Below, one piece after another: positions 1 to 64,000 of a stretch of 64,000 bases of DNA. The position numbers were made by a program, and so were the translations under genes. Source of the stretch: Pacificispira spongiicola (lineage in GTDB: Bacteria; Pseudomonadota; Alphaproteobacteria; UBA8366; Aestuariispiraceae). Position 1 is the stretch's first letter. Each line of letters opens with the position of its first letter. The stretch spans positions 248,001 to 312,000 of the forward strand of contig NZ_JABBNT010000004.1 in the NCBI RefSeq assembly GCF_012926505.1, read 5' to 3'. The notes under the pieces are model-generated. The model was not told the DNA's origin. It did not search any database and worked only from the letters and a program-made list of their open reading frames with translations.

Positions 1-1
1 G

Positions 2-745
<744 letters not shown>

Positions 746-800
746 TCGGGACGGACGAACCACCGTATCGGAAACGTAAACGCTTCTATCGGGATAGGAC

Positions 801-3144
<2,344 letters not shown>

Positions 3145-3187
3145 TCGGGCCAAGGTTCATCCGGTTTCATCACGCAGGAGTTAGGAC

Positions 3188-3604
3188 ATGGCGGATAAGG
3201 TTGCCTTCGAACTCGTCTCCCCGGAGAAGCTTCTCTTCTCCGGCGAGGTCGACATGGTGGTCCTGCCGGCCAGCGAAGGGGATATGGGCGTCATGCCCGG
3301 TCACGCGCCGGTCATCGCGACCATTCGCCCGGGCACGATCTGCATCTTCAACGGCAACAGCGTCGAAAAGCGCCTGTTCGTCGCCGGTGGCTTCGTGGAA
3401 GTGACGGAAGAGCGCTGCACGGTGCTCGCCGACACCGCGACCCCGGTTGAAGATATCGATCTGGGCGCGGCGCAGACCTTGGTCAAGGATTTGGGCGAGG
3501 ATGTAAGCCACGCCAAGACAGAAGAAGAAAAGGCAAAGGCCGAGGCGAATCTCGTCGTGGCCCAGGCGAAACTGCAGGCGGTCGAAACCCCGGCATATCG
3601 CTAA
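3188..3604 (+). CDS. atpC: ATP synthase F1 subunit epsilon
   Basis: Epsilon subunit, at the foot of the gamma shaft, involved in coupling and in regulation of ATP hydrolysis. The 138-residue protein has the N-terminal beta-sandwich (VAFELVSPEKLLFSGEVDMVVLPASEGDMGVMPGHAPV) and a C-terminal helical hairpin (AKTEEEKAKAEANLVVAQAKLQAVE). The start follows a CAGGAG site at 3175. It is the last gene of the operon, 43 bases after atpD and directly before a strong terminator. Confidence 0.97.
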   Translation: MADKVAFELVSPEKLLFSGEVDMVVLPASEGDMGVMPGHAPVIATIRPGTICIFNGNSVEKRLFVAGGFVEVTEERCTVLADTATPVEDIDLGAAQTLVKDLGEDVSHAKTEEEKAKAEANLVVAQAKLQAVETPAYR

Positions 3605-3630
3605 GCCCTTTCCGGTTACCGAATACGAGG

Positions 3631-3661
3631 ACGGCCCGCCAAAAGGCGGGCCGTTTTCTTT
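3631..3661 (+). terminator. Rho-independent terminator of the atp operon
   Basis: A perfect 10-bp stem (ACGGCCCGCC at 3631-3640 with GGCGGGCCGT at 3645-3654) closed by an AAAA loop and followed by TTTTCTTT. It lies 27 bases after the atpC stop and before a convergent gene, so it should end atp transcription. Confidence 0.93.
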
Positions 3662-3679
3662 AGGGACAGTGCGTGCCGC

Positions 3680-4438
3680 TCAGAGGTTCTGGCCGCCCGA
3701 CACTTCAATCCGTTGCGCGGTCATCCATTGGCTCATGCCGGTGAGGATACCGGCGACCGCTTCCCCGATATCGTCGGGCAGTCCGGCCCGTCCCATCGCG
3801 ATGGACGATGCGACGGCCTTGTTGATATCCGGGATATCCCGGACGACGCCGCCCCCGAAATCCGTTTCGATGGCGCCGGGTGCGATGACATTGACGGCGA
3901 TTCCACGCGGGGCCAGTTCGGCGGCCATGTAGCGGGTAATGACCTCAATCGCGCCTTTCATCCCGCCATAGGCGGAATAACCGGCATAGGCGAACCGCGC
4001 GAGACCGGACGATACGTTCAGGATACGCCCGCCATCCGCGATCATCGGCAACAGCCGTTGCGTCAGCAGATACGGCCCCTTCACATGTTCCGAATACATC
4101 CGGTCGAGATCGCCTTCCGTTGTATCCGGAAAAGGTTTCAGAATGCCGCTGCCGGCATTGTTGACCAGAAAGTCGATATCGCTGCGTCCCCAGGTATCGT
4201 CCAAAACCGAGGCAAGGGTGCTGGCGAAACGACTGAAGGCGGACGTGTCCGTGGTGTCGAGCTGTAAGGCGACGGCCTTCCCGCCACGGGCCTCGATCTC
4301 CGCGACCGTCGCGTCCGCTGCGTCCTTTGCATTCCGATACGTCAGGACGATATCGACGCCTTTGTCGGCGAGGTGAAGGGCCGCATTCTGGCCAAGGCCC
4401 CGGCTTCCGCCGGTAATGAGTGCGATTTTCTTGGACAT
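3680..4438 (-). CDS. Short-chain dehydrogenase/reductase (classical SDR)
   Basis: An NAD(P)-dependent oxidoreductase of unknown substrate. The protein from ATG 4438 (252 residues, starting MSKKIALITGGSRGLG) has the TGGxxGxG cofactor motif at residues 9-16, the NNAGSG motif, and the YxxxK active site as YGGMK, followed by an APGAIETDF segment typical of 3-oxoacyl-ACP reductase-like SDRs. The frame extends to 4489, but an AGGAA site supports 4438. It is divergent from an AraC-type regulator (4612), the usual arrangement for a regulator and its target. Substrate cannot be inferred. Confidence 0.9.
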   Translation of the reverse strand: MSKKIALITGGSRGLGQNAALHLADKGVDIVLTYRNAKDAADATVAEIEARGGKAVALQLDTTDTSAFSRFASTLASVLDDTWGRSDIDFLVNNAGSGILKPFPDTTEGDLDRMYSEHVKGPYLLTQRLLPMIADGGRILNVSSGLARFAYAGYSAYGGMKGAIEVITRYMAAELAPRGIAVNVIAPGAIETDFGGGVVRDIPDINKAVASSIAMGRAGLPDDIGEAVAGILTGMSQWMTAQRIEVSGGQNL

Positions 4439-4611
4439 GATCGGTTCCTGTTTTGGTTCGGGATTGGAATTCCCGAACCGTAACCGCACCTTCTTGCCGG
4501 TGCCTGCCGGTTAATCCGAAAGAGTTGCCTATTCCTCCAATACGATGCGGCAATCTCTTATGTGTTGCCTCGTTTGTTGTACTATTCATCCGACAAAAGG
4601 TGAGGTGTTGA

Positions 4612-5508
4612 ATGGTGGAGACGGATTTAAAGGACCGCATCTGGCGGCACGCAGACAGGGTTGAGGTTGGCGAAATCCCGTTCGGAACGGAAATCCCGGG
4701 CTTCACCTTGGTTCGGTGCCGGGAGGAAACGCGGATTGAACCGACGCTCTATAAGCCTTTGGCCTGTGTCGTGTTACAGGGGGCGAAGGAATCCTTCCTG
4801 GGCGAGGCGCCGGTGCGCTTTTCCGCCGGGCAGACACTGATCGTCAGTCTGGATATTCCGACAGTGTCGCGTATCGTGGGGGCCAGCCCGGATGCGCCTT
4901 ATATCGCCATGGCGCTGGAACTGGATCTGTCCATGATGCGCAGCCTTGCGGCGGAACTGTCGGATACCGGGCCGGGCAGTGAACATCTGCTTCAGGAGCA
5001 ATCGGTCGCCATTGCGGCGGGCGATACCGATCCTAATCTGCTCGACGCGATGGAAAGGCTGTTCAACCTGATCGGGCGACCGTCGGATCAACGGGTGCTG
5101 TTGCCGTTGATCCTGCGTGAGATTCATTTCCGGCTGCTGTCTGCCGGGCATGGCGCGATGTTGCGGCGGCTGATGCTGCGCGACAGCCATGTCAGCCGAA
5201 TCGCGCGCGCGGTTTCGAAAATCCGCAGCGACATTGCCGCGCCGATCCGGATCGCGGAACTGTCGCAACTGGCGGGGATGAGCCCGTCCAGCTTTCACGA
5301 ACATTTCAAATCGGTCACGGCGAAAACGCCGCTGCAATTCCAAAAGGATATCCGCTTGCAGGAAGCGCGCAGCCGCCTGATCGGCGGCGCCGGATCGGTG
5401 ACGGAGATCGCCTTCACCGTCGGGTACGAAAGCCCGACCCAATTCAGCCGCGAATACGCCCGCAAGTTCGGTGTATCGCCACGCGCGGATCGACAGGGCG
5501 CATCGTGA
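4612..5508 (+). CDS. AraC family transcriptional regulator (AraC_N type)
   Basis: A 298-residue DNA-binding regulator. The N-terminal half (residues about 20-170) resembles the AraC_N ligand-binding domain (LACVVLQGAKESFLGE, then DIPTVSRIVGASPDAPYIAMALELD). The C-terminal half has the double helix-turn-helix: SQLAGMSPSSFHEHFKSVTAKTPLQFQK, then VTEIAFTVGYESPTQFSREYARKFG. It is transcribed away from the SDR gene at 3680-4438 and very likely controls it, perhaps in response to a carbonyl or quinone compound; the inducer is unknown. The final residues (RADRQGAS) are less conserved. Confidence 0.92.
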   Translation: MVETDLKDRIWRHADRVEVGEIPFGTEIPGFTLVRCREETRIEPTLYKPLACVVLQGAKESFLGEAPVRFSAGQTLIVSLDIPTVSRIVGASPDAPYIAMALELDLSMMRSLAAELSDTGPGSEHLLQEQSVAIAAGDTDPNLLDAMERLFNLIGRPSDQRVLLPLILREIHFRLLSAGHGAMLRRLMLRDSHVSRIARAVSKIRSDIAAPIRIAELSQLAGMSPSSFHEHFKSVTAKTPLQFQKDIRLQEARSRLIGGAGSVTEIAFTVGYESPTQFSREYARKFGVSPRADRQGAS

Positions 5509-5510
5509 GA

Positions 5511-5541
5511 TGGAAACAAACGACCCGTCGATTGACGGGCC
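5511..5541 (-). terminator. Possible terminator for the minus-strand SDR gene at 5587-6186
   Basis: On the minus strand a 6-bp stem (CCCGTC, loop AATC, GACGGG; bases 5524-5539) is followed by TCGTTTGTTTCC. The stem is short and the T tract interrupted, so termination may be partial. It lies between two convergent genes (AraC end 5508, SDR end 5587). Confidence 0.4.
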
Positions 5542-5586
5542 GCTGTTGCGCCGAATGGCCGACATTGTTGTGTTGGGTCCGCCGGA

Positions 5587-6186
5587 TCAGAAGATTTCGA
5601 AAACCTGACCGGTTTGAAGGCCATCGACGCTTTTCGTGAAACCCAAGGCCGCCTTCGCGGCGGGAACGGGATCGTGGCCGGGAAAATACGGCCCGTAGTT
5701 AGGAACGGATTCAACCAACATTCCGGGACTGACGGCGTTGATGCGCTGCCCTCGGCCGATTTCGATGGCGGCTGCCTTCACGAAGGATTCCAGCGCGCCA
5801 TTTACCATGGATGCCGAACTGCCGTAACGGATCGGGTCGTGTGTCAGGATGCCGGTGGTCAGCGTGAAGGACCCACCGTCCGGCACGAATTCACGCCCGA
5901 TCAGGACGAGATTGACCTGTCCCATCAGCTTGTTGTCCAGGCCGACCCGGTAATCGGCGTCCTGCATCTCCGCGAAATCCGCGAATTTTACGGTGCCCGC
6001 CGTGCTGACGACGGCATCGACTTGCCCCAACCTTTCGAAGGCCTGGCGGATGCTGGTCGTGTCGGCGATGTCCAACGCGATATCCGCGCCCGATCGCGCG
6101 GCCCGGATAACGTCGTGACGTTGCCCCAATTCAGCGGTGACCGCCTTTCCCAAGGTACCGGTCGCGCCGACGATCAAGACTTTCAT
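5587..6186 (-). CDS. Short SDR-like oxidoreductase lacking the classical YxxxK pair
   Basis: A 199-residue Rossmann-fold protein beginning MKVLIVGATGTLGKAV with the GxTGxxG dinucleotide motif at residues 7-13 and a TAGT segment in place of NAG. Around residue 150 the expected YxxxK reads YGSSASMVNGALESF, so the catalytic lysine is not in its normal place; this pattern is known in a short-chain dehydrogenase subgroup. Substrate unknown. An AGGAAAGGAAC ribosome-binding stretch precedes ATG 6186. It is divergent from the LysR gene at 6293, its probable regulator. Confidence 0.82.
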   Translation of the reverse strand: MKVLIVGATGTLGKAVTAELGQRHDVIRAARSGADIALDIADTTSIRQAFERLGQVDAVVSTAGTVKFADFAEMQDADYRVGLDNKLMGQVNLVLIGREFVPDGGSFTLTTGILTHDPIRYGSSASMVNGALESFVKAAAIEIGRGQRINAVSPGMLVESVPNYGPYFPGHDPVPAAKAALGFTKSVDGLQTGQVFEIF

Positions 6187-6292
6187 TGCCGTGTTCCTTT
6201 CCTACGCGTTGTTGCGTTGGACGGATATAGGCATGAGATATTTGTTTTGATAATTAGGTAAATAATGAACATAGCGTTTGGAAAATCGAACA

Positions 6293-7213
6293 ATGAGCAA
6301 ATTCCTAATGGAAGTGTGCAGCTTCGCCACGGTTGTAGACCATGGTGGCTTCTCGGCTGCGGCGCGGGCGACGGGACAATCGAAAGCGAGCCTGAGCCAA
6401 CAGGTCAGTCGGTTGGAACAGCGCCTGGACACGCAGCTATTATACCGGTCCACACGCCGCGTCAGTCTGACGAAGTCGGGCGAGGTTCTTATCGACTATG
6501 CGCACAGGATACTGAACGCCGAAGGTGAAGCCGTCGAAGCATTGAACGCCTTGGGAACGGAACCGTCGGGGACTGTGTCGGTCACGATGCCGGTGTCGTT
6601 CGGAGAGATTTTCATGACCGAGGTCGCGACATCGTTCCGAGAGGCCTTTCCCGCCATCCGATTGCGGATCGAACTGGAAAACGACTACCGGGATTTGAAG
6701 GAAACCGGGGCGGATGTCGCCATAAGAAAGGGCCTGATGGATGACCCGGATCAGGTCGCGATCCCGCTTGGACGATATTCGGAAATCGTCTGCGCCGCGC
6801 CGTCTTACCTGGCGGCCCACGGTGTGCCCGAAACCCCGGACACCCTGAAGGGCCATCCTTGTCTGGTAAACGAACATACGGCGCGCGACAGCCGCTGGAC
6901 CTTTTACGACAGCGCGGAAGCGATGTCCGTGGCCGTGACGGGGCCTCTGTTGGTCAATCATTTCCCGCTGATCCGCGCCGCCGCCGTCAAAGGATACGGA
7001 ATAGCCAGGCTGCCCCGATATCTGGCAATGCCCGACGTGAAGGCTGGGGTTCTCGTCCCAATCCTCACGCGCTATGCCTCGCCGGTCGATCCGATCTATT
7101 TGGTCTATATCCGGGAAGCACGGCTGCCCCGCCGAACGCGCCTGTTCGTGGATCACGTCCGCGATTGGTTCCGTGCCCGCCCTGAATTGTTGAGCGACGG
7201 CGCCGTGCCTTAG
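6293..7213 (+). CDS. LysR family transcriptional regulator
   Basis: A 306-residue LysR-type regulator. The N-terminal winged HTH is clear (FATVVDHGGFSAAARATGQSKASLSQQVSRLEQRLDTQLLYRSTRRVSLT) and is followed by a substrate-binding domain ending near residue 295. A TTG at 6278 would add five residues, but ATG 6293 (MSKFLMEVCSF) matches family N-termini. It is divergent from the SDR-like gene 5587-6186 and most likely regulates it. Its stop codon overlaps the stop of the convergent doeA gene (7210-7213), leaving no terminator between them. Confidence 0.93.
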   Translation: MSKFLMEVCSFATVVDHGGFSAAARATGQSKASLSQQVSRLEQRLDTQLLYRSTRRVSLTKSGEVLIDYAHRILNAEGEAVEALNALGTEPSGTVSVTMPVSFGEIFMTEVATSFREAFPAIRLRIELENDYRDLKETGADVAIRKGLMDDPDQVAIPLGRYSEIVCAAPSYLAAHGVPETPDTLKGHPCLVNEHTARDSRWTFYDSAEAMSVAVTGPLLVNHFPLIRAAAVKGYGIARLPRYLAMPDVKAGVLVPILTRYASPVDPIYLVYIREARLPRRTRLFVDHVRDWFRARPELLSDGAVP

Positions 7214-8394
7214 TCCTTCACCAGCATCGGTCGCGGATAGTCGGTCAGGCATTCGGCCGGGCCGCTGTCCTTGATCAGGATGCTTTCGGTGATTTCCAGG
7301 CCCCAGTCCTTCATCCACAGGCCGGGCATGAAATGGAAGGTCATGCCGGGTTTCAGTTCGGACTGGTCGATTTCGCGGAAGCTGATCGTGCGTTCGCCCC
7401 AATCCGGCGGATAGGAAATCCCGATCGGATAGCCGCAGCGGGCGGACCGTTCGATCCCGGCCTTCGCCAATTCCCCGGCCAGGGCGTTGGCGACGTCGCA
7501 GGCGCGGTTTCCGGCACGGGCGGCGTCCAGACCGGCCTCCAGCCCATCCAGCAGCGCCTTTTCCGCATCGACCAGGAATTGCGGCGGCTTGCCAAGGAAG
7601 ATCGTGCGGCTGAGCGGTGTGTGATAACGCCGATAGCATCCGGCGATTTCGAAGAATGTGCCCGCCCCGGACTGCATCGGCTTGTCGTCCCAGGTCAGGT
7701 GGGGCGCGGCAGCGTCCGTGCCGGTGGGCAGTAGCGGCACGATGGCCGGATAATCGCCGCCGAAGTCTTCCGTGCCTGCGATCCCCGTCTTGAAGATATC
7801 GGCGACCAGATCGCATTTGCGCAGGCCCGGTTCCATCCGATCCGCGATCATCCCATGCATGCGGCCGACGATGGTCGCGGCCTTGCGCATGAAGGACAGC
7901 TCCGTTTCCGACTTGATGCCGCGCTGCCAGTTCACCAACCCGGTCGCATCCACCAGGGTTGCGTTGGGCAGGTTCTTTTGCAGCGACAGGAAGGCGGCGG
8001 CGGAGAAATAGTAGTTGTCGAGTTCGACCCCGATGCGCAACCCACCCCAGCCGCGATCCGTCAGGATGCCCGATAGCTGATCCATCGGATGACGTTCGGT
8101 CGATTGAACGTAATGGTCGGGATAGGACAGGACGTTTTCGTCCGGCATATAGACCGTGCGGACCGCGCCGTTGCTGTCCTGGTTCCGGCCCCACCAGATC
8201 GGCATTCCGTCGCCGGGAACGATCACCCCCTGATGGACATAGAAGGACCAACCGTCATAGCCGGTCAGCCAGGACATGTTCGACGGATCGGTGACCCAGA
8301 GGAGGTCGATCCCTTTCGCCTCCATGGCCTTGCGCGTCTTGGCGAGGCGGTCGGCATATTCCTGACGAGAGAACGGAAGATCGGTACCCGGCAT
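7210..8394 (-). CDS. doeA: Ectoine hydrolase (M24 peptidase-fold)
   Basis: Opens the ring of the osmolyte ectoine to N-acetyl-2,4-diaminobutyrate, the first step of ectoine catabolism. The 394-residue protein has the creatinase/prolidase N-terminal domain (to about residue 160) and a pita-bread M24 domain. M24 metal-ligand positions are altered: the two aspartates appear as E249 (FFEIAG) and H258 (RRYHTP), which separates it from true aminopeptidases and, as I recall, fits EutD/DoeA. Assignment rests on sequence character plus the doeX, doeC, doeD and doeB neighbours. It starts divergently from doeX with an 88-base shared control region. Confidence 0.88.
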   Translation of the reverse strand: MPGTDLPFSRQEYADRLAKTRKAMEAKGIDLLWVTDPSNMSWLTGYDGWSFYVHQGVIVPGDGMPIWWGRNQDSNGAVRTVYMPDENVLSYPDHYVQSTERHPMDQLSGILTDRGWGGLRIGVELDNYYFSAAAFLSLQKNLPNATLVDATGLVNWQRGIKSETELSFMRKAATIVGRMHGMIADRMEPGLRKCDLVADIFKTGIAGTEDFGGDYPAIVPLLPTGTDAAAPHLTWDDKPMQSGAGTFFEIAGCYRRYHTPLSRTIFLGKPPQFLVDAEKALLDGLEAGLDAARAGNRACDVANALAGELAKAGIERSARCGYPIGISYPPDWGERTISFREIDQSELKPGMTFHFMPGLWMKDWGLEITESILIKDSGPAECLTDYPRPMLVKD

Positions 8395-8482
8395 GGCAAT
8401 CCCTCCACATTGAAAGCGGCGTCAGATTGCATGGGCGGCATTCTCGTGACAAGAGTGTGACGGAACCGTCGAAGGAGCGTCC

Positions 8483-8968
8483 ATGATCGCGCTGGATAAC
8501 CGCGATGTGAAGATTTTGACTGTGCTTCAGGCAGAAGGACGCATCACCAAGGCGGCCCTGGCGGAGCGGGTGAACCTATCGCCCGCCGCTTGTTGGGACC
8601 GGTTGAAGCGGTTGGAACATGCGGGCCTGATCGTCGGATTTGAAGGACGCCTCAACCCACAATTGCTGGGTAGCACGGCGGAAGTCCTGCTGTCCGTCGA
8701 ATTGGACAGCCATAAAACCGAAGATTTCCGGCGTTTTGAAACCGGCATTCAGGATATTCCCGAAATCGTCGATTGTTGGGCCGTCGGCGGCGGGATCGAC
8801 TATATGGTGCGGACGGTGACGCAGGATATCAAGGCGTACCAGACGCTGGTCGACGATTTGCTGAATGCCGGGCTGGGCATCAAACGCTATTACACCTACG
8901 TCGTCACCAAATCGGTGAAGCATTCGCCGATCCCGCTGGATCGCGTGTTGCCGAAGAATCCTCGATGA
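8483..8968 (+). CDS. doeX: AsnC/Lrp family regulator of ectoine catabolism
   Basis: A 161-residue feast/famine regulator: N-terminal HTH (DNRDVKILTVLQAEGRITKAALAERVNLSPAACWDRLKRLEHAGLIVGFEG) and a C-terminal RAM ligand-binding domain (residues about 70-150). Ectoine clusters commonly carry such a gene (DoeX in Halomonas elongata; also next to eut genes in rhizobia), where it binds the doe promoter with pathway intermediates as ligands. Here it faces doeA across 88 bases and precedes doeC by 124 bases, well placed to control both directions. No MocR-type EnuR gene is seen nearby. Confidence 0.88.
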   Translation: MIALDNRDVKILTVLQAEGRITKAALAERVNLSPAACWDRLKRLEHAGLIVGFEGRLNPQLLGSTAEVLLSVELDSHKTEDFRRFETGIQDIPEIVDCWAVGGGIDYMVRTVTQDIKAYQTLVDDLLNAGLGIKRYYTYVVTKSVKHSPIPLDRVLPKNPR

Positions 8969-9092
8969 CCGCCCCTAACTTTCGGCGAAACGTCGGGCAC
9001 GGGGCCGCGCTTGCGTGGGTTCTTCGCCGCAAGTCGCCGTAGAGTGCCGACACTTCTTCGAGACCACCTACAAATCTGGCGAGGATTCTGCG

Positions 9093-10586
9093 ATGACGGA
9101 GACCCATTCTCCCCGCGATCGGCTGTCCGATCCGACCCTCTTCAAGACAGAGTCTTTCATCGGCGGCATATGGCGGGACTCCGACTCCGGTAATCGTCGC
9201 GCGGTCACCGATCCCGGTAACGGCAATCGGATCGGCGATATTCCCGAAATGACCTCGGCGGAAAGCCGTGCCGCCGTCGATGCGGCGCAGGCGGCCTTTC
9301 CGGCCTGGGCGGCGATGCTGCCGCAGGATCGCGCAGCCATTCTGCGTGCCTGGTTCGATGAGGTGCGAGCCGCGCGCGAGGACCTGGCGACGGTCATGGT
9401 TTTGGAACAGGGCAAGCCGTTGTCCGAGGCCCGTGGTGAAATCGATTATGCCGCCGCCTTCATGGAATTTTATGCAGAGGAAACGAAACGCCCGAATATC
9501 GAGGGCGTGACCTCGCATCTGCCGGATGCGGAGGTGGAACTGTGGCGGGAGCCGGTCGGCGTCGCCGCGCTGATCACGCCGTGGAATTTCCCCTGCGCCA
9601 TGATTACCCGCAAGGCCGCGGCGGCCATGGCGGCGGGCTGCACCGTCGTCGTGCACCCGTCCTCCGAAACGCCGTTTTCGGCGCTGGCGCTGGCGGAAAC
9701 GGCGCGCCGGGCGGGGGTGCCCGATGGCGTCTTCAATGTCGTGACCGGCGATCCCGAAACCATCGTGAAACCCTGGACCGACGATGTTCGCGTTCGCGCC
9801 CTGTCTTTCACCGGTTCGACGGATATCGGACGGCTGCTCTATGCCCGCAGCGCGGCGACGGTGAAACGGCTGGTGTTGGAACTGGGCGGTCACGCGCCCT
9901 TCATCGTGTTCGACGATGCGGATATCGACCGTGCGGTAGACAGCGCGATCGCGGCGAAATTCGCGACCTCCGGTCAGGATTGCCTGGGCGCCAACCGACT
10001 CTTCGTGCAACGCGGTGTCTATGATGCGTTCTGTAAACGCTTCGCCGAGCGCACGGCCGCGCTGACCGTCGGCTATGGCATGGACGACCCGGATATCGGG
10101 CCCCTGATGAACGACGGCGCCGTGAAGAAACAGAAGGAACAGGTCGCCGACGCTCTATCGAAAGGCGCACATTGCCTGACGGGCGGAGAGGCGATGCCGG
10201 ATCACGGGCCGCTGTTCTTCCGCCCGACGGTGCTGACCGACGTGCCCCGCGACGCGCTGATTTTCCGGGAAGAGACCTTCGGTCCCGTCGCTGCGATTGC
10301 CCCCTTCGATACGGAAGGCGAGGTCCTGAAATGGGCGAACGACACCGAATACGGGTTGGTCGCCTATCTGCATACGATGGAGCCGCGCCGGATTTTCCGG
10401 ATGAGCCGCGGGCTGCAATACGGCATGGTGGCGGTGAACCGGACCAAGGTCACCGGCGCCCCGATCCCCTTCGGCGGGATGAAACAGTCGGGCCTGGGCC
10501 GCGAAGGCGCGCGCCTGGGCATGGAAGCCTTTACCGATGTGAAATATGTCTGCCGGGACTACGGCGACCTAACCCTAGTGGAGTAA
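9093..10586 (+). CDS. doeC: Aldehyde dehydrogenase, aspartate-semialdehyde to aspartate (DoeC-type)
   Basis: NAD(P)-dependent aldehyde dehydrogenase of the succinate-semialdehyde dehydrogenase type, expected to oxidise L-aspartate semialdehyde to aspartate at the end of ectoine breakdown. The 497-residue protein has PWNFP at 163-167, general base E263 (LELGGHAP) and nucleophile C297 (SGQDCLGA). The lysine of the usual VVKPA cofactor motif is replaced by histidine (VVHPS, H188). I chose ATG 9093 (MTETHSPRD) with GAGGA upstream over an open extension to 9015. Four bases separate it from doeD. GabD-like specificity is the alternative. Confidence 0.87.
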   Translation: MTETHSPRDRLSDPTLFKTESFIGGIWRDSDSGNRRAVTDPGNGNRIGDIPEMTSAESRAAVDAAQAAFPAWAAMLPQDRAAILRAWFDEVRAAREDLATVMVLEQGKPLSEARGEIDYAAAFMEFYAEETKRPNIEGVTSHLPDAEVELWREPVGVAALITPWNFPCAMITRKAAAAMAAGCTVVVHPSSETPFSALALAETARRAGVPDGVFNVVTGDPETIVKPWTDDVRVRALSFTGSTDIGRLLYARSAATVKRLVLELGGHAPFIVFDDADIDRAVDSAIAAKFATSGQDCLGANRLFVQRGVYDAFCKRFAERTAALTVGYGMDDPDIGPLMNDGAVKKQKEQVADALSKGAHCLTGGEAMPDHGPLFFRPTVLTDVPRDALIFREETFGPVAAIAPFDTEGEVLKWANDTEYGLVAYLHTMEPRRIFRMSRGLQYGMVAVNRTKVTGAPIPFGGMKQSGLGREGARLGMEAFTDVKYVCRDYGDLTLVE

Positions 10587-10590
10587 AGAG

Positions 10591-11961
10591 ATGCTGAGAA
10601 ACGAACCGCTTGAAGCCTGGGACCGGGACCATTTCTTCCACCCGTCGACCGCGATGGGCGCGCATGCGCGCGGCGAAACCCCGCATCGGATCATCGAAAC
10701 CGGCAGCGGCGTCTACATCAAAGACGCGGACGGTAAGGAAAGCCTCGACGGATTCGCGGGCCTCTATTGCGTCAATGTCGGCTATGGCCGGACGGAGATC
10801 GCCGAGGCCATCGCGGAGCAGGCGCATAAGCTTGCCTATTACCATGCCTATGTCGGGCATGCGTCGGAACCCGCGATCCGCCTGTCCCATATGATTGCGG
10901 AGCGTGCACCGGAAGGCCTGAACCACGTTTACTACGGCCTGTCCGGGTCGGACGCGAACGAAACGAATATCAAATTGGTCTGGTACGTGAACAACGTGCT
11001 GGGCCGCCCGGAAAAGAAGAAAATCATTTCCCGGTGGCGCGGCTATCACGGGTCGGGCGTTATGACCGGGTCGCTGACCGGGCTGGCGCTGTTCCACAAC
11101 AAGTTCGACCTGCCGCGCGCGCCCATCGTCCATACCGAAGCGCCCTATTACTTCCGCCGCGAAAACCCGGATCAGACGCCGGAGCAGTTTGCCCAGCATT
11201 GCGCCGACAAGCTGGAGGAACTGATCCTGGCCGAGGGCCCGGACACGGTCGCCGCCTTCATCGGGGAACCCGTTCTGGGCACCGGCGGGATCGTGCCGCC
11301 GCCGGCGGGCTATTGGGAGAAGATCCAGGCAGTCCTGAAGAAATACGACGTCATGCTGATCGCGGACGAGGTCGTGACCGGCTTCGGGCGTTTGGGATCC
11401 ATGTTCGGGTCGGCCCATTACGGCATGGATCCGGATTTGGTGACGATCGCGAAGGGCCTGACCTCCGCTTACGCGCCGCTGTCGGGGACCATCGTTCATG
11501 ATCGGGTGTGGAAGGTCCTGGAGAAAGGGTCCGACGAATTGGGACCCATCGGCCACGGCTGGACCTATTCCGCGCATCCGATTTGCGCCGCCGCCGGGGT
11601 GGCCAATCTGGAACTGATCGACCGACTGGGTCTCGTCGACAATGCGGGCAAGGTCGGGGCCTATTTCAACAAGGCGATGCAAGATGCGCTGGCCGATCAT
11701 CCGAATGTGGGTGAGGTGCGCGGCGAGGGCCTGATGGCCGCCGTCGAATTCGTCGAGGACAAGGCCGACCGCAAATTCTTCGATCCCTCGAAGAAGATCG
11801 GGCCGACCCTGTCAGCGGCCGCGCTGGAACGCGGTCTGATCACGCGGGCCATGCCGCAGGGCGATATTCTGGGCTTCGCGCCGCCGCTGTGCCTGACCGA
11901 AGCCGAAGCGGACAAGATCGTCGGTATCGTGAAAGACGCCGTCGTCTCCGTGCTTGGCTAA
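10591..11961 (+). CDS. doeD: Class III aminotransferase, diaminobutyrate transaminase (DoeD-type)
   Basis: PLP-dependent class III aminotransferase expected to convert L-2,4-diaminobutyrate to aspartate semialdehyde. The 456-residue protein shows GSDANETNIK near residue 125, the ADEVVTGFGR motif and the Schiff-base lysine K288 in TIAKGLTSAYAPLSG. Sequence alone would only say omega-amino acid:pyruvate transaminase; the tight coupling to doeC (4-base gap) and the downstream doeB give the specific assignment. It is followed by a 13-bp hairpin at 11986-12021. Confidence 0.87.
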   Translation: MLRNEPLEAWDRDHFFHPSTAMGAHARGETPHRIIETGSGVYIKDADGKESLDGFAGLYCVNVGYGRTEIAEAIAEQAHKLAYYHAYVGHASEPAIRLSHMIAERAPEGLNHVYYGLSGSDANETNIKLVWYVNNVLGRPEKKKIISRWRGYHGSGVMTGSLTGLALFHNKFDLPRAPIVHTEAPYYFRRENPDQTPEQFAQHCADKLEELILAEGPDTVAAFIGEPVLGTGGIVPPPAGYWEKIQAVLKKYDVMLIADEVVTGFGRLGSMFGSAHYGMDPDLVTIAKGLTSAYAPLSGTIVHDRVWKVLEKGSDELGPIGHGWTYSAHPICAAAGVANLELIDRLGLVDNAGKVGAYFNKAMQDALADHPNVGEVRGEGLMAAVEFVEDKADRKFFDPSKKIGPTLSAAALERGLITRAMPQGDILGFAPPLCLTEAEADKIVGIVKDAVVSVLG

Positions 11962-11985
11962 GGTTTTGCGAATGCACTAGTCTGG

Positions 11986-12021
11986 ACCGTTCCCTCCCGG
12001 CCGGATGAGGGAGGGAACGGT
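11986..12021 (+). other. Perfect 13-bp hairpin between doeD and doeB
   Basis: ACCGTTCCCTCCC (11986-11998) pairs with GGGAGGGAACGGT (12009-12021) around a 10-base loop. No T tract follows, so full termination is unlikely; the hairpin ends 17 bases before the doeB start and just ahead of its ribosome-binding site. It could stabilise or process the message, or partly attenuate doeB. Confidence 0.7.
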
Positions 12022-12038
12022 TCGTAGAGGGAGCGTAT

Positions 12039-13028
12039 ATGGCCACAAACCCGATCTCGCCGACCGTCGATTTCGACCAGGACGGCGTTCAGCACGGATT
12101 TCTGAAACTACCGTACAGCCACGACGATTCCGCTTGGGGGTCGCTGATGATTCCCATCACCGTGGTCAAGAACGGGACCGGACCCACGGCCGTGCTGACG
12201 GGGGGCAACCATGGCGACGAATATGAAGGGCCGATCGCCCTGTTCGATCTGGCATCCCGCATCGATCCGCAGGATGTGTCCGGGCGCGTTATTATCGTTC
12301 CGGCCTTCAACTATCCGGCCTTTCAGGCGCGAAAGCGCACCTCCCCCATCGACGGCGGGAACCTGAACCGCACCTTTCCCGGTCGCCCGGACGGGACGGT
12401 GACGGAAAAGATCGCGGATTTCTTCCAAAACCAGATTCTGTCGCGGGCCGATTACGTATTGGATATCCATTCCGGCGGGCGGACGTTGGAATTCGTACCC
12501 TTCGCGGCCTGCCACGTTCTGCCCGACAAGGCGCAGGAAAAACGCTGCATCGAGGCGATGAAGGCCTTCAATGCGCCCTATTCCCTGATGCTGCTGGAAA
12601 TCGACGCGGTCGGCATGTACGACACGGCGGCGGAAGAGCTGGGCCGTGTCTTCGTCTCGACGGAACTGGGCGGCGGCGGGTCCGCCAATGCCCGCACGAC
12701 CGCGATCGCGAAGCGCGGGGTGGAAAACTTCCTGATCCATGCCGGTGTCCTCGCGGGGGAGATCGAGTATCGACCCACCCTGCAACTCGATATGCCGGAT
12801 GGCCGTTGCTACGTGTCCTGCGACACGCCGGGGCTGATCGAATATACGGTGGAATTGGGCGATACGGTGGAAGAAGGCCAGGTCATCGCGGTGGTGCACG
12901 AAACCACCCGCAGTGGCAGACCGCCCGCCCTGTATCACGCCGGAATTTCCGGCGTCTTCACGGGCCGCCATTTCCCCGGGATCATTTCGATGGGCGACAT
13001 CGTCGCGGTGATCGCCGTCCCAGTATAG
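12039..13028 (+). CDS. doeB: N-acetyl-L-2,4-diaminobutyrate deacetylase
   Basis: Zinc-dependent deacylase of the succinylglutamate desuccinylase/aspartoacylase family, expected to release acetate from the DoeA product. The 329-residue protein carries the HxxE zinc motif in GGNHGDEYEG (residues about 54-60), the R/N substrate stretch DGGNLNRTFPG, and the third zinc ligand in DIHSGG. A C-terminal beta domain has a lipoyl-like appearance (PGLIEYTVELGDTVEEGQVIAVVHE). GAGGGAG precedes the ATG. Placement with doeA, doeC and doeD makes DoeB/EutE the best call. The VOC gene starts 23 bases downstream. Confidence 0.88.
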   Translation: MATNPISPTVDFDQDGVQHGFLKLPYSHDDSAWGSLMIPITVVKNGTGPTAVLTGGNHGDEYEGPIALFDLASRIDPQDVSGRVIIVPAFNYPAFQARKRTSPIDGGNLNRTFPGRPDGTVTEKIADFFQNQILSRADYVLDIHSGGRTLEFVPFAACHVLPDKAQEKRCIEAMKAFNAPYSLMLLEIDAVGMYDTAAEELGRVFVSTELGGGGSANARTTAIAKRGVENFLIHAGVLAGEIEYRPTLQLDMPDGRCYVSCDTPGLIEYTVELGDTVEEGQVIAVVHETTRSGRPPALYHAGISGVFTGRHFPGIISMGDIVAVIAVPV

Positions 13029-13051
13029 GGACCTGCTTAGAGAGGATCAGC

Positions 13052-13480
13052 ATGGAACAACGTATCAGCCTAGTCACCTTGGGCGTTACCGACCTGACCG
13101 CCAGCCGCGAATTCTATGAACGGTTGGGCTGGAAGCGATCCATGCCGGAACTGGACGGGGTCGTGTTCTTTCAGGCGGGCGGCATGATCTTCGGCCTGTT
13201 CCCGCATGCGGAACTGGCGAAGGATGCGACGGTTCCCGATACCGGCATGCCCGGCTTTCGCGGCGTATCCCTAGCCTACAATACGCGCAGCAAGGACGAG
13301 GTCGATACCGTGATGGCAGAGGCTGAAACGGCGGGGGCGACCATCGTCAAACCGGCGGAAGAAGTCTTCTGGGGCGGCTATAGCGGCTATTTCGCCGATC
13401 CGGACGGTCATCTGTGGGAAGTTGCCTGGAATCCCGGATTTCCGATCGCCGAGGACGGCAGCATCCGACTGCCGGACTGA
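13052..13480 (+). CDS. VOC superfamily protein (glyoxalase/bleomycin-resistance fold)
   Basis: A 142-residue vicinal-oxygen-chelate fold protein. It begins MEQRISLVTLGVTDLTASREFYERLGW and ends with the paired motif GYSGYFADPDGHLWEVAWNP, giving the two beta-alpha-beta-beta-beta modules. The first metal-ligand position appears to be a hydrophobic residue (SLVTLG), so enzymatic activity is uncertain. AGAGGATCAG precedes ATG 13052. It follows doeB by 23 bases and is probably cotranscribed with the ectoine genes, though its role there is unknown. Confidence 0.85.
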   Translation: MEQRISLVTLGVTDLTASREFYERLGWKRSMPELDGVVFFQAGGMIFGLFPHAELAKDATVPDTGMPGFRGVSLAYNTRSKDEVDTVMAEAETAGATIVKPAEEVFWGGYSGYFADPDGHLWEVAWNPGFPIAEDGSIRLPD

Positions 13481-13558
13481 TCCATATCTTTTCACGGACC
13501 CTTTTCATCGGTCCTGATTGGCAGTATCCCCCGTCTCATACGGTGAAGGAGGCATGTC

Positions 13559-14026
13559 ATGAGCCAGGACGATATCTATTCGGGTCTGAAACAGTTGGGG
13601 GCGGCGGCCGCCCTTCCGGCCTCCCCGGAGGAAGCGGAACTGGAAAAGGTCGCGAACCCCCAGGCGGGCACCCTGTATTGCGTCCGCTTCACGGCGCCGG
13701 AATTCACTTCCCTCTGCCCCATTACGGGACAGCCCGACTTCGCGCATCTGACCATCGATTACGTGCCCGACCAGTGGCTGGTAGAGAGCAAATCGCTGAA
13801 ACTGTTCCTGGGGTCGTTTCGGAACCACGGTGCGTTTCATGAAGACTGCACGGTGTCCATCGCTAAGCGTCTGGTGGATTTGCTGATCCCGAATTGGCTG
13901 AGGATCGGGGGATATTGGTATCCGCGCGGCGGCATGCCGATCGACGTCTTCTATCAGACCGGAGTGGCGCCGGACGGCGTCTGGATTCCGGATCAAGGCG
14001 TGCCGCCCTATCGTGGGCGGGGTTGA
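13559..14026 (+). CDS. queF: NADPH-dependent 7-cyano-7-deazaguanine reductase (unimodular QueF)
   Basis: Reduces preQ0 to preQ1 in queuosine synthesis for tRNA wobble modification. The 155-residue protein matches the short type of QueF: catalytic C53 and D60 in [11 protein letters not shown], the QueF motif [16 protein letters not shown] that binds NADPH, and [15 protein letters not shown] near the C-terminus. GGAGG lies 8 bases before the ATG. No other queuosine gene is adjacent, and I found no preQ1 riboswitch in the 78 bases upstream. Confidence 0.96.
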
Positions 14027-14050
14027 CCGGGTCGCTTCACATCGATTTTT

Positions 14051-14084
14051 AATCGATTGACTAATTTAATCGTTTGATTAATTT
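14051..14084. promoter_or_regulatory. Tandem 17-bp direct repeat, probable operator of the TetR gene
   Basis: AATCGATTGACTAATTT (14051-14067) is followed immediately by AATCGTTTGATTAATTT (14068-14084), 15 of 17 bases identical. The AT-rich block, with overlapping palindromic elements such as TTAATCGATT, sits 24 bases before the TetR start and stands out from the GC-rich surroundings. Autoregulation by that TetR protein is the simplest reading. Confidence 0.6.
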
Positions 14085-14108
14085 CATGCCGAGGCATGAG
14101 GTGATCGA

Positions 14109-14783
14109 ATGACGACCCCAATACCAAATCCGGCGCAAAGGCCCCGCGCGGACGCGACCAAGGACGCCCTGATCCGGGCCGCCGTTGCGGTCTTTGGACG
14201 CGATGGGTTTCAGGCCGCCAGCACGCGCGCCATCGCCCAGGAAGCGGGCGTGAATCAGGCGCTGATCAAATACCATTTTGCGAATAAGCAAGGTCTGTAC
14301 GACGCGGCGATCCAGTCCATTGCGGATCGGATGGGGACGGAGGTCTTACCGATCTTCCACGCGATCGAGGCGAACCGAGTAGAGGACGATCCCGCCGCCA
14401 GCCTATTCGCGTTGAAACGTATGTTGGGTGCCATGATCGGCTTGCTGGCCCGTGAGGACGCCGCCAATTGGGCGCAACTGATCGTGCGCGAACAGCAATC
14501 GCCCGGACCCGCCTTCTTGAAAATCTACGACGGTATCATGGCCCCGGCGCTGACGACGATGGCCCGGTTGGTGAACGTGTTGGACCCGGCAGGCCGTCTT
14601 GGCGATCCGAAGCTGTTGGTCATTACCCTGGTCGGGCAGGTGCTGGTCCTGCGCGTGGCGCATGCGACAATGATGCGCTTCGTCGGATGGGACCGGATCG
14701 GGGATAAGGAATTGGAAGAGATACGGGCGCGGATCGGCCGCAACCTGGATCGCCTTTTCGCGGAAACGGAGCATGCACCATGA
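14109..14783 (+). CDS. cecR: TetR family regulator, CecR-like (DUF1956 C-terminal domain)
   Basis: A 224-residue repressor with an N-terminal TetR HTH (RAAVAVFGRDGFQAASTRAIAQEAGVNQALIKYHFANKQGLYDAA) and a C-terminal domain like that of E. coli CecR/YbiH. Its last bases overlap the start of the HlyD-type gene (ATGA at 14780-14783), so it is the first gene of the exporter operon and presumably its repressor. E. coli CecR controls ybhGFSR in the same arrangement and affects sensitivity to cefoperazone and chloramphenicol; the effector here is unknown. Confidence 0.83.
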   Translation: MTTPIPNPAQRPRADATKDALIRAAVAVFGRDGFQAASTRAIAQEAGVNQALIKYHFANKQGLYDAAIQSIADRMGTEVLPIFHAIEANRVEDDPAASLFALKRMLGAMIGLLAREDAANWAQLIVREQQSPGPAFLKIYDGIMAPALTTMARLVNVLDPAGRLGDPKLLVITLVGQVLVLRVAHATMMRFVGWDRIGDKELEEIRARIGRNLDRLFAETEHAP

Positions 14784-15817
14784 GCATCAGCGGACCCAAA
14801 ATCATCCGTGCCGTCGTCCTGATTACCGTTATCGGCGCGGCGGGTGTCCTGGCGCTGGTCCCGGAAGCGCGGCAGCGGGCGCTGTCCTGGATCGAGGGTA
14901 ATGGCGAGGATGGAGCGGTAATCGTTCTGTACGGCAATGTGGATATCCGCGAACTCGAACTCGCCTTTCGACAGGCGGGCCGGGTCGATTCCATGGCGTT
15001 CGATGAAGGCGACACGGTGAAGGCGGGCAGCGTGATGGCGGAACTGGATGCCGCGACCTATCGGGATGCCCTGGCCGCTGCCGAAGCTGCCGTGCGGCAA
15101 TCGCAGGCGGAGCTGGACAAGCTGGTCGCGGGCAACCGCCCGGAGGAGATCGCCCAGGCAGAGGCCCTGGTCCGGCAAACGGAAGCGACCCTGCGCAATG
15201 CCGACCGGGATTATGAGCGAAAGCTGCAATTGTTCGGGTCCAAGACGGTCAGCGAGGGGGCGGTCGATGCCGCCCAGGCGGCGCGGGACGAGGCACGGGC
15301 CTTGCTGGCGGCGCGCTGGGAATCCCTGGCGTTGTTGAACGATGGTGCGCGCAAGGAAGATATCGCGGCGGCGGAGGCTGCCCTGGCGGCGGCGGAGGCC
15401 CGTTTGGCCCAGGCGAAGACGGCCCTGTCCGACACGAAACTGTCGACCCCGTCGGATGCCGTCGTTCTATCGCGAATCCGCGAGCCGGGCAGCATGGTTG
15501 CGGCGGGCAGCGCCGTGTATTCCCTGTCGCTGCGCGATCCGGTCTATATTCGCGCCTATGCGGGGGAGAAAGAGTTGGGCCGATTGGCACCGGGAACGTC
15601 GGTCGAAATCCGCACCGACTCCTCGGACCATGTTTATGACGGTCAGATCGGTTTCGTATCGCCGCGCGCCGAATTCACGCCGAAATCGGTGGAAACCACG
15701 GACCTGCGCACCGATCTCGTTTATCGCCTGCGGATTGTCGTCCAGGGTGACGATACCGGGCTGTATCAAGGCATGCCCGTGACGGTACGGGTTCGCAGTT
15801 CGGCTGCCGGAAACTGA
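14780..15817 (+). CDS. ybhG: HlyD/membrane fusion protein of an ABC exporter (YbhG-like)
   Basis: Periplasmic adaptor of an ABC-2 exporter, 345 residues. An N-terminal membrane anchor or uncleaved signal (residues 10-28, VVLITVIGAAGVLALVP) is followed by the split lipoyl domain (DSMAFDEGDTVKAGSVMAELD), a long alanine-rich alpha-hairpin with heptads (about 85-220), and the barrel domain (AGEKELGRLAPGTSVEIR). It overlaps the TetR gene by 4 bases and is 3 bases before the ATPase gene. Confidence 0.9.
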   Translation: MSISGPKIIRAVVLITVIGAAGVLALVPEARQRALSWIEGNGEDGAVIVLYGNVDIRELELAFRQAGRVDSMAFDEGDTVKAGSVMAELDAATYRDALAAAEAAVRQSQAELDKLVAGNRPEEIAQAEALVRQTEATLRNADRDYERKLQLFGSKTVSEGAVDAAQAARDEARALLAARWESLALLNDGARKEDIAAAEAALAAAEARLAQAKTALSDTKLSTPSDAVVLSRIREPGSMVAAGSAVYSLSLRDPVYIRAYAGEKELGRLAPGTSVEIRTDSSDHVYDGQIGFVSPRAEFTPKSVETTDLRTDLVYRLRIVVQGDDTGLYQGMPVTVRVRSSAAGN

Positions 15818-15820
15818 TCC

Positions 15821-17581
15821 ATGTCTGATGCGGCCATTGAGTCCCGCGCAAAGGAAGGGATCGCCGCAACCGGTGGCGTGATACTGGACGCTGTCGGCAA
15901 ACGGTTTGGCACGGTTGACGTTCTGCGGGGCGTTTCCGCACGGATCGAACCCGGTCGTCTGACCGGGCTGGTCGGCCCGGACGGTGCGGGGAAGACGACG
16001 CTGATCCGCATGATGGCGGGGCTCATGGTGCCCACGGAAGGCCGCATCACGACTGCCGGATTCGACGTGGCGGCGGAAGACCCCGGCCTGTCGGACCATA
16101 TCGGCTATATGCCGCAGCGTTTCGGCCTTTACGAAGACCTGACCGTTCAGGAAAACCTGGCGCTCTATGCCAGCTTGCGGAACATCCCGGCGGGGGATCG
16201 GCGGACATTGTTCGATCGGCTACTCGATTTCACCCGGCTGGGACCGTTCACCGGACGGCTGGCGGGTAATCTGTCCGGCGGTATGAAGCAAAAGCTTGGG
16301 CTCGCCTGTGCGCTTATGGGGACGCCGGACGTCCTGTTACTGGACGAGCCGGGCGTCGGCGTCGACCCGGTCAGCCGTCAGGACCTGTGGGCCATGGTCC
16401 AGGCGCTGACCGATGACGGCATGGCCGTTGTCTGGTCGACCGCCTATCTGGACGAGGCGGAACGCTGCGACACCGTTTTGTTGTTAAGCGAGGGCGAATT
16501 GATTTTCGACGGTCCGCCGGACGACCTGACGAATCGACTGTCGGGGCGGACCTATCATTTGCGCGGCGTGACGGAAAACCGACGCGGACTGCTGACCAGA
16601 GCGCTCGACCTGCCGACCGTTGCCGACGGGACGATCCAGGGGCATGCGGTGCGCCTGGTCGGGCGGGACGGCGTATCGGCGGATGCATTGGAGGATTTTG
16701 CGAGCGCGGAAGGCGCCGACCTCGCCGCCGTGCCGCCGCGTTTTGAAGACGCCTTTGTCGACTTGCTGGGCGGCGGGCCGGGCGGGCGATCCGTCTTGGC
16801 GGAAAGGATGGAACCGGTCGAGTCCGTCAGCGATGTGTCCGTGTCCTGCAACGATCTGACGAAACGGTTCGGGTCCTTCACGGCGACGGATACCGTGAGC
16901 TTCGACGTGCGCAGGGGGGAAGTTTTCGGTCTTCTGGGACCCAACGGAGCGGGGAAGTCGACCACGTTCAAGATGCTGTGCGGCTTGTTGAAACCGACAT
17001 CGGGGCGGGCGACGGTCACCGGCCTGGATCTGCGTCGCGCGACGAGCGCGGCGAAAACGCAACTGGGCTATATGGCACAGAAATTTTCGCTCTACGGTCT
17101 TTTGAACGTTCGGCAGAATCTGGATTTCTTCGCCGGAATCTATGGCCTGCCCGGATCGGTTCGGCACGACCGGATCGAGGAGATGGTGGAGACCTTTCAA
17201 CTGGGACCGTTTCTGGACGCGGCGCCGGGGGATTTGTCCCTGGGATACAAGCAGCGGCTGGCGCTGGCCTGTTCGCTGATGCACCGACCGCCGGTCCTGT
17301 TTCTGGATGAACCGACCTCCGGCGTCGATCCGATCACGCGGCGGGAATTCTGGACCCATATCAACGGGCTGGTGGGGAAGGGCGTCACGGTACTGGTGAC
17401 GACCCATTTCATGGATGAGGCGGAGTATTGCGACCGGGTCGCCCTGATGTACAAGGCGCGGCTAATTGCGCTGGACACGCCGGATGCCCTGAAACGACAG
17501 GCTGCGACCGAGGAGAAACCCGACCCGACGATGGAAGAGGCGTTTATCCGCCTGATCGAGCAGGAGGACGCCAATGGCTAG
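15821..17581 (+). CDS. ybhF: Duplicated ABC transporter ATPase (YbhF-like, two NBDs)
   Basis: A 586-residue protein with two ATP-binding cassettes in one chain. NBD1 (about residues 18-235) has Walker A GPDGAGKT, signature LSGGMKQKLGLA and Walker B LLLDEPGVGVDP. NBD2 (about 340-560) has GPNGAGKS, a degenerate signature LSLGYKQRLALA and LFLDEPTSGVDP. The N of the usual GPNGAGKT is D in NBD1. It drives the exporter formed with the two following permeases, overlapping the first by 8 bases. In E. coli YbhFSR has been linked to sodium/lithium and tetracycline export; substrate here is not shown. Confidence 0.92.
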   Translation: MSDAAIESRAKEGIAATGGVILDAVGKRFGTVDVLRGVSARIEPGRLTGLVGPDGAGKTTLIRMMAGLMVPTEGRITTAGFDVAAEDPGLSDHIGYMPQRFGLYEDLTVQENLALYASLRNIPAGDRRTLFDRLLDFTRLGPFTGRLAGNLSGGMKQKLGLACALMGTPDVLLLDEPGVGVDPVSRQDLWAMVQALTDDGMAVVWSTAYLDEAERCDTVLLLSEGELIFDGPPDDLTNRLSGRTYHLRGVTENRRGLLTRALDLPTVADGTIQGHAVRLVGRDGVSADALEDFASAEGADLAAVPPRFEDAFVDLLGGGPGGRSVLAERMEPVESVSDVSVSCNDLTKRFGSFTATDTVSFDVRRGEVFGLLGPNGAGKSTTFKMLCGLLKPTSGRATVTGLDLRRATSAAKTQLGYMAQKFSLYGLLNVRQNLDFFAGIYGLPGSVRHDRIEEMVETFQLGPFLDAAPGDLSLGYKQRLALACSLMHRPPVLFLDEPTSGVDPITRREFWTHINGLVGKGVTVLVTTHFMDEAEYCDRVALMYKARLIALDTPDALKRQAATEEKPDPTMEEAFIRLIEQEDANG

Positions 17582-18707
17582 GACGGCCTTGTCCCCGCGA
17601 CGATTGGCGGCGCTGGTGCGAAAGGAAACCGTGCAGGTTCTGCGCGATCCGTCCGCCATGATGATCGCCTTCGTCCTGCCGGTCGTGCTGCTGTTCTTGT
17701 TCGCCTATGCGGTGTCGCTGGACATTCGGAATATTCCCGTCGGTGTGGTGTTGGAATCCGATGGGGCGGCAGCGCATGATTTGGCCGCGTCTTTTTCCGG
17801 CAGCCGCTATTTCACGGTCACGCCCGCCCGCGAAAGGGACAGCGTTTCCGCTGCGGTTGTGTCGGGGAAACTGCATGGCTTCATCGTTATCCCGCAGGAT
17901 TTCGAACGGCGGTTGGAATTGGGCGAAACGCCGTTGGTACAGATCGTGACCGACGGGTCGCGCCCGAATACCGCGAATTTTGTGCAGCAATATGCGCAAG
18001 GAGTCGTGTTGACCTGGTTGCAAACCCGCCTCGCGGCGAAGGGTATTTCAGCGCCAAGCGCCGTTGAGCTGGTTCCGCGCTTTTGGTTCAACGCGGAATT
18101 GGAAACACGCCGCGCCCTTATTCCGGGGGCGATTGCCATCGTCATGACGATCATCGGGACCTTGCTGACGGCCCTGGTGATTGCCCGCGAATGGGAGCGC
18201 GGCACGATGGAGGCGATCCTGTCCACCCCGGTCGGGTCGGTCGAAATCCTGATCGGCAAGCTGCTGCCCTATTTCTTGTTGGGCCTCATTGCGACCGGGG
18301 TCTGCACGATTTTGGCGACGCAGTTGTTCGGGATACCGCTGCGGGGCAGTTGGGCCGCGCTGTTCGCGATGTCCGCCGCTTTTCTGGTGCCCGCGCTGGG
18401 GCAGGGGTTGTTGATATCCGCCTGGGCGCGCAACCAGTTTGTTGCCGCGCAACTGGCCTTGCTGTCGGCCTTCCTGCCGGCGCTGCTGCTGTCCGGGTTT
18501 TTATTCGAGATCGATTCCATGCCGGTGGCGATCCGACTGGTCAGCCATGTCGTTGCCGCGCGCTATTTCGTGCCGGTGCTGCAAACGGTCTTCCTGTCCG
18601 GCGATGTCTGGTCGATGTTCCTGCCCAATATGCTGGCGATGCTGGCCATCGGGACGGCTTTCTTCCTGCTGGCGCGCAGCCGGACCAAAAAGCGGTTGGA
18701 TCTGTAA
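17574..18707 (+). CDS. ybhS: ABC-2 type permease (YbhS-like)
   Basis: Inner-membrane permease of the exporter, 377 residues. Typical ABC-2 topology: TM1 near residues 24-44 (IAFVLPVVLLFLFAYAV), a large periplasmic loop (about 50-180), then five TM segments in the C-terminal half, with the ABC-2 motif REWERGTMEAILSTPVGSVEILIGKLLPY between the second and third. It overlaps the ATPase gene by 8 bases and is 2 bases before the second permease gene, indicating strict cotranslation. Confidence 0.9.
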   Translation: MARTALSPRRLAALVRKETVQVLRDPSAMMIAFVLPVVLLFLFAYAVSLDIRNIPVGVVLESDGAAAHDLAASFSGSRYFTVTPARERDSVSAAVVSGKLHGFIVIPQDFERRLELGETPLVQIVTDGSRPNTANFVQQYAQGVVLTWLQTRLAAKGISAPSAVELVPRFWFNAELETRRALIPGAIAIVMTIIGTLLTALVIAREWERGTMEAILSTPVGSVEILIGKLLPYFLLGLIATGVCTILATQLFGIPLRGSWAALFAMSAAFLVPALGQGLLISAWARNQFVAAQLALLSAFLPALLLSGFLFEIDSMPVAIRLVSHVVAARYFVPVLQTVFLSGDVWSMFLPNMLAMLAIGTAFFLLARSRTKKRLDL

Positions 18708-18709
18708 CC

Positions 18710-19822
18710 ATGCGTCAGATGCTGACCCGCCTCCGCGCCCAGATCGTGAAGGAATTGTTGAGTGTCCTGCGGGACCCACGCAGCCGTTTTATCCTGCTCG
18801 GCCCGCCCTTCATCCAACTGACGGTCTTCGCCTTCGCCATGACGCTGGAGGTCACGAATATCCGCATCGGCGTCTACGACATGGACAATGGACGCTGGTC
18901 CCACGAATTGGTCCAGCGGGTCGCTGCGGCGGACTTCGTCCGGGAGGCGGTCCCGGTCCACGGTAATGCCGAAATGACCGATATGGTCTCCCGTAAGGAA
19001 GTGCTGGTCGGGCTGGTCATCGCCGACGATTTTTCCAGCACTGTATCGGCAGGCGGAACCGGCACGGTACAGGTCATCGTCGACGGGCGTAGTGCCAATG
19101 CCGGGCAGATCGCCTATGGCTATCTGAACCGGATCGTCGCCGGGTTGAACGCGGATTTAAAGCCGACGGCCCTTCCTCCCTCGGACACGGTCGCCGTGCG
19201 GCATTGGTTCAATCCGAATCTGATTTATCGATGGTATGTCCTGCCGGGGCTGGCCGGGGTGCTGACCATGTTCATCACCTTGCTGATCACCGCCCTGTCG
19301 ATATCGCGGGAACGGGAATTGGGAACCTTCGACCAATTGATGGTGTCCCCCGCGACGCCGCTGGAAATTATCGCGGCGAAGACGATTCCTTCGGTCCTGC
19401 TGGGATCGATCCTGGGTACAATGATGGTTCTGGCCGGGCGTTTCGTATTCGGGGTTCCCTTCACCGGGTCCTTCCCCTTGCTGATCGCGTGCCTGAGCCT
19501 GTTCACCCTGTCCGTGGTGGGAATCGGATTGGCCATATCCTCCCTCTGCGCCACGCAGCAGCAGGCGATTCTGGGGACCTTCGCCGTCGGGGTGCCGATG
19601 GTGCTGATGTCCGGTTTCGCGACGCCCGTCGAAAACATGCCGGATGTCCTGCAATGGATGGCGCAGGCGATTCCTCTGACCCATTTCATGACGATCGTGG
19701 AAGGCAGTTTTACAAAGGCGCTGCCCTTATCCGACGTCTTGGCGAGCGCCTGGCCCATGGCTGTGATTGCCTTGGTGACGTTGACCGGATCGATCGTCTT
19801 CGTGCGCGCCCGCCTAGAGTGA
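18710..19822 (+). CDS. ybhR: ABC-2 type permease (YbhR-like)
   Basis: Second permease of the exporter heterodimer, 370 residues from ATG 18710 (MRQMLTRLRAQIVKELL); the open frame further upstream lies inside ybhS and is not used. Same plan as YbhS: TM1 near 28-46, long periplasmic loop, five C-terminal TM segments and an ABC-2 motif SRERELGTFDQLMVSPATPLEIIAAK. It is the last gene of the cecR-ybhGFSR unit; no clear terminator follows in the 70 bases before the next gene. Confidence 0.9.
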   Translation: MRQMLTRLRAQIVKELLSVLRDPRSRFILLGPPFIQLTVFAFAMTLEVTNIRIGVYDMDNGRWSHELVQRVAAADFVREAVPVHGNAEMTDMVSRKEVLVGLVIADDFSSTVSAGGTGTVQVIVDGRSANAGQIAYGYLNRIVAGLNADLKPTALPPSDTVAVRHWFNPNLIYRWYVLPGLAGVLTMFITLLITALSISRERELGTFDQLMVSPATPLEIIAAKTIPSVLLGSILGTMMVLAGRFVFGVPFTGSFPLLIACLSLFTLSVVGIGLAISSLCATQQQAILGTFAVGVPMVLMSGFATPVENMPDVLQWMAQAIPLTHFMTIVEGSFTKALPLSDVLASAWPMAVIALVTLTGSIVFVRARLE

Positions 19823-19892
19823 CGGGTTAGGTTGACAGGCCTGCGTGAAGCCTCGATTTTCCCGTATCGCATTTTCCGTTGAAAGGGTCGTT

Positions 19893-20621
19893 ATGCAGCG
19901 TATTGCCGCCGAAAAATGGTATCGCACCGAAAGCCGGGGCGACGATGTCACCCTGATCGAGGAACCCTTCATCAAGGCATTCTATCGCTGTAACATTTGG
20001 CACATTCGCGGTCGCGATCGGGACATGCTGGTCGATAGCGGCATGGGCGTGGTCAGCCTGCGTCGACACATCCCCCTGGTGACGGAAAAATCCCTGACCG
20101 CCGTGGCGAGTCATATCCATTTCGATCATATCGGCTGCCACCACGAATTCCCCGACCGCTGTGTGCACCGTGCCGAAGCGTCGATCCTGGCCAATCCGAC
20201 GAACCATGACACATTGGCCGATCCCTATGTCACCGACGATATCTTCGACGCTTTGCCACCGGAACCGTATCGGTCCGAAACCTATGCGGTGGAACCCGCC
20301 CCGGCGACCCGTGTCCTGGAGGACGGCGACATGGTCGATCTGGGCGACCGGGTGTTTGAGGTCATTCACTGTCCCGGTCATTCGCCGGGCGGTATCATGC
20401 TGTTCGAACGCGGGACGGGCGTGCTGTTTTCCGGCGACACCGTTTATGACGGGCCGTTGATCGACGATGCGTTCCATTCCGACATCCCGGAATACATCGC
20501 GACGATGAAACGGATTCGCGACCTGCCCGTGCGCGTCGTGCATGGCGGGCATTTCGGCAGCTTCGACGGCAAGCGCTATCTCGATCTGATCGACGCCTTT
20601 CTGACGGAAAAAGGCGCGTAA
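19893..20621 (+). CDS. Metallo-beta-lactamase-fold hydrolase
   Basis: A 242-residue MBL-fold protein with the dinuclear metal motif HIHFDH (H74, H76, D78, H79), a following histidine in CPGHSPGG, the bridging aspartate in SGDTVYDGPL and a final histidine in VVHGGH. Size and motifs resemble the glyoxalase II/quorum-lactonase-like single-domain members, without enough to name a substrate. ATG 19893 is preferred to 19845 because GAAAGGG precedes it. Stop codons of this gene and the convergent ABC ATPase gene are 3 bases apart. Confidence 0.87.
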   Translation: MQRIAAEKWYRTESRGDDVTLIEEPFIKAFYRCNIWHIRGRDRDMLVDSGMGVVSLRRHIPLVTEKSLTAVASHIHFDHIGCHHEFPDRCVHRAEASILANPTNHDTLADPYVTDDIFDALPPEPYRSETYAVEPAPATRVLEDGDMVDLGDRVFEVIHCPGHSPGGIMLFERGTGVLFSGDTVYDGPLIDDAFHSDIPEYIATMKRIRDLPVRVVHGGHFGSFDGKRYLDLIDAFLTEKGA

Positions 20622-20624
20622 GCC

Positions 20625-21671
20625 TTACGGCAGGACCGGCACCAGCAAGGTGGGATCGAGATAGAGAGACAGGCTGTCCCCGACTTTGGATTCCGCATGC
20701 TGCGACAGGCGCAGGCGCATCGGAATCCCCGCCGTCTCGTGACGGGCGAGCACCTGATGGAAGGGGCCGAAGAAGCTGACTTCCTCCACAATGACGGACC
20801 CCGCCGGAACCCGATTGTCGCCGGGGTCGGTGGCGATGTGTTCGGGACGCAGCGACAGGGCCGCCGCACCGGTGGTTTCGGTTCCGCCGGGCAGGGGGAA
20901 TGTGCCGATCTTCGTTTCCGCGCCCGCCGTCGTGAATGTGGCGTCCAGCAAATTATTCTCGCCCATAAAGGCGGCGGAAAACTTGGTGCGCGGGGTCAGG
21001 TAAATGCGTTCCGGCGTGCCGCGGTCTTCGATTCGGCCGCCGTTCATCACGACGATTTCGTCGGCGATGGCCATGGCTTCTTCCTGGTCGTGCGTGACAT
21101 GCACGAAGGTCGACCCGACACGGCGCTGGATCGTCTTCAGTTCTTCCTGCATTTGACGGCGCAGCTTCAGGTCCAGCGCCCCCAGCGGTTCGTCGAGCAG
21201 CAGAACCTTCGGTTCCACGACGAGGGAGCGCGCCAGCGCAACCCGCTGGCGCTGTCCGCCGGACAGTTCATGCGGTTTACGGGACCCGGCGTCGCCCAGG
21301 CCGACCATTTCAAGCGCGGCTTTCACTTTCGGTGCGCGGTCGGCGGCGGATACGCCGCGCATGCGCAGGCCGAACCCGACATTGGCCGCAATCGTCATAT
21401 GCGGGAATAGCGCATAATCCTGGAATACCGTTGTCGTCGGACGCTTCGCCGGCGGCAGGCGGGTGATGTCTTCGCCCGCGATCAATACAGCCCCTTCACT
21501 CGGCGTCAGGAAACCGCCCAGCATGTTCAACAGCGTCGTCTTGCCGCCGCCCGACGGCCCCAGCAGGACGAGATATCGGCCCTCGTCCAGCGACAGGGAG
21601 ACCTTGTCCACGGCGGTGACGGCGCCGAAGCGCATGGTGACGTCCCGAAATTCGACACCGGGTGCGGTCAT
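20625..21671 (-). CDS. ABC importer ATPase, PotA-like
   Basis: Energises uptake by the Pot-type importer encoded upstream; 348 residues. Walker A GPSGGGKT near residue 36, Q-loop in TVFQDYALFPHM, signature LSGGQRQRVALARSL, Walker B VLLLDEPLGALD, and a C-terminal TOBE domain with SLRPEHI and VEEVSFFGPFHQVLAR. It is the last gene of a four-gene minus-strand operon, overlapping the permease gene by 4 bases. The family covers spermidine/putrescine and related cations; the substrate is not certain. Confidence 0.92.
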   Translation of the reverse strand: MTAPGVEFRDVTMRFGAVTAVDKVSLSLDEGRYLVLLGPSGGGKTTLLNMLGGFLTPSEGAVLIAGEDITRLPPAKRPTTTVFQDYALFPHMTIAANVGFGLRMRGVSAADRAPKVKAALEMVGLGDAGSRKPHELSGGQRQRVALARSLVVEPKVLLLDEPLGALDLKLRRQMQEELKTIQRRVGSTFVHVTHDQEEAMAIADEIVVMNGGRIEDRGTPERIYLTPRTKFSAAFMGENNLLDATFTTAGAETKIGTFPLPGGTETTGAAALSLRPEHIATDPGDNRVPAGSVIVEEVSFFGPFHQVLARHETAGIPMRLRLSQHAESKVGDSLSLYLDPTLLVPVLP

Positions 21672-22471
21672 TTGGCGGATTCTCCTTTAACACGGCGGCG
21701 GCCGAAGACGATGACGTCCAGCACGATCACGAAAACGAAGGATATCAGGAAGACGAAACTGCCGACGGCATTGGTCTGCGGGTTCAGCCCGCTGCGCAAC
21801 ATATTCCAAATTTCGACCGGCAGGGTCACGTCGAAGCGACTGACCAGCAGCGCGATGATGAATTCATCCCAACTGAAAGTGAAGGCCAGGAAGAAGGCCG
21901 CGAAACAGGCGGGCCACAGCATCGGCAGCGCGACCAGCAGGATGACCTGAACCTCCGACGCGCCCAGATCGCGGGCGGCGCGCTCGATATTGGCCTGATG
22001 ATCGCCCATCTGACTGTACAGGATCGCGAAGCAGAGCGGCAGGTTGATCACGACATGGCCGATCCCGATGGTCAGCAGGGAGCGGGGAATGCCCAAATGG
22101 TTGAAGGTGATCAGAAGGCCCATCGCGATGATCAGGTAACTGACGGTCATCGGCGCGGTGAGGACCAGCCGGAGCGCGCCGGTCCCCGGCGGCTTGTGCC
22201 GCGCCAGCCCATAGGCGGCGAGGAAACCGAGTGTCAGCGATACCAGGGATGACAGGGTCGCGACCAGAAGCGAGTTGCCGAGGGCTTCCATCATCCGGCT
22301 GTCGGCGAACATCGCGGCGTACCAGCGCAGGCTGGGCCCATCGAAGGGCGGCACGGGAATCCGGCTTTCCTGAAAACTGAACAGGACGAGCACCACGACG
22401 GGCAGGAAGATGAACCCGTACAGGGCAGCGGCATAAAGGACGGACAGTATGTTGGCGGGGCGCAGCTTCAT
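21668..22471 (-). CDS. ABC importer permease, PotC-like
   Basis: Inner-membrane permease, 267 residues, with about six TM segments starting near residue 10 (ILSVLYAAALYGFIFLPVVVLVLFSF). The EAA loop that docks on the ATPase reads ERAARDLGASEVQVILLVALPML. It follows the PotB-like gene by 3 bases and overlaps the ATPase gene by 4, so the three are translationally coupled. Confidence 0.91.
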   Translation of the reverse strand: MKLRPANILSVLYAAALYGFIFLPVVVLVLFSFQESRIPVPPFDGPSLRWYAAMFADSRMMEALGNSLLVATLSSLVSLTLGFLAAYGLARHKPPGTGALRLVLTAPMTVSYLIIAMGLLITFNHLGIPRSLLTIGIGHVVINLPLCFAILYSQMGDHQANIERAARDLGASEVQVILLVALPMLWPACFAAFFLAFTFSWDEFIIALLVSRFDVTLPVEIWNMLRSGLNPQTNAVGSFVFLISFVFVIVLDVIVFGRRRVKGESAK

Positions 22472-22474
22472 TTG

Positions 22475-23326
22475 TTACGCCCTTTCCAGCTTCAGCCAGC
22501 GCGAACATGCGGCGTAAGCCAGCGTGACGACCGCCATCAGTATCATGGCGATGGCCGATGCCATGGGGAAGTCGGCCCGGCGTTGGATTTGCAGCATCAG
22601 CGTTTGCGGTAGCAACAGTTCCTTGTTCCCGCCCAGGATTTGCGGCGTGATATAATCGCCGATGCACAGGACGAAGGTCAGAAACGCGCCGACCATGATA
22701 CCGGGCAGGGTCAGCGGCAGGACGACATGGATAAAGGTGCGGATCGGTCCGGCCCCCAAATCCTGCGCCGCCTTGATATAGCTTTTGGGCAGTTGCACGA
22801 GATTGGCGTAGATCGTCAGGGTCAGCAGCATGACGAAGAAATGCACGAAACCGATAACCGTCGCGGTGCGGCTGTTGGCCAGGGAAATGCTTTCCTGCGT
22901 CAGGCCGGTTTGCATCAGGAAGTTCGAAATGACACCCCCGTCCGACAGAACCAATAGCCAGGAATAGCTGCGCACGACATAGGATGTCCAAAACGGCAGA
23001 ACCGCTGCCAGCAAGGCGATCCGTTGCCATCGGGCGGGAACCTTTTCCGCCAGGATCCAGGCCAATGGATAGGCCAGAAGGATCGACAGGATGGTGACGG
23101 TGAATGTCACTTCCAGGGAATTCAGCAGCCCCTTCAGAAAGAAGCTCTTTTCCACGAAGGCGATATAGTTGGCGAGTGTCGGGACGGTTTTAAGCGACAT
23201 ACCGACGCGCTGCCAAATGCTGTACAACGCCATGATGGCCAGCGGCACTAGGAAGAAGGCAGCCGTCCAGAGAACGGCGGGGGCGGCGAAGCCATAGGCC
23301 TGCCGGATGCGGCTATTGGCGATCAT
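22475..23326 (-). CDS. ABC importer permease, PotB-like
   Basis: Inner-membrane permease, 283 residues, about six TM segments, the first near 17-37 (VLWTAAFFLVPLAIMALYSI). The EAA motif is IKAAQDLGAGPIRTFIHVVLPLTLPG. It is the first of the two permease genes, 57 bases after the binding-protein gene. The pair makes a heterodimeric channel with the PotC-like protein. Confidence 0.91.
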   Translation of the reverse strand: MIANSRIRQAYGFAAPAVLWTAAFFLVPLAIMALYSIWQRVGMSLKTVPTLANYIAFVEKSFFLKGLLNSLEVTFTVTILSILLAYPLAWILAEKVPARWQRIALLAAVLPFWTSYVVRSYSWLLVLSDGGVISNFLMQTGLTQESISLANSRTATVIGFVHFFVMLLTLTIYANLVQLPKSYIKAAQDLGAGPIRTFIHVVLPLTLPGIMVGAFLTFVLCIGDYITPQILGGNKELLLPQTLMLQIQRRADFPMASAIAMILMAVVTLAYAACSRWLKLERA

Positions 23327-23383
23327 GCTTTTTCTCGAACTTGAAACCCCGACGGCAGGCGGTGCCTACCGTCGGGAACCCGA

Positions 23384-24475
23384 TTAGCGTTGCAGGAATT
23401 CGGTCCAAACGTCGAGCATCTGGCCGTCCAGTTCGGCATCCGGAATATAGTAGCGGTGGGATTTCGCCAGGAAGGCTTCCTGTTCGTCCCACAGCAAACG
23501 GGTCTTCTGGTCGTCGGTCATCACGTCGCCGGCCTTGGAATTGGCGGGCATGCCCCAGAAGCAGCTGGACGTCGCCAGACGCGCCTGACCTTCCGGACTC
23601 ATGATGTATTGCACGAATTTCAGCGCCAGATCCTTCTTCTCGGACCCTTCGAAGACACCGATGGCCTGGCTCCACAGGATACCACCCTGGTCGGGAAGCA
23701 CCCATTCCAGGTTCGGATTGTCGTCCTGCATGACGCCGACCGCCCATTCGCCGCCGCCCAGCAGAACGCTTGCCTCGCCGGTGGCGAGCGCGGTGGTGGA
23801 GGAAACGACCTCACCGACCATGGCGGCGTTGTCCTTCAACTGGAACAGCGCCTCTTTGATCTGCGGCAGGGTTTCGGTGGAAATATCCGACGGTTTCATG
23901 CCCAGATACAGCGCCGTCAGGTCCATCAGCGGGATGTAATAGTCATAGACCGCGATCTTGCCCTTGTACTTGTCGCCCCACAGGGTCGACAGGTCGCGCA
24001 TATCCGCCGGATCGACCTTGGACTTGTCGTATCCGACGACGTTGTAGCCGAATTTTTCCATGATCGCGTACATCTTGCCGTCGACCATGGTGACGTCCTT
24101 CATCTGGACTTGGTCGAAGACATCGTCGATCGGCAGTTCCCCGGCAGGCAGTTCGGCCAGGATACCGGCCGCCACCACACGCGGAACATCGACGCCGTCG
24201 ACGACGAAGACGTCCCAGTCGCCGGGCTGCGATTGTTCGACGATGGACAGCGCGGTGCCGGTGCCTTCGTATTCCTTCAGGTTCACCTTAACGCCGTATT
24301 TTTCCTCGAACGGCTGAATCAGGGCCGGGTCGGTGTGGTCACACCAGACCAGCGCATTCAATTCGTCGGCGGCAAGGCCCGGCGCGGATCCGAGGCCGAT
24401 CGTGCCGACCAGGACAGCGGCGCTTAGGATGGAACGCGGCGCCGAAATCGCGCCGGTCGAAACTTTCTTGGACAT
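23384..24475 (-). CDS. ABC importer periplasmic binding protein, PotD/PotF-like
   Basis: A 363-residue secreted binding protein with a signal peptide (hydrophobic stretch residues 16-34 ending GLAADE). The mature part shows the type II fold seen in polyamine-type receptors: LNALVWCDHTDPALIQPFEEKYGVKV, then YEGTGTALSIV, and YDYYIPLMDLTALYLG. It is the first gene of the importer operon. The residues that would fix polyamine specificity cannot be judged by eye; betaine, choline-like or opine substrates are alternatives. A divergent TetR gene lies upstream. Confidence 0.88.
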   Translation of the reverse strand: MSKKVSTGAISAPRSILSAAVLVGTIGLGSAPGLAADELNALVWCDHTDPALIQPFEEKYGVKVNLKEYEGTGTALSIVEQSQPGDWDVFVVDGVDVPRVVAAGILAELPAGELPIDDVFDQVQMKDVTMVDGKMYAIMEKFGYNVVGYDKSKVDPADMRDLSTLWGDKYKGKIAVYDYYIPLMDLTALYLGMKPSDISTETLPQIKEALFQLKDNAAMVGEVVSSTTALATGEASVLLGGGEWAVGVMQDDNPNLEWVLPDQGGILWSQAIGVFEGSEKKDLALKFVQYIMSPEGQARLATSSCFWGMPANSKAGDVMTDDQKTRLLWDEQEAFLAKSHRYYIPDAELDGQMLDVWTEFLQR

Positions 24476-24560
24476 GACGGTCTCCCTCCGTATGGCCTCC
24501 GCCGGTCGAGAACGATTGGCGATGAGGCTCCCCGATGAACATTGACGAAAAAAGTTAATC

Positions 24561-24580
24561 TGACTTAAAATTTGAAGTCA
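24561..24580. promoter_or_regulatory. 20-bp near-perfect palindrome, probable TetR operator
   Basis: TGACTT (24561-24566) and AAGTCA (24575-24580) flank AAAATTTG, whose core AAATTT is itself palindromic, so 18 of 20 positions pair. It lies in the AT-rich gap between the binding-protein gene (start 24475) and the TetR gene (start 24623), where a repressor could control both. Confidence 0.6.
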
Positions 24581-24622
24581 ATTCAGTTTTTGAAATATAA
24601 ATGCAATGGGAACGGAAAAATC

Positions 24623-25234
24623 ATGGCTGGCCTGAGGGAAAGACAGAAAGCACTGCGCGAACGCAGGCTTGTCGACGCGGCGGCGAAGCGATTCCGGTCG
24701 GACGGCTATGAGAAGACGAAAATTGAAGAGATCGCGGCGGAGGCTGAAGTATCCGCCGGTACCGTCTATAACTACTACCGCCATAAGGGGGAGCTTCTGA
24801 TCGCCGTTGTCGCGATGGAGGTGCACGAGGTCCTCGCCGAAGGGGAAAGCATCGTCGCCTCCCCACCCGACATGGCGCTGGAGGCGGTCAATCGCCTGAT
24901 CACAATTTATCTGGATCATTCTCTTACCTATCTCAGCAAGGACAACTGGCGGCACGCCATGGCGGCATCGATCGCGCAGCCGGACGAGGTTTTCGCGCGG
25001 CGTTATACCGATCTGGACTCCCGGCTGGCGGATCAGGTCAGCCGCCTGTTGATGGCCTTGCAGCGCAAGGGGGCGATTCGGGGGGATATCGACCCGACCC
25101 TGTTCGGTCGCATGATCTTCAACAATACGAACAACCTGTTCATCGGCTTCGTGAAGGATGAAGCCATGGCGTTGGACGATCTGAAACGGGGTATTCGGGA
25201 TCAGCACGAGACCCTGTGCGCCTTGCTCGCCTGA
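24623..25234 (+). CDS. TetR/AcrR family regulator
   Basis: A 203-residue repressor: HTH at about residues 12-56 (LVDAAAKRFRSDGYEKTKIEEIAAEAEVSAGTVYNYYRHKGELL) and an all-helical ligand domain. An upstream ATG at 24572 is in frame but sits inside the palindrome at 24561-24580; ATG 24623 (MAGLRERQKAL) fits family N-termini better. It is divergent from the Pot-type importer operon and probably its regulator. Confidence 0.87.
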   Translation: MAGLRERQKALRERRLVDAAAKRFRSDGYEKTKIEEIAAEAEVSAGTVYNYYRHKGELLIAVVAMEVHEVLAEGESIVASPPDMALEAVNRLITIYLDHSLTYLSKDNWRHAMAASIAQPDEVFARRYTDLDSRLADQVSRLLMALQRKGAIRGDIDPTLFGRMIFNNTNNLFIGFVKDEAMALDDLKRGIRDQHETLCALLA

Positions 25235-25243
25235 AATAGAGCA

Positions 25244-25278
25244 ATTCTAAACTGCGGCGCCCTGTCGCAGTTTAGAAT
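25244..25278. promoter_or_regulatory. Perfect 13-bp inverted repeat upstream of the peroxiredoxin gene
   Basis: ATTCTAAACTGCG (25244-25256) and CGCAGTTTAGAAT (25266-25278) are exact reverse complements around a 9-base spacer. It begins 9 bases after the TetR stop. No T tract follows, so it is not a clear terminator; a regulator site or a weak terminator are both possible. Confidence 0.6.
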
Positions 25279-25292
25279 GTGACTAAGTCACA
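25278..25292. promoter_or_regulatory. 15-bp palindrome, candidate operator for the peroxiredoxin gene
   Basis: TGTGAC-TAA-GTCACA, exact 6-bp arms, abuts the larger inverted repeat and ends 71 bases before the peroxiredoxin ATG. Two adjoining palindromes in a 49-base stretch suggest specific regulation of this oxidative-stress gene. The cognate regulator is not identifiable here. Confidence 0.5.
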
Positions 25293-25363
25293 AATGAAAT
25301 CGGCCTGCTGTGGAATGGTGATCGCGGTTCCAAGAAACCCAACCCTGAAACAGGAGTGATACC

Positions 25364-26020
25364 ATGAGCGAGATTGAACAAACCGTCCCGGCCAGTCTGC
25401 CGCGACTGAATGAAGCCGCCCCGTATTTCGATGCGAAAACCACGCATGGCCAGCGCAAGCTGAGTGATTATAAAGGCAAATGGCTGGTGCTGTTTTCACA
25501 CCCGGCGGATTTCACGCCCGTCTGCACGACGGAATTCATGGCCTTCGCCAAGGCGCATGACAAATTCCAGGCGCTGAATTGCGACCTGCTGGGTCTGTCG
25601 ATCGATTCGAACTACGCCCACATCGCCTGGGCGCGCAGCATCGAACAGAATTTCGGCGTGAAGATTCCTTTCCCGATCATCGAAGACCTGTCCATGAAGG
25701 TGGCGAATGCCTATGGCATGATCCAGCCGGGCGCCAGCGATACCTCGGCGGTGCGGGCAACCTTCATCATCGATCCGGAAGGCAAGCTTCGGGCCATGGT
25801 CTATTATCCGATGAGCAACGGGCGCAGCATCGACGAATTCCTGCGTCTGGTGACGGCATTGCAAACGTCCGACACCCATGGCGTGGCGACACCGGAAGCC
25901 TGGCAGCCCGGCGACCTGTGCATCGTGCCGCCACCGGCGACGCAGGAAGCCGCCGAAAAGCGCAAGGACGAAGGATACGAATATGTCGACTGGTACTTCT
26001 CGAAAAAGAAGATCGACTGA
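25364..26020 (+). CDS. Peroxiredoxin, Prx6-like AhpC/TSA family
   Basis: A thiol peroxidase of 218 residues that reduces hydrogen peroxide and organic hydroperoxides. The peroxidatic cysteine is C54 in FTPVCTTE, and the conserved arginine lies in AVRATFIIDPEGKLRAM. The long C-terminal part (PEAWQPGDLCIVPPPA, then YEYVDWYFSKKK) is typical of the Prx6 group; further cysteines occur in NCDLLG and DLCIVP, so whether a resolving cysteine is used is open. CAGGAG precedes the ATG. It is monocistronic with its own palindromic control region and a terminator. Confidence 0.93.
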   Translation: MSEIEQTVPASLPRLNEAAPYFDAKTTHGQRKLSDYKGKWLVLFSHPADFTPVCTTEFMAFAKAHDKFQALNCDLLGLSIDSNYAHIAWARSIEQNFGVKIPFPIIEDLSMKVANAYGMIQPGASDTSAVRATFIIDPEGKLRAMVYYPMSNGRSIDEFLRLVTALQTSDTHGVATPEAWQPGDLCIVPPPATQEAAEKRKDEGYEYVDWYFSKKKID

Positions 26021-26042
26021 CCGACAGCCGTCTTTTGAATGC

Positions 26043-26074
26043 GAAAGGGCCGCCTTCGGGCGGCCCTTTCTCCT
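26043..26074 (+). terminator. Terminator after the peroxiredoxin gene (probably bidirectional)
   Basis: A 12-bp stem, GAAAGGGCCGCC (26043-26054) with GGCGGCCCTTTC (26059-26070), closed by a TTCG tetraloop. The A and T runs at either end let it work in both directions, suiting its position between the convergent peroxiredoxin and GntR genes. Confidence 0.87.
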
Positions 26075-26080
26075 ATCGAC

Positions 26081-26815
26081 TTAGAAGGTGTTGGGGTCAA
26101 TGGTGAAGCGGACGCGTTCCGACGCCCATATGCCGACGGAATGGATGATGGGAATCCCGTTGCCGTCGGCATCGACTTTCTCTACCACCATGACCGGCAG
26201 CGATTTAGGCTGCTTCAAAAATCGCGCTTCCTCCGCGGACGGTACGCGGGCGGTGACGGCAGTGAAAATCCGCCGGTAGTCCGAAATTCCATAATAGGCA
26301 AAGGCGTCGGATGTTTTCGGCAGCCGCTGTCGAACCGCCTGGAAATCCGGGAACCTATCCGCCGGATAGAAGGAGTCGCCGAGCTCGATCGGCGCGCCGT
26401 CCGCCGTCATCAAACCGCGTCGATGGATCACCGGCGTGCCTTGGCTCAAACCCAGACAATTGGCAACGGACTCGGATGCGGGGACGGTTTCATGCACCAG
26501 CAATGTGCCGCCCGGCTCTCTATGTTGGGTTATCAGATTGCTGGAGAACCGCGTGCGTCGGGATATGGCATAGTCCAGAACACCGCTATGGACGAATGTG
26601 CCGCGCCCCTGTTCCGCTCTGACCAAGCCGCGTGTTTCGAGATGGGCGACAGCTTGCCGGATGGTGTGGCGGCTGACGCCGAACCGCCGCATCAACTCCG
26701 GTTCCGTCGGCAATCGGGTGCCTGGGGCGTGATGGCCATCGGCTATCTCCGTCGTTAGGGCGTCACTGATTTGATGCCACAGCGTCGCCCCCGCTTTGCG
26801 TTCGATTTCCGCCAT
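26081..26815 (-). CDS. GntR family regulator with UTRA domain (PhnF-like)
   Basis: A 244-residue HutC-subfamily regulator. The N-terminal winged HTH (WHQISDALTTEIADGHHAPGTRLPTEPELMRRFGVSRHTIRQAVAHLETRGLVRAEQGRGTFV) is followed by a UTRA ligand domain ending FTIDPNTF. It resembles PhnF regulators of phosphonate use, but no phn gene is in the window. ATG 26815 is 4 bases after the methyltransferase stop; the longer open frame upstream runs back into that gene and is rejected. The two genes form an operon, so the pair may belong to one unknown pathway. Confidence 0.87.
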   Translation of the reverse strand: MAEIERKAGATLWHQISDALTTEIADGHHAPGTRLPTEPELMRRFGVSRHTIRQAVAHLETRGLVRAEQGRGTFVHSGVLDYAISRRTRFSSNLITQHREPGGTLLVHETVPASESVANCLGLSQGTPVIHRRGLMTADGAPIELGDSFYPADRFPDFQAVRQRLPKTSDAFAYYGISDYRRIFTAVTARVPSAEEARFLKQPKSLPVMVVEKVDADGNGIPIIHSVGIWASERVRFTIDPNTF

Positions 26816-26819
26816 GAGA

Positions 26820-27506
26820 TCAGGTTCGTTTCTCCAGTCGGAATAGAAGTTTGTGATCCGAGGGATAGTCGAGCGCATCCAGCAGGGACGGATAGTAGGT
26901 CCTGTCATTATCCGCAGGGATGAAGCCGGCATAGCCGAAGCGTTTGGCGGAAACCGAGAAACCGGCATCCAGGAAAGCCTTGGCGAAATCGTCCGGCGCA
27001 CGATCCTGGACCGGTGCATTGCTGGTTTCCGCCAGCAGGGTTCGCCAGACGGACCAGAGCGGACTTCCAGTATGGCAGCCCGTCACCGCGTAATAGACGC
27101 CGCCGTCCCGCAGTGTGTTGTATAGGGCGTTCGCATGTTCGGAGAGATCTGGAAGGAGATAGATGACCTCGTAGCTGAACGCGATATCGATGCTGTTCGC
27201 CCATGGTGACAAGTCCGTGGTTGCCGCGAATGTCAGCGGCAGGGTGCCCTTGGTTGCCTCCGCCACCTGAATGGACGCGGTGGCGATATCGATGCCTACG
27301 CCGCGCCGGAACGGACGGAGCGCATGCAACAGGTGCAGAAAGCCACCCCGATTGCAGCCGAAATCCATCACTGTTCTGGTCGCGAAGTCTCGCTCCGGAA
27401 TGCTATCGATGAAGTGCCGCCACATCGGCGCATGGGCATCGCCCATGGACGCTTCGCGCGCCGGATCGATATGCCACGTGTCGTAGAATGGGGATGCATC
27501 GGTCAT
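26820..27506 (-). CDS. Class I SAM-dependent methyltransferase
   Basis: A 228-residue methyltransferase. Motif I is VMDFGCNRGG (residues 46-55), followed by GVGIDIATASIQVAE for the acidic SAM-ribose contact and FSYEVIYLLPDLSEH as the post-II region, the plan of Methyltransf_11/25 members. The acceptor is unknown. It is cotranscribed with the downstream PhnF-like regulator, an unusual partner, and starts 226 bases from the divergent MarR gene. Confidence 0.84.
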   Translation of the reverse strand: MTDASPFYDTWHIDPAREASMGDAHAPMWRHFIDSIPERDFATRTVMDFGCNRGGFLHLLHALRPFRRGVGIDIATASIQVAEATKGTLPLTFAATTDLSPWANSIDIAFSYEVIYLLPDLSEHANALYNTLRDGGVYYAVTGCHTGSPLWSVWRTLLAETSNAPVQDRAPDDFAKAFLDAGFSVSAKRFGYAGFIPADNDRTYYPSLLDALDYPSDHKLLFRLEKRT

Positions 27507-27580
27507 AGAGGTCTCTCAGTTGCTATAGGGACGCGATCTCCCCACACAGTATCGATTCGAGATGACATACCTGTGAATTC

Positions 27581-27596
27581 ATCCGGACGACCGGAT
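27581..27596. promoter_or_regulatory. 16-bp palindrome in the methyltransferase/MarR intergenic region
   Basis: ATCCGG-ACGA-CCGGAT, exact 6-bp arms. It lies 75 bases upstream of the methyltransferase start and 137 bases before the MarR start. It differs from the TTAGAYATCTAA boxes of the phthalate genes, so it may be the site for the PhnF-like regulator. Confidence 0.45.
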
Positions 27597-27732
27597 AAAT
27601 GTTCTAAAATGTCAGCAACTGGATATGCCCTGCCGTGTTTCGCGGAAGGCGTGGTCGGTCCGGGTGCTTGCCTTGCCACACCCTCAAAAGGCTGCAACAA
27701 AGACGAAACAGGTCGATTTTCAGGTAGGCAGG

Positions 27733-28269
27733 ATGAGCAAATCGGAACAGGTCTCCGCGCCCATTAGAATGGTGCGCAGTGGCGAACATCTGGAAGAAGA
27801 TCGGATCGCGCACCTGATCCGCTATGTCGCCCGGGGGGTGACGCGGTCCCTGCAATTGCGCCTCGCGGAACATGACGTTCAATTCGGGACCTGGATATTC
27901 CTGCGTATCCTGTGGGAACACGACGGTCTGTCCCAGCGCGAACTCGCGGATCGGGCCGGCCTGATGCAGTCCACGACGCATACGGCGCTCAGCAAGCTTG
28001 AATCCATGGGGTATATCACGCGTCCGCATCCCAAAGGTGATCGCAAGAAGCGGGTCGTTCAATTGACGGAGTTGGGGCGGGCCATGCAGGAAACGCTGGT
28101 GCCCCTGGCGGAAGAAGTGAACGGCATTTCCCTGTCCGATATCCCGGACGATCAGGTTGAAATGCTGCGCTCCACTTTGTTGCAAATGGCGGTGAACCTG
28201 GATCGCGATGAAGAACAAGCGTTCGAGGCCGGAAAGCGGGTTCCCCCCACCCGGCTCCCCGGCCTCTAA
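27733..28269 (+). CDS. MarR family transcriptional regulator of the phthalate-type cluster
   Basis: A 178-residue winged-helix regulator: HTH and wing in ILWEHDGLSQRELADRAGLMQSTTHTALSKLESMGYITRPHPKGDRKKRVVQLTELG (about residues 62-118), flanked by dimerisation helices. ATG 27733 (MSKSEQVSAP) is favoured over an open extension to 27625. It ends 2 bases before the convergent Rieske gene. Identical-type palindromes before the Rieske gene and before the TRAP genes are its likely targets. An aromatic acid is the expected ligand. Confidence 0.87.
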   Translation: MSKSEQVSAPIRMVRSGEHLEEDRIAHLIRYVARGVTRSLQLRLAEHDVQFGTWIFLRILWEHDGLSQRELADRAGLMQSTTHTALSKLESMGYITRPHPKGDRKKRVVQLTELGRAMQETLVPLAEEVNGISLSDIPDDQVEMLRSTLLQMAVNLDRDEEQAFEAGKRVPPTRLPGL

Positions 28270-28271
28270 CC

Positions 28272-29546
28272 TTATTCCGCCGCGGCGGCGTTCACCACAT
28301 TGCGCCAATCGACGGTTTTCGGCAGAACTTCCTGATAGGATTGAATACCCGCCCGAACCGGCACGTCCGATCCGATGCCGATGGCCTTGCCTTCGTCCCG
28401 CATACGCTTTGCCGCATCCAACATCAGGCGGCGGAATTCGACGATCGCGAGGTCGGACGCGCCCAGGATATCGTTGCTGCGGTCTACGATGGGACCCATG
28501 CCGACCCACATGGCGATGTCCTGGTTCGGGATACCCCGAATGCCGGTCATGTTGCCGTCTTTCATCGCCTGACGGTCTTGCAGGAAATTGTTTTCCAGAC
28601 AGCGGACCGGGCTCCAATCCGGGTTCAGATCAACCCCCGGTTCGGCGGCACAGAACTGACGCCATTCCGTCGTCTTGATGCATGTCGCCGGATCGCCCCA
28701 GGCAATGAAATGGAACCAGGATGTTTCGTCGTCCGCGGGAACGATGACGCTGGCCACCTTGTAAAGATTGTTCGGCGGAATCAGCGACACGAAGGGTGCG
28801 ATGAATTCGGTCACCCGGATATAATCGTGGCTGGCCGCGTTCTTTATCGGACGGCGGATGGCCGCATAGTGAAAGCCATAGGGCGTTCGTTCGATCTGGA
28901 GCTTCGGTGATTTGTCCGTCGATGGGCGGTACCAGCTTTTATCGTCCGCTTCCGCCCCGGCGACCCGCGCCGGCTTCATGTCGGAATGGTGCAGGGACGA
29001 GGAATGCGCCGAATCGATCTGGCCTTCCTGAATTTGCGCCCAGTTACAGGGAATTTTGATGCGCAGAATGCTGACCTGTGCTGACGGATCCGCCGCGAAG
29101 GGCGGGGCGTCGAATTCCGGCATTTCCGCCGCCGGCCCCAGATAGGCCCAAACGAAGCCGCCCGCTTCCCGTGTCGGGTAGGCCTTGTGCTTTACCTTTT
29201 CCTTCAGCGTGCTTTCCGGCGGTTCGGACGCCAGCTCCATGGCGTTGCCATTCACGTCGAACTTCCAGCCATGATACAGGCAGCGCAGACCGCAATCCTC
29301 GTTCCGGCCCAGTGCCAGTAAGGCGCGGCGATGCGGACAGTACCCGTCCAGCAGGCCGAGTTTACCGTCAGTGTCGCGAAAGGCGACCAGTTCGTCGCCC
29401 AGGATACGAAGGCGGACAGGCGTGCCATCCGGTTCCGCCACTTCTTCGGAAAGACAGACCGGAATCCAGTGGCGGCGCATCAGCTGACCCATCGGGGCGT
29501 CGCCCTCGACACGGCACAAAAGGTCGTTTTCTTCGTGGGTGAGCAT
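28272..29546 (-). CDS. pht3: Rieske oxygenase alpha subunit, phthalate 4,5-dioxygenase-like
   Basis: Terminal oxygenase expected to form a cis-dihydrodiol from phthalate or a similar aromatic acid. The 424-residue protein has the Rieske cluster C70-P-H72 and C89-LY-H92 (CPHRRAL, CLYHGW) and the mononuclear-iron motif in IDSAHSSSLHHSD near residues 165-177. The start is the ATG at 29546 because AGAGGG lies 6 bases upstream; the ATG at 29552 has no spacing. It is divergent from its reductase gene. O-demethylases of the LigX type are the alternative, but neighbours favour phthalate. Confidence 0.86.
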   Translation of the reverse strand: MLTHEENDLLCRVEGDAPMGQLMRRHWIPVCLSEEVAEPDGTPVRLRILGDELVAFRDTDGKLGLLDGYCPHRRALLALGRNEDCGLRCLYHGWKFDVNGNAMELASEPPESTLKEKVKHKAYPTREAGGFVWAYLGPAAEMPEFDAPPFAADPSAQVSILRIKIPCNWAQIQEGQIDSAHSSSLHHSDMKPARVAGAEADDKSWYRPSTDKSPKLQIERTPYGFHYAAIRRPIKNAASHDYIRVTEFIAPFVSLIPPNNLYKVASVIVPADDETSWFHFIAWGDPATCIKTTEWRQFCAAEPGVDLNPDWSPVRCLENNFLQDRQAMKDGNMTGIRGIPNQDIAMWVGMGPIVDRSNDILGASDLAIVEFRRLMLDAAKRMRDEGKAIGIGSDVPVRAGIQSYQEVLPKTVDWRNVVNAAAAE

Positions 29547-29563
29547 TTCCATCCCTCTTTTAG

Positions 29564-29575
29564 TTAGATATCTAA
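29564..29575. promoter_or_regulatory. MarR-type box TTAGATATCTAA at the Rieske/reductase divergent promoter
   Basis: A perfect 12-bp palindrome 18 bases upstream of the Rieske start and 72 bases before the reductase start, inside an AT-rich stretch. The same sequence with one change occurs at 32856-32867 before the TRAP genes. Confidence 0.68.
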
Positions 29576-29646
29576 TAAAAATACTAGCGTGCCTGATCGA
29601 TGTCGTCTAGTCTCTTCCAAAGAACGAAGAAAACGAGAGTTTTGGG

Positions 29647-30585
29647 ATGGAAACGCTGACGCTTATGGTCCGCCGGAAACGGCGGGTCGCCGATGGTATC
29701 TTCGAATTCGAACTCGCCCATGCTGACGGGGCGGCCCTGCCGCCCTTCACGGCGGGCGCGCATATTCCGGTCGAAACGCCGGGGGGCGCGATGCGACATT
29801 ATTCCCTGTCCAACGATCCGTCCGACCGGAACCGATATGTCATCGCGGTAAAGCTAGAAACCGAAGGGCGGGGCGGGTCCCGGGGGATGGTTGAAGAGGT
29901 TGCGGAAGGCGATATCTTGACCGTGCAGCCGCCGGAAAACGATTTTCCTTTGGAAGAGGCGGGCGATTATCTGTTGATCGCGGGCGGTATCGGTGTCACG
30001 CCGATTCTGTCCATGGCGCGCGACCTGACGCGGCGCGGCAAGCCGTTTCGTCTGGTATACTGTACGCGTACGAAGGAACAGGCCGCCTATCTGGACGAAC
30101 TGACCTCCGGCACTCTATCGGGTGAGGTTATCATACATCACGATGGCGGCGATCCCGATCGGGTCTACGATTTCTGGGACCTGCTGGAGGCGCCGAGCCG
30201 CACGCATATCTACTGTTGCGGCCCGAAACCCCTGATGGAGGAAATCCGCGGCATGACCGGCCATTGGCCGCCCGCCGCCGTCCATTTTGAGGATTTCAAG
30301 CCTGTCGACATATTCCGGGCGGAAGACGTGGCCTTCGATGTCACGCTATCCAAATCCGGCAAGACGGTGTCCGTTCCGGTCGGGCATACGATCCTGGATG
30401 CCTTGCGCGCGGCGGATGTGCATGTCGCCAGTTCCTGCGAGAGCGGGACCTGCGGCACCTGTAAGACGCGTTATCTTTCGGGCGATGTCGACCATCGTGA
30501 CATGGTGCTGATGCCGGAAGAAAAAGACGGCTACATCATGCTGTGCGTGTCGCGTGCGACGGGGGAGTTGGTCCTTGACCTCTGA
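29647..30585 (+). CDS. pht2: Phthalate dioxygenase reductase-type (FMN, NAD, 2Fe-2S)
   Basis: Electron-transfer partner of the Rieske oxygenase, 312 residues. Order is FMN-binding barrel (RHYSLSNDPSDRNRYVIAVKLE), NAD-binding domain (GGIGVTPILSMAR, then YCCGPKPLME), and a C-terminal plant-type ferredoxin with cysteines in CESGTCGTC (about 264, 269, 272) and a fourth in MLCVSRA (about 302). This order defines the phthalate dioxygenase reductase/VanB group. Its end overlaps the next gene by 11 bases. Confidence 0.91.
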   Translation: METLTLMVRRKRRVADGIFEFELAHADGAALPPFTAGAHIPVETPGGAMRHYSLSNDPSDRNRYVIAVKLETEGRGGSRGMVEEVAEGDILTVQPPENDFPLEEAGDYLLIAGGIGVTPILSMARDLTRRGKPFRLVYCTRTKEQAAYLDELTSGTLSGEVIIHHDGGDPDRVYDFWDLLEAPSRTHIYCCGPKPLMEEIRGMTGHWPPAAVHFEDFKPVDIFRAEDVAFDVTLSKSGKTVSVPVGHTILDALRAADVHVASSCESGTCGTCKTRYLSGDVDHRDMVLMPEEKDGYIMLCVSRATGELVLDL

Positions 30586-31777
30586 CGCTGCCCTCTGTTC
30601 GGACCCGATCCGTCTGGGAGTGGCCGGGTTGGGCCGGGCGTTCGTGCTGACGCAACCCAGCATCGCGGCGGATGCCCGCATCATGTTGAGCGCTTGCGCC
30701 GCGCCGCGCCGGGAGTCTCGCGACCATTTTTCCGATCGGTTCGGCGGACGCGGATACGACACGGTGGAGGGGCTGTGTTCCGATCCGGATGTGGAGGCGA
30801 TCTATATCGCCACGCCGCATCAGATGCATCGCGATCATGCGGTAACCGCGCTTCGTGCCGGGAAGCATGTCCTGATCGACAAACCGCTATGTGTCGACCT
30901 GGAAGACGCGCAGGCCATCGTCGACTGTGCCGAGGAGACGGGTCGGCATGTGATCGTCGGCCCCAGTCACAGTTTCGACCTGCAAATCCAGAAGACGCTG
31001 AACCTAATCGAAAGCGGGGAATTCGGTCCGGTTCGGATGATCCATGCCTTGAACTATACGGATTTCCTGTACCGTCCCCGGCGTCCCGAAGAACTGGTCA
31101 CCGCAGAGGGCGGCGGTGTCGTCTTCAGCCAGGCGGTGCATCAGGTGGATATCGTCCGCCTTCTGGGCGGCGGTCTGGTGGACAGCCTTTGTGCCGCCAC
31201 CGGCAGTTGGGACCCGGCGCGGCCAACGGAATGCGCCTATTCCGCCCATCTGACGTTCCGGTCCGGGGCCTTTGCCAGCCTGACCTATTCCGGTCATGCG
31301 CATTTTGACAGCAACGAATTCTGCGGTTGGGTCGGGGAATTGGGAAACGACGCGGACCCGGACTCCTATGGTAAGGCGCGGTCGGCCCTCACGGGCGTTG
31401 CGTCGGCGTCAGAAGAGGCGGCGCTGAAATCGATGCGGACCTTCGGCGGCGTGGGCGCGCTGCCCGACGCGACCCATAACGAACATTTCGGGCCGCTGAT
31501 CGTCAGTTGCGATCATGCCGATCTTCGCCCGACCCCTGACGGTGTCTGGATCTATGCCGACGGGGAGAAGCGGTTCGTGCCGGTTCCAACGCACGGTGCG
31601 CCGCGCCGCGCCGTGTTCGACGCGCTATGGGCGGCGGTGCGGGAAGACCGTCCCGCGATTCAGGACGCCCGTTGGGGCTTGGCCAGCCTGGAAGTGTGCC
31701 ACGCCATTCTGCGGTCCGCCGGAACGCGGACACCGGTAATGCTCAATCATCAAGTCCCGGTTAGAGGACGGAGTTAG
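30575..31777 (+). CDS. pht4: Gfo/Idh/MocA oxidoreductase, phthalate dihydrodiol dehydrogenase (Pht4-like)
   Basis: NAD-dependent dehydrogenase expected to re-aromatise the cis-4,5-dihydrodiol of phthalate to 4,5-dihydroxyphthalate. The 400-residue protein has the Rossmann motif GVAGLGRAF, the HVLIDKPLCVD motif with the conserved EKP-like lysine, and a C-terminal substrate domain with QAVHQVDIVRLLGGG. I place the start at TTG 30575 because GGGGGAG lies 7 bases upstream; a GTG at 30554 is less well supported. Pseudomonas Pht4 belongs to this family. Confidence 0.84.
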   Translation: MTSDAALCSDPIRLGVAGLGRAFVLTQPSIAADARIMLSACAAPRRESRDHFSDRFGGRGYDTVEGLCSDPDVEAIYIATPHQMHRDHAVTALRAGKHVLIDKPLCVDLEDAQAIVDCAEETGRHVIVGPSHSFDLQIQKTLNLIESGEFGPVRMIHALNYTDFLYRPRRPEELVTAEGGGVVFSQAVHQVDIVRLLGGGLVDSLCAATGSWDPARPTECAYSAHLTFRSGAFASLTYSGHAHFDSNEFCGWVGELGNDADPDSYGKARSALTGVASASEEAALKSMRTFGGVGALPDATHNEHFGPLIVSCDHADLRPTPDGVWIYADGEKRFVPVPTHGAPRRAVFDALWAAVREDRPAIQDARWGLASLEVCHAILRSAGTRTPVMLNHQVPVRGRS

Positions 31778-31785
31778 GAGGGAAT

Positions 31786-32778
31786 ATGTCGAAGCTGCGC
31801 TTGTCCATTGCCATGGGGGATTACGACCGGACGCGGCCGATCTATGACGGTCGCGTCGGGATCGACGGGATCGATCCGGTCTGCATGCTTCAGGTGCCTG
31901 AGGAAATGTTCTTCCGCGCCTTCCGCCATCAGGCCTATGACGTGTCGGAGATTTCCTTTTCCTCCTATGTCGTCAGCCTGACGCGAGACGACCCGCCCTA
32001 TATCGCGGTGCCGATCTTTCTCAGCCGCGCCTTCCGGCACACCTCGATATACGTCAACCGCGCGGCGGGGATCGAAAAGCCGGAGGACTTGAAGGGCAAG
32101 AAGATCGGAATCGCGGAATACCAATTGACCGCGAATGTCTGGGTCCGGGCGATCCTGGAAGACGATTACGGCGTGACCCCGGCGGATGTCCAATGGGTGC
32201 GCGGCGGCATGGACACGCCCGGCCGTCCGGAAAAGCTGAAGATCGATCTGCCGACGTCGGTGAAGATGGTGCAGGCGCCGGAAGGGGCGACCCTGAACGC
32301 GATGTTGGCGGATGGTGAAATCGACGCCTTTATCGGCCCGCGCGCCCCGCGTTGCTTCCAGGAAGGCGACCCGCGCGTCGGTCGACTGTTCCCGGATACG
32401 GTCGCAGTCGCGGAAGATTATTATCGCCGGACGAAGCGGTTCCCGATCATGCATCTGCTGGGCGTTCGTCGCGCCCTGGCGGAAGAACATCCCTGGATTC
32501 CGGGTGCCCTGTTCAAGGCCTTTTCGGCGTCGAAAAGCCTGTCGCAAGAGGCGCTGAACGACACGTCGGCGACCAAGGTCACGATGCCCTTTGTCGAGGA
32601 TAACCTGGATCGCGCGCGTAAGCTGATCGGCCCGGATTTCTGGTCCTACGGTGTGCCCGCAAACCGCGACATTCTGGACTACTTCCTCGACAGTCATCAT
32701 CGGCAGGGCCTGTCGCCCCGTCGGGTCGGGATCGAGGAACTGTTCCATCCGTCAACCTTGGAGTCGTTCAGTCTGTAG
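31786..32778 (+). CDS. pht5: 4,5-dihydroxyphthalate decarboxylase (Pht5-like)
   Basis: Expected to convert 4,5-dihydroxyphthalate to protocatechuate. The 330-residue protein has the periplasmic-binding-protein-like fold of this family but no signal peptide, with LRLSIAMGDYDRTRPIYDG at the N-terminus, LKGKKIGIAEYQLTANVWVRAILEDDYGV in the middle and IEELFHPST near the end, all typical. GGAGG lies 5 bases before ATG 31786. It follows pht4 by 8 bases. No protocatechuate ring-cleavage genes are in the window. Confidence 0.88.
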   Translation: MSKLRLSIAMGDYDRTRPIYDGRVGIDGIDPVCMLQVPEEMFFRAFRHQAYDVSEISFSSYVVSLTRDDPPYIAVPIFLSRAFRHTSIYVNRAAGIEKPEDLKGKKIGIAEYQLTANVWVRAILEDDYGVTPADVQWVRGGMDTPGRPEKLKIDLPTSVKMVQAPEGATLNAMLADGEIDAFIGPRAPRCFQEGDPRVGRLFPDTVAVAEDYYRRTKRFPIMHLLGVRRALAEEHPWIPGALFKAFSASKSLSQEALNDTSATKVTMPFVEDNLDRARKLIGPDFWSYGVPANRDILDYFLDSHHRQGLSPRRVGIEELFHPSTLESFSL

Positions 32779-32855
32779 GGAAAGCATTTGGTTATGGAAG
32801 AGGTGCTAAGGCTCATTTGACAGCAATTCAAAACGGGCTTTAGTGTTCTTCTTAA

Positions 32856-32867
32856 TTAGACATCTAA
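32856..32867. promoter_or_regulatory. Second MarR-type box TTAGACATCTAA, upstream of the TRAP genes
   Basis: Differs from the box at 29564-29575 by one central base. It is 89 bases before the TAXI binding-protein start, in a 177-base gap that should hold a promoter for the transporter genes. Confidence 0.62.
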
Positions 32868-32955
32868 GAATAATCGTCGGCTGAAGGGTTCGGTACGGCG
32901 AGAACCGCGCTTCACGTACAAAATGTACGGTTTGCGCCATGTATGGGAGGAAGAA

Positions 32956-33948
32956 ATGAAACACTCGTTGAAAAGCGTATTCGTTGCCGCGGCCCTGGCC
33001 GTATCCGTTTTGCCGCTACAATCCGCGCATGCCGAATATAACCTGACACTTTGCGGCGCCAGCCCGGGCGGGCTGTGGTCTCTGCTGGGTGCGGGAACCG
33101 ACGCGGCGGTCAAGGAAGCCTTCCCCGGCTCCACCGTGACCTATCAAACGTCGGGCGGTGGCTTCGCCAATGTCGTGCTGCTGGACCAGGGCAAATGCGA
33201 TCTGGCGATCATTCACGATGCTGAGGTGAAATCGGCCCGTGCCGGTGAACAGCCGTTCAGCGCGCCGGTCGACAGCATGCGGTCCCTGGCGGTCATGTAT
33301 ACCTGGGCCCCGATGCAAATGCTGGTCAGCAAGGATTACGCTGAAGAAAACGGCATCACGACGCTGGAAGATATCGCGGCGAAGAAACTGCCGATCAATA
33401 TCCTGCTGAACAAAAAGGGCAACGTCGTGAGCGATGTCGGCGCGTCCATGCTGAAAGCCGTCGGCGCCTCGCCGGAACAGATCGAGGAATGGGGCGGCAG
33501 CGTGACCTATGCCGCGTCGAAGGAACAGGGCGAATTGATGCGCGACCGTCGCGCCGACGCGATCCTGAACTCCCTCTTCGTCAATCACAGCTCCATCCGG
33601 GAACTGGCTTCGGCCATCGACCTGTCGCTCATTCCGGTGACGCAGGGGACGGCGGACGCGGTCGTGAAGGAATGGAACATCGCCCCGTTCACGATCAAGG
33701 GCGGCACCTATGACTGGGCACCGAACGACACGCTGACGGTCACGGTATCGGCTCAGCTCTTCGTGCGCGAAGATGCCGACCCGGCCATGGTGAAGGACAT
33801 CACCATGGCCCTGCTGGACCATTCGGACAAGATCAGCGGCGTGCACAAGGCCATGGCGGCCCTGGACACCAAGCTGATGGCCAGCGGTTCCGCAGCGCCG
33901 TATCACCAGGCGGCGGAAGAAGTCTACAAGGCACGGGGTCTGCGCTGA
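32956..33948 (+). CDS. TAXI family TRAP transporter substrate-binding protein
   Basis: Periplasmic receptor, 330 residues, with a signal peptide (MKHSLKSVFVAAALAVSVLP..., cleavage after AHA near residue 26). The mature protein begins YNLTLCGASPGGLWSLLGAG and has VTYQTSGGGFANVVLLDQGKCDLAI, the TAXI fold pattern. GGGAGGA precedes ATG 32956. It feeds the fused permease downstream; context suggests phthalate or another aromatic or dicarboxylic acid as ligand, which is inference. Confidence 0.88.
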   Translation: MKHSLKSVFVAAALAVSVLPLQSAHAEYNLTLCGASPGGLWSLLGAGTDAAVKEAFPGSTVTYQTSGGGFANVVLLDQGKCDLAIIHDAEVKSARAGEQPFSAPVDSMRSLAVMYTWAPMQMLVSKDYAEENGITTLEDIAAKKLPINILLNKKGNVVSDVGASMLKAVGASPEQIEEWGGSVTYAASKEQGELMRDRRADAILNSLFVNHSSIRELASAIDLSLIPVTQGTADAVVKEWNIAPFTIKGGTYDWAPNDTLTVTVSAQLFVREDADPAMVKDITMALLDHSDKISGVHKAMAALDTKLMASGSAAPYHQAAEEVYKARGLR

Positions 33949-33957
33949 TCCCGGTGT

Positions 33958-34000
33958 CGGCGGGCCGGTCTTAGAGAACCGGCCCGCCGCTTCCTTTTTA
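33958..34000 (+). terminator. Hairpin/attenuator between TAXI receptor and TRAP permease genes
   Basis: A perfect 12-bp stem CGGCGGGCCGGT (33958-33969) with ACCGGCCCGCCG (33978-33989), 8-base loop, then CTTCCTTTTTA. A terminator in this position would let the receptor be made in excess of the permease. Confidence 0.8.
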
Positions 34001-34035
34001 TGAAAACCAGTCGCCTTTCTTAAGGGAGTTTCGCC

Positions 34036-35877
34036 TTGTCCCTGGTTTCGCTCGCTTTCGATACCGGTCTGCGGCGCAAGCCGTCCGGCATTATCGGTCA
34101 CGCGGTCAAGATTTTCGCCGCCGGTACCGCCGTCTGGACGATCTATGCCGCCGGCTTTTCGAGGGCCGACGTCCTGTCCCTCACGATCACCTTCCTGTCC
34201 CTGATGCTGGTCCTGGCGTTCCTGCTGATCACGCCGACCGCGAAATCGCGAACGGATGTCGTGCCGTGGTTCGAATGGATCGGGGCGGGGGTCGCCCTGG
34301 TCACGGGGGCGTACTTCCTGACGCAAAGCGATGCGATCGCGGTGCGGATCACCTTGCTGTCGCCTTTGTCCATCTACGATGTGATCGCGGCGTCTTCCAT
34401 TATCCTGCTGTCGGTCGAGGCGATGCGGCGGACGGTCGGGCTGGGGCTGACGACGATCGTCTTGCTGTTCATCGCCTATAACCTGTTCGGCGACGCCATT
34501 CCCGGCGCCATGGGCCATGGCGAAATTTCCTATCGTCATTTCCTGGACATTATGGTGTTCACCACTGACGGATTGTTCGGGGTTCCGATCCGGGTCGCCG
34601 CGACCTATGCCTTCCTGTTCGTACTGTTCGGCACGACGCTGGCGAAGACCGGCGGATCGGATTTCTTCTTCAATCTCGCGGCCAGCCTGACCGGCAGCAC
34701 GCGGGGCGGGCCTGCGAAAATCGCGGTCATCTCCTCCGGCCTCTACGGCACGATTTCGGGCAGCCCGACATCGGACGTGGTTACGACCGGGTCGGTCACC
34801 ATCCCGATGATGAAGCGTCTGGGCTACAAGCCCGAATTCGCGGGCGCGGTGGAAGTCGCCGCATCGACCGGGGGCAGCCTTGTCCCGCCGGTCATGGGAG
34901 CCGCCGCCTTCATCATGGCCGAATATACCGGCATTCCCTATCTGGATATCGCCTATGCCGCGATCATTCCGGCGCTTTTGTATTACCTGCCGATCTATCT
35001 TCAGGTTCACCTGCGGGCCTGTAAGATCGGGTTGAAAGGCCTGGATAAGGATCAGATTCCGCCAGTCAGCCGGACGTTGCGGACGGGCGGCATGTTCATG
35101 GCGCCGCTTTTCGTTATCACTTGGGCGCTGGTGGAAGGCTACACCCCGACCTATGCCGCCATATACGGGACATTGTCGGTGATTGTCGTCTCCTCTTTCC
35201 GCAAGGCAACGCGTCTGACGCCCTCCCTGGTTTTCGACATTCTGTCGGATACCTGCATGAAGACCGTGGCGGTTACCGGGGCTTGCGCGGCGGCGGGGCT
35301 GGTCATCGGCGGAATTACCATGACGGGATTGGCGTCGAAATTCGGGACGCTGGTTTTCCTGATCTCCGGTCAGGACGTCTTGATCTCGCTGTTGGTCGCG
35401 GCGGGCCTGACCATCCTGCTGGGACTCGGTATGCCAACGCCCAGCGCCTATGTGCTGGCGGCGGTCCTGATCGCGCCGGTGTTGAAGGGGCTGAATGTCG
35501 ATCTGATGGCCGGACATCTGTTCCTGCTCTATTTCGCGGTGATGTCGGCACTGACGCCGCCTGTCGCGGTGGCAGCCTATGCCGCAAGCGCCTTAGCCGA
35601 CGCGCCGCCGCTGAAGATCGCGGGCGCGGCGGTGAAAATTGCGATCGGCGCGTTCCTGGTTCCCTTCGCCTTCGTCTATGACCGGGCGCTGATCCTGGAA
35701 GGAAGCGTGTTTGAAATCGCCTCCGCCTTCGTTCTGGTCGCGATCGGCCTGTCCATGGTTGTGGCCGCGCAGGAAGGATATGTGAAAGGGCCGATCGGAT
35801 GGCCGCTGCGGCTGGCCCTGCTCGCCGGGGGGCTGGTCGTTATTTTCTTACGCCCGATGCTGGCGGGAGGTTTGTGA
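34036..35877 (+). CDS. TRAP transporter fused 4TM/12TM permease
   Basis: Inner-membrane TRAP permease with the small (DctQ) and large (DctM) parts fused, as usual for TAXI systems; 613 residues. The large-subunit signatures YGTISGSPTSDVVTTGSVTIPMMKRLGY, and GLGMPTPSAYVLAAVLIAPVL are clear, with about 16 hydrophobic segments overall. The start is TTG 34036 with AGGGAG 7 bases before it; no ATG offers a better fit. Its stop overlaps the next start by one base (TGATG). Confidence 0.91.
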   Translation: MSLVSLAFDTGLRRKPSGIIGHAVKIFAAGTAVWTIYAAGFSRADVLSLTITFLSLMLVLAFLLITPTAKSRTDVVPWFEWIGAGVALVTGAYFLTQSDAIAVRITLLSPLSIYDVIAASSIILLSVEAMRRTVGLGLTTIVLLFIAYNLFGDAIPGAMGHGEISYRHFLDIMVFTTDGLFGVPIRVAATYAFLFVLFGTTLAKTGGSDFFFNLAASLTGSTRGGPAKIAVISSGLYGTISGSPTSDVVTTGSVTIPMMKRLGYKPEFAGAVEVAASTGGSLVPPVMGAAAFIMAEYTGIPYLDIAYAAIIPALLYYLPIYLQVHLRACKIGLKGLDKDQIPPVSRTLRTGGMFMAPLFVITWALVEGYTPTYAAIYGTLSVIVVSSFRKATRLTPSLVFDILSDTCMKTVAVTGACAAAGLVIGGITMTGLASKFGTLVFLISGQDVLISLLVAAGLTILLGLGMPTPSAYVLAAVLIAPVLKGLNVDLMAGHLFLLYFAVMSALTPPVAVAAYAASALADAPPLKIAGAAVKIAIGAFLVPFAFVYDRALILEGSVFEIASAFVLVAIGLSMVVAAQEGYVKGPIGWPLRLALLAGGLVVIFLRPMLAGGL

Positions 35878-36590
35878 TGAGCACCGAATTGACACCGATT
35901 GAAGAGGCCCGGCGCGATGTCGTCCTGGGCAATCACATCCTGGCCATGGAAGGCGTTCTGGACGTATTCGGCCATGTCAGCGTGCGGCACCCGGAACGGC
36001 CCGACAGGTTCTTTCTGTCCCGGTCGACCAGCCCGGCGCAAGTCACGGACGAGACGCTGCTGGAATTCGATTTGGACGGCAAGATCGTCAGCGGCGACGG
36101 CCATCCCTATCTGGAACGGTTCATCCATTCCGAAATCTACCGGGCCCGCCCGGATGTCGGGTCGGTCATCCACCATCATGCCCCGGCGGTCCTGCCTTTC
36201 GCGGTGACGGGCGTTCCGCTGCGTCCCGTTTTCCATATGGGCGCGGTCGCGGGGGAAATTTCGCCGATCTGGGACAGTCAGGACGACTTCGGCGATACAT
36301 CGATGCTGGTCTTCAACCAGCCGATGGGGGCGTCGCTCGCTAAATGTCTTGGGCCGCATCCGACGGCGCTGTTGAAGCGTCACGGCGCGATCTGCGTTGG
36401 GGAAAGTGTGCCGCGCGCCGTGCATGTCACGGTCTGCATGCGCGACAATGCTCAATTGCTGATGCAATCCCTGGCGATGGGGGAGGTCGACTACCTGTCC
36501 CCCGGCGAAGTCGAGAAATCCGCGAAGGTCAACGGCTACGGCAGGCCGCTTGAACGTGCCTGGTCGCATTGGGTCCGCCGCTGCGGGTGA
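35877..36590 (+). CDS. Class II aldolase/adducin family protein, possible decarboxylase
   Basis: A 237-residue protein of the fuculose-aldolase fold. Zinc ligands are seen in HSEIYRARPDVGSVIHHHAP (the HxH pair) and LKRHGAICVGES, with a GHVSVRHPERPDRFFLSRS N-terminal segment. Members act as aldolases or decarboxylases; PhtC, 3,4-dihydroxyphthalate decarboxylase of Gram-positive phthalate pathways, is one. Its one-base overlap with the TRAP permease ties it to the phthalate cluster, so a decarboxylase acting on a hydroxylated phthalate is plausible but unproven. Confidence 0.85.
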   Translation: MSTELTPIEEARRDVVLGNHILAMEGVLDVFGHVSVRHPERPDRFFLSRSTSPAQVTDETLLEFDLDGKIVSGDGHPYLERFIHSEIYRARPDVGSVIHHHAPAVLPFAVTGVPLRPVFHMGAVAGEISPIWDSQDDFGDTSMLVFNQPMGASLAKCLGPHPTALLKRHGAICVGESVPRAVHVTVCMRDNAQLLMQSLAMGEVDYLSPGEVEKSAKVNGYGRPLERAWSHWVRRCG

Positions 36591-36611
36591 GTTGCACTTT
36601 CTGTTTCCGGT

Positions 36612-36661
36612 TTGGCATTCCTCTCGCTTTGCGACAAGATAGAGAAATGTGATGACGTCAT
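36612..36661 (+). promoter_or_regulatory. Weak -24/-12-like element and palindrome before the response regulator gene
   Basis: TTGGCATTCCTCTCGC (36612-36627) has GG and GC separated by 10 bases as in sigma-54 promoters but lacks the usual TTGC. A 10-bp palindrome ATGACGTCAT lies at 36652-36661. The 152-base gap could carry autoregulation of the two-component system; support is weak. Confidence 0.25.
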
Positions 36662-36742
36662 TGACGGGACCTATCGCGGAAAGACGATGGCCCGCCTGCC
36701 CGTTCAATCGGGGGCGTTTCGAAGGGAACGGGGAGGCTCCCT

Positions 36743-38155
36743 ATGCCGCTATCGAGAGCGACGGCCGTGGAGGCGCCGGCCCAGGAAGGGTCGCGCGATC
36801 CGGAATTCGGGCCCTGGCTGGCCCAGGCGTCCATCCTTATCGTCGATGACGAACCCGGGATGCGGAACTTTCTTGTCCGCACGCTGGGGCCGCGCTGCAA
36901 GCGACTGGAAGAAGCGTCCGACGCGGCGGAGGCATCCCGCAAACTGGACGAAGCGCATTACGACGTCGTCATTCTGGACAATATCATGCCGGGCAAGACC
37001 GGGGTCGAATGGTTGGCCGAACAGCGCCAGATCGGGTTTTTCGCTGACGCGATCCTGATGACCGCCTTCGCCGATCTGGATACGGCGATCCAGGCGTTGC
37101 GGGCGGGCGCCGTTGACTTCGTCCTGAAACCCTTCCGGTCGAACCAGATTTTGAACGCGGTCGCGCGGTGTCTGGACCGCATGCGGCTGCAACGCGAAAA
37201 CTACGTCCTGCGTCACGAGTTACGCGCCATGACGGACCATGTCATGTTGCGCGACAACCTGATCGGACGGTCGCCGCAGATCCAGGATGTCCGCGACATG
37301 ATCGCCCGCGTCGCGCCGCTGCCGACATCAGTCCTGATCACCGGCGAATCCGGAACGGGGAAGGAAGTCGCCGCGCGGTCCATCCACACCCTGTCCGACC
37401 GGGCGGAAAAACCCTTCGTCCCGGTCAATTGCGCGGCCATCCCGACCGATATGATCGAAGCCGAGCTGTTCGGTCATCTGAAAGGGGCGTTCACCGGAGC
37501 GGATACGGCACGGGACGGATTGTTCATGCATGCCCAGGGCGGGACCCTGTTCCTGGACGAAATCGGCGAATTGCCGATGACGACGCAGACCAAGCTGTTG
37601 CGCGCGATCGAGGACCGCAAGGTCCGCCCCGTCGGGTCCGAACGCGAGGTGCCGGTCAATCTGCGTTTCGTCTTCGCCACCAATGCGGATCTTGAGGAGG
37701 AGGTGGACGCGGGCCGATTCCGGGCCGACCTGTTCTACCGCATCAATGTGATGCGGATTCCCATGCCGCCCCTGCGCGCGCGGGGGGAGGATATCGTCGA
37801 CCTGGCGTCGCAATTCATGGATCGGCTGTCGCGGCAATTGGGCATGCCCGCCGTCCCCATCGACGCGGCGGTGGCGGAAGGTCTCGTCGCCTATGACTGG
37901 CCGGGCAATGTGCGCGAATTGCGCAACCTGATCGAACGGTCCCTGATCTTAGGCCGCTTCCCCGCCGAAGTTCGGGCGGAACGCGCCGACGAGGATGTCG
38001 AAGAATCGGACGGGCCGGATTCCTTGGCGGAGGTTGAACGGCGCCACATCATGGCGATCCTGCGGGAGACCGGTGGCAACAGGACGGAAGCGGCACGGCG
38101 GCTGGGCGTATCCCGCAAGACCATCGACCGGAAATGCGCGACCTGGAACCTGTGA
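36743..38155 (+). CDS. Sigma-54-dependent response regulator (NtrC/DctD type)
   Basis: A 470-residue enhancer-binding protein. Receiver domain with acidic pair D35/D36 and phospho-acceptor D79 (VVILDNIMP); AAA+ domain with Walker A GESGTGKE at 201-208, the sigma-54-contact loop GAFTGA at 248-253 and Walker B GGTLFLDEIGE at 266-276; C-terminal Fis-type HTH (NRTEAARRLGVSRKTIDRK). GGGGAGG lies 6 bases before the ATG. It overlaps the kinase gene by 22 bases. Its probable target is the OFA transporter gene downstream. Confidence 0.95.
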   Translation: MPLSRATAVEAPAQEGSRDPEFGPWLAQASILIVDDEPGMRNFLVRTLGPRCKRLEEASDAAEASRKLDEAHYDVVILDNIMPGKTGVEWLAEQRQIGFFADAILMTAFADLDTAIQALRAGAVDFVLKPFRSNQILNAVARCLDRMRLQRENYVLRHELRAMTDHVMLRDNLIGRSPQIQDVRDMIARVAPLPTSVLITGESGTGKEVAARSIHTLSDRAEKPFVPVNCAAIPTDMIEAELFGHLKGAFTGADTARDGLFMHAQGGTLFLDEIGELPMTTQTKLLRAIEDRKVRPVGSEREVPVNLRFVFATNADLEEEVDAGRFRADLFYRINVMRIPMPPLRARGEDIVDLASQFMDRLSRQLGMPAVPIDAAVAEGLVAYDWPGNVRELRNLIERSLILGRFPAEVRAERADEDVEESDGPDSLAEVERRHIMAILRETGGNRTEAARRLGVSRKTIDRKCATWNL

Positions 38156-40194
38156 CCCCCGACAGCACCGACGCCTTGAAAGGGGGCGAAGCGCCGCCCG
38201 TCCGACCGACGCGGTCGGTGCGGTATCGGCTGCTGGCCATCGCGCTGCTGCCGACACTCGTTATTCTGCCGTTGCTGCTCGGCATCACCATGGCGCGCTG
38301 GAACGCGAAATTCGATTCCCTGCTGATTTCGAAGGTCAACGGCGATCTGACCATCGCCCACCAGTATTTCGAACGGCTGCTGGAGCATGCCGGGACGGAA
38401 GTGCAGGCGCTGGGCGATTCCGCGCGCTTCCGCGATGCAGTGTATGGGCAGGCCGGTCCTCTGTCGTCGCTGATGGAGCTGAACCGACAGTCCCTGGGGT
38501 TGGATTTCCTCTTTGTCCTGGACGAAAACGGCAGTGTCGTTTCCGCTTCCCCCGCCGTGAGCGAGGCCGACCTGCGGCGGCGTTGGCCCGTGATCGACGC
38601 GGCGCTGCAGGGGAGATCGCGGACGGCGGTCGACATCTTCAGCGGCCCGGAATTGGAAGCCCTGTCCCCCGATCTGGCAGCGCGGGCACGGTTCGGCCTG
38701 ATCCCGACCCCCAACGCCGTGCCGACGGAACGCGACGTCGAGGATCGCGGCATGGTCGTCCATACCGCCAGTCCCATCGACTTGCCGGGCGGTGGGCGCG
38801 GGGCCTTGGTCGGTGGAATCCTGCTGAACCGAAACCTTGTGTTCATCGATACGATCAACGATCTCGTCTATCGGGAGGCCAGCTTGCCGGAAGGCAGTCA
38901 GGGCACGGCGACCCTGTTCCTGGACGATGTCCGCGTCAGCACCAATGTGCGCCTGTTCGAGAATCGACGGGCGCTGGGGACGCGGGTGTCGAGTATCGTG
39001 CGGTCCACCGTGTTGGACGAAGGCCGGGTCTGGCTGGACAGCGCCTTCGTGGTCAATGACTGGTATATCTCCGCCTATGAACCGATCCGCGACAGTTATG
39101 GCGAGCGGGTCGGCATGCTGTATGTCGGGTTTCTGGAAGCGCCGTTCCGGGAGGCCAAGACGGCGACGGTCCTGACGATCATCGCCGCTTTTCTGATCAT
39201 CACGGCGGCCAGTGTGCCGATCTTCCTGCGCTGGGCGCGGGGTATCTTCAAGCCGCTGGAAAACATGACCCGGACCATCGGTCGGGTAGAAGCTGGGGAT
39301 TTGAGCGCGCGGACCGGGGCGGTCGCGTCGCACGACGAAATCGGCCGAGTGGCCGGGCATCTGGACCTGTTGCTGGATCAGGTGCAGGAACGTGACAGCC
39401 AATTGCGGGCGTGGAACGAGGAATTGAACGCGCGGGTCGACGAACGTACCCGCGAGCTTCGCGATGCCAACCGCCAGTTGGAGGCGACGACCAAGCAGTT
39501 GATCATGTCCGAGAAACTGGCCGCGATCGGCGAAATCACGGCCGGGGTGGCCCATGAGATCAACAATCCGATCGCCGTGATCCAGGGCAATCTGGAGGTC
39601 GTGCGCGAACAACTGGGTGCGCAGGCCGATTCCGTGCGGACGGAAATCCAACTGATCGACGAACAGGTGCAGCGGATCAACCTGATTGTCCTGAAGCTGC
39701 TGCAATTCGCGAAGCCGGAGGAATATGCCGGTTATGTCGAACGCTACGAACCGGGCGGCGTCATCGCGGATTGCCTGCCCCTGGTGCAGCACCTGTTGAA
39801 CAAGTCGGAAATCGAGGTCCGGCAGACACGCAGCGAAACCCGACTTGTTCTGATGAACCGGACGGAACTGCAGCAGGTTCTGGTCAACCTGATCGTGAAT
39901 GCAATTCATGCCATGCCCGATGGCGGGACACTGACCTTGGTCAGTATGGACGCCGCGGGGCCAGGCGAGAGTCCGGGGGTGCGGATAGAAGTTGCGGACA
40001 CCGGCACCGGCATGGCGCCCGATGTCGTGGCGAAAATCTTCGATCCGTTCTTCACCACCAAGCGGCGGGAAGGGACCGGATTGGGCCTGTCGATCAGCCG
40101 GACCCTGATCGATCGGCAAGGCGGTCGGATCTCCGTCGAAAGCGAGCCCGGCAAGGGGACGCGCTTCACGATCTGGCTGCCGGAAGCGGATTGA
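38134..40194 (+). CDS. Membrane sensor histidine kinase with periplasmic Cache domain
   Basis: A 686-residue kinase partner of the preceding regulator. TM1 about residues 32-52, a large periplasmic region (about 55-345) of double-Cache character, TM2 about 347-367, HAMP and coiled coil to about 465, HisKA with H474 in GVAHEINNPIAV, then the ATPase domain: N box NLIVNAIHAMPDGG, G1 DTGTGMAPD, F box DPFFTTK, G2 GTGLGLSIS. The DctB-like periplasmic sensor should see a small organic acid directly. It ends 340 bases before the OFA transporter gene. Confidence 0.94.
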   Translation: MRDLEPVTPDSTDALKGGEAPPVRPTRSVRYRLLAIALLPTLVILPLLLGITMARWNAKFDSLLISKVNGDLTIAHQYFERLLEHAGTEVQALGDSARFRDAVYGQAGPLSSLMELNRQSLGLDFLFVLDENGSVVSASPAVSEADLRRRWPVIDAALQGRSRTAVDIFSGPELEALSPDLAARARFGLIPTPNAVPTERDVEDRGMVVHTASPIDLPGGGRGALVGGILLNRNLVFIDTINDLVYREASLPEGSQGTATLFLDDVRVSTNVRLFENRRALGTRVSSIVRSTVLDEGRVWLDSAFVVNDWYISAYEPIRDSYGERVGMLYVGFLEAPFREAKTATVLTIIAAFLIITAASVPIFLRWARGIFKPLENMTRTIGRVEAGDLSARTGAVASHDEIGRVAGHLDLLLDQVQERDSQLRAWNEELNARVDERTRELRDANRQLEATTKQLIMSEKLAAIGEITAGVAHEINNPIAVIQGNLEVVREQLGAQADSVRTEIQLIDEQVQRINLIVLKLLQFAKPEEYAGYVERYEPGGVIADCLPLVQHLLNKSEIEVRQTRSETRLVLMNRTELQQVLVNLIVNAIHAMPDGGTLTLVSMDAAGPGESPGVRIEVADTGTGMAPDVVAKIFDPFFTTKRREGTGLGLSISRTLIDRQGGRISVESEPGKGTRFTIWLPEAD

Positions 40195-40214
40195 TTTTCA
40201 CCGATTCCGATTTG

Positions 40215-40225
40215 GACAAAATGTC
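40215..40225. promoter_or_regulatory. Upstream activator site 1 (GACAAAATGTC)
   Basis: An 11-bp inverted repeat GACA-AAA-TGTC in the gap after the kinase gene. Its centre (40220) is 43 bases, about four helical turns, from the centre of site 2 (40263), so both lie on one DNA face as expected for dimers of an NtrC-type activator. Confidence 0.6.
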
Positions 40226-40252
40226 GCACTTGGCTGGATTTCCGTGTCGGAT

Positions 40253-40273
40253 ATCGGGACAAAATGTCCCGAT
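40253..40273. promoter_or_regulatory. Upstream activator site 2, extended 21-bp palindrome
   Basis: The core GACAAAATGTC (40258-40268) is extended to exact 9-bp arms around AAA. Five Ts start at its end (40273-40277), so in RNA it could also act as a terminator for the kinase transcript; the near copy at 40215 supports an operator role. Both may be true. Confidence 0.65.
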
Positions 40274-40325
40274 TTTTGCAATGCAACATATTGAAAATAC
40301 GGCATTTTTGTTGGTTTTCCGCGAC

Positions 40326-40340
40326 TGGCACAAGGCTTGA
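40326..40340 (+). promoter_or_regulatory. Sigma-54 (-24/-12)-like promoter of the OFA transporter gene
   Basis: TGGCAC-AAGGC-TTGA matches TGGCAC-N5-TTGC except for A instead of C at the last position. It lies about 63 and 106 bases downstream of the two palindrome centres, a normal distance for an enhancer-binding activator, and leaves a leader of about 180 bases before the ATG at 40535. Confidence 0.5.
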
Positions 40341-40534
40341 GTTGCTACCTCCATTCCGTCTCTTTCGCGGGGCGGAAATCCAAATGGGGGGACCTCCGAT
40401 TCATCGATGGCCTTAGCGGCTGTTTTCTCAAGCCGCGCGCAGTTCAGGCGGGGACGGATCGGATGACGTTCAACCAATAAGCGGGATCGGCGCGGACAAC
40501 GCCGCCGGTTCCATAAACGGGAGGAACGCTGAGT

Positions 40535-42217
40535 ATGTTCGATAGCCTGAAAAAGGAACATATCGTTGCGGGGGAAGGGTTTAACCGGTGGAAGGTTCCG
40601 CCGGCGTCGATCGCCATTCACCTCTGCATCGGCTCCGTCTATGCATGGAGCATCTTCAACCCGCCGCTGACGAAGGAATTCGGTATCGTCGCGGCATCGT
40701 CCGGCGACTGGAGCCTGTCGTCGGTCGTCTGGATCTTCTCCGTCGCCATCGTCTTCCTGGGGCTGGCCGCGGCCTTTGCCGGGAAATGGCTGGAAGAAGT
40801 CGGCCCGCGCATGGTCGGCGTCGTCGCCGGTTTGCTCTGGGGCGGCGGTTTCATCATCGGCGGCATCGGGATCGCCACGCATCAGCTTTGGCTGCTGTAT
40901 CTGGGATATGGCGTCTTCGGCGGCTGCGGTCTCGGCCTCGGCTACGTTTCGCCTGTTTCGACCTTGATCCGCTGGTTCCCGGACCGGCGCGGCATGGCGA
41001 CCGGCATGGCGATCATGGGCTTCGGCGGCGGCGCGATGATCGCGGCGCCGATCAAGGAAGCCCTGCTGGCCATGTTCTACAAGGCCCCTGATTTCCTGGG
41101 TCCGGAAGGCGCCGTCCAAATGGTGACCGAAGGCGGCAAGCGCATGGCGGAAGTCGGCGGTCAGATGGTCGAGGTCGTGGTGGCGAGCGCGGCGCAGGTC
41201 GCGGCGGCCCCGGTTCCGCTGCAGGAAGGCGTCTATGTCGTCGGTACCGGCAACACGGGCGCGTCCGCGACGTTCTTCACGCTGGGCATCGCTTACTTCA
41301 TCGTCATGATCGTCGCCGCCTTCTCCTACCGCGTTCCGGCGGCGGGTTGGAAGCCGGCCGGCTGGACCCCGCCGACGCAGGATCAGGCCGCGAAGCGCAT
41401 GATCACGCATAAGGACGTGCATATCGACCAAGCCCTGAAGACGCCGCAGTTCTACCTGTTGTGGATCGTGCTGTGCTTCAACGTGACGGCCGGGATCGGG
41501 GTGATCGGCGTCGCTAAGACGATGATGGGGGAAATCTTCGGCTCCACGCTGCCGTTGATCGTCAACTCGGCTTTTGCCGCGACCTATGTGTTGATGATTT
41601 CGGTCTTCAACATGGTGGGCCGCTTCTTCTGGGCCTCCACGTCGGACTTCATCGGACGGAAGAACACCTATCATATCTTCTTCGTCCTGGGCATCATCCT
41701 GTATCTGTCGATCCCGTTCGCGGCCCAGCAGGTCAGCGCCAATCCGGCGGTGACGTGGCTGGTCATGTTCTATGCCGCGACCATGATCATCTTCACAATG
41801 TATGGCGGTGGTTTCGCGACGATCCCGGCCTATCTGGCCGATATCTTCGGGACCAAGTTCGTGGGCGGTATCCATGGTCGTCTGTTGACGGCGTGGAGCA
41901 CGGCAGGCGTGCTGGGGCCGTTGGCCATCACGCAGTTGCGCGGCGCGTCCTTGACGTCGTCCATCCGCGATCTGGCCGATAAGGTCGACCCGGCGGCCTT
42001 CCAGGCGAAGTTCGGGGCGAGTATCGAACAGCTGGATACGCTGGTGGCGGCAAAGACCGTCACCGTCGCCCGGTTGATGGAGATCGCGCCCGCGGGCACG
42101 GTCGATCCGACGCCCAGCCTCTACAACACCACAATGTACGCCATGGCGGGCCTGCTGGTGATCGCGCTGTTCGCGAACATCTTGGTCAAGCCGGTGGACG
42201 ATAAACACCATATGTGA
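40535..42217 (+). CDS. OFA family MFS transporter (oxalate/formate antiporter-like), extended form
   Basis: A 560-residue major facilitator protein. The N-terminal SIAIHLCIGSVYAWSIFNPPLTKEFG and the GGCGLGLGYVSPVSTLIRWFPDRRGMATGMAIMGFGGGAMI segment are OFA hallmarks. It is well above the usual 400-430 residues because of a roughly 75-residue insert after about residue 172, before YVVGTGNTGASATFF, and a roughly 60-residue insert before the last TM (IRDLADKVDPAAFQAKFGAS...). GGGAGGA precedes the ATG. The substrate, probably a small mono- or dicarboxylate, should be the signal sensed by the adjacent kinase. Confidence 0.9.
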   Translation: MFDSLKKEHIVAGEGFNRWKVPPASIAIHLCIGSVYAWSIFNPPLTKEFGIVAASSGDWSLSSVVWIFSVAIVFLGLAAAFAGKWLEEVGPRMVGVVAGLLWGGGFIIGGIGIATHQLWLLYLGYGVFGGCGLGLGYVSPVSTLIRWFPDRRGMATGMAIMGFGGGAMIAAPIKEALLAMFYKAPDFLGPEGAVQMVTEGGKRMAEVGGQMVEVVVASAAQVAAAPVPLQEGVYVVGTGNTGASATFFTLGIAYFIVMIVAAFSYRVPAAGWKPAGWTPPTQDQAAKRMITHKDVHIDQALKTPQFYLLWIVLCFNVTAGIGVIGVAKTMMGEIFGSTLPLIVNSAFAATYVLMISVFNMVGRFFWASTSDFIGRKNTYHIFFVLGIILYLSIPFAAQQVSANPAVTWLVMFYAATMIIFTMYGGGFATIPAYLADIFGTKFVGGIHGRLLTAWSTAGVLGPLAITQLRGASLTSSIRDLADKVDPAAFQAKFGASIEQLDTLVAAKTVTVARLMEIAPAGTVDPTPSLYNTTMYAMAGLLVIALFANILVKPVDDKHHM

Positions 42218-42240
42218 CGAAGGGTTCCTAAACCGGCCGT

Positions 42241-42311
42241 GGTTGCCCCACTTCCGCGGTCGGTTCTTTCGTTACTGGTCCTTGGCGCCCGCTTCCGTGC
42301 GAAGCGGGCGT
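42241..42311 (+). repeat. 71-bp repeat, copy 1 (contains the OFA terminator)
   Basis: Aligns without gaps to 45169-45239 with about 60 of 71 bases identical. It starts GGTTGC, contains CGGTCGGTTCTTTCG and ends in a 10-bp GC-rich hairpin. Conservation reaches some 45 bases ahead of the hairpin, beyond what a terminator needs. Confidence 0.8.
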
Positions 42312-42317
42312 TTTTTT
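42286..42317 (+). terminator. Rho-independent terminator of the OFA transporter gene
   Basis: CGCCCGCTTC (42286-42295) pairs with GAAGCGGGCG (42301-42310), 5-base loop, then seven Ts. The T run touches the stop codon of the convergent LysR gene. Confidence 0.92.
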
Positions 42318-43221
42318 AATCGGCATTTCGCGATGCGTCTCTTGCGGCATCGGCCTCCGCAAGAAGCCATTCCCGGAACGGACCTGCATCGGGATGCGAC
42401 GCTCCCTTTTCCGGCTCGACGAGGTAAAAGCACTCCTCAATCTCGACGGAATGGTCGAACGGTCGGACCAAGCGGCCCGATGACAGTTCTTTCATCGCCA
42501 TAGAGTGCCGACCCAAGGCCACGCCGCCACCGTTCGCCGCGACTTCAAAAGCCATCAACGACGTGTCGAAATGCAGCCCTGACCCCGCATTGACCCGGGT
42601 TGCGCCCGCCGCCGCCAACCAGGTCGCCCATCCGTCCTGATAGCCGAGAACGTGCAGAAGGTTTTCACCCGCCAAATCGTCGGGCGCGGTCAAACGTTCC
42701 GCAACGGAGGGGAGGCAGAGCGGCGTCAACTGTTCCCAAGTCAACCGGGACGCGGAAAAGCCGGACCAGTGTCCGAGGCCATACCGTATGTCGAGGTCAT
42801 AGCCCTCCATTTCGTAATCGGAGGCCCAAATGGACGAAACGATCCGCACATTAATTGTCGGGTGGGTTTCGATGAAACGCGGCAATTTTGCCGCCAGCCA
42901 ATTGACGGCGAATCCGATCGGTGCGCGGACCAACAAGGATTCTTCCGTCCGCGCGCCGAAAACTTCTTCGGTCCCGGCGGTCAGCCGGTCGAACGCGTCC
43001 TGCACCTTGGGCAGATAGGCCGCGCCGATCTTGGTCAGGACCAGGCTTCGCGGCAGCCTTTCGAACAACGGTTCCCGCAAGTGATGCTCAAGCAGTTTCA
43101 CATGCTTTGAAACCGCCGCCTGGGTCAGGTTCAGTTCCGTTGCCGCATGCGTGAAATTCAGGTGGCGGGCGGCTGCTTCGAAAGCCCGCAACCAGACGAG
43201 CGGGGGGAGGCGTTGCGGCAT
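42316..43221 (-). CDS. LysR family transcriptional regulator (GcvA-like)
   Basis: A 301-residue regulator starting MPQRLPPLVWLRAFEAAARHLNFTHAATELNLTQAAVSKHVKLLEHHLREPLFERLPRSLVLT, a GcvA/AmpR-type HTH. The effector domain runs from about residue 95 to 290. The open frame continues to 43392, but ATG 43221 matches the family N-terminus. It is divergent from the secreted serine hydrolase gene (43409) and, by analogy with AmpR and AmpC, may regulate it. Confidence 0.92.
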   Translation of the reverse strand: MPQRLPPLVWLRAFEAAARHLNFTHAATELNLTQAAVSKHVKLLEHHLREPLFERLPRSLVLTKIGAAYLPKVQDAFDRLTAGTEEVFGARTEESLLVRAPIGFAVNWLAAKLPRFIETHPTINVRIVSSIWASDYEMEGYDLDIRYGLGHWSGFSASRLTWEQLTPLCLPSVAERLTAPDDLAGENLLHVLGYQDGWATWLAAAGATRVNAGSGLHFDTSLMAFEVAANGGGVALGRHSMAMKELSSGRLVRPFDHSVEIEECFYLVEPEKGASHPDAGPFREWLLAEADAARDASRNAD

Positions 43222-43408
43222 GGCGGTTCTCGATCGAACGTTTCGGTGGAGAAGGGTATCCCCAACGCAACCATAACAAAAACAATATCTAAGGCCCGGA
43301 AATGGTTGTTTGTGACCCTGTCGCTCCGGACGCAAAGCTTTAGGGAAGGAAACAGAGGTATCCGCAGTTGCGTCGGAAATAGCGGAACACAAATTGGGGA
43401 GGATCAGA

Positions 43409-45157
43409 ATGGGTATCTACGGCATCAGAATTGTCGCATCATTATCTCTTGTGGCTTGCATGTTTATGTCCGGACCGGTCTGGGCCGAGGCGCCGGATTG
43501 GACGGCGACGTCGAGTTATACCGCGCCCGAAACGGCGTCCGTGGGGGCGCCCTTCGCGGGACGCCTGCTGTTTGAAACCACCGCGATGACCGTCGACGCG
43601 ACCCCGGCGGATCAATTTGTCCAGAAACCATGGGCCTGGTGGGGATTGTTCGATTTCCTTGCGGAAAAGGACCCTGCCGGCAGCGTTCCGCTTTTCGATC
43701 TGGATACCACTTTGTTTCCCGGTTTGGCGATGGACCTTGTCGTCAGCGCGGCGGGGGATGTGATTCCCGCGCAACGCGGCCTGATCCGGAAGCCGGTTGC
43801 CGAACGGACGGCGAGTTTCTGGGAAATGATCGTCGGGCCGGGGCGCGCCTGGGATATCGGTGACGGCTGGTCTCGCGCCAGTTTTCCGATCAGCCTCGTC
43901 CAATCCTATGAGGGAGAGGCCTGGGTTGGTTTGGCCCGCTTTGACTATAAGGGCGATGAGATTACGCCCTTGCGCGTTGAATTTTCCTCTGTGTCCGCCG
44001 GCGGCTTCATTTTCTGGGACGCCGATTTCGATGTGACTGCTTGGGGTGAAATTCCGGTGACGCGCGGTGATACCGCCGTCGATCCGACCGCACTGGCTTC
44101 GGCCCTCCAACAAGAGCGCGCCGGTCAGCCGGGGCGCGCGCCGCTGGCGGAACTCGGGGAGGGGTTCGCTGCGGCGCGCGCTTCGATGGACGCTGCGGGG
44201 ACCCTGGGGCTTGTCGTGTTGAAAGACGACACGCTTTATATGGATCCGGTCGAGACGCCGTTCGGAACCTATCCGTATCCCTATGACATGCGGGTCGGCG
44301 TTTGGTCGGCGACCAAGTCGCTCATTCCCGGTATGGCGGCGTTGCGACTGGCACAGAAATACGGCACCGATTTCCTGGACATGTCGATCGTTGGGTTTTT
44401 CGAGGAAGGCAAGGAATTCGATTATATCGACGATGCCGCCCGCACGCGCTGGGCTGACGTAACCATTCGCGATGCATTGAACATGTCCACCGGAATGGGG
44501 GCGACCGGGTACGATCCGAACTGGGCGGCGGACAATCTGAATACCTATCAATGGTCCTATTCATACGATCCGGCCGATCAGATTCGGCACTACTTCAACG
44601 TGGGTCCCAATCCGGACGTATCCGGCCCCGGTGAGAAGATGGTCTATATCGATCAGGATATGTGGATCGCCACACTATCCATGCAGCGTTTTCTCCAATC
44701 CAAGGAAGGGGCGAGTGCGACCGTGTTGGGGATGCTGCAACATGAGGTTTACGACGTGATCGGCGCGGACCATTTTGCCGCCGGTACGGGCTATACCGAT
44801 ACCGGTGCGCCGGGCGTGCCGCTATCGGCGTGGGGCGCCCTGCCGACAGTGGATATCTTGACCAAGGCCGGGGCCTTGATCGCGCATGGCGGTAAGGCCC
44901 CGGACGGAAGCCAGATTCTCCATGAAGGCCTCGTTGCCGGACTGTCGGACGGCGCCGACTACGGCCTGACCTTCTGGCGGTATGATGCCGACGGCGTCGT
45001 CATTCCCTATATGGCAGGGTCCGGCGGCAATGATGTGCTGTGTCTGCCGAACAGCATGGTCGTTGTGACGCTGGGCCGCGACAGCTTCAACGTCGATGTC
45101 AGCGACGAAACGCATGCCGCCCTGATCGCCGCCGCGCGTGCCGTTCAACCGTTCTGA
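43409..45157 (+). CDS. Secreted serine hydrolase, class C beta-lactamase-related
   Basis: A 582-residue protein with a signal peptide (MGIYGIRIVASLSLVACMF..., cleavage near WAEA). Residues about 30-250 form an N-terminal region I do not recognise, rich in beta structure. The C-terminal part (about 265-580) has the S-x-x-K nucleophile motif SATK (S300, K303), a YID motif near 413 in place of YxN, and GSGGND near the end. Such proteins are esterases, peptidases or lactamase-like. GGGGAGG precedes ATG 43409. It is divergent from a LysR gene. Confidence 0.84.
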   Translation: MGIYGIRIVASLSLVACMFMSGPVWAEAPDWTATSSYTAPETASVGAPFAGRLLFETTAMTVDATPADQFVQKPWAWWGLFDFLAEKDPAGSVPLFDLDTTLFPGLAMDLVVSAAGDVIPAQRGLIRKPVAERTASFWEMIVGPGRAWDIGDGWSRASFPISLVQSYEGEAWVGLARFDYKGDEITPLRVEFSSVSAGGFIFWDADFDVTAWGEIPVTRGDTAVDPTALASALQQERAGQPGRAPLAELGEGFAAARASMDAAGTLGLVVLKDDTLYMDPVETPFGTYPYPYDMRVGVWSATKSLIPGMAALRLAQKYGTDFLDMSIVGFFEEGKEFDYIDDAARTRWADVTIRDALNMSTGMGATGYDPNWAADNLNTYQWSYSYDPADQIRHYFNVGPNPDVSGPGEKMVYIDQDMWIATLSMQRFLQSKEGASATVLGMLQHEVYDVIGADHFAAGTGYTDTGAPGVPLSAWGALPTVDILTKAGALIAHGGKAPDGSQILHEGLVAGLSDGADYGLTFWRYDADGVVIPYMAGSGGNDVLCLPNSMVVVTLGRDSFNVDVSDETHAALIAAARAVQPF

Positions 45158-45168
45158 TCGCCGATCCC

Positions 45169-45247
45169 GGTTGCTTCACGGCAACGGTCGGTTCTTTCGG
45201 TACGGGTTCTTGGCGCCCGCTTCCACGCGAAGCGGGCGTCTTGTTTT
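45169..45247 (+). repeat. 71-bp repeat, copy 2 (45169-45239), with terminator hairpin
   Basis: Second copy of the element at 42241-42311. The hairpin CGCCCGCTTC (45214-45223) with GAAGCGGGCG (45229-45238) is exactly conserved and its loop differs by two bases; TCTTGTTTT follows. It should terminate the serine hydrolase transcript before the convergent matR. Confidence 0.8.
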
Positions 45248-45272
45248 CCGCATGTCATTGGCAGAGGCGAGG

Positions 45273-45938
45273 TCAGCTTGCCTGACGCTGGGTGCGTTCG
45301 TAGGACGCCATCAGGTCGTTGAATTTTTCGCCCTGGATGGCGACATGGTTGTGCAGGGCGTCCGCCGCGCGGGCCTCATCGCCTGATTCCACGGCAGTCA
45401 GGACGTCGCGGTGTTCCTTCATCGATTGCCCCATGCGGCCGCGCACGCGCAATTGCATGCGGCGGAAGGGCTGGAGCCGCCGATGCAGACGGGCCGCTTC
45501 CTCTGCCAGGAAGCTGTTGCCGCTGGCGTCGTACAGCAGGTGATGGAAGACCTCGTTCTCGCGATAGTACTGATCGGTGTCGCCTTCCATCAGGGCACGG
45601 TCGCAATCGTCGGCGGCCTTTTTCAGGGCGGCGATTCCGTCCGCCGATATGCGGCGGGTGGCGAGACGACCGCACATGGCTTCCAATTCAGCCATGACTT
45701 CGAACATCTCGATCATCTGGACGACGCTAGGAAGGCGGACAAAGGCGCCGCGCCGGGGAATCAGTTCGACGAGTCCGGACGCGGACAGGACCTGAAACGC
45801 CTCCCGCAGCGGTGTTCGCGACACGCCGAATTTCGCGGCAAGACGCACTTCGTCCAGTCGCGCACCGTCGGCGATTTCACCGGTCACGATCATCTGTTCG
45901 ATGGATTCCCGAAGGGTATCGGCAAGGCGTCTTTCCAT
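45273..45938 (-). CDS. matR: GntR/FadR family (FCD) regulator of malonate genes
   Basis: A 221-residue repressor: winged HTH (TLRESIEQMIVTGEIADGARLDEVRLAAKFGVSRTPLREAFQVLSASGLVELIPRRGAFVR) followed by an FCD ligand domain with metal-binding histidines (EVFHHLLY, MKEHRDVLTAVESGD, DALHNHV). It faces the malonate operon across 164 bases, as MatR does in rhizobia, and the gap holds a TTGTATACAA palindrome like the rhizobial MatR operator. Malonate or malonyl-CoA is the likely ligand. Confidence 0.88.
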   Translation of the reverse strand: MERRLADTLRESIEQMIVTGEIADGARLDEVRLAAKFGVSRTPLREAFQVLSASGLVELIPRRGAFVRLPSVVQMIEMFEVMAELEAMCGRLATRRISADGIAALKKAADDCDRALMEGDTDQYYRENEVFHHLLYDASGNSFLAEEAARLHRRLQPFRRMQLRVRGRMGQSMKEHRDVLTAVESGDEARAADALHNHVAIQGEKFNDLMASYERTQRQAS

Positions 45939-45981
45939 ACCACCAGGATATCACGCTGTCTGAAATGCGACAAACGTAATT

Positions 45982-45991
45982 TTGTATACAA
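45982..45991. promoter_or_regulatory. Candidate MatR operator TTGTATACAA
   Basis: A perfect 10-bp palindrome 43 bases from matR and 111 bases from the malonate binding-protein gene. From memory, rhizobial MatR was reported to bind ATTGTATACAAT; this core is identical. Confidence 0.72.
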
Positions 45992-46102
45992 GAATGTTGA
46001 CTTTGAATGCATGATTGGCGACAACAGATGCATGCGGGTGTATGGCCGCTGTGAAAAAAAGCATCAAAAGCCAATACAAAATTGCGAACTGGGAGGTTCC
46101 TC

Positions 46103-47092
46103 ATGAAATTCAGAACACTTGCCGCTGTGGCGGCGATAGCGGTTGCGGCGGGCGTTGCGGGTACGGCGTCGGCGAAGGAACTGCGGCTTTCCCACCAATG
46201 GTCGACGTCGGATGTGCGCCATAAGGTGGCCCAGATCGTCGCCGATGAAGTGGCGGCGGCGAATGTCGACCTGACGATCAAGATTTTCCCGTCCAAATCC
46301 CTGTTCAAACCGCGGGAGCAGTATAAGCCGTTGTCGCGCGGTCAGCTGGATATGACGGTGTTCCCACTGTCCTATGCCGGTGGTCAACGTCCGGAATTCA
46401 ATCTGACCCTGATGCCGGGGCTGGTGAAGAACCACGATCACGCCGCGCGCCTGAATGAAAGCGCGTTTATGGGCGAGCTTGAAAAGCTGATGGCCGAAGA
46501 CGACGTGATGGTCCTGGTTCACGGCTATCTGGCGGGCGGGTTCGCCGGTAAGGACAAATGCATCACCAAGCCGGAAGACGTCGCGGGCCTGCAGACCCGT
46601 GCTGCCGGTAAGGCCTTCGAACAGATGCTGGCCGGTGCCGGTGCCTCCATCGCGTCCATGGCGTCGTCCGAAATCTACAATGCCATGCAGACGGGCGTGC
46701 TTCAGGCAGCGAATACTTCGTCTTCGTCCTTCGTGTCCTATCGCATCTATGAGCAGGTGAAATGCTATACCCCGGCGGGCGATGTTGCGCTGTGGTTCAT
46801 GTATCAGCCGTTGCTGATGAACCTGACGGCGTATAACGACCTGAACGATGCGCAGAAGGAAGCCCTGAATGCCGCCGCTATGAAGGCACAGGCTTACTAT
46901 CTGGAAGAGGCCAAGAAAGAAGACGCCGATTCCGTCGCCGTCTTTGAAAAGGCCGGTGTTGAAATCGCGCATATGACGACGGACGAATTCGCCGCCTGGC
47001 GCGAAATCGCCAAGCAGACGTCCTACAAGAACTTCGTCGAGAACGTTCCGGACGGCCAGAAACTGCTGGATATGGCGCTCTCCGTCGAGTGA
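46103..47092 (+). CDS. matP: TRAP transporter substrate-binding protein DctP-type, malonate
   Basis: Periplasmic receptor, 329 residues, signal peptide to about residue 24 (AAVAAIAVAAGVAGTASA). The mature part has LRLSHQWSTSDVRHKVAQIVADEV, YKPLSRGQLDMTVFPLSYAGG and LQTRAAGKAFEQMLAGAGAS with the arginine that binds carboxylates in DctP proteins, and SEIYNAMQTGVLQAA. GGGAGG precedes ATG 46103. It is the first gene of a five-gene unit ending in matA and matB, which gives the malonate assignment. Confidence 0.88.
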   Translation: MKFRTLAAVAAIAVAAGVAGTASAKELRLSHQWSTSDVRHKVAQIVADEVAAANVDLTIKIFPSKSLFKPREQYKPLSRGQLDMTVFPLSYAGGQRPEFNLTLMPGLVKNHDHAARLNESAFMGELEKLMAEDDVMVLVHGYLAGGFAGKDKCITKPEDVAGLQTRAAGKAFEQMLAGAGASIASMASSEIYNAMQTGVLQAANTSSSSFVSYRIYEQVKCYTPAGDVALWFMYQPLLMNLTAYNDLNDAQKEALNAAAMKAQAYYLEEAKKEDADSVAVFEKAGVEIAHMTTDEFAAWREIAKQTSYKNFVENVPDGQKLLDMALSVE

Positions 47093-47103
47093 TCCCGTTC
47101 AGA

Positions 47104-47132
47104 CACCGGGAGGGGGCAGTCCCCTCCCGGTG
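47104..47132 (+). other. Perfect 12-bp hairpin between TRAP receptor and permease genes
   Basis: CACCGGGAGGGG (47104-47115) pairs with CCCCTCCCGGTG (47121-47132), 5-base loop, no T tract. It should protect the receptor message 3' end or attenuate the permease genes, the same position as the hairpin at 33958 in the other TRAP system. Confidence 0.72.
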
Positions 47133-47164
47133 CCCGTTCACCCAACGTCTTCCAGGGATCGAAA

Positions 47165-47713
47165 ATGCCGGTACCAAACGAACACGCGGCGGCCCCGACG
47201 CGCAGTAACGCATTCATCCGGGGCGTATCGATGATTTCCACACTGTGCGGCTGGTTCGCGTCCTTCCTGATCGTTCTGTCGGTCGGGGTGACCTGCGAAA
47301 TGATCTATGTCCGCGCCATATTGAACGAAAGCACGATCTGGCAGACGGAAGCCGTCGTTTACATGATGATTTCCGCGACCTTGCTGGGCCTGCCCTATGT
47401 TCAGCGTCTGCGCGGCCATGTGAATGTCGATCTGCTGCCGATGGCGCTGTCGCCGAAGGCGCGGCGCGTCCTGATCCTGGCGACCCTGGCCGCGACCATC
47501 GTCATCATCGCGCTGATGCTGTTCTACGGATTCCATCAATGGCATGAGGCTTGGTCACGAAACTGGCGATCCGATTCCGTGTGGGGCGTGCGCCTATGGA
47601 TTCCCTATCTGGCGGTGCCGATCGGCTTCGGCCTCTATCTTCTTCAATTGATCGCCGATTTCTATGCGGTGGCCGCAGGCTATGACAGCCACTACGGCAT
47701 TTCGGGGCATTGA
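47165..47713 (+). CDS. matQ: TRAP transporter small permease DctQ-type, malonate
   Basis: A 182-residue membrane protein with four TM segments: about 24-44 (ISTLCGWFASFLIVLSVGV), 62-80, 99-120 (ILATLAATIVIIALMLFY) and 140-160. The loop YVQRLRGHVNVDLLPMALSPKARR is typical of DctQ. It is followed 3 bases later by the large permease gene. Confidence 0.88.
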   Translation: MPVPNEHAAAPTRSNAFIRGVSMISTLCGWFASFLIVLSVGVTCEMIYVRAILNESTIWQTEAVVYMMISATLLGLPYVQRLRGHVNVDLLPMALSPKARRVLILATLAATIVIIALMLFYGFHQWHEAWSRNWRSDSVWGVRLWIPYLAVPIGFGLYLLQLIADFYAVAAGYDSHYGISGH

Positions 47714-47716
47714 TCC

Positions 47717-49033
47717 ATGGACCCGCTCATTCTCGGACTTCTCGTCGCCGTCATCACCATCCTGGTCCTATTTTCCGGCATTTCCGTCGCGAACGGTCTG
47801 TTGGTCGTGGCGGCCGGTTTCATCCTGGCCTTCGACGGATTGCGGTCGCTGGAACTGCTGCCCGAAATCTTCTTCGGTAAGCTGGACAATTTCGCGCTGC
47901 TGTCCATTCCCATGTTCATCATCATGGGGGCGTCGATCTCCTCTACCCGTGCCGGTGCCGATCTGTATGAAGCCCTCGACCGCTGGCTCACCCGCGTGCC
48001 GGGCGGGCTGGTGATTTCCAATCTGGGGGCCTGCGCCCTGTTCGCCGCCATGTCGGGGTCGTCGCCCGCAACCTGCGCCGCGATCGGCAAGATGGGTATC
48101 CCGGAAATGCGCAAGCGTGGCTATCCGGACGGGGTCGCTTCCGGCTCCATCGCCGCGGGCGGGACCTTGGGTATCCTGATCCCGCCGTCGGTCACCATGA
48201 TCGTCTATGGCATCGCCACCGAAACTTCCATCGGCCGTCTGTTCCTGGCGGGGGTGGTGCCGGGGGTGCTGCTGGTCGTCCTGTTCATGGCGTGGTCCTT
48301 GTTCGACACGTGGCGGAACGGCAGTGCCGCCGTCCTGACCGCGCGGCGCTTCTCCCTGCGTGAAAAGCTGGAAATCCTGCCGCGTGTCATTCCCTTCCTG
48401 TTGATCATCCTGGGCGTTCTGGTCGCCATGTATGGCGGATATGCCACCCCGTCGGAAACGGCGGCGGTCGGCGCGCTGTTGTGCCTGGGCGTGGCGATCG
48501 TGATCTACCGGCTATGGAATTTGCGGGCGCTGTGGATCGTGCTGCGCGACAGCACGAAGGAAAGCGTGATGATCCTGTTCATCATCGCCGCCGCCGGTGT
48601 GTTTTCCTATATGCTGTCCAGCCTGTTCATCACCCAGTCCATCGCCGGTTGGATCGGGACCTTGGACGTCAATCCCTGGGTCCTGATGATCTGCATCAAC
48701 GTCTTTCTGTTGGTGGCCGGTTTCTTCCTGCCGCCGGTCGCGGTGATCCTGATGTCGGCGCCGATCCTATTGCCCATCGTCACCACGGCGGGGTTCGACC
48801 CATACTGGTTTGCGGTGATCCTGACCATCAATATGGAAATCGGACTGATTTCCCCGCCGGTCGGGTTGAACCTCTATGTCATTAACGGCATTGCGCCGGA
48901 TATTCCATTGAAGACGATCCTGATGGGGTCGCTGCCGTTCGTGGCCTGCATGATCCTGGCGATCGTCGTCCTGTGCCTCTTCCCCGGTCTGGCGACGGGC
49001 TTGCCGGAACTTATCCTGGGACCGGCCGTATGA
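47717..49033 (+). CDS. matM: TRAP transporter large permease DctM-type, malonate
   Basis: A 438-residue transport subunit with about twelve TM segments. DctM signatures include LLSIPMFIIMGASIS, AMSGSSPATCAAIGKMGIPEM, and AAGGTLGILIPPSVTMIVYG, and the mirrored NPWVLMICINVFLLVAGFFLPPVAVILMSAPILLPI. Its stop overlaps the malonyl-CoA decarboxylase start (ATGA at 49030-49033). Confidence 0.93.
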   Translation: MDPLILGLLVAVITILVLFSGISVANGLLVVAAGFILAFDGLRSLELLPEIFFGKLDNFALLSIPMFIIMGASISSTRAGADLYEALDRWLTRVPGGLVISNLGACALFAAMSGSSPATCAAIGKMGIPEMRKRGYPDGVASGSIAAGGTLGILIPPSVTMIVYGIATETSIGRLFLAGVVPGVLLVVLFMAWSLFDTWRNGSAAVLTARRFSLREKLEILPRVIPFLLIILGVLVAMYGGYATPSETAAVGALLCLGVAIVIYRLWNLRALWIVLRDSTKESVMILFIIAAAGVFSYMLSSLFITQSIAGWIGTLDVNPWVLMICINVFLLVAGFFLPPVAVILMSAPILLPIVTTAGFDPYWFAVILTINMEIGLISPPVGLNLYVINGIAPDIPLKTILMGSLPFVACMILAIVVLCLFPGLATGLPELILGPAV

Positions 49034-50322
49034 TGATGCGACGCTCCGGCTTTTTTCAGGATTTGCTGTCGACGCTGTTCGAACGGCGGCCCTGGCGGGG
49101 GACTCAAGCGCCCGACGCCCCCTTGGAAACCCTGTGCGAAGATTTGCTGGGGGGGCGGGGGGAAATTTCCGGCATGCGCATCGGGGCGGCGATTCTGGAT
49201 GCCTATCGGGATTTGGATGCGGACGGCCGCCGTCGCTTCTTCGCTTATCTGACGGAAGATATGGACCTGGATGCCGACGCGGTCGAAGCGGCGGCCCAGG
49301 CCTATCGGATCGACAGGAACGCCAAAACGTTGCAGACCCTGGCCGATGCGGCGGAACCGCGCCGTCAGGAACTGCTGCGCCGTCTCAATCGATTGCCGGG
49401 GGCGACGGCGGCGCTGGTCCGCATGCGGGAAGACCTATTGGCGGAATTGCGAGCGGAACCGTCCTTCACCCGTACCGACCTGGATTTCGCCCATCTGTTT
49501 TCGTCCTGGTTCAACCGGGGATTCCTGGTGCTGCGCCGTATAGACTGGACCAGCCCGGCCCATATCCTGGAAAAGATCATCGCCTATGAAGCGGTGCATC
49601 AGATCAACGATTGGGACGACCTGCGGCGGCGCCTGCATCCGGCGGATCGCAGGTGCTTTGCGTTCTTCCACCCGGCCATGCCGGACGAACCGCTGGTCTT
49701 CGTGGAAGTGGCCCTGACGGATGCCATCCCGAATTCGATCCAGGCGGTCCTGTCCGAAGACCGGGAACCGATTGATGTCGGCAAGGCGACGACGGCGGTA
49801 TTCTATTCGATTTCGAACTGCCAGACCGGATTGAAGGGAATTTCCTTCGGCAACTCCCTGATCAAGCAGGTGGTGCAGGACCTGTCCGCCGAGTTGCGAA
49901 ATCTGTCGACCTTCGTCACGCTGTCGCCCGTGCCGGGCTTCACGAAGTGGCTGGGTGGGTTGGAGTCGCCGGAAGCAAAGGCGGTGGGCGAGGCCGTCAC
50001 CGCCGCACTGGCAGGCGACACCGGCCAATTGGCGGAGGTTGACGATACGTTGCGGCGTCTGGCCGCCGACTATTTCCTGAAATCCAAGCGTGACGATGGC
50101 AGGCCGATTGATCCGGTGGCGCGGTTTCACCTCGGCAACGGGGCGATCCTGCACGCTATTCATGCCCGCGCCGATCTGTCGCCCGCCGGGTTGAAACGGG
50201 GGGCTGGACTCATGGTCAACTACCTCTATGACGGCGATAGAGTCGAACCGAACCATGAAAGTTTCGCAAAGGACGGCGCGGTCGTCGCATCGTCCCAGGT
50301 GGAAGCGCTGTTGCGCGGTTAG
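49030..50322 (+). CDS. matA: Malonyl-CoA decarboxylase
   Basis: Converts malonyl-CoA to acetyl-CoA and CO2. The 430-residue protein has the helical N-terminal domain (about 1-140) and the GNAT-fold catalytic domain with IIAYEAVHQINDWDDLRRRL, ADRRCFAFFHPAMPDEPLVFVEVALT, the SISNCQTGLKGISFGNSLIKQV stretch, and LSPVPGFTKWL. The catalytic His appears in FHLGNGAILHAIHARADLS. Start ATG 49030 is the first of three ATGs and overlaps the DctM stop by 4 bases. Next is matB, 27 bases on. Confidence 0.96.
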   Translation: MMMRRSGFFQDLLSTLFERRPWRGTQAPDAPLETLCEDLLGGRGEISGMRIGAAILDAYRDLDADGRRRFFAYLTEDMDLDADAVEAAAQAYRIDRNAKTLQTLADAAEPRRQELLRRLNRLPGATAALVRMREDLLAELRAEPSFTRTDLDFAHLFSSWFNRGFLVLRRIDWTSPAHILEKIIAYEAVHQINDWDDLRRRLHPADRRCFAFFHPAMPDEPLVFVEVALTDAIPNSIQAVLSEDREPIDVGKATTAVFYSISNCQTGLKGISFGNSLIKQVVQDLSAELRNLSTFVTLSPVPGFTKWLGGLESPEAKAVGEAVTAALAGDTGQLAEVDDTLRRLAADYFLKSKRDDGRPIDPVARFHLGNGAILHAIHARADLSPAGLKRGAGLMVNYLYDGDRVEPNHESFAKDGAVVASSQVEALLRG

Positions 50323-50349
50323 AACAGTATTCATTTCAAGGTAAGAAGC

Positions 50350-51864
50350 ATGGCCAATATACTTTTCGACGCTCTTTTCCGTCCGCATCTCGGCAGCGAC
50401 CGGGTGTTTCTCGATATTCCCGGCGCCACGGCGATCACCTATGGCGCATTTCTGGAAGAAGCCGCCCGCATCGCCAATGTCATCGCTGCCGAAGGGTTGG
50501 AACCGGGCGACCGACTGGCCGTGCAGATTCCGAAATCCGCAACGGCGCTGGCGGTTTATGCCGCCTGTGTCCAGACCGGCGTGATCTTCCTACCGCTGAA
50601 CACGGCCTACACCCCGGACGAAATCGCCTATTTCGTCGGTGACGCGACGCCGAAAATCCTGCTGTGCGATCCGGCGGCGCAGCCCTCTCTCAAGCCGATT
50701 GCGGACAAGTTCGGGGCGACCTTGTTGACCCTGGATGCGGCGGGGATGGGGACGTTGACCGACCGTGCCGATACGCAACCGTCGACATTCGCACCGCGCG
50801 ACCGGGCGGCGGATGATCTGGCCGCCTTTCTCTATACTTCCGGCACGACGGGGCGGTCCAAGGGCGCGATGCTGACGCAGGACAACCTGCTGTCCAATGC
50901 ACAGTCTTTGGTGGAAGCCTGGCGCTTTACCGGCGACGACGTGTTGCTGCACGCGCTGCCCATCTTCCACACGCACGGCCTGTTCGTGGCGACCAACATT
51001 ATTCTGTTGGCGGGGGGCAGCATGATTTTCCTGCCCGGTTTCAACACCGATGCGGTGATCGCTGCCCTGCCGAAGGCGACCAGTATGATGGGGGTGCCGA
51101 CTTTCTATACCCGGCTGCTGGACGATCCGCGCCTGAACCGCGATCTTGTATCCCATATGCGGCTATTCGTTTCCGGCAGCGCGCCGTTGCTGGCGGAAAC
51201 CCATACGCAGTTTGAGGAACGCACGGGTCACCGTATCCTGGAACGATACGGCATGACGGAAACGAATATGAACGTTTCCAACCCGTATGACGGGTTGCGA
51301 AAGCCCGGCACGGTCGGCTTTCCCCTGCCGAAGGTCGATCTTCGGATCGTCAATCCGGAAACCGGCGAGACGCTGGCGCAAGGGGAGATCGGCGAGATCG
51401 AGGTGCGCGGTCCCAATGTCTTCAAAGGCTATTGGCAGATGCCGGAAAAAACGGCGGAGGAATTCCGACCCGACGGCTTCTTCCGGACCGGCGACCTTGG
51501 ACTGATCGACGGTGACGGCTATGTCCAGATCGTCGGACGCGGCAAGGATCTGATCATCTCCGGCGGGTACAATATCTATCCGAAGGAAATCGAATTGCTG
51601 CTGGATGAACAGGACGGGGTTTCCGAATCCGCCGTGATCGGCGTGCCCCATCCGGATTTCGGGGAAGGGGTCGTCGGCGTGCTGGTGCCGCAGGGCGGGG
51701 CCGCGCTCGACACCGACGCGATCGCCGCCGCCATCGCGCCCAAAATAGCCCGTTTCAAGCAGCCAAAAGCGTTCTTCGTGGTCGATGAATTGCCGCGTAA
51801 TACGATGGGCAAGGTGCAGAAGAACATCCTGCGCGACCGCTATGGCGATACGTTCAAGGGCTAA
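50350..51864 (+). CDS. matB: Malonyl-CoA synthetase
   Basis: ATP-dependent ligase forming malonyl-CoA from malonate and CoA. The 504-residue ANL-superfamily enzyme has YTSGTTGRSKGAML near residue 162, HALPIFHTHGLFV, RYGMTETNMNVSNPYDG (the methylmalonate/malonate-type A5 region), RTGDLG and the C-terminal lysine in NTMGKVQKN. AAGGTAAGAA precedes the ATG. It completes the TRAP-matA-matB unit, so imported malonate is activated and then decarboxylated to acetyl-CoA. Confidence 0.95.
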   Translation: MANILFDALFRPHLGSDRVFLDIPGATAITYGAFLEEAARIANVIAAEGLEPGDRLAVQIPKSATALAVYAACVQTGVIFLPLNTAYTPDEIAYFVGDATPKILLCDPAAQPSLKPIADKFGATLLTLDAAGMGTLTDRADTQPSTFAPRDRAADDLAAFLYTSGTTGRSKGAMLTQDNLLSNAQSLVEAWRFTGDDVLLHALPIFHTHGLFVATNIILLAGGSMIFLPGFNTDAVIAALPKATSMMGVPTFYTRLLDDPRLNRDLVSHMRLFVSGSAPLLAETHTQFEERTGHRILERYGMTETNMNVSNPYDGLRKPGTVGFPLPKVDLRIVNPETGETLAQGEIGEIEVRGPNVFKGYWQMPEKTAEEFRPDGFFRTGDLGLIDGDGYVQIVGRGKDLIISGGYNIYPKEIELLLDEQDGVSESAVIGVPHPDFGEGVVGVLVPQGGAALDTDAIAAAIAPKIARFKQPKAFFVVDELPRNTMGKVQKNILRDRYGDTFKG

Positions 51865-51871
51865 GCTGTAT

Positions 51872-51909
51872 CGGGAATGGGCGGAAACGCCGGTTCCCGC
51901 CCATTCCCG
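51872..51909. terminator. 13-bp hairpin between convergent matB and SDR genes
   Basis: CGGGAATGGGCGG (51872-51884) pairs exactly with CCGCCCATTCCCG (51897-51909) around 12 bases. There is no T tract, so it may end or stabilise transcripts from both sides. It starts 7 bases after the matB stop and ends 4 bases before the SDR stop. Confidence 0.55.
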
Positions 51910-51913
51910 GCAA

Positions 51914-52663
51914 TCAGACCTGGGCGTAACCGCCATCGACGAATACTTCGCTTCCGGTCATGAAGCTACTGTCGTCCGACGCCAGGAAGGCGGCGACGGC
52001 AGCGGTTTCCGCTGGGTCGCCGATCCGGCCCAGCGGCGTCTGGTTTTCGAAGCCGGCCTGAATATCCGCAGCCATTCCGGTGCTTTCGAAAATGTCCAAG
52101 AGGGTTTGCGTTTCCGTTGCCCCGGGGGACAAGACGTTGACGCGGATACCGGTCCCCTTCAGGTCCAGCGCCCAACTGCGCGCAAGGTTGCGGACCGCCG
52201 CCTTGGAGGCGCTGTAAACGCTCATCGCGGCCGTCCCCATCACGCCGACCGTCGATCCGGTCAGGATGATCGACCCGCCCGGCTTCACCAGCGGCAATGC
52301 CTTCTGGACGGTGAATAGCGTGCCTTTGACGTTGATGTCGAAGGTCCAGTCATAGTGTTCCGCCGTGATGTTGCCCAAGGGCGCGAATTCGCCGACCCCG
52401 GCATTGGCGAATAGAATGTCGATGCCGCCCTTTTCCGCGCGGACCGTTTCATAGAGGCGGTCGAGGTCTCCCGCTTCCGTGATGTCGCCGCGAACGCCAC
52501 GGGCGCTTTCGCCCAGATCGGCCAGCGCCGCGTCCAGGGCCTCCTGCCGTCGTCCGAAAATATAAACATAGGCGCCTTCCGCGACGAAACGTTTTGCCGC
52601 CGCAAAACCGATTCCGCTGGCGCCGCCGGTGATGACGGCAATTTTACCATCCAACTTCCCCAT
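51914..52663 (-). CDS. Short-chain dehydrogenase/reductase (classical SDR)
   Basis: A 249-residue NAD(P)-dependent oxidoreductase: TGGASGIG at residues 12-19, arginine after the second strand (FGRRQ) suggesting NADP, NAGVG, S-Y-K active site in LTGSTVG and YSASKAA, and the C-terminal FMTGSEVFVDGGY. AGGAGATG precedes ATG 52663. It is divergent from an HxlR-type regulator, as seen for many redox-stress SDRs. Substrate unknown. Confidence 0.91.
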   Translation of the reverse strand: MGKLDGKIAVITGGASGIGFAAAKRFVAEGAYVYIFGRRQEALDAALADLGESARGVRGDITEAGDLDRLYETVRAEKGGIDILFANAGVGEFAPLGNITAEHYDWTFDINVKGTLFTVQKALPLVKPGGSIILTGSTVGVMGTAAMSVYSASKAAVRNLARSWALDLKGTGIRVNVLSPGATETQTLLDIFESTGMAADIQAGFENQTPLGRIGDPAETAAVAAFLASDDSSFMTGSEVFVDGGYAQV

Positions 52664-52722
52664 GGCTCATCTCCTTTTCGCTCGGGTATGGCCAAAAGCT
52701 GGTAGGATGATTTCCATTTAAC

Positions 52723-52747
52723 AAGTATGCACCTTTTGGTAAGTATG
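52723..52747. promoter_or_regulatory. Direct repeat AAGTATG in the SDR/HxlR intergenic region
   Basis: AAGTATG occurs at 52723-52729 and 52741-52747, 18 bases apart start to start, between the divergent genes. It may be the HxlR binding site. Confidence 0.4.
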
Positions 52748-52767
52748 AAGAAAAGAGAGGAGAAGAT

Positions 52768-53124
52768 ATGAAACAGCCAACGTTTACCTGCGGTCTGGAT
52801 GCGGCGCTTCGCTTGATCGCGGGGAAGTGGAAGCCGCTCATCCTCTTTTTCCTTCGGAATGGGCCGATGCGGTACGGCGCCTTGAAACGGTCCGTTCGGG
52901 GGGTCAGCGACAAGATGTTGATTCAGCAATTGAAGGAGCTTGAAGCGCAGGGCGTCGTGTCCCGTACCGACTACAAGGAGATACCGCCGCGTGTGGATTA
53001 TGCACTGACCCCGCTGGGCACGAGCTTGGTCGAAACCTTCGTGCCCCTATGCGAATGGGGCGAACGGCACGCGGATGCAATCGCGACCGTATTGGTTAAA
53101 CAGGACGCCGTCTCCGACGGCTGA
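52768..53124 (+). CDS. HxlR family regulator with N-terminal cysteine
   Basis: A 118-residue winged-helix protein: CGLDAALRLIAGKWKPLILFFLRNGPMRYGALKRSVRGVSDKMLIQQLKELEAQGVVSRTDYKEIPPRVDYALTPLG is a complete HxlR domain. Cys8 sits where redox- or electrophile-sensing HxlR proteins (HypR, YodB, QorR) keep their sensor cysteine. AGGAG precedes the ATG. Its likely target is the divergent SDR gene. Confidence 0.91.
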   Translation: MKQPTFTCGLDAALRLIAGKWKPLILFFLRNGPMRYGALKRSVRGVSDKMLIQQLKELEAQGVVSRTDYKEIPPRVDYALTPLGTSLVETFVPLCEWGERHADAIATVLVKQDAVSDG

Positions 53125-53133
53125 GCCGACGTC

Positions 53134-53976
53134 TCAGGCGGCCGTGCCCGGCCAGACCAGCGGGAATTCCGGCGCGTCCATCGGATCGCCGTCTTTCAGC
53201 GTCAAATTCGGGAAGGGCGGGGACGTCTTGCCGTTCCGGTGCAGATAGGTGACGTCGTCCCCCATCCAGCGAAAAGCGATGGCGGCGCGCCGGTCCATCG
53301 AATTGTTGGCGGGCGCGCCGTGCACGGTTTGGAAGGAAAAGGCGATGGCGTCGCCCGGTTCCGTCGCCCAGCTCAGGATTTCGTAATCCTCGCGGTGTGC
53401 GTCGATATCCGGCAGCGTTTCCCAGGGCGTATCCTCATTGACCGATTTGCCGGAGAAATACTGCGGTTCGTAGAGTTTGCCCCAACGATGCGACCCGGCG
53501 AGATACTCGACCGCCCGTTCCTTGGGCACATGGTCGAGCGCCACCCACAGCGAGCAGGTCTTGCTGCCGTCCAGACAGTAATAGGGGAGGTCGTGATGCC
53601 AGGGTGTCGGGATCGGGGTTGCCGATTCCTTCAACACCACATGTTCATGGAACATCCGGATGCTGTCAGACCCGGTCAACTCGGCCGCGATTTGTGCGGC
53701 GGGCGATTCGAAGACGAAGGACCGATATTCCGGGATGCGCGCCCAGTTGCAGTAGTCTGCGAAGAACGCCCCGCCGCCTTTATTGCTACCCTTTTCGGCA
53801 TTTTTTTCCGCCTCGTCGCCTTCGCCACGATAGAACCGGGCATTCGGTGCGGGGTCTTTCAGGTTCCGGTCCAGTCCGGCTTCCAACACATCGACCCAGT
53901 CCGCGAACGCGCCTTTCAGCAATACCGCGCCGTCGGCCCGGAAATTGTCGATGGTCGTTTGCGATAGGATGGTCAT
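53134..53976 (-). CDS. Phytanoyl-CoA dioxygenase family protein (Fe(II)/2-oxoglutarate)
   Basis: A 280-residue non-haem iron oxygenase. Iron ligands are H127 and D129 (PWHHDLPYY) and H219 (TVHGAPANN), with an arginine just after (R229 or R236) to bind 2-oxoglutarate. ATG 53976 is used because GGAGG lies 6 bases before it. Members hydroxylate lipids, osmolytes or small amines; nothing here fixes the substrate. Its gene points the same way as the eight-gene operon upstream but is separated from it by 163 bases with a hairpin, so separate transcription is likely. Confidence 0.88.
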   Translation of the reverse strand: MTILSQTTIDNFRADGAVLLKGAFADWVDVLEAGLDRNLKDPAPNARFYRGEGDEAEKNAEKGSNKGGGAFFADYCNWARIPEYRSFVFESPAAQIAAELTGSDSIRMFHEHVVLKESATPIPTPWHHDLPYYCLDGSKTCSLWVALDHVPKERAVEYLAGSHRWGKLYEPQYFSGKSVNEDTPWETLPDIDAHREDYEILSWATEPGDAIAFSFQTVHGAPANNSMDRRAAIAFRWMGDDVTYLHRNGKTSPPFPNLTLKDGDPMDAPEFPLVWPGTAA

Positions 53977-53990
53977 GGCGTCCTCCATAT

Positions 53991-54029
53991 CCCGAAAAAG
54001 CAGGAATAGGATATGTCTGCTTTTCGGGG
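53991..54029 (-). other. Imperfect 12-bp hairpin between CbbY and PhyH genes
   Basis: CCCGAAAAAGCAG (53991-54003) pairs with CTGCTTTTCGGG (54017-54028) with one bulged A. It lies 15 bases upstream of the PhyH start and could mark the 3' end of the large operon or regulate PhyH. No T tract follows on either strand. Confidence 0.45.
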
Positions 54030-54139
54030 AGTGGTATAACGAAAACCGTCAGAAGCCCATCGCTTCTGATCAAGTTCATGATTTTTGGTAAGAAGAATAG
54101 TCGGCCCGTTATCGGTCTTGCTGTGCGACAGCGACCGGA

Positions 54140-54829
54140 TCAGCAAACCGCCCGGCATTCCGCCCAAGTGATTTCGCCGAGGTCGTTGAGAGTCTTTTTC
54201 GCGCCGGTGAAATCTTCGGATGCGGTATAGGTGGACTTGGTCACGATGCAGCGCATCCCGGCCGCTAGGGCAGCGCGAAGGCCGATCTCGCTGTCCTCAA
54301 CGACAAGACAACGGTTCGGGGAGAGGTCGAGTTTTTCCTTCGCCAGCAGATAGACCGCCGGATCCGGCTTTTTTGCGGCAACCATGTCGCCGGCGAAGAC
54401 CGGCATGTGGCGCGCGCGCTCCGGTCCCAACAGAATATCGACCACGGCCTGAACCGCGCGTTCGTTGGACGTTGAGCAAACCGCCAGTTTGCAGCCGTCT
54501 CCGATTGCGGCATCGACCTTCTCGGCCACGCCGGGGCGGAGCGGCAGGGCGCCGGAGTCGATCAATTCCATGAAGATCGCCGTCTTCAGCTTGTGCAGTT
54601 CCAGAATGAAATCGTTGCGTTTGGCCTCGGCAACGGGCCAGCCGACCTCGTCGAAATGGACGCGCATGCGTTCTTTGCCGCCTGCCGTGCCCAGCAACAC
54701 GCCATAGCGTTCTTCGGACCATTCCGTATCCAGCCCCATTCGGGCGAAGGCCCGGTTGAAGGAGACTCGGTGTCCGTCGCGTTCCGTATCGACCAGAACT
54801 CCGTCGCAATCGAAAATCAGCGCCTGCAT
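54140..54829 (-). CDS. cbbY: HAD-family sugar phosphatase (CbbY-like)
   Basis: A 229-residue HAD hydrolase, subfamily IA: motif I FDCDGVLVDTE at residues 6-16, cap domain to about 85, motif II VCSTSN near 110, motif III with lysine KKPDPAVYLLA and motif IV VVEDSEIGL. The CbbY group removes phosphate from xylulose-1,5-bisphosphate or other sugar phosphates. It is the last gene of the eight-gene operon, 10 bases after the aldolase gene. No RuBisCO or phosphoribulokinase is present, so a Calvin-cycle role is not implied. Confidence 0.85.
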   Translation of the reverse strand: MQALIFDCDGVLVDTERDGHRVSFNRAFARMGLDTEWSEERYGVLLGTAGGKERMRVHFDEVGWPVAEAKRNDFILELHKLKTAIFMELIDSGALPLRPGVAEKVDAAIGDGCKLAVCSTSNERAVQAVVDILLGPERARHMPVFAGDMVAAKKPDPAVYLLAKEKLDLSPNRCLVVEDSEIGLRAALAAGMRCIVTKSTYTASEDFTGAKKTLNDLGEITWAECRAVC

Positions 54830-54839
54830 GCCGGTCCCT

Positions 54840-55715
54840 TTATCGCGCGGCGGTGACGGACGCCTTACCGTCCGACCCGAACAGGCCGATCATCTGTTTT
54901 ACCCCGGATTTCATCGCATCGTACTGTGCCGCGATATAGGGGATCGGTTCGTTGTTTGTCGGTTCCTTCCGGCGCAAATCCGCGAACCCGTCGATGAACT
55001 GCTGCTTGTGCATGGTGGAGATGTTCACTTTCGCACAGCCAGATTGGATGCAGCGTTCGAACTGCTGTTCGGTCAATCCCGTGCCGCCGTGCAACGCGAT
55101 CGGGATATCGACCTTGGCGGTGATCCGTTCCAGCCGGTCGTAAGCGATTTTCGGTTCGCCTTTGTAAAACCCATGTGCCGTGCCGAAGGCGGGCGCGAAG
55201 GTCGCCAGTTTCGGCATGGCGGCGCAAAACGCGATGCATTCGTCCACATCGGCGAGAATGGCCTCGTCCTCGGCGACGAATTTATCGTCCTCCGTTCCGC
55301 CGATAGCCCCCAGTTCAGCCTCCAGTCCGACACCGGCCGCTTGCGCGATTTCGTAGGCTTCCAGACTGCGGGCGACGTTTTCGTCGAACGGCAGGGCCGA
55401 TCCGTCGAACATCACCGATGTCCATCCCGCATCGATGCAGCCCCGGATAACGTCCAAATCCTTGCAATGATCCAAATGCAGCGCGACCGGGACATCCGCA
55501 TCGGCGGCGAAGGCGTGCACCCAACTTGCGATCGGCTTGAATCCCCAAAGGCGGATCGTTTTGACCGACAATTGTATGATGATCGGCGCGTTCATTTCCT
55601 GGGCACCGTCGATGACGGCGCGGGCGCTGTTGTAGTCGATGATATTGAAAGCGGCGATGGCGTATTTGCCGGCCTGCGCCGACTTCAGCATCGCACTCAG
55701 ATATCCCAATGCCAT
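54840..55715 (-). CDS. Class II ketose-bisphosphate aldolase
   Basis: A 291-residue zinc aldolase that splits or forms ketose bisphosphates, giving dihydroxyacetone phosphate. Catalytic D82 and zinc ligand H83 lie in LHLDHCKD; E132/E134 in GLEAELGAIGG; H181 in GTAHGFYKG and H209 in ALHGGTG are the other zinc ligands; KVNISTMHKQQF holds the phosphate loop. Short members include fructose- and tagatose-bisphosphate aldolases (Fba, GatY, KbaY); specificity is open. I use ATG 55715 with GGAGG 10 bases upstream. It follows lpd by 26 bases. Confidence 0.88.
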   Translation of the reverse strand: MALGYLSAMLKSAQAGKYAIAAFNIIDYNSARAVIDGAQEMNAPIIIQLSVKTIRLWGFKPIASWVHAFAADADVPVALHLDHCKDLDVIRGCIDAGWTSVMFDGSALPFDENVARSLEAYEIAQAAGVGLEAELGAIGGTEDDKFVAEDEAILADVDECIAFCAAMPKLATFAPAFGTAHGFYKGEPKIAYDRLERITAKVDIPIALHGGTGLTEQQFERCIQSGCAKVNISTMHKQQFIDGFADLRRKEPTNNEPIPYIAAQYDAMKSGVKQMIGLFGSDGKASVTAAR

Positions 55716-55741
55716 GGTTCCGCTTCCTCCGAAGATCGTGG

Positions 55742-57139
55742 TCAGATGTGTATTGCCCGGCCATAGGCGTCTAGCACGCTTTCGTGCAGCATTTCGCTCA
55801 GTGTCGGGTGCGGGAAGACTGTATGCATCAGTTCTTCCTCGGTCGTTTCCAAGCTGCGCCCGATGACATAACCCTGAATCAGTTCGGTAACCTCCGCCCC
55901 GATCATATGGGCGCCCAGAAGTTCCCCCGTCTTGGCGTCGAAGATCGTTTTGATCAGCCCTTCCGGCTCCCCAAGCGCGATAGCCTTGCCATTGCCGACG
56001 AAGGGGAAGCGACCGATCAGGATGTCGCGGTTTGCCGCTTTCGCCTGGGCCTCGGTCAGGCCCACACTGGCAATCTGCGGCCAGCAATAGGTGCAACCGG
56101 CGATGCTGTCGGGGTCGACCGGTTCGGGCGACAGACCGGCGGCCAGTTCGGCGACCATGACGCCTTCATGGCTGGCCTTATGCGCCAGCCACGGGCCGCC
56201 CGCGACATCGCCGATCGCATATAGCCCATCGACCCCGGTGCGGCAGTGACGGTCGGTAACGACATGGCTGCGATCGATTTTGACGCCGAGCGCTTCGAGG
56301 CCAAGGTCTTCCGTATTGCCGACAATGCCGACGGCGGAAATGACCGTGTCGAATTGATGCTGTTCGATCTTGCCGTCGGCTGTTTCGATATGAGCGGTCA
56401 CCGAGCCTTTCGCGCGGTCCAACTGCTTGACGGCAGCCTTCTCCAGGATGGTCATGCCTTGCTTCTTGAACGCCTTTTTGGCCAGGGCGCTGATTTCGGC
56501 GTCTTCGACCGGCAGGATGCGGTCCATGACCTCGACCACGGTCGTTTCCGCGCCGAGCGTGTTGTAGAAGCTGGCGAATTCGATGCCGATCGCGCCGGAA
56601 CCGATGATCAACAGCTTTTTCGGCATGCGCGGCGGTGCCAGAGCATGCTTGTATGTCCAGACCAGATCGCCGTCGGCTTCCAAGCCGGGCAGTTCCCGGG
56701 CGCGGGCTCCGGTGGCGAGGACGATGGATGTCGTCGTCAGGTCTTGTTTCCCGTCCTTCGATTCGACCTGGACTTTGCCCTTCGCGGGGATCGTTGCGCT
56801 GCCCATGAAGACGGTAATACCGTTCTTCTTCATCAGGTGGCCGACACCGCCGTTCAGTTTCTTCGCCACGCCCCGTGATCGTTCCACCACCGCCTTGAGG
56901 TCGACGCCGACCTTGTCGATGGTCAATCCAAAATCCGCCGCGTGCTGCATTTGATGAAACAGTTCGGACGACCGCAGCAATGCCTTTGTCGGGATGCAGC
57001 CCCAGTTCAGACAAATCCCGCCCATATGTTCGCGTTCGACAATGGCGACGGTGAGGCCGAGTTGCGCCCCCCGGATGGCCGCGACATAACCGCCGGGGCC
57101 CGCGCCGATGACGACGAGGTCAAACTTGCTCGTGCTCAT
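55742..57139 (-). CDS. lpd: Dihydrolipoyl dehydrogenase (E3)
   Basis: Reoxidises the lipoyl group of E2 with NAD. The 465-residue flavoprotein has [17 protein letters not shown] at the N-terminus, the redox disulfide C43/C48 ([14 protein letters not shown]), a second nucleotide site [31 protein letters not shown] and the C-terminal HPTLSEML catalytic His-Glu. There is no lipoyl domain. ATG 57139 overlaps the end of the transketolase gene by 20 bases; the longer open frame lies within that gene. Confidence 0.93.
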
Positions 57140-59141
57140 GCTGGGTCTGTCCCTGCGTTTTCGGGTGGCTGACGACGGCGTCCACGATTGCGTCCGCGGT
57201 GATGCCGAAGTGACGATAAAGCTCTTCGGCGGGGCCGGACGCGCCGAAGCCTTGCATGCCGATGAAGATACCGTCCTCGCCCAGATATTTGTGCCAACCG
57301 AGCGACCCGGCCGCTTCGATTCCGACGCGCAATCCGGTGCCGAGTACGCGGCGCCGGTAGTCGTCGTTCTGGGCATCGAACAGTTCCCAACTGGGCAGGG
57401 AGACGACGGCGGTGCCGATCCCGCGCGGTTCTAAGGCGTCGCGCGCCGCTACGGCGATCGACGTTTCCGATCCCGTTGCGATCAGCGTAACGGTGCGGGG
57501 CGCACAGGCCGCTTCCCGCAGGATATAGCCGCCGTCGGCGGCACTACCGTCCCCGGTGCTTTTCGTGCGCAGGCAGGGCAGGTTCTGCCGGGACAGAACG
57601 ATTGCCGTCGGACCGTCTTTTCGCTTCAGCGCGATGGCCCAGGCTTCTGACGTTTCGACCGTGTCGGCCGGTCGGATGACCGTCAGGTTCGGCGTCGCGC
57701 GCAACATTGCCAGCGTCTCGACCGGCTGGTGGGTTGGGCCGTCCTCTCCCAAGCCGATGGAATCGTGGGTCAAGATATAGATCACCTGCAACCCCATCAG
57801 GGCGGACAGGCGCATGGCCGGATGCATATAGCCAGCGAATACCAGGAACGTCCCGCCATAGGGAATGGTCCCGCCATGGAGCGCCAATCCGTTCATGATC
57901 GCCGCCATGGCGTGTTCCCGGATTCCATAATGGATGTACCGGTTTTCCATGATGCCGGATTGCATTGTCTCGGTGGCATTCGTCCGGGTATTGACCGAGC
58001 CGGTCAGGTCAGCGGACCCGCCGACAAGTGCGGGCAGAAGCGGTGTCAGGACCTCCAAGGCATCGCCCGACGCCTTCCGGGTCGCTTTTGACGGCGCGGT
58101 TCGCGATTCCTGGGCGATATGGGCGGTGAGCGCCGCTTTCCAGCCCGCGCTTAGATCGCGGTCGTAATAGGCGGTGAAGTCGGCCCTTGCCTGGGACGGG
58201 GCGGCGTTGAACCGGTCGATCCAGGCGGCGCGCTCCGATTTGCCGCGACTGCCTGCCGCGCGCCACGCATTTAGAATAGTGTCCGGGACGGTGAAGGGGG
58301 CGTGCGGCCACACCAGGGCAGCCCGCGCGGCCTCGATCTCTTCCGGGCCCAGCGGTGCGCCATGGACTTTTGCGGTTCCGGCCTTGCTGGGCGCGCCATA
58401 GCCGATGATGGTGCGGCAGGCGATCATCGACGGCCTGTCGCTGTCCCGGGCGGCGCCAATCGCGGCGGCCACCGCTTCCGGGTCATGGCCGTCCACGGAT
58501 TGGCAATGCCAGCCGCAGGCCTTGAAGCGGGCCGCCTGATCGTCGCTGCAGGTCAGCGCCGTATCCCCGTCGATGGACACATGATTGTCGTCGAACAGGA
58601 CAATCAGCCGGGACAGGCGATGGTGCCCGGCGAAGGAGATCGCCTCATGGCTGATCCCTTCCATCAGGCAGCCGTCGCCGGTAACAACATAGGTGTAATG
58701 GTCGACCAGATCGGACCCGAAGCGGGCGCGGTCTCGTTCCTCGCCCAATGCCATGCCGACCGCCGCGGCAAGACCTTGTCCCAACGGTCCCGTGGTCGTT
58801 TCGATGCCCGCGCCGTGTCCGTATTCAGGATGCCCCGCGGCAGGGGAGCCAAGCTGCCGGAAGGACCGTAGCACATCCATATCCCAGCCCGGATAACCGC
58901 AAAGGTGCAGCAGCGAATAGAGCAGCATCGATCCGTGTCCGGCGGACAGGACGAAGCGATCCCGGTCGTGCCATTCCGGCGCGGATGCATCGAATTTCAG
59001 GAAACGCGTGAACAGGACGGTCGCCACATCGGCCATGCCCATCGGCATGCCCGGATGGCCGGACTGTGCGGCCTCGACCGCATCCATGCTCAGCGCGCGG
59101 ATGGCGTTGGCCATTTCTACATGGGGTATGGGTCGGGTCAT
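57120..59141 (-). CDS. tkt: Transketolase
   Basis: ThDP-dependent enzyme moving two-carbon ketol units between sugar phosphates; 673 residues, standard length. Clear motifs: [50 protein letters not shown], the ThDP motif [19 protein letters not shown] with [10 protein letters not shown], and [22 protein letters not shown], with [17 protein letters not shown]. Its start overlaps the E2 stop by 4 bases (ATGA), so it is translationally coupled into a dehydrogenase operon, which is unusual. Confidence 0.95.
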
Positions 59142-60409
59142 TCCGCTGCGACGCTCGCTTGATCCGAAAACATGTTGTAGGTGCTGACCGTCTCGCTCAG
59201 GCTGCGCAGGAACTGGGCGCCATAGGCGCCGTCGACGGCGCGGTGGTCGGCGGACAGGGCGACGGACATGATGTCGTGTATCTGAATGCCGCCGCGATGT
59301 TCCCGCACGGATTTCACGATTGGGCCGACGCCGAGAATACCGGCTTCCGGCGGGTTTATGATCGGCAGAACCTCGACCCCATACATGCCCAGATTGGAGA
59401 TCGAGAACGTTCCCGCCGTCGTGGACTTCGTCAGGCCCCGCCGCGCGGCGGCGGCGTGATTCCGGACGGCATCGGAAATTTCGACGACGCTTTTGAACGG
59501 GGTGTTTTCGATCACCGGGACCATCAGGCCGTTTTCGACCGACACGGCGACCCCGACATTGACTTGCCCCTTGAGGACAACGCGGTCGGCGGCGACATGG
59601 GCGTTCAGGCGCGGATATTCCAACAGGGTCAGCGCGACCGAATGAACGATGACGTCATTGACCGATACTTTCTGACCGCCTTGATCGATATGCGCCTGCC
59701 GCCGGATCAGCAAATCCGTGACGTCGATTTCGGCCCGCAGATAGAAATGCGGGATCGTCTGTTTCGACAGCAGCAGCCGGTCGGCGATGACCTGGCGCAT
59801 CCGGTTGAACGGTTCTTCCCGGTCTTCCATGCTGCGCGGCGGCAATTGCGCCGGTGCCGCGATGACCGGAGACGCGGCCGCGGAAGCCGTAGGCGCGGGA
59901 GCAGCCGGAGCTGTCGTATCGCCGCGTCCGGCGGCGGATGCCGCCGCCGCTTCCACGTCGCGTTTGATCACCGCGCCTTTCGGGCCGGTTCCCTTGATCT
60001 GGCCGATGTCCAGTCCACCCTGCTGTGCCAGACGGCGTGCCAAGGGAGACGAGGCCCGACCCGACGGCGCGGCGCCCGCTGCATCCCCGGCAGAGGGTAC
60101 CGGAGCAGCAGTCGCCTGCGCCGTCGTTTCGGATTTCGGTTCGGCAGCGGCGGGTTTCGTCACCGTTTCGCCTTCCGAACCCAGCATAAGAAGCGGTTCC
60201 AGAACGGTTGCCATCTCGCCGGTGTCGTACAGGAGTTCCAGGACCGTGCCCTCGTCGAAGGCTTCGACCTCGAAGCTCGCCTTTTCGGACTCCACCAGGG
60301 CGACGATATCGCCTTTCTTCACCGGATCGCCGACTTTGACATACCATTCGACGAGAAGACCTTCGGTCAGATCCTGTCCGACCTGCGGCATCAATACGGG
60401 TTTTGCCAT
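59138..60409 (-). CDS. 2-oxoacid/acetoin dehydrogenase E2 acyltransferase
   Basis: Core of the dehydrogenase complex, 423 residues. One lipoyl domain with K43 in [10 protein letters not shown], an Ala/Pro/Thr-rich linker (about 85-120), a peripheral-subunit-binding domain ([35 protein letters not shown]), a second linker, and the catalytic domain ending with H389 and D393 in [14 protein letters not shown]. This is the only lipoyl domain in the operon. Which acyl group it transfers cannot be read from sequence. Confidence 0.92.
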
Positions 60410-60422
60410 CTCTTGTTTCTCC

Positions 60423-61643
60423 TCAGCCGGCGATCTTCATGTCTTCCGCCATGACCCGCGCGACGAAATCGATCGTCTTGCGCGTGGCCTGGGCGAATTC
60501 AGAGGCGGTCGCCACGAAAGCGCCGAACTGGCTGAACTCTTCGGGCGCCATGCCGTCGAATTCATAGGCTTGGCGGAAATAGGGAATACGCAGCAGCTTG
60601 CTTAACGTTTCTTCGGAAATGTCTTCGTCGATCGCCTTGGCGTCGAACGGGGACAATTGGTCTTCCACCGCCATCAATTCGGCGATGTATCCCGGCGGGC
60701 AGGTGTAAACGAAGTCGCCGCCGGCAAGTTTTTCGATATGCCAACTGGATGCCGTGCCGGTCGCGTCGTCGCGGCTGACGCGCATGGAACACATCAACAT
60801 TTTCGACGGGTGGCCGGTTTCCTGAATATGACGGTAGGCGCGCTTGATCACGGCGATCTCGCCCAATTGAATTTCTTCCTTGGTCAGGTCGATGCCGCGC
60901 GTTTGTGCCTGCCACCCCAAATCCCCGATATTGCCCAGCCGCGCCGACATATGGGTGATGACGGACCGCCATGCCGACAGGTCGACGCCGTTGCGCTTCG
61001 CCGTTTCAAGCCCGCGCGAAACCGCGTTCATGCAGGCGATATATTGCGGAACGGTGAAGGAGGTCGTGTTGTTGGTGGCGATGCCGTTGGCGGTCAGTTC
61101 CTCGATAAGCTCGTATCCTTCCTTCGACCCCGGCAGCTTGACCATGATGTTCGGGCCGAGGGCGGCGATCTGGAAGGCCTGTTCGCGCATCCGCGCCTTG
61201 TCGGTGACGAATCGCGGATCGACCTGACCGGATAGATAGCCGTATTTACCGCCGCTCTTTTCGAACATGGGTTGGACCATCTGCGCGCCCATGCGGACGC
61301 ATTCCAGATAGGTTTTCCAGTAGACTTCCTCGACAGTATCCCGTGGGTTGTCGGCGACGATCTGGCGAATTCGATCGGTCCAATAGGCGGGATCGTTTTG
61401 GATCGCCTGCAGGCTCAACGGCGGATTGGTGGTAACGCCCCGGACGGCGGACGTGCCGTCGGCGACATGCGCGGCGCCGAACAGACGATCCAACTGACCG
61501 CGCCATGCTTCCGCTTTTCCGTCAGGCGCTTCCGCAAGGACTTTGTCCGCCCAGCTTTCATAGACCAGAGGGGAACTGTCCCACCAGACCTCGCATTCCG
61601 GATTCGTGGCCGCCAGTTTTTCAAGTACGTGCAACGACATCAC
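60423..61643 (-). CDS. tal: Transaldolase family protein, long form
   Basis: A 406-residue TIM-barrel protein of the transaldolase family. VRGVTTNPPLSLQA is the N-terminal active-site segment, ALGPNIMVKLPGSKEGYELIEEL holds the Schiff-base lysine, and NGIATNNTTSFTVPQYIAC follows. It is about 90 residues longer than TalB, with extra sequence at the N-terminus (DSSPLVYESWADKVLAEAP) and the C-terminus, so it belongs to a distinct branch and its acceptor may not be a standard pentose-phosphate intermediate. It lies between E1 beta and E2, 12 and 13 bases away. Confidence 0.86.
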   Translation of the reverse strand: MMSLHVLEKLAATNPECEVWWDSSPLVYESWADKVLAEAPDGKAEAWRGQLDRLFGAAHVADGTSAVRGVTTNPPLSLQAIQNDPAYWTDRIRQIVADNPRDTVEEVYWKTYLECVRMGAQMVQPMFEKSGGKYGYLSGQVDPRFVTDKARMREQAFQIAALGPNIMVKLPGSKEGYELIEELTANGIATNNTTSFTVPQYIACMNAVSRGLETAKRNGVDLSAWRSVITHMSARLGNIGDLGWQAQTRGIDLTKEEIQLGEIAVIKRAYRHIQETGHPSKMLMCSMRVSRDDATGTASSWHIEKLAGGDFVYTCPPGYIAELMAVEDQLSPFDAKAIDEDISEETLSKLLRIPYFRQAYEFDGMAPEEFSQFGAFVATASEFAQATRKTIDFVARVMAEDMKIAG

Positions 61644-61655
61644 ATGGCCCCTTGC

Positions 61656-62651
61656 TCAAGCGACGAGATCGGCGTGCAGGACGCGTTTCACGACCTCGAC
61701 GATGTTCTCTTTTTGAGGAACAGACGCCTGTTCCAGCGCCAGATTGAAGGGGATCGGCGTGTTCATGCCGCCCAACACCGTGACCGGGGCATCCAGGTCG
61801 TAGAACGCCTCTTCCTGAATGATGGAGGCGATGTCCGACCCGACCCCGCCGCGCCGGACGGCTTCCTGCACGATGACGCAGCGATTGGTCTTCGCGACAG
61901 ATTTCAAGACCGCCTCGCGGTCCAGCGGGACCAGGGTACGGGGATCCAAGACCTCGGCGGATATCCCTTCGGCGGCCAGGGCCTCGGCGGCTTCCAGCGT
62001 GCGCGGGATCATGTTCGACCAGGCGATCAGCGTGACGTCGGTGCCTTCCCGCTTGATGTCGGCCTTGCCGAATTCGACGATTATTTCGCCGTCCGGCACA
62101 TGGCCCTTGGTCATATAGAGATGCTTGTGTTCCAGGAACATCACCGGGTCCGGCTGACGCAGCGCATATTTCAGCAGACCCTTGGCATCGTAAGGCGTGG
62201 AGGGCATGACGACGCGCAGGCCCGGAATATGGTAGAATAACGCTTCCAAGCTTTGCGAGTGCTGCGCCGCGACGCCGCCGCCGGTACCGCCCTGGGTGCG
62301 CAACACGAAGGGCACGCGTCCCTCGCCGCCGGTCATCAGGCGAAACTTGGCGGCCTGGTTGACGATCTGGTCCATGCCCAGCATGGCGAAGTCGATATAG
62401 AGAATCTCCACAACCGGTCGGGCCCCCGCGATCGCCGCGCCGACCCCGACGCCGATCATGCTGGCTTCGGAAATCGGGGTATCGCGAACCCGTTTCGCAC
62501 CGAATTCGGCAAGCAGGCCTTCGGTAACCTTATAGGATCCGCCGCGTTCGGCGATGCCTTCACCAATGACGAAGACCTCGGGGTTGCGCGTCATCTCTTC
62601 GTGCAGAGCCTCACGCAGCGCATCCCGGTACATGATTTCCCGGTCAGACAT
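61656..62651 (-). CDS. 2-oxoacid/acetoin dehydrogenase E1 beta
   Basis: ThDP-dependent E1 beta subunit, 331 residues, starting directly with MSDREIMYRDALREALHEEMTRNPEVFVIGEGIAERGG and continuing VRDTPISEASMIGVGVGAAIAG, TGGEGRVPFVLRTQGG and the C-terminal transketolase_C domain. It lacks the N-terminal lipoyl domain usual in alphaproteobacterial pyruvate dehydrogenase PdhB, and resembles AcoB- or BkdB-type subunits. It is 12 bases ahead of the transaldolase gene. Confidence 0.91.
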   Translation of the reverse strand: MSDREIMYRDALREALHEEMTRNPEVFVIGEGIAERGGSYKVTEGLLAEFGAKRVRDTPISEASMIGVGVGAAIAGARPVVEILYIDFAMLGMDQIVNQAAKFRLMTGGEGRVPFVLRTQGGTGGGVAAQHSQSLEALFYHIPGLRVVMPSTPYDAKGLLKYALRQPDPVMFLEHKHLYMTKGHVPDGEIIVEFGKADIKREGTDVTLIAWSNMIPRTLEAAEALAAEGISAEVLDPRTLVPLDREAVLKSVAKTNRCVIVQEAVRRGGVGSDIASIIQEEAFYDLDAPVTVLGGMNTPIPFNLALEQASVPQKENIVEVVKRVLHADLVA

Positions 62652-62703
62652 CGTTTCCTCCTGGATTTTTCCGTGCTTCTTTTGGGCGCTCGGCCCGGCC
62701 GGA

Positions 62704-63699
62704 TCAGTATTCGCTGACGAATTCGCGGAATTCCTCGACCGTGATCTCGCCGGCGTTCTTGGCGGCTTCCACGGCGTCGGCGAATTCCTTCTCGATCGCT
62801 TCCTCGATTTTTCTGACCTCTTCGGCGGACATGCCGCCCATGGTGATCAGGTTTTCGCGGGCACGGTCGACGGGATCGCGGGCCTTGTAATAGGCGAGAC
62901 GCTCCTCCGGCATGTATTTGCCGGGGTCGTTTACATGGTGACCGCTGTGGCGGAACGTCTTCGCCTCGATCAGCACGGGCCCTTTACCGGCACGGCATTT
63001 TTCCACGGCGTCGCTCACGGTTTGATACACCAGCAGCGAATCGTTGCCGTCGATCTGGACGCTGTCCACGCCGATCGCCAAACCGCGTTTGTACAAATCC
63101 GGCTCGCGCGTCGACTCCTCGATCGTCGTCGACACCGCATATTGGTTGTTCTCGATGATGAGGATGAAGTTCAAATCCCAGATCGCCGCGAGGTTCAGGG
63201 CCTCCAGGAAGGTGCCGTTATTGGTCGCGCCGTCCGTGGTGAACGTAATCGTCACCGCGTCCGATCCGCGGACCTGATTGGCCAGCGCGGCGCCGACACC
63301 CAAGGGCGTACCGGCCCCCACGATGCCGTTGGCGCCCAGATTGTTCTGGGTGATGTCGGCGATGTGCATCGACCCGCCGTACCCTTTACAATAGCCGGTA
63401 CGTTTCTGCAGCAGTTCGGCGACCATTCCGTCGATCGACGCGCCGCGAGCGATACAATGGCCGTGGCCCCGGTGGGTCGACGCGATGTAGTCGCGATCTT
63501 CCAACGCGGCACAGGCGCCGGTCGCGATGCCTTCTTCGCCGAGATAGGGGTGGAAATACCCACGGATCAGACCCTGACGGTATAGCTTGATCCCTTCGGA
63601 TTCGAAGTTTCGGATCTTATAGGCCGTCGTGAAAAGATCTTGCAGGAGTTCTTTGGGCGGGACGTTCTGCTTCCGTCTCGCGACCGCTTTTTTTGTCAC
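62704..63699 (-). CDS. 2-oxoacid/acetoin dehydrogenase E1 alpha
   Basis: E1 alpha subunit, 331 residues; binds ThDP with E1 beta and decarboxylates or cleaves the substrate. It has RGYFHPYLGEEGIATGA, STHRGHGHCIARG, GGSMHIAD, the ThDP motif region FTTDGATNNGTFLEALNLA and ENN at 183-185. The first glycine of the usual GDG is threonine (T155-D-G). The start is GTG 63699 with GGGAGA 8 bases before it; the frame is open to 63801, but those residues are unlike E1 alpha. It is the first gene of the operon. Confidence 0.9.
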   Translation of the reverse strand: MTKKAVARRKQNVPPKELLQDLFTTAYKIRNFESEGIKLYRQGLIRGYFHPYLGEEGIATGACAALEDRDYIASTHRGHGHCIARGASIDGMVAELLQKRTGYCKGYGGSMHIADITQNNLGANGIVGAGTPLGVGAALANQVRGSDAVTITFTTDGATNNGTFLEALNLAAIWDLNFILIIENNQYAVSTTIEESTREPDLYKRGLAIGVDSVQIDGNDSLLVYQTVSDAVEKCRAGKGPVLIEAKTFRHSGHHVNDPGKYMPEERLAYYKARDPVDRARENLITMGGMSAEEVRKIEEAIEKEFADAVEAAKNAGEITVEEFREFVSEY

Positions 63700-63757
63700 T
63701 GGAGCGTTCTCCCTACACACTCGATTGTTCTGTGTCGGTTTTCCCGACGTTGCGCAG

Positions 63758-63787
63758 AGTTTAATCACGGTGATTTCGGCAAGTAAA
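63758..63787 (-). promoter_or_regulatory. Candidate promoter with overlapping palindrome for the eight-gene operon
   Basis: On the minus strand TTTACT (63787-63782) and TAAACT (63763-63758) are 18 bases apart, a fair sigma-70 pair. The exact palindrome AATCAC-C-GTGATT (63763-63775) fills the spacer and touches the -10, a typical repressor position. Confidence 0.4.
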
Positions 63788-63801
63788 GAAATTTTCACCA
63801 T

Positions 63802-64000
63802 TTTTGGAGAAATGGCGATTTGACCCCAAAAATGAGGAAGAAATTTCCGAAATACGGGATTGATAGGTCGGCGAAATGGCTGTGCGGGAAGTGGTTGGAA
63901 TAGGGAAAAAATTATAACATTTTGTTTTTTAACGAGAAACTACAATAGAGAAGATTCTGATCACGGTAGGGCAAGGGTGCGAGAAGTTCGGGCGTTCCAA
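63802..64000. other. Non-coding, AT-rich edge of the window
   Basis: No convincing gene. Base composition drops below the window average, with A/T runs around 63905-63935. It may hold upstream control sites of the operon or the promoter of a gene beyond the window. Confidence 0.5.

Follow-up and report, generated by a model that had tools for sequence, protein, structure and literature searches.

The region ahead of the OFA transporter gene in the window, by which we mean the whole 64,000-nucleotide stretch analysed here (Pacificispira spongiicola, assembly GCF_012926505.1, contig NZ_JABBNT010000004.1, positions 248,001 to 312,000 of the forward strand), is likely to be the regulatory region of that gene, and its sequence points to a classic sigma-54 enhancer promoter under the control of a formate-sensing two-component pair. 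In the mechanism that we propose, the kinase would sense a small carboxylate, most likely formate, and phosphorylate the adjacent NtrC-type regulator, which would then bind two palindromes four helical turns apart. IHF would bend the DNA between the palindromes and a -24/-12 box, and the GAFTGA loops of the regulator would remodel the waiting sigma-54 polymerase, leading to promoter opening. Transcription would start near position 40351, as judged from the box, and the transporter would be made once its substrate is present.

Inspection of the window confirmed the gene order given by the first-pass annotation, with a sigma-54 regulator and kinase pair followed by the OFA gene, all on the forward strand (36743-38155, 38134-40194 and 40535-42217, respectively). 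The proposed activator of the OFA gene is an NtrC-type response regulator with a receiver (PF00072), an AAA+ sigma-54 interaction domain (PF00158) and a Fis-type helix-turn-helix (PF02954); its start codon is the choice of the open reading frame tool and is uncertain. The GAFTGA loop lies within LFGHLKGAFTGADTARDGLF, and the Walker A and B motifs, arginine fingers and recognition helix could be read directly. The protein thereby shows the GAFTGA loop, receiver, Walker A/B motifs, arginine fingers and Fis-type helix-turn-helix of group 1 bEBPs. Its NCBIfam scores of 383 bits for AtoC, 372 for NtrC and 338 for ZraR reached none of the respective cut-offs (714, 559 and 760), and the best scores of the regulator and the kinase were those for AtoC and AtoS, under their cut-offs. 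With sigma-54 systems of the AtoSC/ZraSR class, the window shares a receiver-AAA+-Fis protein with GAFTGA, tandem upstream palindromes, an IHF-like site and a -24/-12 box. Unlike that class, its target is an OFA transporter and its sensor is an sCache_3_3 domain carrying a formate triad.

Two palindromes, neither assigned a strand, are found downstream of the kinase gene as candidate activator sites. The distal palindrome, TGGACAAAATGTCGC, spans 40213-40227 (centre 40220), contains an exact GACAAAATGTC core at 40215-40225 and is conserved in orthologues. The proximal palindrome spans 40256-40270 (centre 40263) with an exact GACAAAATGTC core at 40258-40268, and it alone of the two is extended to GGGACAAAATGTCCC. 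The centres are 43 bp apart, and lie 63 (proximal) and 106 bp (distal) from the first T of the putative sigma-54 promoter TGGCACAAGGCTTGA (TGGCAC-N5-TTGA; 40326-40340, forward strand), which agrees with the consensus at nine of ten positions, the -12 element reading TTGA where the consensus has TTGC. Both palindromes, their spacing, their distances to the box and the box itself are placed exactly as had been claimed from the sequence alone.

Singly, these motifs are unremarkable in a 64-kb window, where we found 12 matches to the palindrome with up to two mismatches (13.4 expected) and three to the promoter motif with up to one mismatch (3.3 expected); the weight rests on their arrangement. 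The box had a p value of 0.010 in local resamples. By an independent-base estimate made once the pattern was known, 64 kb should contain about 2e-5 GACANNNTGTC pairs 42-43 bp apart, and from the sequence we judge that the arrangement of the palindromes is not due to chance. Among 385 genomes of the class to which the window belongs, five had such a pair. Two of these have it at a kinase-OFA locus, namely the window's own genome and one other (G278), and the 3 kb covered at each of the other three pair loci (L086-L088) gave no regulator, kinase or OFA match. The window's genome contains 22 GGACANNNTGTCC sites, and the proximal palindrome is the only one with an A/T-only centre; with no second pair among them, a wider regulon in this genome was rejected. 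The third exact GACAAAATGTC of the genome sits within open reading frames, and a motif scan of the window with up to two mismatches found no palindromes ahead of the regulator gene.

We then asked how these elements are distributed in related loci. An OFA-protein search of the genome collection returned 593 relatives, of which the best 80 were taken together with three loci of the window's family; 81 had a usable OFA start, L075 and L076 being excluded for a match incomplete at the start. With sites defined as GGACANNNTGTCC-type with at most one mismatch, at least two palindromes were present upstream of OFA in 15 of the 27 loci with a kinase or regulator nearby as against 0 of the 54 without, and at least one in 24 of 27 as against 1 of 54. 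The linked group of 27 takes in the partial loci L001-L003, the first of which is the window itself, as well as L011 and L012, in which the regulator/kinase pair is in divergent order. Kinase searches in four taxon groups gave matches in 83 of 394, 28 of 29, 22 of 87 and 44 of 397 genomes, and 140 more regions were selected from the match tables, rather than every match being taken. Regulator, kinase and OFA genes stood in this order in 80 non-redundant loci, comprising 55 with GAFTGA, 23 without it, and two that were set aside (L027, with GAFTNA and a 41-bp gap, and L232, whose loop could not be aligned). A kinase fragment (L056) and a duplicate of L181 on the same contig (L103) were dropped later. 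In this set a site was counted under a lenient definition (GGACANNNTGTCC with at most one mismatch, or with two mismatches and at least two A/T in the centre), and a -24/-12 box when at least eight of ten consensus positions matched.

All 55 GAFTGA-bearing loci carry at least one palindrome (52 of 55 at one mismatch) and 47 carry at least two. The box is present in 53 of the 55 and in none of the 23 GAFTGA-less loci, where the best match was seven of ten positions. The first-pass annotation had proposed a search for the motif before OFA genes of relatives, naming lack of conservation as grounds for rejection; the palindromes proved conserved, and its enhancer-driven promoter layout is supported by these counts and by the absence of pairs at the 54 loci lacking the kinase pair. 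The same counts bear on a different explanation, that the palindromes serve some other regulator, or act as operators for the repression of a sigma-70 promoter, with the TGGCAC box a coincidence. The role of the palindromes is read from sequence, and the box by itself is no more than chance would give in 64 kb; yet among the best 80 of 593 OFA relatives and the three added loci no palindrome pair stands at a locus that lacks the kinase pair, and the box accompanies GAFTGA with two exceptions in 55 and is missing from all 23 loci that lack the loop. We regard this explanation as highly improbable, and RpoN-dependent activation by the adjacent regulator as the preferred one.

The two exceptions, L009 (Granulosicoccaceae) and L022 (a Piscirickettsiaceae MAG), have GAFTGA and palindromes yet no good -24/-12 box; their promoter may be divergent or sited elsewhere. 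The search for rpoN was positive for all 55 GAFTGA-bearing genomes and for 16 of the 23 that lack GAFTGA. The window's genome (G000) has two rpoN genes, at C13:95034-95510 and C14:20699-21178, in frames of 516 and 437 aa, of which one could serve a particular group of activators only. The commonest palindrome spacing is 42-43 bp in GAFTGA-bearing and GAFTGA-less loci alike, and in L117, L195, L207 and L209-L213 the palindromes are 22-24 bp (two turns) apart, and 59-61 bp separate the nearer one from the promoter. Distances from site to promoter cluster at 59-63, 74 and 83-86 bp, which are not clean multiples of 10.5. Strict helical phasing, suggested by 10.5-bp multiples in the first loci, was rejected on 52 distances (the duplicate L103 included; L198 and L199, with the nearest site at 248 bp, left out), for which the fit was moderate at 10.5 (R 0.51) and rose further at 12, the upper end of the periods examined.

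The available text of PMC7962754 describes IHF as commonly placed between activator and promoter. At this position the window has an IHF-like site, CAACATATTGAAA (40284-40296, reverse strand), with one mismatch to YAANNNNTTGATW, that may be bound by IHF. Scored against WATCAANNNNTTR at this position, it has one mismatch and a shuffle p value of 0.05, which applies to this locus alone; the consensus used was that printed in the accessible part of PMC5963220. An IhfA-type protein is encoded in the window's genome. Of the 53 promoter-bearing loci, 19 have an IHF-like site with no more than one mismatch and 34, many Thalassospira among these, do not; in the 19 its distance to the TGG is 30-31 bp in 13, 42 bp in the window and 53 bp in five. 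The first-pass annotation had missed this site, as well as a clade, described below, that keeps the palindromes without a recognisable sigma-54 promoter.

The kinase consists of an sCache_3_3 sensor (PF17202, E 1.9e-27), HAMP (PF00672), HisKA (PF00512) and HATPase (PF02518) domains, with membrane segments recognised by eye only. In the available text of PMC12501870, changes at R142, T145 and T158 of the formate chemoreceptor PacF affect formate binding, and in that of PMC12415202 one sCache_3_3 receptor carrying the reported residues bound formate. The sensor of the window kinase has R267, T270 and T283 (38932-38934, 38941-38943 and 38980-38982, forward strand) at a spacing (+3, +16) identical to that of the PacF triad as described there. 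All 80 OFA-linked kinases carry the triad unchanged, as do all 86 family kinases without OFA in the fetched span, and it is therefore not a marker of OFA control. An AlphaFold2 model of the sensor (residues 28-350, pLDDT 84) fits 8py0_B with Z 15.7 and 2.2 A over 151 residues, and 8py1_B with Z 15.3 and 2.4 A over 136 residues. Both entries are titled formate complexes and are the lowest-rmsd fits among the entries listed, where other Cache domains had similar Z with rmsd of at least 3.4 A. Foldseek E-values rank 8py0 and 8py1 26th and lower, with 8py1 aligned there at 9.7 A, and the sequence-only match of the sensor to the formate receptors is weak (E 0.003 and 0.026). The window kinase thus has triad spacing and sensor fold in common with PacF, as far as the available text describes it, and with the 8py0 (Oscillibacter) and 8py1 (Asticcacaulis) receptors, but those are chemoreceptors and this sensor is part of a histidine kinase. 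Taken together, sequence and model suggest that the kinase probably senses formate.

Of 166 non-redundant kinase loci, 86 had no OFA in the fetched span; 10 of these are near formate dehydrogenase relatives, and 44 had no matching regulator upstream in the span. Six of the non-OFA loci (L131, L157, L158, L159, L214 and L216) have palindromes downstream, with no OFA match found there.

The OFA-family MFS transporter (PF07690) received as its best NCBIfam label the SfMCT L-lactate transporter (NF049980), narrowly passing the cut-off with 329.6 bits against 320, with 560 aa as against the 378 positions of that model; it fell under the cut-offs of TIGR00890 and TIGR04259. It belongs to the same transporter family as SfMCT and the oxalate-formate antiporters. 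The label, together with the transport of L-lactate by the solved homologue SfMCT (as reported in the available text of PMC6573034), favours a reading in which the architecture is unchanged and L-lactate, or alternatively pyruvate or some other monocarboxylate, is at once signal and substrate. Against it stand the invariant formate triad of the kinase, the formate-bound receptors as lowest-rmsd fits among those listed, and the recurrence of formate dehydrogenase genes beside OFA, in a neighbour search that was aimed at formate genes and not at lactate genes. Among the best 80 of 593 OFA loci, 24 have formate dehydrogenase relatives (E up to 1e-15) in the vicinity of OFA, and formate dehydrogenase adjoins OFA in 10 of the 21 regulator-kinase-OFA loci with flanks covered, six of these ten having LysR-fdsGBA after OFA. 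We consider L-lactate unlikely, while it is the main rival to formate, and from the sequence the transported acid is probably formate (or formate/oxalate). The proposal of the first-pass annotation that the kinase senses the transported acid has gained in plausibility, with formate the likely acid. Against formate, the formate dehydrogenase alpha gene of the window's own genome is on another contig. In L010, L014, L015 and L019, OFA without the kinase pair has formate dehydrogenase genes of the fds type in its vicinity (FdsA identity 70-83%), and the link between OFA and formate is therefore wider than the regulator.

The 23 loci without GAFTGA showed a different promoter. A regulator tree built with the loop columns left out needs one GAFTGA change (SH-aLRT 90, and 96 for the clade without L074), and independent losses were rejected on this ground. 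As the joint loss is one event with many descendants, the Fisher p value of 6e-18 overstates the evidence. By the lenient definition, 21 of the 23 loci have at least one palindrome, 16 at least two, and 10 a third, the last falling to only 2 of 23 at one mismatch or fewer; the recognition helix of the regulator is also kept across the clade. Since the clade keeps palindromes without a recognisable sigma-54 promoter, palindromes alone do not imply RpoN. A search for rpoN found none in seven of the 23 genomes (L021, L023, L040, L064, L116, L123 and L160), an absence that is not proof because L021, L023, L040 and L064 are shotgun records. Celeribacter persicus and Gemmobacter lutimaris are among the clade members for which rpoN was not found. 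IhfA-type proteins were found in 11 of 11 genomes checked, including those seven.

Alignment of the 23 regions revealed two common blocks after the palindromes, YAANNNNTTGATW and then TTGAC(A). The former is the IHF consensus, as printed in the accessible part of PMC5963220, read on the other strand, and 17 of the 23 regions match it with one mismatch or none; TTGAC(A) follows the best IHF-like match by 26-30 bp in 20 of 23, by unrestricted search. If the base ahead of TGG is included, the -24 box in 13 GAFTGA-bearing loci begins 29-30 bp downstream of where the IHF-like site begins, and TTGACA starts at this same offset in most GAFTGA-less loci. In L195, L209, L210 and L215 the -24 box reads TTGGCA, one transition from TTGACA. 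These sequences suggest one in-place change in the clade from sigma-54 to another polymerase, probably with sigma-70, which the same regulator would presumably drive from the TTGACA at the former -24 box. The full course would be that GAFTGA was lost once and that a single G-to-A change, from TTGGCA to TTGACA, made the -24 box into a -35 box without altering its distance to the IHF-like site, with palindromes and IHF-like site kept and a third palindrome present in some loci, rpoN then becoming losable in some lineages; this we put forward tentatively, as a proposition slightly short of evenly balanced.

A search of the 23 regions for a -10 box after TTGACA found no consensus. The want of a clear -10 box would also be expected if regulator and promoter were losing function together with no change of polymerase, as would the altered Walker-B DE pair of 14 and the altered second arginine finger of 4 of the 23 GAFTGA-less regulators, neither change being seen in any of the 55 GAFTGA-bearing ones. 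Such decay sits poorly with a deep clade that has kept the palindromes in 21 of 23 loci, their spacing, the IHF-like site in 17 of 23 and the recognition helix, and with TTGAC at a near-fixed offset in 20 of 23, and we think it rather unlikely. In-place conversion is the reading that we prefer. Among known systems, Rhodobacter capsulatus HupR is an NtrC-like activator that works with IHF at the sigma-70 promoter of hupSL; there hydrogenase is controlled, whereas the target here is OFA. A precedent is Rhodobacter capsulatus NtrC, which has no GAFTGA and is reported to act with sigma-70, and GAFTGA is also absent from NtrC of other Rhodobacterales and of Caulobacter (PMC10274813, available text). 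The 23-locus clade resembles the R. capsulatus NtrC type in that GAFTGA is absent, sites are retained in 21 of 23 and the -24/-12 box is found in 0 of 23, and continued regulation after loss of the loop, as described for these NtrC proteins in that text, is what we propose for it. It differs from them in regulator, sensor and target, in that the loss can be followed at a single orthologous promoter where palindromes and IHF-like site persist, and in that rpoN did not turn up in seven of the 23 genomes.

Individual members of the clade deserve mention. The earliest branch, L074 (Acuticoccus mangrovi), has the loop GALPHS, still has rpoN and carries GTGACG at the TTGACA position in a restricted search; it is possibly an intermediate state. 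An inverted repeat like GGCATGC-N4-GCATGCC lies downstream of TTGACA in L021, L040, L045, L057, L125, L023 and L123, and is possibly the site of a second regulator or an RNA hairpin. The record of L040 is titled Enemella evansiae, which we take to be an actinobacterium; its regulator groups with the GAFTGA-less alphaproteobacterial clade and its genome falls in the family of that of L021, and the record name may be wrong.

As a sigma-54 promoter the region ahead of OFA adds a member to a known type, of which the GAFTGA-less relatives, keeping the enhancer without a recognisable sigma-54 promoter, are a variant. What the window adds is a specific, testable connection between one sensor pair and one transporter, together with a histidine kinase that is a candidate responder to formate, of a kind for which we found no description in the accessible portions of the open-access literature searched. 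The related loci amount to a natural experiment on the passage of a sigma-54 activator to a mode of action that no longer needs sigma-54. We know of no account of how the promoters of GAFTGA-less NtrC proteins arose; here the same regulator family, DNA sites and target occur with and without GAFTGA, the -24/-12 box and rpoN, so that the states before and after can be compared at one promoter.
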